IMG/VR virus record: IMGVR_UViG_3300005086_000029
Coordinates: 1-41,736 of that record
Length of the DNA stretch: 41,736 nucleotides
DNA from: a virus
Strand: one strand, 5' to 3'
The notes under the pieces are model-generated. The model saw nothing but the letters and a program-made list of their open reading frames with translations. It was not told where the DNA came from and did not search any database. The translations under genes and the position numbers were made by a program. Shown piece by piece: positions 1-41,736 of the stretch. Position 1 is the first letter of the stretch, and the number at the start of each line of letters is the position of its first letter.

Positions 1-3000
1 ATAGAAGTGTCATTAAATAAAATAAGAACTGCTAGTACTAAGTTTGCAGTACAAGGGTTTATACATGAAGTAACACATAGTATTAGTGTAAATGCTTATC
101 TTAATCCTCAAACTATTGAACAAAAAATGTTTAAAGAATTTATAGATGAAGCTTATAATTCATATATAGATAGAACAGATAATAAACAAGCTTATGGATT
201 TAATGATCCATTAGAATTTATAGCAGAAGCTTATAGTAACCCTAAATTTCAAAATCATCTTAAATCATTAGATAACGCTGAAACAAAAGGTTTTTGGAAT
301 AAGTTTATAAATGCTATAAGAAGAATATTTGGGTTGTCTAAAACTTCTAAATTTGATTCTTTAATAAAAGAGATAGTAAATATATCAACTACTGAACAGT
401 TTGCAGGAGAAAATAGCTCTATATTTGAAATAAAGAATCCTTTACATAATGAAACAGATGCTTATACAGATTTAACTACTATAGAAGGTAAATTAGATAA
501 TACTATTTCTAAAATAGAGCAGAACCTTACAGAAAATATTAGAAATCTTACTATACAAAGAGATATAAATGTTAATATAAAAAATAAAAAGAAAGAAGCT
601 CAATTTAATGAGTATATTAAAAACTTAGAAGAATTATTAGAAAATGTAAGAATATATAGAGAATCTAATAAAGTAGAAGCATTAGTTATATTTTCTAATA
701 GAATGAAAGGTAGTCTTGAATATATTAAAAAATTTATTACAGATATTGATATTAAAGATGAAGAGACTGCTTTAAACATATTTAGAGTTTATAATAATTA
801 TTTAACTACATTTTCAGTTGTTAAACAAATGAATCAAGTAGTTGCAGAACTTAAACAGGATAATACTAGTAAAGAATTAATTACTGATAAAGAATTAGAT
901 GATTTACAACTTATGATTACATCATCTATTGGTAATTTCTCTAATTTAAAAGATCAAATGTATGCTATTCTTAAAAAAGGAATGATATTTAAACTTAATG
1001 ATTTTAAATATTTTCCTAATATAATTACAGATTATAGATTAGAATTAGAAAAAGAACATAGAAACTCTAAAATAATTGAAGATAAAGATTCTTGGATTCA
1101 AAGAAAAATACATGAAAATAAACCAGAACTTCAAAAGAAGTTAGATTTAGAAGTTAAAAAATTAGTTGAAGGTGTAAGTTTTGATATATATGCAGTAGAT
1201 GTGTATATACAGACATCTTTAAATGTTAGTTCTCCATTAATTCAAATTCTAAATGTTATGTTAACTCAATTGCAACATGATAAAAATACTATTGAAAGAA
1301 TTATGTATATGGAACTTCAGGATTTATATAGTAAATTAGCTAAGGAAAAAGGTACTAGTAATGTTAAGAAGCTATTTGAAAATATTATAGATATTGATCC
1401 TAAAACAGGTATGCCATTATTAAAAGGTGATTATAAATCAGAATTTTATTTCAATGTTGTTTTAAAGTTGGAAGAAATGAGAAAAACTTATAGAACAGAA
1501 CATGATGAAAAAATGCAAGAATTAGTTCAAATTAAAGATATTAACTCTCAAGCTTATTTTAATAAGAAAAAAGAAATAAAAAAACATAAAAAAGAACATC
1601 AAGAAGCTATAGATAAAATATTAAGAGATAATACTAATATAGATGAAAATAATCATAGAACTCCTAAAGATAAATGGTTAAATGATATTAGCAATCTTAC
1701 ACCTATTGAAAAAGAAGTATTAGATACATTTAAAAAAATAACTGAATATACTAAAAAAGAAACTTTTGCAAAGGGTACAAATTCTTTACTAAAATATCAA
1801 TTTGGTACTATATTTTATGAATTACCTAAGATAACTAAAACTGATACTGAAAGATTATTAACAGCAGATACTAAAGGTATAATTAAAGATAAAAAAGAAT
1901 ATTTTACTAGCATTAGACCTGATGATATAGGTTATAATATTATTGAAACAGATATTGATAACAAAAGAATTAATAGATTAAAAATTTATTATAGAGATAA
2001 TTCTGGTAATTTTGATTACACAAATCAATCTTATGATTTATTTAATGTTTATAGATTAGAACATGAAAATGGTACTATATTTAAAGTAAGAAGAGAAGCT
2101 GAAATGGAAATTAATGCAATGTTAGAAATTGCTAAAAATAAAGAATATTATAAAAAAGAAGGTACTACCAAGCAAATGAAACAAAGTAGTAAAAAACTTA
2201 ATACTATAGATGGCTCAACTTCTCAAACTCTTAAAATGGTAGAGAATATGATTGAAGCTAAGTTATATGACATGATGAATAAAAATAATGTTAAACTTGG
2301 CACAGTAGATGTTAATAAAGCTGTTAAATTTATAAATAGTTCTTCTGCATTTTTAGATTTATCTTTAAACGTAGCTTCTGGAGCTGCTAACGTTATAAAT
2401 GCTAATGCTCAAATGTTTATAGAGGGATTAATAAAAGGTAGGTTTTTAGATAAAGAAGGAATAGCTAAAGCTAATGCTATATACACTAAAGATATGATGA
2501 ATATATTTAGTGATGTAACTAGACCTGTTAATATATCTTTTGTTAATCAATTACATGAAATGTTTGATACGCAAGGTACTCTTAGATTGGCTAATACTAA
2601 TTTTATACAAACAGATTTATTAAAAAAAGGTATGAATATAGAATCATTACAGGTTTTACATCAATCTGGAGAACATTGGATGCAATCTGTAATAGCTATG
2701 GCTGTATTAGATAAAATTAAAGTATTTAATGCAGATAATAAACTTATAAATAAAGAAGGTAAAGTAGTTAATACTAGAAAAGAAGCTGCATCTATATTAG
2801 ATATGCTTAAAAAAGATGAAGATACTGGTATATTAGAATTAGATAAAAGAGTAGTATACACTACACATTCTAGAATGTCTGAAATGGATAATGGAGGATT
2901 TACACAATTATCCAGTCTAGTTAGAAAAAAATTATATGATTTAGTAGGTAACTATACTGAAACAGATCAACCAGAAATAATGAGACATTGGTATGGTAAA

Positions 3001-3657
3001 TTAGCAATGTTATATAGACGTTATTTAATTCCTATGGGTACTGCTAGATTAAGAGGTTTAGAATATTCATATAAAAAGAAAGAAAATTTATCAGAAGATG
3101 AAAAAAGATATAGTTATGCTTTACAAGAATATGAAGAAGGTGCATATGTAAGTTTAATTAGATATATTTCTACAGCTATACAAAATAAACAATATTATAT
3201 ATTATCTAAATCTAATTGGAATGATTTATCTGATTATGAACGATATAATATAAGAAAAAGTGTTATTGAATTAGTTATGACATCTGTAATGTTACCTTTA
3301 GCTGTAGCATTAGTATCAGGTATGGCTGATGGAGAAGATGATGAATTTTTATATTTCTTAGCTTATCAATTAAGAAGATTAGATACAGAGTTATCACAAT
3401 ATAGAAGTGTATCTGAATCATTTAAAATGATGAGATCTCCTATACCTTCAGCTCGTTTAATTCAAAATTCTTTAGGTATATTTGAAAGTGTATTTTCACC
3501 TTGGACTTGGGATGATGAATATAAAGCTGGTGAACATAAAGGTAAAAATAAAAACTTTATGAGAATTAAAAAGACTATACCTGTAGTTAAAGAATTTCAA
3601 AAAACTTATGAAGGTTTATTTAATTATCAAAATTCCACTTGGGGAACAGGCTTATAG
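1..3657 (+). CDS. Giant virion-type protein with zincin metalloprotease motif (5' partial)
   Basis: The frame is open to the left edge of the window, so the N-terminus is missing; about 1218 residues remain. Near the visible start (about residues 20-24 counting from the GTG at 7) there is HEVTH, the HExxH zinc site of zincins, and about 50 residues later the helix EFIAEAYSNP could give the third, Glu ligand. The middle is lysine/glutamate-rich and probably coiled coil. A small/hydrophobic stretch around residue 800 (LNVASGAANVINANAQ) and a membrane-like segment near the end (ELVMTSVMLPLAVALVSG) follow. Very long virion proteins with zincin-like domains are known at the end of the structural block of crAss-like phages. 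A role in genome ejection or head maturation is inference. It is the only gene on this strand here, ends in TAG and is followed by a terminator. Confidence 0.7.
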   Translation: MEVSLNKIRTASTKFAVQGFIHEVTHSISVNAYLNPQTIEQKMFKEFIDEAYNSYIDRTDNKQAYGFNDPLEFIAEAYSNPKFQNHLKSLDNAETKGFWNKFINAIRRIFGLSKTSKFDSLIKEIVNISTTEQFAGENSSIFEIKNPLHNETDAYTDLTTIEGKLDNTISKIEQNLTENIRNLTIQRDINVNIKNKKKEAQFNEYIKNLEELLENVRIYRESNKVEALVIFSNRMKGSLEYIKKFITDIDIKDEETALNIFRVYNNYLTTFSVVKQMNQVVAELKQDNTSKELITDKELDDLQLMITSSIGNFSNLKDQMYAILKKGMIFKLNDFKYFPNIITDYRLELEKEHRNSKIIEDKDSWIQRKIHENKPELQKKLDLEVKKLVEGVSFDIYAVDVYIQTSLNVSSPLIQILNVMLTQLQHDKNTIERIMYMELQDLYSKLAKEKGTSNVKKLFENIIDIDPKTGMPLLKGDYKSEFYFNVVLKLEEMRKTYRTEHDEKMQELVQIKDINSQAYFNKKKEIKKHKKEHQEAIDKILRDNTNIDENNHRTPKDKWLNDISNLTPIEKEVLDTFKKITEYTKKETFAKGTNSLLKYQFGTIFYELPKITKTDTERLLTADTKGIIKDKKEYFTSIRPDDIGYNIIETDIDNKRINRLKIYYRDNSGNFDYTNQSYDLFNVYRLEHENGTIFKVRREAEMEINAMLEIAKNKEYYKKEGTTKQMKQSSKKLNTIDGSTSQTLKMVENMIEAKLYDMMNKNNVKLGTVDVNKAVKFINSSSAFLDLSLNVASGAANVINANAQMFIEGLIKGRFLDKEGIAKANAIYTKDMMNIFSDVTRPVNISFVNQLHEMFDTQGTLRLANTNFIQTDLLKKGMNIESLQVLHQSGEHWMQSVIAMAVLDKIKVFNADNKLINKEGKVVNTRKEAASILDMLKKDEDTGILELDKRVVYTTHSRMSEMDNGGFTQLSSLVRKKLYDLVGNYTETDQPEIMRHWYGKLAMLYRRYLIPMGTARLRGLEYSYKKKENLSEDEKRYSYALQEYEEGAYVSLIRYISTAIQNKQYYILSKSNWNDLSDYERYNIRKSVIELVMTSVMLPLAVALVSGMADGEDDEFLYFLAYQLRRLDTELSQYRSVSESFKMMRSPIPSARLIQNSLGIFESVFSPWTWDDEYKAGEHKGKNKNFMRIKKTIPVVKEFQKTYEGLFNYQNSTWGTGL

Positions 3658-3680
3658 AGGGGTCTAAAAAAAATTACTTT

Positions 3681-3719
3681 AAAAAGGGGATATTACTTAA
3701 TTGTTTTATCCCTTTTTTT
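3681..3719 (+). terminator. Rho-independent terminator after the giant virion gene
   Basis: The arms AAAAAGGGGATA and TATCCCTTTTTT pair with one bulged G around a 14-nt loop and end in a T-run. It lies 24 nt after the TAG stop of the + strand gene. Confidence 0.7.
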
Positions 3720-3727
3720 ATTATATA

Positions 3728-3757
3728 ATATAAGAGGGAATGGGTACCCTCTTATAT
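3728..3757. terminator. Perfect 11-bp hairpin between convergent blocks
   Basis: ATATAAGAGGG and its exact complement flank the 8-nt loop AATGGGTA. It lies between the + strand gene and the last minus-strand gene, where a bidirectional terminator is expected. The flanking T-runs are weak, so it may instead only protect mRNA 3' ends. Confidence 0.55.
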
Positions 3758-3769
3758 ATTGGTTGCGAT

Positions 3770-4669
3770 TTATAAATCTATTTCCCCATTTTGGTATGCA
3801 GTTTTATATTTATTATAAAAATCTTCTTTAGAATTTCCTATTATATCATAATAATTATCTTTTATGAAATGTTTATAATATACTTCATCTATATTATTAT
3901 ATGAATCCATTAATGCCTTTTTGAAATAATTAATTGGTGGCATAAATATATATTTAAATTCTTTAAATTCAGGATGAATATAATTAATAATAGAATCACA
4001 ATAAGCTTTTTCTATTATACTATTTAATTTAACATTATAAGACATTCTATTCCATTCTCCACGTCTAAAAATATTATTTTCATCAAATATAGCTAATCTT
4101 TCATAATTAGGTTTATCATCTATTTTAATTATTTTAATTAAATCTATTAATTTTTTATCAGATATTGTATTATGGATTATGCTATCAGTAGGTTTAGTAT
4201 TAATAATTTTTTTAAATGTATCCATTAAAAAAGAAGCTTCAAATCTTAAATTTATAAGTTGATCGTTTAATCCTTTTTTATCATATTTGTTAAAATATTT
4301 ATTTTCTAAAAATAATAAATCTTGTATATTATTTTCCCACTCAAGAACATCATAATATCTAAATGAAGTTTTACATCTAAATATTTTATATAGTGTTATT
4401 GGAGAGGCTATTTTAAATTTAAAATTATTAGCAAATGATAAGTTTAATATATTTAATAAACTTTGTTCTTCTGTTGCATTATATAAATATACAGATATAT
4501 TATCTTTGTTTTTATATTTATTTATAAATTTAGAAATTCTATTTTTATTTTTTAAATTTAAAAAATTACAAATGTATGTTTCTTGTTCAGCAGTATATAT
4601 TATTTCAATAGATTTTATATCTTTATCTTTATTTATATTTTTTACAGCTACATCTCCTATTATTAACAT
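3770..4669 (-). CDS. Hypothetical protein, 299 aa
   Basis: Not recognised. It is the last gene of the minus-strand block. The protein is rich in Lys, Ile, Asn and Tyr, with no signal peptide, obvious membrane segment or clear catalytic motif. Its start overlaps the stop of the upstream 250-aa gene by 7 nt, so the two are probably translated together. Codon use matches the neighbours (strong A/T-ending bias), which supports a real gene. Confidence 0.75.
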   Translation of the reverse strand: MLIIGDVAVKNINKDKDIKSIEIIYTAEQETYICNFLNLKNKNRISKFINKYKNKDNISVYLYNATEEQSLLNILNLSFANNFKFKIASPITLYKIFRCKTSFRYYDVLEWENNIQDLLFLENKYFNKYDKKGLNDQLINLRFEASFLMDTFKKIINTKPTDSIIHNTISDKKLIDLIKIIKIDDKPNYERLAIFDENNIFRRGEWNRMSYNVKLNSIIEKAYCDSIINYIHPEFKEFKYIFMPPINYFKKALMDSYNNIDEVYYKHFIKDNYYDIIGNSKEDFYNKYKTAYQNGEIDL

Positions 4670-5415
4670 TGTGTTTTAGTTTTTAATTTATCTTTTTTAT
4701 CATTAATCCAGTTATTTATACCTCCATTATGAATAGTATTTGGAGATGTATTAGTATATTTATAATTATAAATAGATTTTATATCTTTTTTATTTAAATT
4801 TATAAAATATTTAATATTATTAAGTAAATAATTATCATCACTTATATAAGTTGTTTTAGTATTATTTATAATATCTTTAATATTTTTATTTAAATCTTTA
4901 GAATTTATATTAAAAAAACATCTTATAAATAAAGTGTATAAACTTATTAAAGGTCCATTTTTAATCCAATATTTAGGAATTCTTAAAATTAAAGTATCAT
5001 TATCTTTTGAAATCAAACAAGTTCTAGATTTAGATTTTATAGTATAATTTTCAAATTTATTTATAACTTCTATTAAATTTTGATAATTTGAAAATAATAA
5101 TTCATTACATTCTTCTAATTTTTTCCAACCCCCTTCCTTACTGTTATAATCTAAAACTCTTACGCCTAAATAAGCATAATTTTTATTATCAAATAAATTC
5201 ATGAGTTCATGTTTAAAACCATAAATTTTACCTAACTTCTTTTTAGTATTTTCTACATATACTAAATCATTAAAGTAATCTTTACAACAAGTAAATGGTG
5301 TTATAGCTTCATATTTATTTCTACCAATTTTATTAAGTATTGAAAATCCAAAACCAAAATTTCTTCCTTCACTAAGACTACTTCTTTTCTTATTACATTC
5401 TATTAATTTTATCAT
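4663..5415 (-). CDS. Hypothetical protein, 250 aa
   Basis: Not recognised. The N-terminal half has a compact mixed region (NFGFGFSILNKIGRNKYEAI, then a CC pair and LGVRVLDYNSKEGGW) that looks globular. The C-terminal third is Asn/Lys/Ile-rich and looks low-complexity. It is coupled to the 299-aa gene by a 7-nt overlap. A tRNA-like element and the RNR gene lie just upstream. Confidence 0.7.
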   Translation of the reverse strand: MIKLIECNKKRSSLSEGRNFGFGFSILNKIGRNKYEAITPFTCCKDYFNDLVYVENTKKKLGKIYGFKHELMNLFDNKNYAYLGVRVLDYNSKEGGWKKLEECNELLFSNYQNLIEVINKFENYTIKSKSRTCLISKDNDTLILRIPKYWIKNGPLISLYTLFIRCFFNINSKDLNKNIKDIINNTKTTYISDDNYLLNNIKYFINLNKKDIKSIYNYKYTNTSPNTIHNGGINNWINDKKDKLKTKTQC

Positions 5416-5437
5416 TTATTATTATTTTTTTAAATAG

Positions 5438-5486
5438 AGAGATGGGCAGGACTCGAACCTGCGTGACTCTCCGTTGTCTCCATCCC
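5438..5486 (-). tRNA. Truncated 49-nt tRNA-like element without D-arm
   Basis: Read on the minus strand, GGGATGG pairs with CCATCTC to give a 7-bp acceptor with one G-U, and GCAGG-TTCGAGT-CCTGC is a canonical T-arm. Only 17 nt lie between acceptor and T-arm, enough for one short hairpin (GAC/GTC around an 8-nt loop) but not for both D- and anticodon arms. No anticodon can be assigned. It lies between the RNR stop and the next gene, so it could be a tRNA remnant or an RNase P/Z-type processing signal in the mRNA. Confidence 0.5.
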
Positions 5487-5497
5487 TATATTATTAA

Positions 5498-7699
5498 TTA
5501 TCCACACTTAGAACTTCCACAAGAAAGACACTTATGACATCCTTCTTCAAATATAACATTAGTACTTCCACAGTCAATACAACTGACAGTAGATTTACTT
5601 CCTTCTGGTATATATTTTTTTAATACTCTAGCTAAACCTTTAGTGAAACCAAACATATCTCCAGGTGTTTTATTTAATTGTTCTACTATAAATTTAATAT
5701 CTGCACCATGTCTTAATGATGTTGATACTAATCTTGTAATAGCAGCTTGTTCATCAGTCATATCATCTGTTAATACTCTATGAGTACTATTAGAATCATT
5801 AACTTGTACAAAATCATATTCTCCTTTTTTTTGTTTAATTATAACACCTTCTCCTTTTATAATAGATGGGGTTATAAAAATTTCATAAGGTTTATTATCT
5901 AACAATCCAATTGTAACAGTGTAAGGTACATTTTTAATTTTAGTAACATGTGCTTCTCCAGGTAATACTTTAGGTCGTTTAGGAGCGTCTTTATATTCAA
6001 AAGAATCACTTGTTTCATTGCTATCTGAAACTAATACTCCACTTCTACTACCATCAACATATACTGTTTGACCTTTTAAACCTAGTTTCCACCCATTAAA
6101 GTAAATATCAGATACTTCTTTTTCAGTTACAGTAGAAGGTAAGTTAATTGTACTAGAAATAGCATTTGTGGTATATTTTTGTAATATAGCTTGAATTTCA
6201 TTTCTGCGTTGCCAATCAATATCATTAGCTGTACTACCATACCAAGGAGATTGTTCAAATGCATTTTGTAAATTTTCTTTACTTAGTTGATTAAACATAA
6301 TTTCATTATAATCCCATGTTTTATCCATCCATTCTTTAAATTTAGGATGTAATACAGGAAACTCTTGCCAACTATCACCAGACTCATCTACAAAATCAAC
6401 TCTGCTTTCTCCATCATTAGGGTTAATTTTCTTCCTACGCATATAGAATGGTTGAAATATTGGCTCACAACCAGAAGTTGTTTGTGTGAGAATACTAACA
6501 CTTCCCGTAGGAGCAATAGTAGAAAAAGAGATTAACCTTCTCCCATATCTACACATTCTTTCTACTTTTTCTGGAAATTCATTTAATAGCATTTGGTAAA
6601 ACTTATTTTTACCATAAGAAGCTTTACCATAATCATCTATTTCAAAACCAAATTCTAGCCCTGAATTACATTCGTCAAATGTTCCTCTAAGAATTGCTAA
6701 GTCAATATTACAGTCTAACTCAGCTTCCATTTTAGTAGACATTACTTTTTCAATAACTTCCAACCCTTTATCAGAATCGTATTTAAGATTTAATGCTGCT
6801 AACATATCTGCTAATGCAGTAATACCACAACCAGTTCTTCTACCTTTTTTAGCAGTATTTTGTATCTTTTTCCATAGATTTATTTCAACTTCTTTAATAT
6901 GATCTTCTTCTTCATCATTTTTAATTTTATCAATAATTCTATCAATGTATTCAATTTCTAAGTCAACTAAATCATCTGCTAATCTTTGTTGCTCATAAGA
7001 TATTTCATATAACTTTTTATAATCTATTTTAGCATTATCTGTAAATGGATTATCTACAAAACTAAATAGATTCATTGCCATTAATCTACAACTATCATAA
7101 GCTTGTAAAAATTGCTCTCCACAAGGATTTGAACTTATTGGTTTAAATTTATCATATACACCTGCTGGGTCATAATTAATTACATTATCCCAATACATAA
7201 GTCCAGGTTCAGCATAATTCCTTGCTGACTTTATAATTTCATCCCAATACTCTTTAGCTTTAATTTTCTTAAAATATCCTTTTTTATGGTCAAATTTTTC
7301 TTGATAAGTCATTTCTTCTAATACATTATACTGCATTTGTCTAATATATTTAGAATCTTCCATTATAAGAATGTCTTCATTTTTTACATCACAAGGAAAT
7401 CTAAGAATATAATCTTCATCATTTTCTACAGCCTTCATAAATTCATTATTAAGTTTTATAGAAATATTAGCTCCTGTCACAGAAGTACCATCTCTTTTAA
7501 TCTTAATAAAATCCATTACATCAGGATGATTAACATCAATAGAAAGCATTAAAGCTCCTCTTCTTCCATCTTGTGCAACTTCTCTAGTTGTATTACTAAA
7601 TCTATGCATAAATGAAGCCATTCCAGTAGAGCTCTTTGCAGAATTATTTACTTTTGTACCTTTGGGTCTAAGTAATGATAAATCATGTCCTACACCACC
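5498..7699 (-). CDS. nrdJ: Class II ribonucleotide reductase, exon 2 (main part)
   Basis: Adenosylcobalamin-dependent ribonucleotide reductase; it reduces ribonucleotides to deoxyribonucleotides for phage DNA synthesis. Visible features are the start GGVGHDLSLLRP at the exon border, the barrel motif SSNPCGEQ with the conserved Cys and Glu, and a C-terminal CIDCG...CHKCLSCG cysteine cluster typical of the NrdJ family. Spliced to exon 1 (8589-8996) it gives 869 aa in one continuous frame. An ATG at 7621 lies inside the exon and would give a truncated, inactive protein, so it is not the real start. The stop is 12 nt before a tRNA-like element. Confidence 0.9.
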   Translation of the reverse strand, partial: GGVGHDLSLLRPKGTKVNNSAKSSTGMASFMHRFSNTTREVAQDGRRGALMLSIDVNHPDVMDFIKIKRDGTSVTGANISIKLNNEFMKAVENDEDYILRFPCDVKNEDILIMEDSKYIRQMQYNVLEEMTYQEKFDHKKGYFKKIKAKEYWDEIIKSARNYAEPGLMYWDNVINYDPAGVYDKFKPISSNPCGEQFLQAYDSCRLMAMNLFSFVDNPFTDNAKIDYKKLYEISYEQQRLADDLVDLEIEYIDRIIDKIKNDEEEDHIKEVEINLWKKIQNTAKKGRRTGCGITALADMLAALNLKYDSDKGLEVIEKVMSTKMEAELDCNIDLAILRGTFDECNSGLEFGFEIDDYGKASYGKNKFYQMLLNEFPEKVERMCRYGRRLISFSTIAPTGSVSILTQTTSGCEPIFQPFYMRRKKINPNDGESRVDFVDESGDSWQEFPVLHPKFKEWMDKTWDYNEIMFNQLSKENLQNAFEQSPWYGSTANDIDWQRRNEIQAILQKYTTNAISSTINLPSTVTEKEVSDIYFNGWKLGLKGQTVYVDGSRSGVLVSDSNETSDSFEYKDAPKRPKVLPGEAHVTKIKNVPYTVTIGLLDNKPYEIFITPSIIKGEGVIIKQKKGEYDFVQVNDSNSTHRVLTDDMTDEQAAITRLVSTSLRHGADIKFIVEQLNKTPGDMFGFTKGLARVLKKYIPEGSKSTVSCIDCGSTNVIFEEGCHKCLSCGSSKCG

Positions 7700-7860
7700 C
7701 TATTTATGTTCCATTTAGGTCGTTAATCTAAATGCGTTCTCCGACTGAGAACTGCTTATAGTTTCCTATAAGATCAGACTATATCTTAACATTATTTATA
7801 TAATGTCATTTGCGCTTCCACCTACTTAGGTGTACTTCCTTACGGAATAGTCGTTGAACT

Positions 7861-8418
7861 TCACTCTTTAAATTTCCAAATAAAATTATTATAATATTCT
7901 TTTTTGTTATTACAGCACATAGAAATAGGTGATTTATTAAATCCTGTTTTTCTACACGCTTCATTTATAGATTTGAATTCATTAATTAAATTATTATTTT
8001 TATCATATTGTAAAACTGGTTTACAAGTAGATACATTTTGTAATTTTTTATTAATTTTTTCTTGTCTATTATTATAAAGATTATTATATTTTACAGTACA
8101 CCATTGTAAATTGGTATAATGATTATTAATTTTATTTTCATCTTTATGATTTATAACAGGATAATTATTAGGATTTTCTAAAAAAGTCTTTGCTACTAAT
8201 TGATGTATAAAAAAGTGCTTTCTTTCACCTTTATTATTCACTAATTGAGTATAATAATAACCATCTTTATTAATTTGTGGTATTAATACTTTTTCTTTTA
8301 ATAATCTTTTATCTGTACTACTTCTAGCTGAATTTACTTCTTTGGGTAATCTAATTACTTTTCCATATTCTGAAATTTTATATAAATTTTCAAAATCTTT
8401 AATTTCTTTATAAATCAT
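7861..8418 (-). CDS. Intron-encoded HNH homing endonuclease with NUMOD4/NUMOD1 domains
   Basis: About 185 aa. Domains in order: NUMOD4-like (IYKEIKDFENLYKISEYGKV), HNH core (HQLVAKTF, then VINHKDENKINNHYTNLQWC) and C-terminal NUMOD1-like helix-turn-helix (VLQYDKNNNLINEF, SINEACRKTG). It is expected to cut the intronless nrdJ allele and drive intron homing. The frame is open to an ATG at 8496, but the extra 26 residues are unlike the family, so the ATG at 8418 is preferred; it starts the NUMOD4 domain directly and has its own promoter upstream. Confidence 0.88.
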   Translation of the reverse strand: MIYKEIKDFENLYKISEYGKVIRLPKEVNSARSSTDKRLLKEKVLIPQINKDGYYYTQLVNNKGERKHFFIHQLVAKTFLENPNNYPVINHKDENKINNHYTNLQWCTVKYNNLYNNRQEKINKKLQNVSTCKPVLQYDKNNNLINEFKSINEACRKTGFNKSPISMCCNNKKEYYNNFIWKFKE

Positions 8419-8454
8419 ATTTTTACGAGTTTTAGCTGCTGATTGTCTATTATT

Positions 8455-8486
8455 ACAATATACGAAATATAATTGTAATATCCAAA
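8455..8486 (-). promoter_or_regulatory. Bacteroidota-type promoter for the nrdJ intron HNH gene
   Basis: TTTG (start of TTTGGATA) is followed after exactly 20 nt by TATATTGT, close to the Bacteroidota -7 element TAnnTTTG. It lies about 40 nt before the preferred ATG at 8418. The same arrangement and spacing precede the other two homing-nuclease genes. Confidence 0.55.
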
Positions 8487-8588
8487 TATTTTTCAAACTT
8501 TCACACTTATCTTTTCAGATTATGTTGTAGTATATTTGGCTTTAAGAGTTTCCAGCAATTCACAAATTTAAGACGCAGTGGGTTATTT

Positions 8589-8996
8589 ACGTCTCTTCAT
8601 TAACTGAGCTTGTTCTTGGTCAGCAAGCATTATGCCTCCATAAGAATCTTTAGCTGAATCTATTACAAAGCAATTACTTAAAGATACTGGATTGCCTCTA
8701 CCAAGCCCATACATAATAGAACCTTGGGGAACTATATATTTAAAATCTTTAAATAGATTATAAATTCTATTTTCTGTTAATTCAACTCTATTTTGTCCAT
8801 AATCAGATAAAATTTTTTTTCTATCAGGATTTAATAATTCTCCTGAAATATAATTACTTTCTATTCTAGCAAATTGCTTTGCTAATCTTTTATGCATATC
8901 ATCAGGTGTTTCTTCACCTTCTAATTTATATTTACCCTGCCATACACTAGCAGCTAACTCATCATTATTAAAATAATTTAATAACTCTTTCTTCAT
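8589..8996 (-). CDS. nrdJ: Class II ribonucleotide reductase, exon 1 (N-terminus)
   Basis: 136 codons. It starts MKKELLNYF and contains the N-terminal RNR signatures ELAASVWQGKY, TPDDMHKR and VPQGSIMYGLGRGNPVSLSN, then QEQAQLMKRR at the splice site. Unspliced, the frame runs only one codon into the intron before TAA. The exon end is fixed by the U-G pair of intron P1 and by the restored RNR sequence. Confidence 0.9.
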
Positions 8997-9064
8997 AATC
9001 TTTAATTTTATTTTAATCTAAGTTTATATTTTATCAAACCGTTTTATCAGTTTGCTTAAAGAAT

Positions 9065-9643
9065 TTAGTTCTTTTTTATCATATTATTTCCATTTTTATA
9101 TTTTGATAATTCAAAAGTTTCATTTTCAATATTAATAATACTTTTTAATTCATCATCATCTGAAAGTTTAACTTTTAAATCTTCTTCTAGTTTCTTTTTT
9201 AATAATTTATCTTTAAACAGTATTTGTTTAGTTTTTAAAAGGAATGGTACTACATTTAAATTTCCTTCATATATGTGTGAAAAGAATGATAATATCATTT
9301 CTTTTGCATCTGTACCAAATGAAGAATACTTACCGTTTATTAAACAATTATATTCATGTAAATATTCTTCTGGCATTTTAAATATATATAAAACTTTATC
9401 ATCTTCTAAATCTATTAATTCAACAAATAACTCATTTTTAATAAGTTGATGTTCATAATTAGTAAATTCTGGATTTTTAAATGAAAAATCATGTAATATG
9501 TATAAACAATTTTTATGTAAATTCATATCATCAAACATATATGTATTTTTTAAATATTTAAAATACTCCCTTTTAATACCAATAATTTCTGATAGTAATG
9601 GTAGTAAAAATGTCTTAGATGTGTTAAATCTAGGTTTACTCAT
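9065..9643 (-). CDS. Hypothetical protein, 192 aa
   Basis: Function not recognised. It begins MSKPRFNTSKTFLLPLL and has a mostly helical, charged C-terminus (KDKLLKKKLEEDLKVKLSD). No signal peptide or membrane segment. It lies 4 nt downstream of the PD-(D/E)XK nuclease gene and 68 nt upstream of nrdJ, so it belongs to the replication and nucleotide block. Confidence 0.75.
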   Translation of the reverse strand: MSKPRFNTSKTFLLPLLSEIIGIKREYFKYLKNTYMFDDMNLHKNCLYILHDFSFKNPEFTNYEHQLIKNELFVELIDLEDDKVLYIFKMPEEYLHEYNCLINGKYSSFGTDAKEMILSFFSHIYEGNLNVVPFLLKTKQILFKDKLLKKKLEEDLKVKLSDDDELKSIINIENETFELSKYKNGNNMIKKN

Positions 9644-9647
9644 TACT

Positions 9648-10652
9648 TTATTTAATTATATTTATAAATTCATCATTAATTAATAATTCTCCATTTGCTT
9701 CATAAATTTCTTTAGAAAAATCAAATACTTTATTATCTAAATGCCACTTAACATCATCTAATAGTTGGTCAATTCCTTTATAAGTATAACCTTTCTCAGT
9801 TTTAAAACCTTTTAGTGCTGCTTCATGCCATTTATCACTTACAGTATAAATAAATGGAATTTTTTCAAATCTAGAAATATATAAAAATTGAAAAGGTAAT
9901 ACTTTATAATTTTCAACTTTTAATTTTTTTTTAATATAATCTATAGCTAACATATAAATACTTTCTTGAAGATAGTATCTATATTTAATAAAACTAGTTA
10001 TAAATTCTGTTAATTTATTAGCACCAGTTTTTAAATCTATAAGTCTTATAGTTTTATTTTCATGGTCTAATTTTATAATATCTAAGATTCCTTTTAATAC
10101 AAAGTTTTTATATATAAACTTTATTTTAAATTGACTTATATAATCACTTTCAAATATTTTAGCAGAATTATTATGTATTAGTAATATATCTCTTAATTCT
10201 TGTGCTAACATTAATTCTTCAGTAGTTATTAAAGTTTTTTCTTTTGATATAAATTGAGCTTTAATATATTCCCAAAAATCTTTAGTATCATATTTAGCTC
10301 TTAATAGCTTTGGATCTTTTGTTCCAGACCAAAATTTATTAACTTCAATTATACCATCTATAATTTTTTTAGAAGGTACTTTATTATAATTATTTAAAAT
10401 TATATTACATAATTTAGCTAATGTAGCTGTGGGTTTACTACCATTAAATTCATAATATAATTTATTTATATTTTTTTCATTAAATAATAAATCATCAACA
10501 AGACTTCCCATTCTTACTCCATCACTTATTATAAAAGTTCTGTCCAGTAAAGCTTGTGGTCCTTCTGTATCAAATTTAGATAATTTACTATAACTTAATG
10601 ACATTCTCTCATTCTTTTTTGTGTCAAATAACACATCTACTTCATTCGTCAT
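9648..10652 (-). CDS. PD-(D/E)XK family nuclease (Cas4/exonuclease-like)
   Basis: 334 aa. The N-terminal LSYSKLSKFDTEGPQALLDR followed by GSLVDDLLF is typical of the phage PD-(D/E)XK/Cas4-like group. The catalytic core is GILDIIKLDHENKTIRLIDL: the first acidic residue is the Asp in GILD, and IDLKTG supplies the second Asp and the Lys. A later conserved Gln/Tyr helix (YRYYLQESIYML) fits the family. Probably an exonuclease in recombination or replication; RusA-like and UDG-like genes lie just upstream. Confidence 0.8.
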   Translation of the reverse strand: MTNEVDVLFDTKKNERMSLSYSKLSKFDTEGPQALLDRTFIISDGVRMGSLVDDLLFNEKNINKLYYEFNGSKPTATLAKLCNIILNNYNKVPSKKIIDGIIEVNKFWSGTKDPKLLRAKYDTKDFWEYIKAQFISKEKTLITTEELMLAQELRDILLIHNNSAKIFESDYISQFKIKFIYKNFVLKGILDIIKLDHENKTIRLIDLKTGANKLTEFITSFIKYRYYLQESIYMLAIDYIKKKLKVENYKVLPFQFLYISRFEKIPFIYTVSDKWHEAALKGFKTEKGYTYKGIDQLLDDVKWHLDNKVFDFSKEIYEANGELLINDEFINIIK

Positions 10653-10664
10653 TGATATTATTTA

Positions 10665-10913
10665 TTAATTAAGTTCTAGATAATAATCTAAAACAATATC
10701 TTCTAGTTCATTACAATATTTAATCTGCAGGTCTAAGATATCATTGTGTTCACTAGAATTTTTTATAAGTTCAAGTAGTTCTATTTTTTCACTAACTATT
10801 AATCTTATATCATTCAGTCTATTACGTTTTAATAATAATTGTATTTTATTAAATTCTATATCTTCAAATATAAATTTACTTAAATTTAATATTTTTTCTT
10901 TTTTATAATTCAT
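10665..10913 (-). CDS. Small helical protein, 82 aa
   Basis: Not recognised. Almost entirely predicted helix with Leu/Ile/Glu/Lys periodicity (LIVSEKIELLELIKNSS). It is packed between the RusA-like and nuclease genes with 2- and 12-nt gaps, so it is part of the recombination operon. It could be a small accessory subunit; this is inference only. Confidence 0.65.
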   Translation of the reverse strand: MNYKKEKILNLSKFIFEDIEFNKIQLLLKRNRLNDIRLIVSEKIELLELIKNSSEHNDILDLQIKYCNELEDIVLDYYLELN

Positions 10914-10915
10914 AT

Positions 10916-11377
10916 TTAAAATAATTTTATGTATACTCCAGGATTATTTTTATCTACACTATATAATTTATCTCTATTTTCAGGAGAAGCTAATTCTCCT
11001 TCTATTGTCATAGGAATTGGATATATGTATTTTACATTATCATCTTTTATAAAATCATGTGCTGTAAATAAATCCTGTATTACTTCTACACTATTACTAA
11101 AATCAAATAATCTTTTACTATTTCTTACTTGATGAAAACCTATTAATATAGGATCATCAATTCCTACTTTCATTTTATTAAATTCTGAACGTAATTCTTC
11201 TATTTTATTAGGTCTTGTTTTGTCAACATAACCTTTTACAATTTTTTTAGATGAACTAAATGACTGGATACCTAAGTTCCTCAACCATCTACTGACAGTT
11301 GGGGAACTAAAGATACCTTTTTTAGTCATTACTTTAGAATTTTTTAAACTTGGTACGTTTCCTTCTATAAATATCAT
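10916..11377 (-). CDS. RusA-like Holliday junction resolvase
   Basis: 153 aa. The N-terminal strand IEGNVPSLKNSK is the RusA-type start. The C-terminal half has the family pattern RLFDFSNSVEVIQDLF followed by IKDDNVKYI, which carries the metal-binding acidic residues. Expected to cut Holliday or branched DNA during phage recombination and genome resolution. It sits 3 nt from the UDG-like gene. Confidence 0.7.
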   Translation of the reverse strand: MIFIEGNVPSLKNSKVMTKKGIFSSPTVSRWLRNLGIQSFSSSKKIVKGYVDKTRPNKIEELRSEFNKMKVGIDDPILIGFHQVRNSKRLFDFSNSVEVIQDLFTAHDFIKDDNVKYIYPIPMTIEGELASPENRDKLYSVDKNNPGVYIKLF

Positions 11378-11380
11378 ATT

Positions 11381-12151
11381 TTACCATGTTATAGGGCTTT
11401 GTCCTAAAGAAGATTTTAACATATTATTAATTTGTTTAAAATGTGGACAATCCCATATTTTACCTTCTTCTAAAGATTCAGAGGGTGATTTGAAAAATAA
11501 AGCATAATGGTTATATAAATCTATATATTTTTTAAAATATTTAGCTTCTTTCCCCCAAAATACAAATATAATCTTTTCACCTTTAATCTTTTTATTTTCA
11601 CTTATTAAATTTAAAACATTTCTAGTAAATTCTCTCCATATTAATTCATGTGAGTTTTTATAGTTTTTTTCAGATGTTAAAGTTGAATGCAATAATAAGA
11701 CTCCCTGATCCATCCATCTTAATAATGTTTGATCAAAATTAAAATCTTTACCTTTATAGATACTATCTTTAATACAATATCTAATAGCTTCAAGTTCTGG
11801 ACATAATTGACTAGAACCTAATGTATTAGCATAAGGTATACCAGTACCTTTATTATTTGTAATAGGCTCTCCTGCTAATATTACAACTCTAACATTATCA
11901 TATTTAATCTTTTTAAAACTACTAAATACATTGCTTCTATATATTGGAAATATTGATTGATATGAATGATTATTAAAACTTTTATAAACTTCATTTATAA
12001 ATACATATAAATTAGCAAAATAAGTACTAGTTAATATAGGATGTAAAATATTTATCCAATCATTAAATAATGTAGTATAATTTATAGTAAGTGGTGACTT
12101 AGTAACCACTTTTCTCATTTTTGAATTATTAATCTTATTCATCATCTTCAT
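11381..12151 (-). CDS. ung: Uracil-DNA glycosylase superfamily protein, altered active site
   Basis: 256 aa with the clear family 1 UDG layout: VVILAGEPITNNKGTGIPYA aligns with the water-activating loop, LLRWMDQGVLLLHSTLT with the second motif, FVFWGKEAKYF with the WG helix, and FKSPSES with the final HPSP loop. The usual GQDPYH is GEPIT, the usual LLLN is LLLH, and the His of HPSP is replaced, so three key catalytic positions differ. It may bind DNA without removing uracil, or act on another base. The start overlaps the amidoligase gene by 17 nt. Confidence 0.75.
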   Translation of the reverse strand: MKMMNKINNSKMRKVVTKSPLTINYTTLFNDWINILHPILTSTYFANLYVFINEVYKSFNNHSYQSIFPIYRSNVFSSFKKIKYDNVRVVILAGEPITNNKGTGIPYANTLGSSQLCPELEAIRYCIKDSIYKGKDFNFDQTLLRWMDQGVLLLHSTLTSEKNYKNSHELIWREFTRNVLNLISENKKIKGEKIIFVFWGKEAKYFKKYIDLYNHYALFFKSPSESLEEGKIWDCPHFKQINNMLKSSLGQSPITW

Positions 12152-13868
12152 CTAAATTAAAATTTTCTTCAAAATCATGAACCTCATTTATTGCTACAGG
12201 GTCTAATTGCGCAATATTAGGTTGTATTTCATTCATTTGAATATGTTGAATATTTTCATTATATAATGGCATACTATAACTATTAATAACTTTAGAAGGT
12301 TGTTTAATATTCTTTTTATTTAATACATTCCAATCAAAATATCTATGTGAATATTTTAAGTTATCTTCATTACATATAATATCACCTTGTTTTAATCTAT
12401 CATATATATAATCTTTTCTAATAAATAAATAATTTATTAGTTCTTCTCTCATATTAATAATATGAGATTTAGATTTTTCTGAAGTTATAGGTATGTTATT
12501 AAAATAAGCCATTACTATATTTCTAAGATTTTTATTAATTAATGATGGAGATGATTCTAAAATCATTTTTTCATTATTAATAGCATAATCAATAATGGCA
12601 CAACATAAAATTAAATAATTTATAACTTTAGCCTTATCAACAGTAGATGTATGAATTCTAAATTCAATAGTTTCTTTATTACCAAATAGTAATGGTATTA
12701 AATTTACAAAATGATATCTAGTTCTTATATTCCATTTACTATTCCCTCCTGGATCTGATGGATGAGCTTTAATATTATTAATATTACATCCAACTTGATC
12801 ATAATTATATCCCATAGATAAAAATCTATATAATATATTAAAATTAGATTTTATATTATCAGGTGTAATATTTTTATCAAGCATCATTATAGTTTTTTTA
12901 TAAGGAAAAGGTTTAGTATAATGTTTTCTTTTTATATTTAAATTTTGTTTTTTATATAAAGGAAATAAATCAAAAATTTCATCCTGTAACATAAATAATA
13001 ATTTATATAATGATAAAAAGAAGCTTTCAGTTCTAGGTAAATTACCAATATGAATATGTAAAGAACAATCATCATCATATTCTGTTCTATATTCTAATTG
13101 TTCTAATATTGAAGAAATGGCACTTACTCCTTTATTTCCTTGCAAAGGAATAGTAACATATTCTAAACCTTTTATACTACCATCTCTTAATGGTAATAAG
13201 CCTAATTTATTACATATTCTATGAGGTATTGAACCTTTAGAAGTTTCAAATTCTACACCAAATGTATAATTTTTAGTTATATTAAAATCTAAATCTTTTA
13301 ATAGTGAATTAGATTCAGGTATAGAATAATTTTTATTATAATTATTAATATAATCATCCATAATACCTCTAGAATCATAATTTAAACTATTTTTATAATT
13401 TTGATCACAAGATGTAATAGTATTAAATTTTATAGAATCTAAAAATTGTCTATGATAATATTCACCATTGGATATATTTTCTTTATAATAAAAATTATTT
13501 TCAACTATAGTTTCGTTAATACATTTAAATCTTTCTCCATTTAATAATGTTAAAAATATTATATCATCTTCGGATTTATATGAGAATGCACCCATAATAG
13601 GTTTATCATTTTCAAAATTTACAATTCCTTTTTCTGTATAATAATTATTATTTTTAAATTCACCTTTTAATACATATCTACCTATAGAGTGATCGTAAAT
13701 TATAAATTTTGTTTTCACTTTTCTATATTTTTCATTAATTAAATAACAATCTCCAGAATCTATTTTAGTTACATCTCCTATTTTATAATATTCATTGTTC
13801 ATTTTTCTGCAACTAGATAATAATTCATAATTTCCAGATACAGTTAATACTTTTTCATCTTCTTTCAT
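12135..13868 (-). CDS. Amidoligase family protein (Amidoligase_2 type)
   Basis: 577 aa. The C-terminal two thirds match the glutamine-synthetase-fold amidoligase family: YTFGVEFET, DGSIKGLEYVTIPLQG, DCSLHIHIGNLP and ETIEFRIHTST hold the Glu and His residues expected to bind metal and ATP. The family joins a carboxylate to an amine with ATP. The first about 190 residues form a separate beta-rich region of unknown role with charged repeats. An Asp/Glu-rich tail (EENFNLDEDDE) ends the protein. It lies in one coupled cluster with a second amidoligase, two glutamine amidotransferases, an ATP-grasp ligase and a GGCT protein, so a peptide- or metabolite-amide pathway is likely. The substrate is unknown. 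Confidence 0.8.
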   Translation of the reverse strand: MKEDEKVLTVSGNYELLSSCRKMNNEYYKIGDVTKIDSGDCYLINEKYRKVKTKFIIYDHSIGRYVLKGEFKNNNYYTEKGIVNFENDKPIMGAFSYKSEDDIIFLTLLNGERFKCINETIVENNFYYKENISNGEYYHRQFLDSIKFNTITSCDQNYKNSLNYDSRGIMDDYINNYNKNYSIPESNSLLKDLDFNITKNYTFGVEFETSKGSIPHRICNKLGLLPLRDGSIKGLEYVTIPLQGNKGVSAISSILEQLEYRTEYDDDCSLHIHIGNLPRTESFFLSLYKLLFMLQDEIFDLFPLYKKQNLNIKRKHYTKPFPYKKTIMMLDKNITPDNIKSNFNILYRFLSMGYNYDQVGCNINNIKAHPSDPGGNSKWNIRTRYHFVNLIPLLFGNKETIEFRIHTSTVDKAKVINYLILCCAIIDYAINNEKMILESSPSLINKNLRNIVMAYFNNIPITSEKSKSHIINMREELINYLFIRKDYIYDRLKQGDIICNEDNLKYSHRYFDWNVLNKKNIKQPSKVINSYSMPLYNENIQHIQMNEIQPNIAQLDPVAINEVHDFEENFNLDEDDE

Positions 13869-13886
13869 TTTAAGTATTTTTTTTAA

Positions 13887-15764
13887 TTATTCTTTATTTT
13901 CTAATTGGATTAAACATTTAGATTCTTCTATAAAATCTATTAAAATAGACATAGCATCTTTAGCTCTTTTAAGATGACTATATCTTTCTAAAGTTTTAAG
14001 ATCTTCTTGAAATTGACTAAATGGTGTAAAGAATATAGTGTTAATTTCTTCTTCTAATATATCATTAGTAATTAATTTATTCTTTTTTTCATTATTAATA
14101 AATTCTCTTTCTGATCCTTCTAATATATCAACAACCTCAGATAAAGTATCTTTATTAAACAATGTAGTTTGAATATGTTTAAGATCTACTTTATCTTTTT
14201 TATTTTTTATAGGGATAATATTAACACAATTTCCATCTACAATATGATATATAAAATCAGACCCTAAAGGACAAACATTATCCGTAACTAATACACCATC
14301 TAACATTATAGCTTGTGAATTTGAAGCTTTATAATGAATATCTTCACATATAGGATGTGCAGCAGCTTCTGATAAAGCTATCCAATCAAATGATTTATTA
14401 TTACTTTTTAAATCTAAAATAGCACTATAATCTAATCTACTTTTTAATCTAATACCATCATGAAAATAGAATAATGGTATATCATTATTTTTTTTAAAAG
14501 GTATAAATGTTTTAGGATTCATTTCATCTTTTTTATCAGTAATAAATTCATTATCTAAAAACATTTTACCTAATAGTAATAAACTAGTATTTATAGATTT
14601 TTGTAAATCTACACCTAAATAATAAAATCCAAATTCAGGAATATAAGTATAACAACCATTTATTTTAGTGTCATTATTATAATATCTTAACTTTTTAAAA
14701 TATATTTTACCTGATTTATCTCTACCATCAGCTTTTTCATTATAAATATTAAATTTATTATCTCCAACTTTACTAGTAGAGTTATGTTGTGGTAATAAAG
14801 GCGTGTTTTTATTATTTTTAATATTCCTATAAGGATTATCATATATATCATCATAACTATCATATGTTTTATAACTACTATTACCATATCTAATACTTGT
14901 ATTATATCTACCAGTTCTATCTATAACTATTTTTTCAGCATTATCTATATCACCATCTGTAATTTTATATACAGTATTAACATCAAAAGATACAACATTT
15001 TTCTCAGTACCTCCTATAGAAAATAATGATTCTTCTATTGAAGATATATATAAACTATTTTTATTTTGTCTATAATAATATAAAGGTCTTTCAACATGTA
15101 GTTTAGAATTATTAGGATCACTATTATATTTTTTAGAAGCTCCATGATAACAATATATCACATTAGGTTCTTTTGTATTAGTAAAAACTAATGCTGCAGC
15201 TCCATTATATTTTTCAAGAGGTTTAAAAGACTTAGTTTTATAAATAGCTTCTAATAATACTTCACTATCTATTTTAGTTCTAGTAGTAGTAGATTTTTCA
15301 AATCTTTTAGTAACTTCAACTTTTAAATTAAATTCTTTAGCTAACTCTTTATAATCTATTAATGTACCATTATGAACACCTATAAATTTAAAACCTTCTT
15401 CATGATTTCCAAAGCCAAATGGATGAGCATTATCAATATTATGTTTACCATAAGTACTATGTCTAGTATGACCTATAATAACTGGATACTTTTTTGGTAA
15501 AATAAGTTTATTATTAGCCATGAAATCTCTATATACTTTATTACCATCAATTCCAATTTTTATTTCACCATCAATTGCTACACCACATGAATGAGTACCT
15601 CTTTCTTCATTCCACATACCTAATATATCAAAATTAGGTTTATTAAATCTTTTAGGGTTTTTTCCTGCCCACGCAAATATTCCACAATTTAATGTAGTTA
15701 TTTTGGGTTTAAAAATCATCATTAATGCATAATGTACTAATAGTATTATTAATATTAAATTCAT
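13887..15764 (-). CDS. Class II glutamine amidotransferase with hydrophobic leader
   Basis: 625 aa. The Ntn-hydrolase glutaminase domain is clear: CGIFAWAGKN with the catalytic Cys, RGTHSCGVA, GHTRHSTYGKHNIDNAHPFG and HNGTLIDYKEL. It would release ammonia from glutamine for a partner ligase. The catalytic Cys must become N-terminal, but here it is residue 27, after a hydrophobic stretch (MNLILIILLVHYALMMIF). Either this is a removed propeptide or membrane anchor, or translation starts at the later MMIF, still leaving a short propeptide. The last about 350 residues are an unrecognised domain. The ATG overlaps the previous TGA (ATGA), supporting the long start. Confidence 0.8.
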   Translation of the reverse strand: MNLILIILLVHYALMMIFKPKITTLNCGIFAWAGKNPKRFNKPNFDILGMWNEERGTHSCGVAIDGEIKIGIDGNKVYRDFMANNKLILPKKYPVIIGHTRHSTYGKHNIDNAHPFGFGNHEEGFKFIGVHNGTLIDYKELAKEFNLKVEVTKRFEKSTTTRTKIDSEVLLEAIYKTKSFKPLEKYNGAAALVFTNTKEPNVIYCYHGASKKYNSDPNNSKLHVERPLYYYRQNKNSLYISSIEESLFSIGGTEKNVVSFDVNTVYKITDGDIDNAEKIVIDRTGRYNTSIRYGNSSYKTYDSYDDIYDNPYRNIKNNKNTPLLPQHNSTSKVGDNKFNIYNEKADGRDKSGKIYFKKLRYYNNDTKINGCYTYIPEFGFYYLGVDLQKSINTSLLLLGKMFLDNEFITDKKDEMNPKTFIPFKKNNDIPLFYFHDGIRLKSRLDYSAILDLKSNNKSFDWIALSEAAAHPICEDIHYKASNSQAIMLDGVLVTDNVCPLGSDFIYHIVDGNCVNIIPIKNKKDKVDLKHIQTTLFNKDTLSEVVDILEGSEREFINNEKKNKLITNDILEEEINTIFFTPFSQFQEDLKTLERYSHLKRAKDAMSILIDFIEESKCLIQLENKE

Positions 15765-16558
15765 ATCACTTTTATTTTTTTTATATTTTTTATTAATTTA
15801 TTTGCTAATTTTTTATCATTTGTATCGATAGCTTTTTTAATGTCTTCTCCATATTTATCAACAATATCATCAATTTCATTTGAATTAACTAATTCAATTG
15901 CTTCTAAAGTTTTATTATATGCCCAATCAATAAGGTTATCATTTTGTAACCAAAAATTAGATAAAGTTCTATATTCAACTCCATAGTCTTTTACTCTAAA
16001 ACAACCTGCATTACCATACATTTCTCTTCTTCTATCATCTTTGTCTAGATTTATAGATTCTAATCCAAGTATAACATCCATTGCATATATAATTTTTTCA
16101 GATGTTTCAAATGAAGGGTTATCATAACCAATATGAATATGTCCACCACATGTCCTCAATGTTGAAGATGCATTTGGAGATTTATTAATATCTTTTAAAT
16201 AGACATTAAAATCTGGATCACAACCAAATAATTTAGCTTGTTTTGTATTTAAATATTTTTTATCTAATTCAGCTGAAGCTAATATTCTTAATTCAGCATT
16301 ATGAACTTCAGCTAAAGTTGTTAAATAACTTAATACAAAGTTTATATTATCTTTAAATTCATTACAAGATCTGCTTGGTGGAATATTAAATTCTATCATT
16401 ACATTATCTTCTTGAATAGCATGTCCTTTATCACTAATTAATTTAGGTTTTTGTTTAGTGCCACCAATTAATCCTTCTGCTGAAATAATTTCCCCATTTT
16501 TATATAAGAATAGTTCTGGATCTGCACCTAATGATATATTAGAAACTAACTTTTTCAT
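15761..16558 (-). CDS. COOH.NH2 ligase (phiEco32-type amidoligase)
   Basis: 265 aa. Signatures of the phage COOH.NH2 ligase type 2 family: SLGADPELFLYKNGE, EDNVMIEFNIPPS, GCDPDFNVY, TCGGHIHIGYD and YGVEYRTLSNFWL. The acidic and His residues build the ATP/metal site of the glutamine-synthetase-like fold. Expected reaction: ATP-dependent amide bond formation between an amino acid or peptide and an amine. It overlaps the class I amidotransferase gene by 20 nt and the class II gene by 4 nt, so these are likely made together. Confidence 0.85.
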   Translation of the reverse strand: MKKLVSNISLGADPELFLYKNGEIISAEGLIGGTKQKPKLISDKGHAIQEDNVMIEFNIPPSRSCNEFKDNINFVLSYLTTLAEVHNAELRILASAELDKKYLNTKQAKLFGCDPDFNVYLKDINKSPNASSTLRTCGGHIHIGYDNPSFETSEKIIYAMDVILGLESINLDKDDRRREMYGNAGCFRVKDYGVEYRTLSNFWLQNDNLIDWAYNKTLEAIELVNSNEIDDIVDKYGEDIKKAIDTNDKKLANKLIKNIKKIKVI

Positions 16559-17339
16559 GTTTATTATTTATTAATAATTTACTAATTAATTTAAGAGTAT
16601 GATCTTTAGTTATATCAGCACAATTACTCCATTCTGGATGACCTTGTATTGCTAAAGAATTAACACCATTTTTTTTAAATAATACTATTTCTGGTTCTAA
16701 AAATGAATTATCAATTCTAATTTGTTCATTTTTACCATTTAAATATATATTACTTCTAAATTTTTTACTCCAAGCTAATAATTCAAAATCATTAGGATTA
16801 AGATTATAAGGAAACATCATTTGATGATGACTAGAAGTCATATTTAATGTAAAATATCTAGATGGTATAGATGTTTTACAATGAATATCATGAGATATAC
16901 AATGATTTTCAACATGTTGTATTAATTTACCTCCATGCATTACACATAAAAACTGTGAACCTCTACAAATACCTAATTTAGGAATATTTTTACAATAATC
17001 AAATAATAATTGTTCATCTTCATCTCTACTAATATTGATAGAAGTTTTAGGATTTAATGTTTCACCATATAGTTTAGGATTAACATCTGCACCACCAGTA
17101 AATAATATTAAATCTATATTAAGTGTATCTATAAAGTCATTAATTTTCATAGATATAATATAAGGTTTTATATCTGAGTTATCAAATTCAACTGTTGGTT
17201 CATTTCTTTTTTTTTCAATTAGATTAAAAAATTCTTTAATCTTTATAATTTTAAGTTCTCCTAATTTTTCTAAATATGATTTATATTCTTCATTAAAACC
17301 ATTATCAACAACTACAGTAATATTTTTTTTAGTTTTCAT
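16539..17339 (-). CDS. Class I glutamine amidotransferase / gamma-glutamyl hydrolase-like (peptidase C26)
   Basis: 266 aa. LFTGGADVNPKLYGE and GICRGSQFLCVMHGG carry the oxyanion loop and catalytic Cys; GHPEW near the end gives the catalytic His and Glu. This matches the C26/GATase class I family, which hydrolyses gamma-glutamyl bonds (as in PuuD-type enzymes). In this cluster it could trim or edit gamma-glutamyl products made by the two amidoligases, or supply ammonia. It overlaps both neighbours. Confidence 0.85.
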   Translation of the reverse strand: MKTKKNITVVVDNGFNEEYKSYLEKLGELKIIKIKEFFNLIEKKRNEPTVEFDNSDIKPYIISMKINDFIDTLNIDLILFTGGADVNPKLYGETLNPKTSINISRDEDEQLLFDYCKNIPKLGICRGSQFLCVMHGGKLIQHVENHCISHDIHCKTSIPSRYFTLNMTSSHHQMMFPYNLNPNDFELLAWSKKFRSNIYLNGKNEQIRIDNSFLEPEIVLFKKNGVNSLAIQGHPEWSNCADITKDHTLKLISKLLINNKHEKVSF

Positions 17340-18204
17340 TAATTTTATTTTTTTTATTTAATAATAATTGAGGTAAAATTTCTAAATATTTTACACTAGT
17401 AACTTCACCAAATGAAGGTGCTGAATTTATTTCAATAATTATAAATTCAGGGTTATCTTTTTTTGAAGATTGAATTTTAACATCTACTGCTCCAAAATCT
17501 AATCCTACAGCATTTAAAGCTCTAACTGAATGTTTTACAATTTCAGACCAATTTGTAGGTTTATCAAATAATTCATTTTCTTCCATAATCCATACACAAT
17601 GGTCATCATTTCTATACCATTTAGCATTATTAGGTGTATTAGATTTTAACATTTTTCTACATGTATAAAAACATCCTTCTTTTGTAACATGTAATCTATA
17701 TTCTCTTATATAATTATAGAATTTTTCAAATATGTACTCATTAAGTCTATTTTTTCTGCTTTCTAACCATGTTTTAAGAGCTTCTAAGGAATCTAATTTA
17801 TAATTACCTCTTCCTTTACTACCCATTCTATGTTTAGCTATTATAGGAAATGGTAAGTCTTCAATTTTAGTTCCTGCATTACCATCAAAGTTGTCATCAA
17901 AAGGTTGATTTGTATTATGAAAAATATTTTCATTATAATATCTCCACCAATCAGCAGTTTTAACTTTATTTTTAGTAAAACATTGTTTCATTAATAATTT
18001 ATCAGCAGAATTATTAATAGCTTCTACTGTATTAAGTTCTAATCTATCTCCTCCACTACTAATATCATCCTTTAATTTAGTAAAAGAACCTAATCTAATT
18101 ACTGATTTAAAAGGAAATAATGGAAAAGAACCCTTTTTTCTTAAAATAGAATGAGATGGGTGTCTACTCCTAATTTTAGGTCTTAAATATTTTATAGTTG
18201 ACAT
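17329..18204 (-). CDS. ATP-grasp ligase (RimK-like)
   Basis: 291 aa. Visible ATP-grasp elements: PFPIIAKHRMGSKGRGNY (nucleotide-binding lysine and glycine-rich loop), IFEKFYNYIREYRLHV (adenine-binding hinge), LDFGAVDVKI and FIIIEINSAPSFGEVTS (metal-binding Glu/Asn). Members join a carboxylate to an amine through an acyl phosphate, e.g. adding glutamate to peptides. It is coupled to the GGCT gene (13-nt overlap) and the class I GAT gene (11-nt overlap). Confidence 0.85.
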   Translation of the reverse strand: MSTIKYLRPKIRSRHPSHSILRKKGSFPLFPFKSVIRLGSFTKLKDDISSGGDRLELNTVEAINNSADKLLMKQCFTKNKVKTADWWRYYNENIFHNTNQPFDDNFDGNAGTKIEDLPFPIIAKHRMGSKGRGNYKLDSLEALKTWLESRKNRLNEYIFEKFYNYIREYRLHVTKEGCFYTCRKMLKSNTPNNAKWYRNDDHCVWIMEENELFDKPTNWSEIVKHSVRALNAVGLDFGAVDVKIQSSKKDNPEFIIIEINSAPSFGEVTSVKYLEILPQLLLNKKNKINEN

Positions 18205-18584
18205 AAATTTTTTATTATATTATTTTTTTTGTATTCAATCCAATCTCCATTAGATATTATATTCATATTTTTAACGCTTCTATTAAAAATATATACAAAA
18301 GATTTTCCAAATGGACTATCCATAATTTCTCTTTTATATAATCCAGATTCTACACCTTCGTAACTATCTAATTTATCTTGTATATTAGAATAGGTAGTAT
18401 TATATACTTCCATAGTTATAGAGGTATTACCTCCTTTTACTAAACAAGGAAATGATCCTCTATTATCATATAATGTATATTCAGGTGGAGATTGAAAACT
18501 TCCTAAATATTCAGCATTAATAGATTTTAATTGATTAAAAGCTACTCCATCTTTTCTTAATGTTCCATATACTATTACTCTCAT
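18192..18584 (-). CDS. Gamma-glutamylcyclotransferase-like (AIG2/GGCT) protein
   Basis: 130 aa. Begins MRVIVYGTLRKDG, the substrate-binding YGTLR loop of the GGCT/AIG2 fold. LDSYEGVESGLYKRE supplies the expected catalytic Glu and the conserved Tyr. Such enzymes release gamma-glutamyl groups as 5-oxoproline. It is the first gene of the coupled amidoligase cluster. Confidence 0.82.
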   Translation of the reverse strand: MRVIVYGTLRKDGVAFNQLKSINAEYLGSFQSPPEYTLYDNRGSFPCLVKGGNTSITMEVYNTTYSNIQDKLDSYEGVESGLYKREIMDSPFGKSFVYIFNRSVKNMNIISNGDWIEYKKNNIIKNLCQL

Positions 18585-18648
18585 TTTTTTATTTTTATTT
18601 TCTATTGTTAATTTTAAAATATTTTAAAGTCTTGACTTTGACTCATTT

Positions 18649-19176
18649 TTAATTAATTTTAATGCTTCTTGTATTAAGTCCATTTTTAATATTTTTAATT
18701 ATATTTTCCCAAATTTCTACCGAACAATCTCCTCTACCACAATTTGCAGCATAACACGCTAAAACAACATTTTCTTTAGTATAACCTTTTGTACAGTCTA
18801 ATCTGTCAATAGTTAATTTAGAAGGATTTCTACTCCCTTCAATAGAATCTATTTCTAATTCTATATTGTACCAATAACACTTACCATTTTGTTTTTTAAG
18901 AAGCTGTTTTATAAATTTTAAATCTATAATATCTTCTTCTGAACTTTGGTATTTTTGCTTATCTCTTTGAATAGTTCCACTAACTATGTACATTAAAGGA
19001 TTTTTTCTTTTGTATTTAGCTGATTCTAATCTATGCTTTTCACGTTTTTCTTCAAATTTTTCAGGACTATACCACACTTCTCCATTAGTTTCTTTATAAA
19101 AAGGATGATGGTATTGCCAAAATATTAGATTTTTTGTAGGATGTTTATCCCCTCTTTTAAATTTCTTGTTATTCAT
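18649..19176 (-). CDS. Free-standing HNH endonuclease
   Basis: 175 aa. N-terminal basic region followed by an HNH/endonuclease VII-like core: NGKCYWYNIELE, KLTIDRLDCTKGYTKENVVL, CYAANCGRG. Cys and Asp/Asn positions fit a zinc-stabilised beta-beta-alpha metal nuclease. No intron features surround it; it lies after a 19-aa gene stub and has its own promoter, so it behaves as a free-standing homing endonuclease that has interrupted or replaced a gene. Confidence 0.8.
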   Translation of the reverse strand: MNNKKFKRGDKHPTKNLIFWQYHHPFYKETNGEVWYSPEKFEEKREKHRLESAKYKRKNPLMYIVSGTIQRDKQKYQSSEEDIIDLKFIKQLLKKQNGKCYWYNIELEIDSIEGSRNPSKLTIDRLDCTKGYTKENVVLACYAANCGRGDCSVEIWENIIKNIKNGLNTRSIKIN

Positions 19177-19195
19177 ATCTTAATCATTTAAGATA

Positions 19196-19227
19196 CAAAG
19201 TTAAGAAATTTATTTTAAATATCCAAA
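19196..19227 (-). promoter_or_regulatory. Bacteroidota-type promoter for the free-standing HNH gene
   Basis: TTTG (in TTTGGATA), 20-nt spacer, TAACTTTG: an exact match to TAnnTTTG. It lies about 20 nt before the HNH ATG at 19176. Confidence 0.65.
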
Positions 19228-19248
19228 TATTTTAATGATTATTTTTCA

Positions 19249-19308
19249 TCAAATCCCTTTCTCTTTAGCTAATTTAGCTGTTTCAAATGTAATTAATTGT
19301 TCCTTCAT
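19249..19308 (-). pseudogene. 19-aa gene stub truncated next to the HNH insertion
   Basis: The ATG overlaps the stop of the 125-aa gene as TAATG, the coupling used elsewhere in this phage. It reads MKEQLITFETAKLAKEKGI and then TGA. The reading resembles the start of a longer phage protein. The frame ends about 20 nt before the HNH promoter, and no continuation is seen after the HNH gene, so it looks cut off by the HNH insertion. Confidence 0.5.
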
Positions 19309-19685
19309 TATTCTTTTAATTTAATCCAACCAAATTCAATTTGTTGTTCTACTGTTATTCCGTTCCAATTACAAGCATATCCTAATTCTCTTGCTTTATC
19401 AATGAATCTCGCATATCCAGAATACTGTAATAATCTACTTCTTTTATTTTCTATTGAATTAGATGAAGATAATACAGATTTACCCCAAACAAAATCCCAT
19501 AATATTATTACATTCTCATCACTTATACTTGATAGTGGTTTTAGTTCTAAATATCCAACTTCAACCGTATTATCCATTAAATTACTTACAGGATAAACAG
19601 CTTTAGTCTTTCCACTCAATCTTAAAACATATTGCTTATAATATTGAGCAAAGAATTTAGCTTTGTTTTCTAAAGTGTTTTTCAT
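19308..19685 (-). CDS. Hypothetical protein, 125 aa
   Basis: Not assigned a function. Central region VEVGYLELKPLSSISDENVI and C-terminal part RELGYACNWNGITVEQQI look like a small globular protein. It lies 5 nt downstream of the primase gene and is coupled to the stub by TAATG. Confidence 0.75.
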   Translation of the reverse strand: MKNTLENKAKFFAQYYKQYVLRLSGKTKAVYPVSNLMDNTVEVGYLELKPLSSISDENVIILWDFVWGKSVLSSSNSIENKRSRLLQYSGYARFIDKARELGYACNWNGITVEQQIEFGWIKLKE

Positions 19686-19690
19686 AATTT

Positions 19691-20770
19691 TTAAAAAGGT
19701 ATGTATATATTACATTCCCATATAGTTTTTATTTTTTGTTTTAGTGTTAAATCTTCTTCATCTGGAAATAAATTTAATTCTATATTTGATATATTTTTAA
19801 CTAAATCACTAAAATCTTTAGATTTAAATTTATCAGGTATTATTAAATTTATAAAATTATACTTATTAATTAATACTTTTGCAAATTCTTGCCCCCAATT
19901 AGTATCTTTATCATAATCATTATCATATAATAAATATATATCTTTAAATCTAGATTTTAATTCTTCTATAATATGATCTTTAGGTTTAATAGATTCTGCT
20001 TGTAAAGATACTGCTGGAATACCTAAAACATCTACAATAGACATTACATCTTTTAAAGATTTAGTAATAATTAATTTATCACCTGTTTCTGGTAATTGTT
20101 CCCAACCTTGCCATACAGAAGAATCATGATTATTAATCCATTTATATTCTTTACTAAACGGTTGATATATTTTATAAGTTTCATCTTTATCTTTTGTTTC
20201 TATAAAACAATATGCATATTTTTCTGTTTTTATAGGTGTATTATTAATAAATACATATTTTAAAGGTTCAACTCTATATCTTTTTAATGTAGATAAAGTT
20301 ATACCAAATGTATTCCAGTAAATTAAATCATGTATTAACCATTCTCTCTTTGATTTACCTAAACTAAAATTTGCAGAATCTAATAATTTTTTTTTATCTT
20401 CAAATATTATAGACTTATCTTTTTTAAAATTTGTTTTTTTTAAAGTATTTTTATATTCAAATATATTAGTTAAATCAAAATCAATTACTATTTGACTTAA
20501 TGCTTCAAAATAAGTATATCCAAACATTAATTGTACAAATTTTATACAATCTCCAGCACCTAATACAAAATCTTTAAAGCATAGTTCACCACTTTCACCT
20601 ATAAAGTATCCAAATGATTTATTTTGTTCTTTTGGTCTTAGAGGAGATAACATACCTTTAAAAGATATATCTTTACCACTATAATATCTATATATGTCTA
20701 TAGGGTCTATTTCCTTTAAAAGTAAATCTTTAGTTACATGTTTTCTATTTAAATTTATTGGTTTAACCAT
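19691..20770 (-). CDS. DnaG-like primase (Toprim domain)
   Basis: 359 aa. The N-terminal SPLRPKEQNKSFGYF followed by LCFKDFVLGAGDCIKFVQ resembles the primase zinc-domain region but lacks a complete CHC2 Cys set. Toprim motifs: LIITKSLKDVMSIVDVLG (with Lys in place of the usual Glu of the EG motif) and IYLLYDNDYDKDTNWGQEFA (DxD-type acidic cluster). It would make RNA primers at the fork with the DnaB helicase. It lies just after a terminator following the SSB-like gene. Confidence 0.75.
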   Translation of the reverse strand: MVKPINLNRKHVTKDLLLKEIDPIDIYRYYSGKDISFKGMLSPLRPKEQNKSFGYFIGESGELCFKDFVLGAGDCIKFVQLMFGYTYFEALSQIVIDFDLTNIFEYKNTLKKTNFKKDKSIIFEDKKKLLDSANFSLGKSKREWLIHDLIYWNTFGITLSTLKRYRVEPLKYVFINNTPIKTEKYAYCFIETKDKDETYKIYQPFSKEYKWINNHDSSVWQGWEQLPETGDKLIITKSLKDVMSIVDVLGIPAVSLQAESIKPKDHIIEELKSRFKDIYLLYDNDYDKDTNWGQEFAKVLINKYNFINLIIPDKFKSKDFSDLVKNISNIELNLFPDEEDLTLKQKIKTIWECNIYIPF

Positions 20771-20787
20771 TGATGTTATTTTTATAA

Positions 20788-20816
20788 ATAAAAAAAGGGG
20801 AAGTTTCCCTCCCCTT
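20788..20816 (-). terminator. Rho-independent terminator between SSB-like gene and primase
   Basis: On the minus strand AAGGGGA and TCCCCTT pair (7 bp) around an 8-nt loop and are followed by a T-run of seven. It lies 20 nt after the SSB-like stop. Confidence 0.75.
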
Positions 20817-20836
20817 AAATTATTAAATATTAATTA

Positions 20837-21394
20837 TTAAATTACAAAATCATCACTAGGTTTATCTGGCTGTACTTGTTCTAATAAATCAGAATTAGAA
20901 GCTTTTAATACCGTTGAAGAACCATCATTTGCTGGTTCAATAAAGTTAAAGAATCTAATACTTAAATATTTACTAGGTCTATTAGTAGTACCATAATTAG
21001 TGTAGATATTGAATTTTTTATTAGCAGAATTTTCTTTTATAATTTTAAATAAAACATCATAAGCTTCTTTAGAACTTGATATAGACGGGAATGTATAGTC
21101 ATCTCCTACAACTGCTTTTGCAATATGTAAAACTCTACCTACCATTAATTTCTCCCATCTTTCATTTTCTTCTTGAGACTTTTGAGGATTAGGTGTAATA
21201 TAATAAAATCCTGAATTAATAGAACCTAATTCATCAGTAACTATTAATTTATAATCAGGTGTATTACCTTCTCCTTGTTTTTCTTCTATAGAAATTTCTA
21301 CATTTCTTACTAATCCTGCTTTACCATTATTAAAAATGGTTTTTGTTTGGAAATCTTTTCCGTTTAAATCAAACATATTTTTTCTTTCTTTCAT
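20837..21394 (-). CDS. Candidate single-stranded DNA-binding protein
   Basis: 185 aa; the start may instead be the Met at residue 7 (MFDLNGKDF). A beta-rich body is followed by a flexible tail ending KPSDDFVI, an acidic-hydrophobic tip like that of SSB proteins that recruits replication partners. It lies between the Sak4-like ATPase and the primase, where crAss-like phages keep an SSB. No fold motif is decisive. Confidence 0.55.
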   Translation of the reverse strand: MKERKNMFDLNGKDFQTKTIFNNGKAGLVRNVEISIEEKQGEGNTPDYKLIVTDELGSINSGFYYITPNPQKSQEENERWEKLMVGRVLHIAKAVVGDDYTFPSISSSKEAYDVLFKIIKENSANKKFNIYTNYGTTNRPSKYLSIRFFNFIEPANDGSSTVLKASNSDLLEQVQPDKPSDDFVI

Positions 21395-21400
21395 TAATCA

Positions 21401-22165
21401 TTAATCATTTATAAATATATTTGTCCAATCTATTGAAAGTTGCCCTTCTTCATTGGACGTAGCCACTACAATTTTTTTATTCTTCAAATGCTCACTTCTT
21501 GACCCACATAGTAAAGCTTCTGAAGGTTTAAAATTAATTATAGTATCATTTTCATCTCTGTATAGATAACCTATAGCATCAACTTTAGAACATAAGATTG
21601 CTGACATTTTACCAGCTAAATCTAATCCTCTTTCATTCATTTCTTCTCCGTCAACTTCAACTAGTTTATCTTTAACATGACCTAATATAATTAAAGTATC
21701 ACATAAATCTTCTAGTTTATTTAATGTTTTAGAAAGAGCTAATCTAGTCCATCTGTAACCAGCTCCATTTGCTAAAGTTGTAACATCATCCCCAACCCAA
21801 TTACGACCTTGAGGAGTTTCTCTATACATTTTATTAGCTAAAGGTAAAACAATATCTTCTAATGCTGTTACAGTATCTATCGTTATGTACTTGTAAACAT
21901 ATCCATTAATTTTTTTGTTTTCTTCAGCTATTTTATTAATCAATCGTGTTAATGTTACGATTGGTAATACTTCTGCTTTAGCACTTTCTTTAATAACATC
22001 ATATTTCAAAGCGTCAACAAATTCTGAACCACTTTCTAAATCTATTATTAAATTATTTTCTAATGCAGAAACTACAGTAGTTTTTCCCATTTTAGGTTGG
22101 CTAAATATAACCATACTTTTAGGATTAACTCTTGTAGATTTTGTTATTGTTTTTGGTAATTCCAT
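21401..22165 (-). CDS. RecA-like AAA ATPase (Sak4-type)
   Basis: 254 aa. Walker A is SQPKMGKTT after a short N-terminal strand (MVIFSQP); YKYITIDT is the Walker B strand; LIILGHVKDK is a sensor-like strand. Size and layout fit phage Sak4-like single-strand annealing/recombinase ATPases, which act with SSB. The gap to the SSB-like gene is 6 nt. Confidence 0.82.
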   Translation of the reverse strand: MELPKTITKSTRVNPKSMVIFSQPKMGKTTVVSALENNLIIDLESGSEFVDALKYDVIKESAKAEVLPIVTLTRLINKIAEENKKINGYVYKYITIDTVTALEDIVLPLANKMYRETPQGRNWVGDDVTTLANGAGYRWTRLALSKTLNKLEDLCDTLIILGHVKDKLVEVDGEEMNERGLDLAGKMSAILCSKVDAIGYLYRDENDTIINFKPSEALLCGSRSEHLKNKKIVVATSNEEGQLSIDWTNIFIND

Positions 22166-22203
22166 TCTATCATCTTCTTTCCGTCCTACACCTCCACATT
22201 GTT

Positions 22204-22338
22204 TTAAATTGTTCTAAATCTTCTCTTAGATTGCCATATAACACTTTTAGAACGTCCTATATTAGCTAATCTATTTATTCTAGTATTAATACCTTCATGA
22301 GCTTCATTAAGCTGTGCATTACCATTATTTTGATTCAT
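22204..22338 (-). CDS. Small basic protein, 44 aa
   Basis: Reads MNQNNGNAQLNEAHEGINTR with a basic C-terminus (WQSKRRFRT). The ATG overlaps the stop of the 49-aa gene as TAATG. Codon use matches the neighbours. Function unknown. Confidence 0.6.
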   Translation of the reverse strand: MNQNNGNAQLNEAHEGINTRINRLANIGRSKSVIWQSKRRFRTI

Positions 22339-22487
22339 TAATTTATTGTTTTTAAACTATCATTTTTTCTATAAGGCATAACATCAAATGTAACACCTGA
22401 TTGTGAATTATTTATATAGGTTTTATGAATTAATATACCATTTCTATAAATATATGATTCATTTCCTATAATTTTACTTACCATCAT
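22338..22487 (-). CDS. Small protein, 49 aa
   Basis: Reads MMVSKIIGNESYIYRNGILI and ends MPYRKNDSLKTIN. It starts 4 nt after the thyA stop and is coupled to the next small gene by TAATG. Function unknown. Confidence 0.6.
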   Translation of the reverse strand: MMVSKIIGNESYIYRNGILIHKTYINNSQSGVTFDVMPYRKNDSLKTIN

Positions 22488-22490
22488 AAT

Positions 22491-23597
22491 CTATTTATTA
22501 TAAGCTAACATTTCTGCTTTTATAACTGGTTGTTCTGAATGTTCTGTTAAATTAAAATCACTAATTTCTCTTGAATTTATCCATTGATTAAAATTATTAT
22601 GCATACCCATTTTAAAACCAGTAAAATTTTCTAATTCACATCTACTATTTAATACATCTGTACTTCTATTTAGTTGCTCTTTAACAGCATCTAAATGTGG
22701 TTCATAAATATGTACATTACGTAAATCTCCATATAATTCACCAGGAACCATATTAACTATTTTACCAATAATATGAGCTAATAAAGCATAACTAGCTATA
22801 TTAAAGGGAATTCCCAAAAAGGAGTCACAACTGCGCTGCTCCCATACTAAATCAAAACCATATTTAGGAACATTATTTTCATTTAAAAATTTGTTTTTTA
22901 ATTTAGATTCTTTAAAGATTGTATTAGTTGGATTACCCCATAAATGTAATCTTTCATTAGTAGTCAATTCATACACCATTAGTTGAAATCCTTTATGACA
23001 AGGTGGTAAAGCCATTTGATCTAATTCAGCAGGATTCCAAGCTGTTACAATATGAGATGAAGATAATGGTTTTTCTTTAAGATTTTTAATAAGATTAGCT
23101 ATTTGGTCTACATATATAGGGAAAGAATCATTAGGTCCTACATTATGTACTGTAAAGTTTCTCCATTGAGCACCATATATTCTACCTACATCTCCTAATT
23201 TATAATCACTACCTGCAATAGCAGGATATTTAGGCGTATTTTTACAATGCTGAATAAATTCTTCAAAAGAGTATTTAAATTCCTTCTCACCTATTGTTTT
23301 ATCACTTACTTTGCAGTAATAATTATAAGCATCTTTATTCCAAATATTAATATTATTATCTACAAGATATTTAATATTTGTATCACCTCTCAAAAACCAT
23401 AATAACTCTCCTACTACTCCTTTCCAATAAAGTTTTTTAGTAGTTATAGCTGGAAAACCATCCTTAAAATCATGTTTAAATTGATAACTAGGTATTTGTA
23501 TTCTATTAATACCTTTCCTATTAGGATCTTCATATTTAAAACCATTTTTTAAAATAGTATTTAATAATTCATGATAATTTTCATCTATAATTGCCAT
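22491..23597 (-). CDS. thyA: Thymidylate synthase
   Basis: 368 aa. Makes dTMP from dUMP with methylene-tetrahydrofolate. Motifs: KGINRIQIPSYQFKHDF near the N-terminus, LLWFLRGDTNIKYL, GRIYGAQWR, the active-site ALPPCHKGFQLMVYE with the nucleophilic Cys, FLGIPFNIASYALLAHII and LYGDLRNVHIYEPHLDAV. Longer than most ThyA because of an insert around residues 90-130. It overlaps the HAD-like gene by 13 nt in a nucleotide-metabolism run. Confidence 0.95.
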   Translation of the reverse strand: MAIIDENYHELLNTILKNGFKYEDPNRKGINRIQIPSYQFKHDFKDGFPAITTKKLYWKGVVGELLWFLRGDTNIKYLVDNNINIWNKDAYNYYCKVSDKTIGEKEFKYSFEEFIQHCKNTPKYPAIAGSDYKLGDVGRIYGAQWRNFTVHNVGPNDSFPIYVDQIANLIKNLKEKPLSSSHIVTAWNPAELDQMALPPCHKGFQLMVYELTTNERLHLWGNPTNTIFKESKLKNKFLNENNVPKYGFDLVWEQRSCDSFLGIPFNIASYALLAHIIGKIVNMVPGELYGDLRNVHIYEPHLDAVKEQLNRSTDVLNSRCELENFTGFKMGMHNNFNQWINSREISDFNLTEHSEQPVIKAEMLAYNK

Positions 23598-23968
23598 TTA
23601 TTTTTCATTTCTTTAATTTTTATTACATCATATATAGTATGCCATTTAGGTAATGTAAATAAACATCTATCATCAATATAAATATCTCCTGATATTTTTC
23701 TACAGTCTGCACCATATTTTTCTATAAGATGAGGAAAGTTACAATTAATATAGTGATATTTAATACCTGCATTTTTAAGTGTATTTATAGCATCTGCTTC
23801 AAATATCCCACTTCTACAGGTATTAATCACTATACCATAACCTTCATCATATAATTTATTAATATAATGTTTAGCATTTTTTTTAATTTCACCTATTTTA
23901 GGATACGCATTCTTAACAATAGTTCCATCAAAATCAATTACTAATATTCGTTTTGGTATTTTATTCAT
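23585..23968 (-). CDS. HAD-like hydrolase/phosphatase
   Basis: 127 aa. ILVIDFDGTIVK is HAD motif I with the nucleophilic Asp; VINTCRSG is motif II; GDIYIDDRCLF is motif IV. Small cap-less HAD phosphatase of the type phages keep near nucleotide genes. The substrate is unknown, perhaps a nucleotide monophosphate or a nucleic-acid 3' phosphate. Overlaps thyA and the phosphoesterase gene. Confidence 0.8.
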   Translation of the reverse strand: MNKIPKRILVIDFDGTIVKNAYPKIGEIKKNAKHYINKLYDEGYGIVINTCRSGIFEADAINTLKNAGIKYHYINCNFPHLIEKYGADCRKISGDIYIDDRCLFTLPKWHTIYDVIKIKEMKNKWQL

Positions 23969-24638
23969 AATTTATTATATTTCCATTACTTGTTAATTTT
24001 CCAAATTTTCCATCTGTTAGTATACTACCATTACTAAAAGTAGTATCTAAAATAGATAGTTTCATCGTACCAGCATTAATAATATCTTTATTATTATGAA
24101 TATGACCAAATAAATGATATTTTATATTTAAATTTAATACTCTTTTCATTAATGCACTACAACCACATCTTTCTACATAGTTATTATAATCATGAGAATA
24201 GTCTAATATACCTTTAGGTGGTGTATGTGTTACTAAAATATCAGTATCTTCAGGAATATGTTTCCATATTTTATTTAATTTACTTCTATTTTTCATAAAA
24301 CACCAGTTACCAAATGTAGGACAATGTGGACTTCCCCATATTTTAATACCTTCAATAGTAATATCTTCATTTTCTAAATATATAATACCATATTCTTCAA
24401 TAATTTTTTTAGTAACTCTATTCTTTTCAATTGAAGAATCATGGTTACCAGCTATCATAATTTTATATTTACAATCTATTAATGCAAACCAATGTAAAAA
24501 GTTTAACATTTCTACTTCATTTAAAACTGGATTTAATGGATTAGTAGCATCTCCAGAAAATATAATCATATCTATACCTTTTGGTATATCTAATAAACTA
24601 TGATATGTGTGACTATCGCTAAAGTGCCATATTTTCAT
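23961..24638 (-). CDS. Calcineurin-like metallophosphoesterase
   Basis: 225 aa. All metal-binding blocks are present: HFSDSHTYH, IIFSGDAT, MIAGNHDSS, LVTHTPPKG and FGHIHNNK. A dinuclear metal phosphodiesterase or phosphatase acting on nucleotides or nucleic acid. It overlaps its neighbours by 8 and 4 nt. Confidence 0.88.
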   Translation of the reverse strand: MKIWHFSDSHTYHSLLDIPKGIDMIIFSGDATNPLNPVLNEVEMLNFLHWFALIDCKYKIMIAGNHDSSIEKNRVTKKIIEEYGIIYLENEDITIEGIKIWGSPHCPTFGNWCFMKNRSKLNKIWKHIPEDTDILVTHTPPKGILDYSHDYNNYVERCGCSALMKRVLNLNIKYHLFGHIHNNKDIINAGTMKLSILDTTFSNGSILTDGKFGKLTSNGNIINYE

Positions 24639-24958
24639 TTTTTTAAATTTTTATCAATATATCTATCGTCCATATCTTTTCTAAATAAAAACATGTATGA
24701 TAAAAACATTGCATTACATAATATGTGACCAATATGACTAAGTTTACTTTCTTTATCTTCATCCTCACCTTCAATAAATGAATTTAGATGACGCTGTAAA
24801 CTTTCACACACTTCAGTGTATTTCAAACCTTTCTTCCAGTTGTGACTGTCATATTTTTGTGTTCCAAACATTAATACCTGCACTAAAGGTTCCAGTGCTT
24901 TCCATGATACTAATGACCATTTTAATTTCCCTTCATTAAATCTATCTCCTTCTTTCAT
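24635..24958 (-). CDS. dATP/dGTP pyrophosphohydrolase-like protein (MazZ/DUF5664 type)
   Basis: 107 aa, all helical. KEGDRFNEGKLKWSLVSW and MFGTQKYDSHNWKKGL are characteristic of the family, and SLQRHLNSFIEGEDEDKESK with HIGHILCNAMFLSYM forms the acidic metal-binding helices of all-alpha NTP pyrophosphatases. Family members hydrolyse dATP/dGTP to monophosphates. It overlaps the dnaB stop by 17 nt. Confidence 0.75.
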   Translation of the reverse strand: MKEGDRFNEGKLKWSLVSWKALEPLVQVLMFGTQKYDSHNWKKGLKYTEVCESLQRHLNSFIEGEDEDKESKLSHIGHILCNAMFLSYMFLFRKDMDDRYIDKNLKK

Positions 24959-25910
24959 TTTTTCTTACTATATTATTAATAAAATCATATACTTTTTTCA
25001 ATCCGATATCATCAGATGGTTTAGGTAACTCTTTAAAATAATTAACTGCTCCATCAAAATAAAGAGGACAAGTAGTTCCACCACCTCCTTCTCTACCACC
25101 GACAATTTCTAAAAATCTAATATTATCTCTAAAGAATTTAACATTATAACCATAATACTCTGGCATTTCATGTCTAAATGGACTAAATAGTCCTAATATT
25201 AAATCTGCATCTCTACCTGTAAGCTTACAATCGCCTAACCCTTCTGAAGTTGGTTTTAATTTACTAGCTTTAAAGTTGTCTAATGACTCTTGTGCAGATG
25301 CTTGTTGTTGTATTACAACAGGTATATATTTATATTTATTTCTTAATGTAATTAAATAATCAGAAGATAATTTAACTATAGATTGGTGTAATGACATTTT
25401 ATGACCATTTTCTGAATCACAAGATATTAGTGATATATGGTCTATTATTATCATTACATATTCTTCAGGATTATCAGCTTCATAATAATCATCAATTTCA
25501 GTTTCTGTAGTTTCACCTGTTTTATTATTAACAAATTTAACTACTTTCTTATGTTGAGTACCATTATTATTAGCATAATCTCTACAAAATTTATAAATAC
25601 CAAAAGGATTTCTGATATCATCAATAAATTCTACTATTTCTTCAATTTTATCAAAATAAGGTTTATACTTATCTATCAATTCTAAAGTTTCTTCAGATAA
25701 TACATTATCAGACTTAGTGCTTCTAAGGTCTTTAGGAGCTATTCTAACACCTTCTTTTACATAAAGTATATTAGAGAATGCTGATAACATTTTCTGTTCT
25801 TTACTCATCTCTAGTGTAAAGTAGAAGATTTTTAATCTAATATTTAAATTATTATCTATAACTTGCTTAATCGTATTATATACAAATAACCAATCAGTTA
25901 TTTGTGTTTT
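24942..25910 (-). CDS. dnaB: Replicative DNA helicase DnaB, exon 2
   Basis: 322 codons plus stop. The exon starts with the Lys-Thr of Walker A (KTQITDWLFVYN). IFYFTLEMSK, YVMIIIDHISLIS (Walker B) and GLGDCKLTGRDADLILGL are RecA-core motifs of DnaB-like helicases. Alone, with a TTG start at 25913, it would lack a P-loop; joined to exon 1 it gives a 377-aa protein with the complete VGKTQ loop. It unwinds the fork with the phage primase and PolB. Confidence 0.88.
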   Translation of the reverse strand, partial: KTQITDWLFVYNTIKQVIDNNLNIRLKIFYFTLEMSKEQKMLSAFSNILYVKEGVRIAPKDLRSTKSDNVLSEETLELIDKYKPYFDKIEEIVEFIDDIRNPFGIYKFCRDYANNNGTQHKKVVKFVNNKTGETTETEIDDYYEADNPEEYVMIIIDHISLISCDSENGHKMSLHQSIVKLSSDYLITLRNKYKYIPVVIQQQASAQESLDNFKASKLKPTSEGLGDCKLTGRDADLILGLFSPFRHEMPEYYGYNVKFFRDNIRFLEIVGGREGGGGTTCPLYFDGAVNYFKELPKPSDDIGLKKVYDFINNIVRKNERRR

Positions 25911-25955
25911 CAAATTTGTTACTTAAAAATTATTATGTGTCTCTCTCTCTTGTAA

Positions 25956-26471
25956 CTAATATAGTTCTATGTGTTCTAAAGTTATATATCCCAAAGGAGC
26001 TTTAAATTCTTCATTTAATAATTCTTCATCATATCCCATTAATAATAAAATATCATATAAGGAAGTTTCTTTACTACAACCATCTTTATATTTTTTATAT
26101 AAATATCCATTATAATTATATACTAATTTATTTAATTTATAATTATTATTATTACGTGATAATGGATTAGTATATATTACCCAAGCTTTAGCATCTGGAC
26201 AATACATTAAACATAAATTATTATATATATGTAATATTAATAATTTAACATATTTAGCTAATTCTACTTTAGTAGTATCAGGATAATATGTAGTTACTAA
26301 AGAATAAAGATCATCAAAACTTCTAGATCTACCTTTTCTACATTGCTCTTTTTGAAAATTTATATCTTTAAATGTTTGAGGAAAACTTGAACTATTTTTA
26401 TATAATCTTATCAACCAAGAGAACACTTTTTCTTTATATTTTGGTAATTTTTTATTTATGTATAATTTCAT
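25956..26471 (-). CDS. Intron-carried protein with C-x-KG-RSFDDLY motif, 171 aa
   Basis: Function unknown. KEQCRKGRSRSFDDLYSLV followed by TTYYPDTTKVELAKY matches a protein at 35316-35777, so this is a two-member family in this genome. Basic N-terminus, Tyr/Asn-rich middle, acidic C-terminus (MGYDEELLNEEFKA). It lies between the intron core and the 3' splice site. It could be a new homing-type DNA-binding protein, but no nuclease motif is visible. Confidence 0.7.
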   Translation of the reverse strand: MKLYINKKLPKYKEKVFSWLIRLYKNSSSFPQTFKDINFQKEQCRKGRSRSFDDLYSLVTTYYPDTTKVELAKYVKLLILHIYNNLCLMYCPDAKAWVIYTNPLSRNNNNYKLNKLVYNYNGYLYKKYKDGCSKETSLYDILLLMGYDEELLNEEFKAPLGYITLEHIELY

Positions 26472-26549
26472 TTTTTTTATAATTTTTAAGGATTAATCAT
26501 TTCTGTTAATCTCTATATGTCACCATATAGTTCAGACTGTCTCTTCAAC

Positions 26550-26741
26550 CTAATAATCTAATTCAGTATCTTCAAAAAAGTTATTAGGTTGTTCATTGTC
26601 AGTCGTTACACCCTTTTTACTATCTAAAAACGAAATAAAATCATCTAATATAGAATAATGATTATCACACCATTCTTTTTTTAATTTTTTTATTTCTTCT
26701 ATAGTAAACTGTGGCACGGGATTGTCTTTATTCTTTTCCAT
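26550..26741 (-). CDS. Small protein overlapping the dnaB intron core, 63 aa
   Basis: Starts MEKNKDNPVPQFTIEEIKKL (a start 12 nt earlier is possible) and ends in an acidic tail, TELDY. Codon pattern looks coding up to about residue 50; the rest runs through the intron P7/P8 strands, so coding and ribozyme sequence overlap. It overlaps the 193-aa gene by 14 nt. Function unknown. Confidence 0.5.
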   Translation of the reverse strand: MEKNKDNPVPQFTIEEIKKLKKEWCDNHYSILDDFISFLDSKKGVTTDNEQPNNFFEDTELDY

Positions 26742-27309
26742 AAAAAAAATCATTTACATTTATTTTTCTAAAATCTGTATTATTAAAATCTTTATAACTT
26801 CTTATTTTAACTTTACTTGGATCAGGTGTATGACCTGTATGCCAATAGGTAATTCCTAAATTTTTTAACTGCATATAAAAATAACAAAATCTCTTTAGTT
26901 TACTTTTATATTTACATTTACCTTTCATTAAAGATTCAAATAATTGAATATTATTTTTACCTTTATAATATTCATTACCAATATATTCAAATAAAAATCT
27001 AACTAATGTTAATACTAATAAATTTTTATTTCTTTCTTTAAAAGCTTTAAAAGTTAAAGAATCTTTTTCAATAACTACATCTTCTAATTTTAACATATCA
27101 ACTATATATTGTATATAAAAATCAACATATGGTAAAGATACTTCTCTACTATATTTTTTTATAGTTATACTACTATTAATATAGTTAAAGTCATTATAAG
27201 GTAATCTACTAAAGTATTGATAAGATTTTACATCTAATATAGTAGCATTTGTTTTAGTATTTGTTATACTATAACAACAACATAGGCACCAATCAAAATT
27301 TTTTCTCAT
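26728..27309 (-). CDS. Hypothetical protein in dnaB intron, 193 aa
   Basis: Not recognised. Cys-rich N-terminus (FDWCLCCCYSITNTKTN), then SYQYFSRLPYNDFNY, a helical middle (LLVLTLVRFLFEYIGNEY) and a basic C-terminal region (GKCKYKSKLKRFCYFYMQL; HTGHTPDPSKVKIRSYKDF). No HNH, GIY-YIG or LAGLIDADG motif. 2 nt from the 107-aa gene, so part of the intron operon. Confidence 0.7.
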   Translation of the reverse strand: MRKNFDWCLCCCYSITNTKTNATILDVKSYQYFSRLPYNDFNYINSSITIKKYSREVSLPYVDFYIQYIVDMLKLEDVVIEKDSLTFKAFKERNKNLLVLTLVRFLFEYIGNEYYKGKNNIQLFESLMKGKCKYKSKLKRFCYFYMQLKNLGITYWHTGHTPDPSKVKIRSYKDFNNTDFRKINVNDFFYGKE

Positions 27310-27311
27310 AA

Positions 27312-27635
27312 TTATAAATTTTTAATATACATTTTTAAATCTCCTACATTTGGATAACCTTTTCTTCTTTCAAAGTTATGAACATGAATGAAACCTAATT
27401 TTTTAAGATTAGTTTCTAATATAAATTCTCCTGGACTTACTATTGTAAATACAGCAGTTTGTCCATTACCAGTAGTAATCCCAACTTCAGTATTTTTATT
27501 TTTTTCAATTTCTAATTGATTTAATACATCTTCTATATCTTCAATAGAAGTATAATTATTAACTCTACTTAATTGGCACATAGCACAACAATCAGTTGTA
27601 TGTTTTTCAATGTTTCCTGGATAAATTTTTATCAT
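27312..27635 (-). CDS. Hypothetical protein in dnaB intron, 107 aa
   Basis: Function unknown. TDCCAMCQLSRV near the N-terminus could bind metal. The C-terminal half (AVFTIVSPGEFILETNLKKL, then HNFERRKGYP and LKMYIKNL) is a compact alpha/beta region that looks like a cargo phage gene rather than a homing nuclease. Confidence 0.7.
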   Translation of the reverse strand: MIKIYPGNIEKHTTDCCAMCQLSRVNNYTSIEDIEDVLNQLEIEKNKNTEVGITTGNGQTAVFTIVSPGEFILETNLKKLGFIHVHNFERRKGYPNVGDLKMYIKNL

Positions 27636-27701
27636 TTTTTCTATGTTTTTAAAGAGTTTCCCCGTTCCCTTATATACTATTATTTAAATGTATATAAAAG
27701 T

Positions 27702-28307
27702 TTAATATGGGTATTTTATTAATTTTTCTGCTTGTTTGTATTTTTTATTTTGTATGAGGTCTACTATTTTAGGATATAAATTCTTATTATATATTTTAAA
27801 AAAAGTATTACTTATATCACTACCTGTTTTTAAACGTTTTAAAAAATCATCGTTATCTTTAGGTAAATAAGTTATATTATTATAATAATAACCTAAAACA
27901 TCCATATTAGGATAATAATAATTAGGTAATTTATAGTTATTAATACTAGAAGGTTCTCCTATATAATGTCCTAATATTAAACATGCAATTGGATTAATTC
28001 CAGTTTTTAACATTTCATGAGCTGTATCAATTATTCTACATGTACTTTTATTTCCAGCATATCTATTAAATTTAAATAATAATCTTTGAAGCTTTCCTTT
28101 ACCTCTAGCTGTATATTTAAGTTTACCATCTATGATATTACATTTTGCACCTAAAGCTGTAAATAAATCATATAATTTATTAACTCTAGCACCTTGATAT
28201 ATATAAAATGAACATCCGTGAAAACCCCAACTACATTCTCTAGTTTTTATATTATATGTATCACCTCTACTATTTTTTATTGTTTCTATTTTTGCTATTT
28301 GTTCCAT
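27702..28307 (-). CDS. Hypothetical protein in dnaB intron, 201 aa
   Basis: First ORF of the dnaB intron, starting about 50 nt after the 5' splice site. Basic region TARGKGKLQRLLFKFNRYAG suggests nucleic-acid binding; SWGFHGCSFYIYQGARV precedes it. Tyr-rich C-terminus (YPNMDVLGYYYNNITYL). No known nuclease motif, so its role in intron mobility is open. Confidence 0.7.
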   Translation of the reverse strand: MEQIAKIETIKNSRGDTYNIKTRECSWGFHGCSFYIYQGARVNKLYDLFTALGAKCNIIDGKLKYTARGKGKLQRLLFKFNRYAGNKSTCRIIDTAHEMLKTGINPIACLILGHYIGEPSSINNYKLPNYYYPNMDVLGYYYNNITYLPKDNDDFLKRLKTGSDISNTFFKIYNKNLYPKIVDLIQNKKYKQAEKLIKYPY

Positions 28308-28358
28308 ATTAAAATTCTGAATTTTCTTTATATATTACTATATAAAGGGGCAAAATCT

Positions 28359-28523
28359 ACCCACTTTTTGATTAGCTGTTATAAGATAATATTTACCTTG
28401 TTCTATTCCTGGAGATTCATTTTCAAATCTAGGAAATCCCCAAGGTATACAATTTACTTTCCCAGATAATATTCTATTTCTTTTTTCTACTAAGTCATCT
28501 TTGACTCTTTTAAATAAACTCAT
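28359..28523 (-). CDS. dnaB: Replicative DNA helicase DnaB, exon 1
   Basis: 55 codons: MSLFKRVKDDLVEKR, then CIPWGFPRFENESPGIEQGK and YYLITANQKVG, the strand and start of Walker A. Read-through into the intron gives only RFCPFI and a stop. The exon end is set by the P1 U-G pair and by restoration of QKVGKTQ. Coupled to the 58-aa gene upstream (3-nt gap). Confidence 0.85.
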
Positions 28524-28526
28524 TCA

Positions 28527-28703
28527 TTAATTTTTATGAACTTTTTCATAATAAAGTTCTTTTAAATATTCATTTTGTTTTTGAATATCATATTTACCTT
28601 TATTAAAAAATAATTCTTTATTAATTTTCATTCTATTTAAACAAGGAACTATAATATATAATCTAGTATGATATATAGTTTTTAAAAATTCTTCTAATGT
28701 CAT
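28527..28703 (-). CDS. Small protein, 58 aa
   Basis: Reads MTLEEFLKTIYHTRLYIIVP and ends ELYYEKVHKN. It lies in the short gap between the 198-aa gene and dnaB with typical codon use. Function unknown. Confidence 0.6.
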   Translation of the reverse strand: MTLEEFLKTIYHTRLYIIVPCLNRMKINKELFFNKGKYDIQKQNEYLKELYYEKVHKN

Positions 28704-28708
28704 ATAAT

Positions 28709-29305
28709 TTAATTTAAGTTACTTGTCCAATCTTCATCATCACCTCCATCTAAATCATCAATAAATGCTGATAATCTAGAGGATTCTTCTTTCCCATCTT
28801 TTTTAAATATAAAATAATCTGCCCTTTGTAAATACTTTGTATTTCTACCTTCTGTATTTAAATATAAATCTGCAGCATTAAGTATATCATCAAAAGAATA
28901 TTCTGGATTTTCTGTTATCCATCTAGTTAATTTTTCTTTACAAGATTGTAATCCACCCATTGAGCCTGGTTTTAATCCTTTCCATTTATCTCTATATAAG
29001 TGTATATTATCTTCTACTAAAGAATTTATAACTCTTTTAGATTTTTTAATAATTTTTTTATTATCTTTAAAAGAATTAGAAGTTTCCACTTCTAAAAATT
29101 TTATTAAATCTATACTCTTTTGTCTTAATTCTAATTTTTCTTTAGATTTAATAAATAAATTAGATTCTAATTTAGAAATATCAACCACTTCTGTATTAAT
29201 ATTGATTATTTCTTTTTTATATCTACTATATAAAAATAAAAACTCTTCAATACTAAGTCCTTGTTCTTTTAAAGTTTTAAAATCTAATAATAATGATTTA
29301 CTCAT
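28709..29305 (-). CDS. Hypothetical replication-region protein, 198 aa
   Basis: Helical, charged protein. N-terminus LKEQGLSIEEFLFLYSRY; C-terminal module KWKGLKPGSMGGLQSCKEKL, SFDDILNAADLYLNTEG and RADYFIFKKDG, then an acidic tail (DDLDGGDDEDW). Position just upstream of dnaB makes a helicase loader or fork accessory possible, by neighbourhood only. Confidence 0.7.
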   Translation of the reverse strand: MSKSLLLDFKTLKEQGLSIEEFLFLYSRYKKEIININTEVVDISKLESNLFIKSKEKLELRQKSIDLIKFLEVETSNSFKDNKKIIKKSKRVINSLVEDNIHLYRDKWKGLKPGSMGGLQSCKEKLTRWITENPEYSFDDILNAADLYLNTEGRNTKYLQRADYFIFKKDGKEESSRLSAFIDDLDGGDDEDWTSNLN

Positions 29306-29466
29306 ACATCATCTAATATATGTTCATGTATAAATGCTTCAGCTACAACATCTTTTACAACGTGTTTCCCCTTACATAATTTACATCTAATCATTCTTAT
29401 TCCATTAAAATTTACTCCAACCCCTAAACATTTAGGGCATTCTACTTCCTCTTCCATTATCATTAA
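29302..29466 (-). CDS. Small zinc-ribbon protein (DnaJ-type CxxC pair)
   Basis: About 54 aa from the ATG at 29466 (MIMEEEVECPKCLGVG). CPKCLGVG and CKLCKGKH form two CxxCxG-type knuckles that can bind one zinc. The frame is open to an ATG at 29505, but that part overlaps the previous gene and is unlikely to be used. Its end overlaps the 198-aa gene by 4 nt (ATGA). Confidence 0.65.
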   Translation of the reverse strand, partial: LMIMEEEVECPKCLGVGVNFNGIRMIRCKLCKGKHVVKDVVAEAFIHEHILDDV

Positions 29467-29665
29467 ATATTTCTGCCATAGACACTCTATGATTCTCTTG
29501 TTCAAAATCTTCTGTATAACCTAATACAGTTAATACATCACTAATTGTAACATCTATATCTAAATCTTCTCTAGCTTTTTCTACAATAGTAAATGGATTT
29601 TCTGTATTATAATGTTCCATTATTAAATCTATACAAAATGTTTTTTCATTATAAGGTATATTCAT
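29432..29665 (-). CDS. Hypothetical protein, 77 aa
   Basis: Acidic helical protein: NIPYNEKTFCIDLIMEHY, then VTISDVLTVLGYTEDF. Its ATG overlaps the previous TGA (ATGA). It overlaps the zinc-ribbon gene by 35 nt in another frame. Function unknown. Confidence 0.6.
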   Translation of the reverse strand: MNIPYNEKTFCIDLIMEHYNTENPFTIVEKAREDLDIDVTISDVLTVLGYTEDFEQENHRVSMAEIFNDNGRGSRMP

Positions 29666-29820
29666 TTTATTATATAATATTTATAAGTTATCCAAAATAA
29701 ATCAAGTATTTTTACTATAATTTTTTTACCTCTAAACGGTTGGTAATAACCGTCTTCTGTTAAATGTATATCGCCATATATATTAACTTTTTTATAATCT
29801 GTTATTAATAATTTAATCAT
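29662..29820 (-). CDS. Small protein, 52 aa
   Basis: Reads MIKLLITDYKKVNIYGDIHL and continues to a hydrophobic/aromatic end (LDLFWITYKYYIIK). Start overlaps the previous stop (TAATG) and its stop overlaps the next start (ATGA), good support for translation. Function unknown. Confidence 0.65.
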   Translation of the reverse strand: MIKLLITDYKKVNIYGDIHLTEDGYYQPFRGKKIIVKILDLFWITYKYYIIK

Positions 29821-30158
29821 TATTTATTTTGTGTATTATACCATTTAATATATGTTATTACATCAGCCCAAGTAACTTGTATATATGTTGTATTTATTTC
29901 AATACCATTACTAAATTGATTAAGTAACTTCTTATATTCAATATATTCATCACTATTATATATTTTATTAATAACTGGTATTAACCAATCCCATGATTTA
30001 TGAAATTTTAAAGAATTAAATGTCTCATCTCCATTTCCTATTTTGTAACCAAATTCATTCATGTGAAAATTAACTTCTAATCCACTTTCGCAATTTAATT
30101 TAGCTCCCATAAATTCAGCAATAAGTTTATTACCATTAATTAGTTCTTTAGTTTTCAT
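29820..30158 (-). CDS. Hypothetical protein, 112 aa
   Basis: Begins MKTKELINGNKLIAEFMGAK; contains FNSLKFHKSWDWLIPVINKI and TTYIQVTWADVITYIKWYN. The layout (a short N-terminal 'NKLIAEFMG' helix, then WDWLMPVI) is common in Bacteroidota phage proteins of unknown role. Shares a base with the polB stop (TAATG). Confidence 0.75.
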   Translation of the reverse strand: MKTKELINGNKLIAEFMGAKLNCESGLEVNFHMNEFGYKIGNGDETFNSLKFHKSWDWLIPVINKIYNSDEYIEYKKLLNQFSNGIEINTTYIQVTWADVITYIKWYNTQNK

Positions 30159-31184
30159 TATTTAAATATATTTATAATTTTATTACATTCTTCTATATAA
30201 TAATTATAATTTATATCATAATTATTCTTTTCTTCATATTTATTAAATAATGTACATTTCCATCCTGCTTCTATATTAGTTTCTCTATCTTTAGGTTCAA
30301 TTTTAACATCTTCTATTATATCAAATATATTCATTTGATTAGAAGACGCTTTATCTGTTTCTGTAAGATAGTTTTTTTCAAGTGGAGGTAATTTTTTAAT
30401 AAGTTCATATCCTTGATTAGATACATAATATCTATTCATTCTAGCTAATGGTTCATCAACTACTTTAAAGTCTTTTATATACCTTTTAAATAGCTCATTT
30501 TGACCTTTCATCTTAGAACCAATACAAAAATCAAATATATTATAATTCTCTGCAAAACTATATTTTGTTTCAGGAAATAAATGATTATAAATGGTAGTAT
30601 TAATATCAATGTTATTAATGAAATAATTTGCGAGACTAATTGGAACGATACGTTTACTGTGGTTTTTATGATAATCTCTATCAATTTCAAAACAACCTTT
30701 AAATTTAATATTTTCATCTGTTATAATATTTATGTAATTATTAACGTCCTTAGCTATAATCTTTTTACATTCTTGTATCTCTAGAGGGATATTAACTTCT
30801 TCTTCTACTTCTTTACAAGCTTGTTTTAATAATTCATAATCAGAGCGATGAATTCTATACATTGCACCATCTGTATTTTCAAATATTATCTGTGGTGGTT
30901 CTTTACATTTTTCAAAAACTCTTTCTGTTAATAATGTTAATATTAATTGACCATTTATACAAATAGCTAATTGCCATTTAGGGTCATATAAGAAAGAATA
31001 TTTATCTTTACTTAAACCATAACTACCATTGAGTATAATTTTTAATACATAGTTTCTAGGATCTAATTTAGAATATTTTTTTCTTTCATGATAAAAACCT
31101 TCATATATTTTGCTAAATATAGGTTCAGGTATATGTTCTGGATGTAATTTGTTTCTAAAAGATAAATGAGGGTAGTAGCTGGCG
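30158..31184 (-). CDS. polB: Family B DNA polymerase, exon 2 (polymerase palm and fingers)
   Basis: 342 codons after the split codon. Starts with the rest of motif A (SYYPHLSFRN), then motif B NYVLKIILNGSYGLSKDKY (KxxxNSxYG type) and motif C IIFENTDGAMYRI (NTDG in place of the common DTDS). Joined to exon 1 it gives 657 aa with continuous DVDFASYYPH. An ATG at 30862 inside the exon is not a real start, since the frame is open and homologous upstream of it. Confidence 0.88.
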
Positions 31185-31225
31185 CACAGCTACATTGTTA
31201 ATCTCTTATTTCTAAGAGTGTCGGA

Positions 31226-31888
31226 CTATATCTTAATTTTACGCCATATATATCCATATATAGTTGGTTTATAACCATTACATACTGAATATATATTTTG
31301 CCATTTATAATTAGGATTAGATTTAATAATTTCTTCAACAGAAAACCACTCTTTTATAAAATTGTTGTTTTTGTCAAACTGTTGTATTTTAAATTTATGT
31401 TTTTTTTGAGAAACTTTTTTAGCCATTTCTTTTTTAGCTTTTGGATTATCTTTCCAATAAGTATGAGAATGTTTCATTGTATCATATTCTGGATTAGAAT
31501 ATAATTTAATTTTACTTTCTGACATTCTTTTTTTAGTTTCTTCAGATAAAATACATTTAGTTTCAGAATCTAATCTTAAATTATAACCAAAATCTCTATT
31601 ATTAGATTTTAATTTTAATATCCAATATAACTCTTTTTCTTTTAATATCTTATCATTTTTAGGTAAATCTTCTAAAATAATATATTCAAAATTATTACGA
31701 CCATATTTATGCCATGATCTAATTAAATGAATATTATCATTTTTATCTTTTTTATTTAATTTATTTATATGATACCTTATTCTTTCATATATATTAATTG
31801 ATTTACCTATATAAAGTTTATTATTAACTTTATTTTTTATTGCATAAATTCCACAACGATTTAAATCTCTTTTTCTATTAAGCTTCAT
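31226..31888 (-). CDS. Intron-encoded GIY-YIG homing endonuclease
   Basis: 220 aa. GIY-YIG domain CGIYAIKNKVNNKLYIGKS with the conserved Arg in ERIRYH; linker with NUMOD3-like LSEETKKRMSESK; C-terminal NUMOD1-like IQQFDKNNNFIKEWFSVEE and a final YGYIWRKI strand. Expected to cut intronless polB and spread the intron. Has its own promoter upstream. Confidence 0.92.
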   Translation of the reverse strand: MKLNRKRDLNRCGIYAIKNKVNNKLYIGKSINIYERIRYHINKLNKKDKNDNIHLIRSWHKYGRNNFEYIILEDLPKNDKILKEKELYWILKLKSNNRDFGYNLRLDSETKCILSEETKKRMSESKIKLYSNPEYDTMKHSHTYWKDNPKAKKEMAKKVSQKKHKFKIQQFDKNNNFIKEWFSVEEIIKSNPNYKWQNIYSVCNGYKPTIYGYIWRKIKI

Positions 31889-31913
31889 AATGTATAATTT
31901 TTAATTAATTATA

Positions 31914-31945
31914 CAAAGATAAGCTTTTTCTAGTTATTATCCAAA
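31914..31945 (-). promoter_or_regulatory. Bacteroidota-type promoter for the GIY-YIG gene
   Basis: TTTG (in TTTGGATA), 20-nt spacer, TATCTTTG: exact TAnnTTTG. It lies about 26 nt before the ATG at 31888. Confidence 0.65.
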
Positions 31946-32162
31946 TTTTTAATGAATTATTTTATAATAAAAATAATTATAAAATTTCGCACGCTTTTTC
32001 ATATAGTGACTAAACTATACTACTTCCTGTTATTAAGCTATATCGCTATAGCTCAGGTAGTCTCTGAACGTTCCTACTCTGTAGGCTTCGCTGCTGATTG
32101 TCTTTAACTTAATATTAAGATTTCCAGCAATTCATGCGATTTTTTTAAGTGGACTCCGCTTA

Positions 32163-33109
32163 AAGTCCACATCTACTAGCATATATTCATCATTAGATTC
32201 ATATATACCTGGTTTACCAAAACTATGTAATCCACCTTCAGCATATTCTCTTAAAACATTTTTATAAGGTCTACTAAAACTAATAGCGTATTGTTTAGCT
32301 TTTTCTTTAGACATATTAGATGTATCTCTCCATCTATAAGAATTAAATTTAGTTAATATTTCTTGATTAACTGGGTCATTAAATTTAATATAATTAAAAA
32401 TAATATCTTTAATATCTACATGTTTTCTATATGTTCTAAGTTGTTTAACATCATATACTGACATATTCATTTCTTTAGCTAAATACTTACTAAATATTTC
32501 CTTAGACATTTTAATCTCAGATGCATTCATAAGGCTTAATCCTTCATGTCTAGTATAAAATTGTCTAAGTTCTATATGTTTTAATGACTTATTAAAAAAT
32601 TTATATGTTTCTAAAACATCATGTTTACAATAAGATAATAATTCATCTTTTTCATCATCTGCAAGTTCACTACCAACTTTAAATGGTAAATCTCTTACAT
32701 CATGACTTCTCATAGCAAATTCAAGCCATTTAAGAGATGTACTCTTATTTTTGTTATCATAATGCCATATTCTATATAAATCTAACTGAGGTATCTTAAT
32801 TTGATTATCCCATATAGTAGAATATTTATTTTCTATTACCTTTACTACTTCTTTATAAATATTATAAGATGTCCATATTGTTTTACTATTACTTAATATA
32901 GTATTATGTAGTACAGGATAATCAAAGTTAATATTATTAAAACCTATTAATTGTAATCCTGGACTATTTAAAAATAATCTTAATTCATTTATTTCATTCT
33001 TTCTATCACTTATTTCAAATATTTTCCATTCTAATGTATCTTTGTTATAAAATACTGCTATAAAGCAATTGGGGTATGTTTCTAAATCATGTATCCATGT
33101 GTTCTTCAT
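32163..33109 (-). CDS. polB: Family B DNA polymerase, exon 1 (3'-5' exonuclease domain)
   Basis: 315 codons plus two bases. Exonuclease motifs: WIHDLETYPN (Exo I, D-E), GFNNINFDYPVLH (Exo II) and YCKHDVLETY (Exo III). The end REYAEGGLHSFGKPGIYE and YMLVDVDF leads into motif A. The unspliced frame would add only a few intron codons before TGA. Together with exon 2 it is the phage replicative polymerase with proofreading. Confidence 0.88.
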
Positions 33110-33134
33110 CTTCTCTCTTCATTTTAATTAGTAA

Positions 33135-33184
33135 AAGGCTCAGGGTGTCTCTCAATACCAGAGAGGGTATTACACCCCAAGCTT
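33135..33184 (-). terminator. Stable hairpin after tRNA-Met
   Basis: On the minus strand AAGCTTGGGGTGT pairs with ACACCCTGAGCCTT over 13 bp with one bulged C and two G-U pairs, and is followed by a short T-run (CTTTTAC). The loop holds a second possible hairpin (AATACC/GGTATT). Likely ends the tRNA transcript before polB, or marks processing. Confidence 0.5.
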
Positions 33185-33186
33185 TG

Positions 33187-33258
33187 TTGCCCCTAAGAGA
33201 TTTGAACTCTTGACCTATGCATTATGAGTGCATTGCTCTACCCCTGAGCTAAGAGGCT
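33187..33258 (-). tRNA. tRNA-Met (CAT)
   Basis: Cloverleaf: acceptor AGCCTCT/AGGGGCA (six pairs, A1-A72 mismatch), D-arm GCTC/GAGC, anticodon arm ATGCA-CTCATAA-TGCAT, variable AGGTC, T-arm AAGAG-TTCAAAT-CTCTT. Anticodon CAT. It lacks the GC-rich anticodon stem of initiators, so elongator Met or lysidine-type Ile is likely. CCA is not encoded. Confidence 0.88.
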
Positions 33259-33262
33259 ATAT

Positions 33263-33431
33263 AAAAAGAGTATGCTTTGGGTTTATCTAGATAGCTTTTG
33301 ATCTCTCACTATATTACTAGATTATCAAGGATACTGGTTTAAGAAAGATATACAGCAACTACTACTATCCTTTTTTCATTGCCTTAAATATTAAATTCTT
33401 CATACTACAGCTGAAACTACATACTCTTTTT
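33263..33431. repeat. Perfect 12-bp inverted repeat enclosing 145 nt between two tRNAs
   Basis: AAAAAGAGTATG (33263-33274) and its exact complement (33420-33431) enclose sequence with no ORF. A nested AAGGATA/TATCCTT pair spans about 46 nt inside. It fills almost the whole gap between tRNA-Met and tRNA-Leu, so it may be a spacer RNA fold, a processing element or a small insertion. Confidence 0.55.
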
Positions 33432-33453
33432 TTATTTTTAACTTAATCTCATT

Positions 33454-33528
33454 ATATAGATATGGGAGTTGAACCCACGACCTATAGCTCCTCAAGCTAT
33501 CGTTCTAACCAACTGAACTAATCTTATA
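33454..33528 (-). tRNA. tRNA-Leu-like (GAG), class I shape
   Basis: D-arm GTTC/GAAC, anticodon arm ATAGC-TTGAGGA-GCTAT, variable loop AGGTC, T-arm GTGGG-TTCAACT-CCCAT. Acceptor pairs TATA(A)GAT with ATCTATA only if one A bulges. Anticodon GAG reads Leu CUC/CUU, but leucine tRNAs normally have a long variable arm, absent here. Either a remodelled phage tRNA or one charged with another amino acid. Confidence 0.75.
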
Positions 33529-33560
33529 TTATTTGCTGTTAGTAATCTTTTATTTTTTTT

Positions 33561-34661
33561 TTATAATTTTGATTTTACTAATTTTTTTAATAGTTTATAA
33601 CATCTATGATCATTAACTGTGTTATAATTATCAATGCAATATTGTATTACATCATTAGCAGATAAACAAGGTTTATTCAATAAAATATATTCTTCGGCAG
33701 CTTCTTTTGTTGAAAATAACTTTAAATTATCACTATTAATTTTTAAACGTTTAGCGGATAGTGGCTGTAACATATTCCAATATTTACCAGTTTCCACTCT
33801 ATAAATTATTTTATCACCTTCAAAAATATCAACACCATCTTCTGTTGTAAATAAAAATTTTTTGATAGATTTTAAATCATCTAAATAACATCTATTTTTT
33901 CCTGATTTTGTAGTAATATATATTTTATTATGTTTTAGTTCAAATTCAGTTATATTTCCATAATTACTATATTTTGTGTTAGCTTCATCACCAACAGTAA
34001 ATACTTCACCATCACTAAGACGTTTAACTGAATGAATAGAATACAATTTCCTTCCAGTAGATGTATTAACAGCATTTAAATCTCTTTCAGTAAATTCTCT
34101 ATAACCTTCATTTGATAAAAATCTTTGACCGATAGAGTTAATATCTCCTGTAATAAAGTTTCTATATGTTAATATCTCATAATCTTTCTTAATTACTTCT
34201 TCTATTAATTTATAACAACCTGGTAATACTATACCTTTACAACCACCATCTGAAACTCTCTCTTGCCAAGGGTAACCATCACTTGTAAACCTTGTAATTT
34301 TAATATGTTGAGGTTTTGATTTAAAATATACATACTGTAATATATATTCTTTACCTACTTCTAATTTTAAGGGATTTTTTTTATCAACAACTTCTTCAAA
34401 TTTACTTAATACAGTTAAATGTTCTTTACTACTAATCATTTCATCAGTATAAGTTGTTTTTTCAGCAGGCATATACCAACCATCTTCTTTTTTAGTATAA
34501 ATAGTATTAGTTTGTGAATTATGAACTTTAGTACCAATAGGATATTCAACCACTTCTTCCCAAAATTCAGGATATTTTGCATAATCTGGAGAATATTCAT
34601 CCCATATGACTCCTAATTTAGGACTACCTGGATATTCTTTAACTAATTTATATTTTTTCAT
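33561..34661 (-). CDS. Hypothetical protein, 366 aa, multi-module
   Basis: Function unknown. N-terminal KLVKEYPGSPKLGVIW and PEFWEEVVEYPIGTKV form a module common in Bacteroidota phage proteins; SVKRLSDGEVFTVGDEAN is a second beta-rich module, and FSTKEAAEEYILLNKPCLSA with a basic helical tail ends it. Looks like tandem small binding domains. Lies between the tRNAs and the 109-aa gene. Confidence 0.75.
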   Translation of the reverse strand: MKKYKLVKEYPGSPKLGVIWDEYSPDYAKYPEFWEEVVEYPIGTKVHNSQTNTIYTKKEDGWYMPAEKTTYTDEMISSKEHLTVLSKFEEVVDKKNPLKLEVGKEYILQYVYFKSKPQHIKITRFTSDGYPWQERVSDGGCKGIVLPGCYKLIEEVIKKDYEILTYRNFITGDINSIGQRFLSNEGYREFTERDLNAVNTSTGRKLYSIHSVKRLSDGEVFTVGDEANTKYSNYGNITEFELKHNKIYITTKSGKNRCYLDDLKSIKKFLFTTEDGVDIFEGDKIIYRVETGKYWNMLQPLSAKRLKINSDNLKLFSTKEAAEEYILLNKPCLSANDVIQYCIDNYNTVNDHRCYKLLKKLVKSKL

Positions 34662-34676
34662 AGTTTAAGTTTTAAA

Positions 34677-35006
34677 TTATTTTATTGTTTCAAACCAATT
34701 GGCTGGAAATCCTTTATTCCATTGATTCTTAGATTTAATTTCTTTAAACACTAAAAACTTAGGTGGACAACCCCCACCAAAATATTCAAATGATTCAATA
34801 GTATAAACTTTATCTATATCTAATTCATCATCACCTTTCCAAAAACAACCACAATACATAGAACAAGGATTATCACTAATTTTAACTTTATCTCCAATAT
34901 TATGATCTCTTTTTATAAAGTTTTTTCTTGTTTCTTCATCTAATTTCCAGAATTTTTCTAAGTCTTCTTGTGACGGATTCTTTTTAAATATATAATCTTT
35001 TCTCAT
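34677..35006 (-). CDS. Hypothetical protein, 109 aa
   Basis: IGDKVKISDNPCSMYCGCFW and KVYTIESFEYFGGGCPPKFL suggest a small SH3-like or metal-binding beta domain (four Cys). Begins MRKDYIFKKNPSQEDLEKFW. Function unknown. Confidence 0.7.
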   Translation of the reverse strand: MRKDYIFKKNPSQEDLEKFWKLDEETRKNFIKRDHNIGDKVKISDNPCSMYCGCFWKGDDELDIDKVYTIESFEYFGGGCPPKFLVFKEIKSKNQWNKGFPANWFETIK

Positions 35007-35047
35007 AATGTTTAAGTTTTTAATTGTATCGTAATGTTAATAAAAAT

Positions 35048-35113
35048 AATTATAGTAGGCTTTTGCAATACTTTTATTTAAGTCTCTGTTTGCTAACGAC
35101 ACCTACTATAATT
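35048..35113. repeat. 66-nt element with perfect 12-bp terminal inverted repeats
   Basis: AATTATAGTAGG and its exact complement flank 42 nt, between the 58-aa and 109-aa genes. On the minus strand it is followed by ATTATTTTTATT, so it could be a long-loop terminator; the size and perfect arms also fit a tiny insertion. Confidence 0.6.
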
Positions 35114-35116
35114 AAG

Positions 35117-35293
35117 TTATTTTTCATATTCTTCTAATTTAGATAATATTAATAATTCTTTTTTTTTAATATCAACTAGTTCTTTTTTAGTTCTAGATAT
35201 TACCCTTTCATTTATATCTTTTAAAACATTTAATCTATATTCAATGTCTAAATTCATAATAAAATCAGCTTTATTTTTAGCTAATAATATCAT
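35117..35293 (-). CDS. Small charged helical protein, 58 aa
   Basis: MILLAKNKADFIMNLDIEYR followed by a Lys/Glu-rich helix (KKELVDIKKKELLILSKLEE) likely to form a coiled coil. Lies 22 nt after the 153-aa gene. Function unknown. Confidence 0.65.
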   Translation of the reverse strand: MILLAKNKADFIMNLDIEYRLNVLKDINERVISRTKKELVDIKKKELLILSKLEEYEK

Positions 35294-35315
35294 ATCTTTT
35301 CTTTCAAATTCTTAT

Positions 35316-35777
35316 TTATTTAATATTTTTTAAATATTTTTTCACATCATCTGAATCATGTAAATTTAATAATCCAAATAATTGAACCCACGTATAGTTA
35401 GAGTTTTTCATTTTTTGATGAGTTATACAATAATGGTTAACTGTAGGTTGTATATAATAAGGCATTACTCTTAAAATTCCTGCTCCATTACAATATCCAA
35501 AATGCATTTTATATATAGTATTATTAACAGAATGACGATAGTTTAATAATCTTGTCATTAATATTTTTTCTGTAGTAGATGGGAAATAAGTTTTAACAAT
35601 ACAATATAAATCATCAAAACTTCTCCATCCTTTACTACATTGTAATTGTTTACAATCTTTATCATAATATGTATTTACACTATATAATGCTGCTGGATGA
35701 TTATTTTTACTATATATTAATTTTAATAATTTATCTATAGTATTTGGTTTCTTAGATTTAATATATATCTTTTTCAT
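35316..35777 (-). CDS. Protein with C-x-KG-RSFDDLY motif, 153 aa
   Basis: QLQCSKGWRSFDDLYCIVKT then YFPSTTEKILMTRLL matches the 171-aa protein inside the dnaB intron (QCRKGRSRSFDDLY ... YYPDTTK). The rest (HFGYCNGAGILRVMPYYIQP) is Tyr/Asn/Cys-rich. Function unknown; a shared DNA- or RNA-binding role is inference. It directly follows the tRNA cluster terminator. Confidence 0.7.
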   Translation of the reverse strand: MKKIYIKSKKPNTIDKLLKLIYSKNNHPAALYSVNTYYDKDCKQLQCSKGWRSFDDLYCIVKTYFPSTTEKILMTRLLNYRHSVNNTIYKMHFGYCNGAGILRVMPYYIQPTVNHYCITHQKMKNSNYTWVQLFGLLNLHDSDDVKKYLKNIK

Positions 35778-35799
35778 TAATATTTAATTTTAGTTGTAT

Positions 35800-35825
35800 A
35801 AAAAAAGGGGATTTGAAGCTCCCCT
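35800..35825 (-). terminator. Terminator after the tRNA cluster
   Basis: Minus strand AGGGG and CCCCT enclose a 10-nt loop and are followed by six T, then ATAC. The loop includes TTCAAAT, so it resembles a T-arm, but the T-run and the absence of an acceptor strand favour a terminator. Confidence 0.65.
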
Positions 35826-35828
35826 GGG

Positions 35829-35850
35829 CTTACCACTAGGCTACAGCTCT
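35829..35850 (-). tRNA. 5' half of tRNA-Cys (acceptor strand and D-arm)
   Basis: AGAGCTG-TA-GCC-TAGTGGTAA-G matches the start of Cys/Gln-type tRNAs (TAGCC-AGTGGTAAG). AGAGCTG pairs over six bases with CAGCTCC of the 3' half at 36001-36059, which lies upstream in transcription. No anticodon or T-arm follows. With the other half it makes a nearly complete tRNA in permuted order; the D-stem has one mismatch. Confidence 0.4.
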
Positions 35851-36000
35851 AAGCTGTGCGTGTGGATTTAATTTAATAACTTTTACTGTTATTAAGGTAT
35901 TTTAACCCTATTTAATTATAGATTTATACTATTCAAAACCAGTCAGCCCCAAACAACTGACCATGCTCAGTCAAACTTCTTGGTAACATTTAAACTGTAG

Positions 36001-36059
36001 TGGAGCTGGAGAGGATCGAACTCTCGTCATAATATAATATAATTAACCTTGCAGATTAA
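36001..36059 (-). tRNA. 3' half of tRNA-Cys (GCA anticodon arm, T-arm, acceptor strand)
   Basis: Anticodon arm TTAAT-CTGCAAG-GTTAA gives GCA (Cys). T-arm GAGAG-TTCGATC-CTCTC is perfect, followed by CAGCTCC and A73. The link between anticodon and T-arm is 17 nt, longer than normal and AT-only at its start. Upstream is directly the end of tRNA-Pro, so acceptor 5' strand and D-arm are missing here; matching pieces lie 150 nt downstream. Confidence 0.55.
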
Positions 36060-36064
36060 AATAG

Positions 36065-36183
36065 TAGGGGATATTGGACTCGAACCAATGACAACGTGCA
36101 CCCAATGCATATGTATGTATTGCTGTAAGTATACTTATTCAGTATACATATTTACGTGCTCTAGCCAACTGAGCTAATCCCCT
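36065..36183 (-). tRNA. tRNA-Pro (TGG) interrupted in the anticodon stem
   Basis: Acceptor AGGGGAT/ATCCCCT, D-arm GCTC/GAGC, variable TTGTC, T-arm ATTGG-TTCGAGT-CCAAT are all canonical. Removing 45 nt (36109-36153) joins CGT to GC and gives a perfect anticodon arm CGTGC-ATTGGGT-GCACG, anticodon TGG. Without removal the stem cannot form beyond three pairs. Confidence 0.85.
36109..36153 (-). other. 45-nt intron-like insertion in tRNA-Pro
   Basis: Lies between tRNA positions 29 and 30. It has 8-bp terminal inverted repeats (ATATGTAT / ATACATAT) and an internal 7-bp hairpin GTATACT-GAATA-AGTATAC. Far too small for a group I intron. The exact border is ambiguous by one T. Confidence 0.75.
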
Positions 36184-36256
36184 CATATTCAGAATACTTT
36201 TCTTTATTTATCCAAAAAATAAGTTGTTTTATTTTGCTGTAAGTATTCTTTTTATT

Positions 36257-36505
36257 TTATTTATGTTTTAAATATTTATATTTAATTAATATTCTAATAT
36301 CTTCTTCTGTAGCTAATCTATAATAGTAATTTTTACCATCTGTAGTAAATTGTACTTTTATAATACTACCATGTTCATAAGATTTCTGATGAAAATATTT
36401 ACCAGTTAAATCTTTCATTTCTTTTTTCTTAGTATAATTATTATTTAATTTAATTAATAATATAATTAAAAATATTATAATTATACAGCTTAATATAAAT
36501 TTCAT
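36257..36505 (-). CDS. Small membrane-anchored protein, 82 aa
   Basis: N-terminal membrane segment FILSCIIIIFLIILLIKL, then a basic turn and a soluble domain (GSIIKVQFTTDGKNYYYRLA). Probably anchored with the domain in the cytoplasm or periplasm. 2 nt from the 78-aa gene. Function unknown. Confidence 0.65.
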   Translation of the reverse strand: MKFILSCIIIIFLIILLIKLNNNYTKKKEMKDLTGKYFHQKSYEHGSIIKVQFTTDGKNYYYRLATEEDIRILIKYKYLKHK

Positions 36506-36507
36506 AG

Positions 36508-36744
36508 TTACGGTAATGCTTTTTTAAGTTCTTTATATGTTTGTTTAATAATATTTCTCTCAAACTTAGTATATAATTCACTACTAAGTGTTACACTAAA
36601 AGATTTATATAGTTCTATTAGTTCCTCATAACCTGTACAATCATTTAATATACTAATTATTTCAGAAGATGGTATTTTTTTACTTTCTAAATTCATATTC
36701 ATTTTAAGACGATTTAAAGGATTATTTTTAATATAGGTATACAT
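36508..36744 (-). CDS. Hypothetical protein, 78 aa
   Basis: Helical: SSEIISILNDCTGYEELIEL then SSELYTKFERNIIKQTYKEL. Start MYTYIKNNPLNRLKMNMN; a later Met is possible. Function unknown. Confidence 0.6.
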   Translation of the reverse strand: MYTYIKNNPLNRLKMNMNLESKKIPSSEIISILNDCTGYEELIELYKSFSVTLSSELYTKFERNIIKQTYKELKKALP

Positions 36745-37102
36745 ATATATTAAAGAGGTGTTAAAGTCTCTTAAAATTAATAAAAGGTACCTTAAATTAA
36801 CTGTTAGACAATTAAGATAAGATACCTATTTACAACTAAAAACAAAAATAGCTATAATTAATAAAATAAATATATATAAATATATATTTCTTTTTGTTAC
36901 TTTTTCTTTGTTGAGGTTGTATTAAAAATCTAAATACCCTGTAAATATATTTTTATTATTGTTTATTATACTATGTAATTATTATAATTAATGACTATAA
37001 GAGTGTCTTTTATTGTTTACAAAAACTAATAATATGTCTAGATTATTATAAGACACTCTAAGTCACTACTACAAGAGTTAATTACGCCACTCTATAAAGC
37101 TT
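36745..37102. other. 358-nt non-coding stretch with a 60-nt inverted-repeat element
   Basis: No ORF on either strand. 37000-37059 carries perfect 10-bp arms AGAGTGTCTT/AAGACACTCT around 40 nt. At about 36787-36829 GGTACCTTA and an imperfect complement ending GATACC form another hairpin. Very AT-rich between. Likely the leader and promoter region of the genes below plus 3' end signals of those above. Confidence 0.5.
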
Positions 37103-37267
37103 TTAATCGTTCAATCTTTTGAAATGAATTTTAATATCTGTATCAGTTTCTTCTATTGTACCAAATGTACTATCTTCTTCAATACCTTCTCTTATTTCAT
37201 TTATTAGTTCTTCATTAAAAGCATTAAATATTTCTTCATTTTCAAATGTAATAATTATTGTTTTCAT
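37103..37267 (-). CDS. Small acidic protein, 54 aa
   Basis: MKTIIITFENEEIFNAFNEE, then REGIEEDSTFGTIEETDTD and a basic end (FKRLND). Preceded by the leader CACTAAAAACAATTAAAT before ATG, like other genes of this cluster. Function unknown. Confidence 0.65.
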   Translation of the reverse strand: MKTIIITFENEEIFNAFNEELINEIREGIEEDSTFGTIEETDTDIKIHFKRLND

Positions 37268-37279
37268 ATTTAATTGTTT

Positions 37280-37447
37280 TTAGTGTATAATTAATTCTTT
37301 TTTCCAACGTTTTAACCTATTTATATGAGAATTTATAATATTAATAGGTGTATGACGTTGAGATTTCTTTACTTTTAACATTTTAACTTTTAAAGTTTTA
37401 TAATGTGTAATTCTTTTGTTAATAATAAATATATCTAATTTTGACAT
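37280..37447 (-). CDS. Small basic protein, 55 aa
   Basis: MSKLDIFIINKRITHYKTLK followed by VKKSQRHTPINI and NRLKRWKKELIIH. Strongly basic, could bind nucleic acid. 12 nt from the next gene. Function unknown. Confidence 0.65.
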   Translation of the reverse strand: MSKLDIFIINKRITHYKTLKVKMLKVKKSQRHTPINIINSHINRLKRWKKELIIH

Positions 37448-37459
37448 TTTATTTGATTT

Positions 37460-37948
37460 TTACCATTTATATCCTATTTTAACGCCTACATTGTTTACCC
37501 AATGTTCTTTATCTTGTCCACCTATATAATCATTATTATAGGCAGCATCAGTTCTATAATCAGCACTAATATCAGCTCCTACATATAAAGATGTTTTAGG
37601 TATATTAAAATCTATTCCTGTTCCAATACCTATTAATGCACTACTTCTATTAATTATAGGTCCAGCTCTTAATCCTAAAAATATTCTATATTCATTCCAT
37701 CTATTAAAGAAGTTAAAACCTATTGTACCAATTAAATGGTTGTAAGTTTCTCCATTTAAATCTGGAAATGTAAAATATTGTGCTCCAAAATAAGCATAAT
37801 TCATTTGATACTCTATACCTGCACCAATATTAAATCCATCACTATAAGCTCCTGGCTCAGTGATTAAATATCCTGCAAATTTTTCATTTCTGTCTTGTGT
37901 ATATGATAATGATATCATCATTATACATATAATTGTTAATATTTTTTT
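37460..37948 (-). CDS. Outer-membrane beta-barrel-like protein with signal peptide
   Basis: About 162 aa from the ATG at 37948. Signal peptide MKKILTIICIMMISLSYTQ, then alternating amphipathic strands (GFNIGAGIEYQMNYAYFGAQ, FRIFLGLRAG-type, GIGTGIDFNIPKTSLYVGAD) and a final aromatic residue, VNNVGVKIGYKW, the usual barrel-assembly signal. The frame is open to 37990 but the extra 14 residues precede the signal peptide and are unlikely. A phage-encoded barrel could mask receptors or block superinfection; this is inference. Confidence 0.75.
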   Translation of the reverse strand, partial: KKILTIICIMMISLSYTQDRNEKFAGYLITEPGAYSDGFNIGAGIEYQMNYAYFGAQYFTFPDLNGETYNHLIGTIGFNFFNRWNEYRIFLGLRAGPIINRSSALIGIGTGIDFNIPKTSLYVGADISADYRTDAAYNNDYIGGQDKEHWVNNVGVKIGYKW

Positions 37949-38042
37949 CATTGTTATAAGTTTTAAGATTAATACTCTCTTCACCACCATTGAGAGTAGA
38001 TATCATTTACGTGGAACCACAAAGGGCTGATAACTATTACTA

Positions 38043-38234
38043 TTAATCTATTTCTAATTCATGATCTAATTTAGTAAGGAACTCACCTTTACTATTATCT
38101 TTTCCTTGTATAAAGTGAGCTACTGCAATAGCTACTTTACTTTGTGTATCTCTTAATACAGGTACTACTTTACCAACTCTAGCAAATGAACTACTTGCTA
38201 CTACTTTGTGCGTTAAAATTGTTTTTCTAGACAT
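38043..38234 (-). CDS. Hypothetical protein, 63 aa
   Basis: MSRKTILTHKVVASSSFARV, then VVPVLRDTQSKVAIAVAHFI and an acidic end (LDHELEID). Higher GC and less Lys/Asn-rich than neighbours. Preceded by the AACTAAAAACA leader. Function unknown. Confidence 0.65.
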   Translation of the reverse strand: MSRKTILTHKVVASSSFARVGKVVPVLRDTQSKVAIAVAHFIQGKDNSKGEFLTKLDHELEID

Positions 38235-38256
38235 AATTGTGTTTTTAGTTATTAAT

Positions 38257-38703
38257 TTATTTAAACATTTCTATTATTTCTTTTATAGCATACCATTCTG
38301 GAGCTATTATTCTAGGTAAACCTTCATATGTACAAAATATACTTAAAATAAAAGTAAATATTAATATTGTTAACCATATTGATCCAAGAGAAGACACTTC
38401 ATCATCATTAAAATGTTCTGTATTCCAAAATTTAGTTAATTTGTATAATGCTATCCAAAATATAAAGAAAGGTATCGTTAATATAATACCTTTTGCCAAT
38501 TGAAACTTTACTACCATTTTAAATCCTTCTTCAGCAATTGGTGTGACTTTCTTTAAACCTTGTTCAAAAGTTTCAGCTATTTGACTAGAATATTTATCAA
38601 TTATTCTTTCAGCTTGTGGAATATTTATATTTGGTATACTATCTTGAGCTTGTGTATTTAAAGTAAATATACTTAATGTTATAAATAATATAAATTTTTT
38701 CAT
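38257..38703 (-). CDS. Exported/membrane protein, holin-like, 148 aa
   Basis: Signal peptide MKKFILFITLSIFTLNTQAQ, amphipathic helix (QAERIIDKYSSQIAETFEQG), then two membrane segments (GIILTIPFFIFWIALYKL and IWLTILIFTFILSIFC) and a short end. Size and membrane layout would fit a holin or other lysis membrane protein, but no lysin is in the window. Confidence 0.6.
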   Translation of the reverse strand: MKKFILFITLSIFTLNTQAQDSIPNINIPQAERIIDKYSSQIAETFEQGLKKVTPIAEEGFKMVVKFQLAKGIILTIPFFIFWIALYKLTKFWNTEHFNDDEVSSLGSIWLTILIFTFILSIFCTYEGLPRIIAPEWYAIKEIIEMFK

Positions 38704-38714
38704 CTTTTTTGTTT

Positions 38715-38837
38715 TTAGTTATTATTTAATTGTTCTATATATTCTTTATATGCTTCAATTACACTTTTAATAGAATAGTATAATAGGATTATACATACTA
38801 ATGCTAATCCACCTAAGATTATTAATATTAATTCCAT
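38715..38837 (-). CDS. Single-span membrane microprotein, 40 aa
   Basis: MELILIILGGLALVCIILLY then SIKSVIEAYKEYIEQLNNN: one membrane helix followed by a polar helix. Leader AACTAAAAACA before ATG. Function unknown; may assist the neighbouring holin-like protein. Confidence 0.6.
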   Translation of the reverse strand: MELILIILGGLALVCIILLYYSIKSVIEAYKEYIEQLNNN

Positions 38838-38870
38838 GGTTTTATGTTTTTAGTTATTAGTTTTAAATTG

Positions 38871-38975
38871 TTATTTATTATTTTTAAATATTATATTCAT
38901 TATTATAAGTATAGTGAATAATATTACTATTCCTGTTATTATTTGTAATAACATTTCAGATAATGCATTTATCAT
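38871..38975 (-). CDS. Single-span membrane microprotein, 34 aa
   Basis: MINALSEMLLQIITGIVILF and then TILIIMNIIFKNNK: almost all membrane helix. Same neighbourhood as the 40-aa microprotein. Function unknown. Confidence 0.5.
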   Translation of the reverse strand: MINALSEMLLQIITGIVILFTILIIMNIIFKNNK

Positions 38976-39031
38976 AGTATATAGATTGATTATTTATGTT
39001 ATTTATTATTAAAAAATACATGGAATTCTAT

Positions 39032-39730
39032 TTATAAATTTTCTTCAATCCATTTATCTATTCTAGTTCTTGATAAAAACCCTGTAGGCATAACATCAGT
39101 ATTAAACCATTTACACATTTGATGTAATTTATCTTCAACTTCTTCTCTATTCCAACTATTTTTCACTGAATGAATTGTAATAGTATTGTCTTTTGGATTA
39201 ACTTTTAATTTATAGTCTGGTCTATATTCACCATCTAAATCAGGATAATCTAAATCTTCAACGGTTAAAGGAATTTCTTCATATTCAACCATAACATCAG
39301 TAATAATATTACCTTTGTTATATTCTTTAATATAATGTTTAATGAAATCTTGAGGTATTAAATATATACCTGTATTTCTCATTTTAGGATAAGGCACTGT
39401 ATCATCATGTTCTTTAATTAAAGAACTATCAGTAGTAGCTATTATTTTATTTAAAGATTTTATCAATTTATTACTATTACATAATTTTATTATCTCTTTT
39501 CCTTGTACTTGATAAGGTTGATTATTAGTATCCATAATCCAATCACCTTCTTTAATTTCTTCATCTGAAACTATGTAAAGATGATAACCATTAAAAGGTT
39601 TAATAGTTTTAAAAGGTATAGTTTTGAATTGTAATTCAAATTCAGCTCTATTTTTTCTAATACAATGTATTTGACTAGCTTCTTTAGTAGGTAACATTAT
39701 TACCTGTGCTTTTTTTTTTAATACTGACAT
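39032..39730 (-). CDS. Hypothetical protein, 232 aa
   Basis: From the ATG at 39730 (MSVLKKKAQVIMLPTKE). GYHLYIVSDEEIKEGDWIMD, YNKGNIITDVMVEYEE and PDYKLKVNPKDNTITIHSVK with KNSWNREEVEDKL are blocks seen in a common Bacteroidota phage protein family of unknown function. The frame is open to 39775, but that part runs into the terminator, so the later start is preferred. Confidence 0.75.
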   Translation of the reverse strand: MSVLKKKAQVIMLPTKEASQIHCIRKNRAEFELQFKTIPFKTIKPFNGYHLYIVSDEEIKEGDWIMDTNNQPYQVQGKEIIKLCNSNKLIKSLNKIIATTDSSLIKEHDDTVPYPKMRNTGIYLIPQDFIKHYIKEYNKGNIITDVMVEYEEIPLTVEDLDYPDLDGEYRPDYKLKVNPKDNTITIHSVKNSWNREEVEDKLHQMCKWFNTDVMPTGFLSRTRIDKWIEENL

Positions 39731-39750
39731 TGTCTTTGATTTTAAGATTA

Positions 39751-39780
39751 ATAAAAACAGTTGTTTAAGGTACAACTGTT
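39751..39780 (-). terminator. Rho-independent terminator before the 232-aa gene
   Basis: Minus strand AACAGTTGT and ACAACTGTT form a perfect 9-bp stem with loop ACCTTAA and a T-run. The stop codon of the coding fragment at 39765-39860 lies in the loop. Confidence 0.75.
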
Positions 39781-39860
39781 AAAACTTTTGCAATAAGTAT
39801 TCTATTAGCACCATCTATAATAGCTGACTCCAACATAGCCATTAAATAACCTTGTGCTAT
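39765..39860 (-). pseudogene. Coding fragment ending at the terminator
   Basis: Open frame IAQGYLMAMLESAIIDGANR then ILIAKVLTVVP and TAA, with phage-like codon use. The first ATG (39842) would give 25 aa. It looks like the C-terminal end of a longer protein whose upstream part is broken or interrupted. Confidence 0.45.
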
Positions 39861-40149
39861 TCACTATTATAAATGGTCACGAGATAATAAATGTTTCAGC
39901 CTACTTAACTCAATCTGTAAGTTTTTATCTCTTGCTGTGAACTCCTAAGTGTATTATTATTAGAATATCTAACTAAACTAATAGTACCTACTCGGCTTAA
40001 TATTATCTTGGGTATTTCTACGCTTCAAATATATTGTAGGACTTGTATATTCTTTATCCAACATATCACAATACAGTTGGTACACTTGTGCGTAGTTATG
40101 TATTCCTAGCACTTCTAATATTTATAGAGCTGGTCGGTTTCAGTTCTCT

Positions 40150-40317
40150 TTACGTTAATACTTTTTGTAATTCTTCACTACATTCATTTCTCCAATTAGG
40201 AAAAGTTTCTTCTCTACTTTTGTCATAATCAACTAAAGTACTTTCCATAAATCCATTATTTAAACTATTTCTAGCAAGTATTTCAGCTTCTTTAATATTG
40301 TTAACATGATATATGTT
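40150..40317 (-). pseudogene. Coding fragment without usable start
   Basis: Frame HVNNIKEAEILARNSLNNGF, then MESTLVDYDKSREETFPNWR and NECSEELQKVLT, stop TAA. Codon use is that of the phage. No ATG before the internal MEST. The reading continues naturally upstream (YKFNSEKILLVNN) if 39 nt between two GTT triplets are skipped. Confidence 0.5.
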
Positions 40318-41351
40318 TTAAATTATTAAACCTGACATTTTAACTAATAGGATTTTCTCACTATTAAACTTGTAATATATAAAAAGTAAGAACTATACAC
40401 AAATGTAGTTGCCTACTTAAAGACTGCATATTAACTACAATCACATTTGTTTCATTCTAATAAACTCTAAAATGAGTTTTCTCTTTATATTGTATATGCA
40501 TCTACACATTACAAGATGTTTCAACTTTTATTTATACACGTTTAAGTCACTCATCAGAGGTTTTCTCGTGTTATTGTTAATAGGCTTTCTGTTCTTTTGC
40601 TTATGTGTTACGTAGCCTATAACACAGCTCAACAACTTGAGTTTTAATTCTATGTTGTGAAGAATATAAACTCTCACAAGGTTGCACCTTGACTAACTCA
40701 GCTCTAAACTGGTTTAAACCTGCAAATTGGATGAGAGTTTAAAAATTATACTCATAAGCTTCGCACCTTCATCAAGTGCTTCATTAGTGCAATATGAGTC
40801 TATAATACCTACTATTATTCAATATTATAATTTTTACTAGTATTCTTTTCCACCGTTTAACTAGTATAAGTGGTTAGCCTTTAAGGTATTAAATACCTAC
40901 TACGAATTGGCTGATACGTAGAATTTTGTGATAAAAATATCCATAATTAGCGCATGTCTATCTTGCTATTTAGTGCGAGGATAAAGACCATTAACTGTCC
41001 TCTATTAATAAATAATTAATAATACTATTAGTGGTTAATCTAGTTAACTTAACGACATTACCGTGAATATTTAAATTCTGAAGGTTAGTATTATAATGTC
41101 TTATAAGCACTTATTGTATTTACCAATATTAATTATATATTGACAGTGTATATAAGTGCACCAATAACTACTGCAGTAATTACCTAATGGGATTTTATAG
41201 TTAATTATAAGGACTGATTACCCTTATTGTACCATCCATCTGGTTGAAGATATACATTTATTTCATAATGTACAATGGTAATACTTTTAAGGTGTATTAC
41301 TACCTAGTTATTATTTATTTAGCTATATTATTGTTTATAATATGGTAAATT

Positions 41352-41491
41352 GTAATGAGAGTGAGAGTGTGATATGTAGTGAATGGTTATAAACACTACA
41401 CTTAACAGCGTTTCATCACTAATTTAACACTATTAAATCACATAATATTAATATTATTTATAATTATAAACTCTCACTACCCTCTCATTAC
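41352..41491. repeat. 17-bp interrupted inverted repeat
   Basis: GTAATGAGA+GTGAGAGT at 41352-41368 is complementary to 41470-41477 and 41483-41491 with a 5-nt bulge on one side. The loop contains further hairpins (TGTAGTG/CACTACA). Far longer than expected by chance at this composition. Confidence 0.6.
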
Positions 41492-41589
41492 CTAGGATAT
41501 TTAGATAACAATGACACTTAGATAAGTGACACTGGTTTAGTAGTATTTAATGATATAAGTGACAAGGATTTCTCCCTGTCACTATCAAT

Positions 41590-41736
41590 CTACTCTAATT
41601 CGATTTCTTCTTCTTCTGCTACTTTAGTAGTAGCTTTAGTAGAAGCACCGAATTTACTCATATCAGCTACTTTAAAGCCTGCTAAATGAGCTGTTGCTCT
41701 ACCTGCATACTCTCCCTCCGCTTGGATGTGAGCTTC
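41590..41736 (-). CDS. C-terminal end of unidentified protein (partial)
   Basis: 48 codons and a TAG stop, running off the window edge. Reads EAHIQAEGEYAGRATAHLAG, then FKVADMSKFGASTKATTKVA and an acidic tail EEEEIELE. Composition is richer in Ala/Gly than the neighbours. An acidic tip can recruit partners in DNA-binding proteins, but the identity is open. Confidence 0.7.
   Translation of the reverse strand, partial: EAHIQAEGEYAGRATAHLAGFKVADMSKFGASTKATTKVAEEEEIELE

What the first reader, a model, noticed from the sequence alone, without database searches (positions are those of the whole stretch)
36065..36183. tRNA-Pro carries a 45-nt inverted-repeat insertion inside its anticodon stem
All arms of a tRNA-Pro(TGG) are canonical, but the anticodon stem is split after CGT by 45 nt with 8-bp terminal inverted repeats and an inner 7-bp hairpin. 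Taking out exactly these 45 nt restores CGTGC-ATTGGGT-GCACG. A length of 45 nt rules out known group I introns. Small introns at noncanonical stem positions such as 29/30 are known for archaeal tRNAs cut by a dedicated endonuclease, not for bacterial phages. So either the phage or host has an unknown splicing route, the RNA self-splices, or the gene is dead.
Basis: partly seen in the sequence, partly recalled or inferred. Interest (0 to 1): 0.85.

Follow-up and report, generated by a model that had tools for sequence, protein, structure and literature searches.

The report
Anticodon-loop RNA scaffold inside phage tRNA
The odd 45-base insert in this phage tRNA gene is one member of an apparently undescribed family of small viral RNAs that carry tRNA anticodon loops on a common scaffold, found here in dozens of phages and perhaps used as decoys against bacterial enzymes that cut tRNAs.

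Summary
A tRNA-Pro(UGG) of a crAss-like phage carries a 45-nt insert in its anticodon stem at 28/29 (or 29/30). It is not a lone oddity, decay or a known intron. The conserved part of the insert is a hairpin, stem-UG-loop-stem'-UUACAGCAA, which is a circularly permuted copy of a free-standing ~60-nt scaffold (stem-NNACAGCAA...stem'-UG). One free copy lies just upstream of this tRNA. The same scaffold occurs in dozens of phage contigs and several cultured jumbo phages, mostly in tRNA clusters. It carries three kinds of cargo: bare anticodon stem-loops (most often Lys-UUU, then Thr-UGU, Ser-GCU); circularly permuted tRNAs; and, in inverted order, it interrupts otherwise perfect tRNAs. Outer stems covary strongly. 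Stem, motif and 3' CUG match the features described for Dictyostelium Class I RNA (Rfam RF01414, 27-37 bits, below its 41.5 cut-off), reported from no other organism. I favour tRNA/anticodon mimicry, that is decoys for anticodon-targeting host factors such as PrrC or PARIS AriB (about 0.5), over a tiny spliced intron (about 0.28). No expression, cleavage or splicing data exist: the family is well supported, its function inferred.

The parts
36065..36183 (-). tRNA-Pro(UGG), interrupted; all arms perfect; no encoded CCA
   Evidence: Rfam RF00005 44.2 bits; ARAGORN with introns allowed
36155..36183 (-). 5' part of the tRNA, acceptor to position 28 (...GAGC A CG)
36110..36154 (-). 45-nt insert at 28/29 (36109-36153 if 29/30): UAAAUAU-[GUAUAC]-UGAAUAA-[GUAUAC]-UUACAGCAA-UACAUACAUA
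   Evidence: hairpin is the MFE fold
36142..36147 (-). strand Y of the scaffold stem (GUAUAC), followed by UG (36141-36140)
   Evidence: covaries with X between window, L020 and other cis-disrupted tRNAs
36120..36134 (-). strand X of the scaffold stem (GUAUAC) plus the conserved motif UUACAGCAA
36065..36109 (-). 3' part of the tRNA: UGC-AUUGGGU-GCACG, T arm, acceptor
36190..36248 (-). free-standing scaffold RNA GAAUAC-UUACAGCAA ... GUAUUC-UG, 59 nt, 6 nt before the tRNA
   Evidence: (RF01414 30.1 bits); homologue at the same place in L020
36204..36222 (-). candidate anticodon stem-loop in that RNA: UUAUUU-UUUGGAU-AAAUAA (Pro UGG); A/U-only stem and not in its MFE fold, so weaker than in other phages

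Best explanation
The insert is a scaffold RNA module, not a random insertion. SHOWN by sequence: phages encode ~50-70-nt RNAs in tRNA clusters built as 6-8-bp stem, NNACAGCAA, variable cargo, stem', UG; the cargo is often a 7-nt anticodon loop on a short stem, sometimes a circularly permuted tRNA. In the window the module sits in the anticodon stem of tRNA-Pro(UGG) in permuted order (Y-loop-X), giving the same branched fold as the permuted-tRNA elements with the ends moved to the acceptor. INFERRED: the RNA is not spliced; the scaffold stabilises it and keeps it out of translation while presenting an anticodon arm (with tRNA body when present), so that it acts as decoy, competitor or sacrificial substrate for host factors that recognise anticodon loops, chiefly anticodon nucleases such as PrrC or PARIS AriB.
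For: (1) Same module in L020 and in disrupted tRNAs of unrelated phages. (2) One pattern that did not ask for stem pairing gave 62 hits; all 7 in full tRNA context pair 5-6 of 6 (six of them 6/6), 0 of 52 without tRNA context reach 6/6. (3) 17 of 34 short elements hold a hairpin with 4 WC bp, 7-nt loop, U33 and R37; 1000 shuffles mean 2.2, max 7. (4) Pattern ACAGCAAN{6,24}CAAACTNNNAATTTG: 117 stretches; 38 of 62 distinct hits examined have 6/6 outer stem + UG against 2.2 in the control; with further loci 53 elements, about 29 distinct stems, anticodons UUU 21, UGU 9, GCU 5, UGA 4, GUU 3; UUU enriched against intact tRNAs of the same loci (21/53 vs 26/641, p 1.7e-13). (5) 38 of 46 lie within 500 nt of a tRNA; 19 loci also hold an intact tRNA of that anticodon; L096 and the L117 phage have intact Pro(UGG) and Asp(GUC) besides the disrupted copies. 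(6) AriB is reported to cut Lys(UUU), Thr(UGU), Asn(GUU), Thr(CGU), and probably His(GUG) and Pro(UGG) (PMC12409363): several match. (7) Some elements cannot be working tRNAs: L026 lacks an acceptor stem; permuted ones cap the acceptor with a short linker and no CCA.
Against: No transcript, binding or protection data. Cis-disrupted tRNAs keep perfect acceptor, D and T arms, three even encode CCA (two in L117, one in L067), and insert ends are conserved (CG^UAAA ... ^G), which a splice substrate would also show. Bare loops differ from real tRNA arms in the stem, and AriB needs contacts outside the anticodon arm. Ser(GCU), Ser(UGA), Tyr and Gly loops are not reported AriB targets. The window's own free-standing loop has an A/U-only stem. 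The cassette pattern fixed U33 and A37-A38, so the anticodon spectrum is conditional on that.
Confidence: 0.5

Rival explanations
1. The insert is a tiny (~38-52 nt) tRNA intron removed by an unknown route (scaffold-recognising endonuclease plus host or phage ligase). The permuted tRNAs are permuted intron-exon precursors that mature by the same splicing, then RNase P and RNase Z.
For: Excision restores a 5-bp anticodon stem in 19 of 20 cases, mostly at 28/29 or 29/30, with conserved ends CG^UAAA ... ^G. Acceptor, D and T arms are intact and some encode CCA. Cis and permuted forms occur, as in archaea and algae. RNA ligase (PF09414) is present in 10 of 21 records.
Against: Pairing across the junction is also expected if the RNA stays unspliced as a three-way junction. 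Bare anticodon loops on the same scaffold are not explained. Intact isoacceptors sit in the same phages. Odd loops on otherwise Pro-type tRNAs in L117. No BHB. No RNA ligase or RtcB in near-genome-length contigs G003, G009, G038, G039.
Confidence: 0.28
2. The scaffold RNAs are mimics with another target: they titrate tRNA-modifying enzymes (44 of 53 cassettes end in U36, the t6A37 class) or an RNA-binding protein, or compete at the ribosomal A site.
For: Most cassettes read ANN codons (counted). Dictyostelid Class I RNAs of the same build bind an RRM protein (PMC7919456).
Against: No partner protein was looked for in the phages; the cassette pattern itself fixed A37-A38. Full tRNA bodies as cargo are not needed for a simple titration.
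Confidence: 0.13
3. Selfish or decaying repeat: a MITE-like palindrome landed in the tRNA gene, which is dead.
For: Short, hairpin-forming, repeated; some members degenerate.
Against: Circular permutation is not produced by DNA transposition; stems covary; arms stay intact; the same site is used in unrelated tRNAs and phages; T-stem changes between L096 and L119 keep pairing.
Confidence: 0.07

Closest known systems
Dictyostelid Class I RNA (Rfam RF01414; PMC7919456)
   Same: 6-bp stem joining the ends, sequence-free but covarying; conserved motif next to the 5' stem (CUUACAGCAA in the phage; T3, C6, C9, A10, A11 of the 11-nt motif); variable middle; 3' CUG; about 60 nt
   Different: Phage genomes, tRNA clusters, cargo of anticodon loops or whole tRNAs, no DUSE promoter known; scores 27-37 bits, below the 41.5 cut-off
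Disrupted tRNAs of archaea and red/green algae (cis intron, permuted, split)
   Same: Cis and permuted forms of the same disruption in the anticodon arm
   Different: No BHB motif, own conserved scaffold, phage-borne, also carries bare anticodon loops
Phage tRNAs that counter anticodon nucleases (T5 tRNAs vs PARIS, PMC12409363; phage tRNAs with altered anticodon loops, eLife 85183)
   Same: Phage RNAs with the anticodons attacked by host tRNases, in tRNA clusters
   Different: Those are working tRNAs; these are scaffolded mimics or tRNAs with an interrupted anticodon stem
T4 stable RNAs C and D
   Same: Small non-tRNA RNAs in a phage tRNA cluster
   Different: No scaffold element found in that T4 region (and scan)

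Membership tests
Dictyostelid Class I RNA RF01414 | Rfam gathering score 41.5 bits | tested here: not met
   Best 37.1 bits (L060, E 0.0023 over 68 kb), window 30.1, L020 30.9
Dictyostelid Class I RNA RF01414 | 6-bp end-joining stem kept by covariation | tested here: met
   about 29 distinct stems in 53 elements; 38 of 62 vs 2.2 control
Dictyostelid Class I RNA RF01414 | 11-nt motif after the 5' stem and 3' CUGU end | tested here: met
   ACAGCAA was the search anchor; CUUACAGCAA ... CUG in the window; many elements continue CUGU
Dictyostelid Class I RNA RF01414 | DUSE promoter ~60 nt upstream, expression | not tested
   A eukaryotic promoter is not expected in a phage; no RNA data
Group I intron | Catalytic core, ~200 nt or more | tested here: not met
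   45 nt; no RF00028 match in the window
BHB tRNA intron (archaea/eukaryotes) | 3-nt bulge, 4-bp helix, 3-nt bulge at the splice sites | tested here: not met
   0 of 13 junctions have 4/4 central pairs
BHB tRNA intron (archaea/eukaryotes) | Exact excision in vivo | not testable with these tools
   Needs RNA
Permuted tRNA genes | 3' half upstream of 5' half, all arms restorable | tested here: met
   L033 Glu, L057 Ile, L135 Thr, L136 Ile; relatives only, not the window tRNA itself
Anticodon-nuclease decoy | Carries the loop of the attacked tRNA | tested here: met
   UUU 21, UGU 9, GUU 3 of 53 against AriB targets
Anticodon-nuclease decoy | Binds or is cut by the nuclease and protects tRNAs | not testable with these tools
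   Needs biochemistry

The most novel reading that the evidence does not exclude
Phages of bacteria possess a tRNA-splicing route of their own: a ~45-nt Class I-like scaffold works as a minimal intron in cis (this tRNA-Pro) and as a permuted intron-exon frame around circularly permuted tRNAs, removed at CG^UAAA ... ^G without a BHB motif or a group I core.
Probability: 0.25. Interest if true: 0.95.

Novelty: categorically new. Interest (0 to 1): 0.9.

Why it matters
A widespread, apparently undescribed family of phage RNAs that carry tRNA anticodon loops on a fixed scaffold would be a new layer of the tRNA arms race between phages and bacteria (PrrC, RloC, PARIS, retrons, Cas13a), or, if spliced, a new tRNA intron type in the bacterial world. 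Its match to dictyostelid Class I RNA, an abundant RNA of unknown function believed unique to social amoebae, makes the question of what that architecture does directly testable in phage systems.

Tried and rejected
BHB intron: tested, not met. Group I: no match in the window. The 8-bp terminal repeat as functional unit: not kept in relatives, not in the MFE. Search for the exact tRNA-Pro anticodon arm in IMG/VR gave only unrelated sequence; ARAGORN 'introns' in L009, L019, L027 and L060 do not carry the scaffold and were dismissed. Phi14:2, the best isolate relative, shows no scaffold element in its first 20 kb. T4 RNA C/D region and phiR1-37 50-99 kb: no scaffold elements (scan). Phage RNA ligase as a requirement: not consistent (the PF09511 control rang nowhere, so that search proves nothing). 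Genome collection: only two MAG contigs with the commonest stem, tRNA-rich and probably phage-like. Literature searches found no description of such RNAs in phages (open-licence papers only).

Full report
OBSERVATION. The tRNA-Pro(UGG) at 36183-36065 (-) is real and otherwise perfect; ordinary ARAGORN misses it, ARAGORN with introns finds it. Taking out 45 nt restores CGTGC-ATTGGGT-GCACG, with a one-base ambiguity (28/29 or 29/30). The inner hairpin GTATAC-TGAATAA-GTATAC plus TTACAGCAA is the stable part; the outer 8-bp repeat competes with it and is not conserved.

A SECOND COPY NEXT DOOR. Six bases upstream of the tRNA lies GAATAC-TTACAGCAA...GTATTC-TG (36248-36190). It has the same two strands as the insert, in the opposite order and with a different but again complementary stem: a circular permutation with covariation. 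The window belongs to a 41.7-kb virus record related to Cellulophaga phage phi14:2, Crassvirales. In the closest relative found, L020 (76% identity in the PolB exonuclease part), both the free-standing RNA and an interrupted tRNA are present at the same place, the insert being CTATTC-TGTATAA-GAATAG-ATACAGCAA.

A FAMILY. In crAss-like relatives L026 and L033 the scaffold (call the strands X = stem-NNACAGCAA and Y = stem'-UG) forms tandem arrays joined by AUAA(A/G). Some units enclose circularly permuted tRNAs: X, 3' half, short acceptor linker, 5' half, Y. A scan of IMG/VR for one stem found 19 stretches in diverse, tRNA-rich phages, up to 242 kb. A scan for inserts next to a D arm, which did not require stem pairing, gave 62 hits: all seven in full tRNA context pair 5 or 6 of 6 bases, none of the 52 without tRNA context reaches 6 of 6.

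INTERRUPTED AND PERMUTED tRNAs. Twenty were laid out. In 19 a 5-bp anticodon stem is restored, L020 having 4; most junctions are at 28/29 or 29/30. Where the junction is unique it reads CG^UAAA (one CG^UAAU) at the 5' end and mostly ^G at the 3' end; part of the UAAA signal was built into the scan, but L096b, L093a, L033, L026 and L135 were not selected for it. Anticodons include Pro UGG (window, L096, L067), Lys UUU (L103), Asn GUU (L108, L093), Asp GUC (L096, L117), Thr UGU (L135), Ile (L057, L136), Glu UUC (L033). Phage L117 has four consecutive interrupted tRNAs, two on Pro-type acceptors with non-Pro loops. L129 is a further Asn(GUU) case (sequence, read by hand).

ANTICODON LOOPS AS CARGO. 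Many short units hold a textbook anticodon arm: CAAA-CUUUUAA-UUUG (Lys), CUUAA-CUUGAAA-UUAAG (Ser), ACAAA-CUUGUAA-UUUGU (Thr), CAAA-CUGCUAA-UUUG (Ser). Half of 34 units pass a strict test, against a mean of 2.2 in shuffles. The recurring cassette CAAACU-NNN-AAUUUG was then used as a pattern. 117 stretches of IMG/VR match. Of 62 distinct hits examined, 38 have a perfect outer stem followed by UG, against 2.2 when the upstream 8 nt are shuffled. With further loci there are 53 elements with about 29 distinct stems; the anticodons are UUU 21, UGU 9, GCU 5, UGA 4, GUU 3, GUA 2 and singles; UUU is 21 of 53 against 26 of 641 intact tRNAs in the same loci, p = 1.7e-13. 38 of 46 lie within 500 nt of a tRNA gene. 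In four contigs read end to end or nearly so, elements lie essentially only at the tRNA cluster.

CULTURED PHAGES. Xanthomonas phage XaC1, Cronobacter phage GAP32, Serratia phage BF, Erwinia phage pEa_SNUABM_12, Aeromonas phage Ahp1 and, with a variant motif, Pseudomonas phage Milchi (loop UUUGA-CUUUUAA-UCAAA next to its tRNA-Lys) carry such elements. GAP32 and BF/SNUABM_12 also carry units that look like permuted tRNAs (read by hand).

WHAT IT RESEMBLES. Rfam's Dictyostelium Class I RNA model picks up the phage elements at 27-37 bits in the window, L020 and a set of ten loci; L020 6213 scores 24; the cut-off is 41.5. The published hallmarks (6-bp covarying stem, 11-nt motif with T3, C6, C9, A10, A11, variable middle, CUGU end, ~60 nt, 'no evidence in any other organism'; PMC7919456) are met by the phage RNAs apart from the eukaryotic promoter. 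By the curated threshold it is not a member; whether this is homology or convergence is open.

HOW IT WORKS. Two readings remain. Mimicry: one explanation covers bare loops, permuted tRNAs without a free acceptor, an element without acceptor stem, intact isoacceptors in the same phages, and the match of Lys(UUU), Thr(UGU), Asn(GUU), Thr(CGU) and Pro(UGG) with reported AriB targets; PrrC has been studied with anticodon stem-loop analogues (reference title in PMC2610378). Splicing: explains why the interrupted tRNAs are otherwise perfect, some with CCA, and why insert ends are conserved, but not the bare loops; there is no BHB and no consistent ligase. Pairing across the junction cannot decide, since an unspliced three-way junction has the same pairs. 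I put 0.5 on mimicry and 0.28 on splicing.

LIMITS. No RNA data. Scans used fixed strings, so counts are not frequencies and some features (ACAGCAA, U33, A37-A38, CAAA/UUUG) were imposed by the pattern. The window contig is a fragment. Literature searched is open-licence only.

Noticed in passing
window 35836-36060 (-): Match to permuted tmRNA (RF04321, 47.3 bits, just over the cut-off 47) directly downstream of the tRNA-Pro, acceptor halves GGGGCUG/CAGCUCC; relatives carry ordinary tmRNA (phi14:2, L005, L021, L033) and one permuted (L039).
   Followed up: partly
window 35800-35860 (-): AGAGCTGTAGCCTAGTGGTAAGCC followed by AGGGGAGCTTCAAATCCCCTTTTTTT: looks like a tRNA 5' remnant running into a terminator.
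   Followed up: no
window 33533-33546 (-): ATTACTAACAGCAA stands 3 nt before tRNA-Leu(GAG); a possible X strand without a clear partner nearby.
   Followed up: partly
L068 1117-1580: GOLLD RNA (163 bits) beside a scaffold element and a tRNA-Lys in a 104-kb phage contig.
   Followed up: no
L117 6046-6766: Four consecutive interrupted tRNAs, some with loops that do not fit their acceptor type (UUGAGGA, CAUUAAA on C1-G72 tRNAs).
   Followed up: partly
L060 3236-3335, L096 3389-3528 and 4685-4862: tRNAs that ARAGORN reads with other inserts (26, 68, 94 nt) lacking the scaffold motif; maybe another kind of interruption.
   Followed up: no
window 31226-31888 and 7861-8496 (-): GIY-YIG homing endonuclease next to the PolB exonuclease gene and HNH endonuclease between two ribonucleotide reductase pieces, probably intron- or intein-borne.
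   Followed up: no
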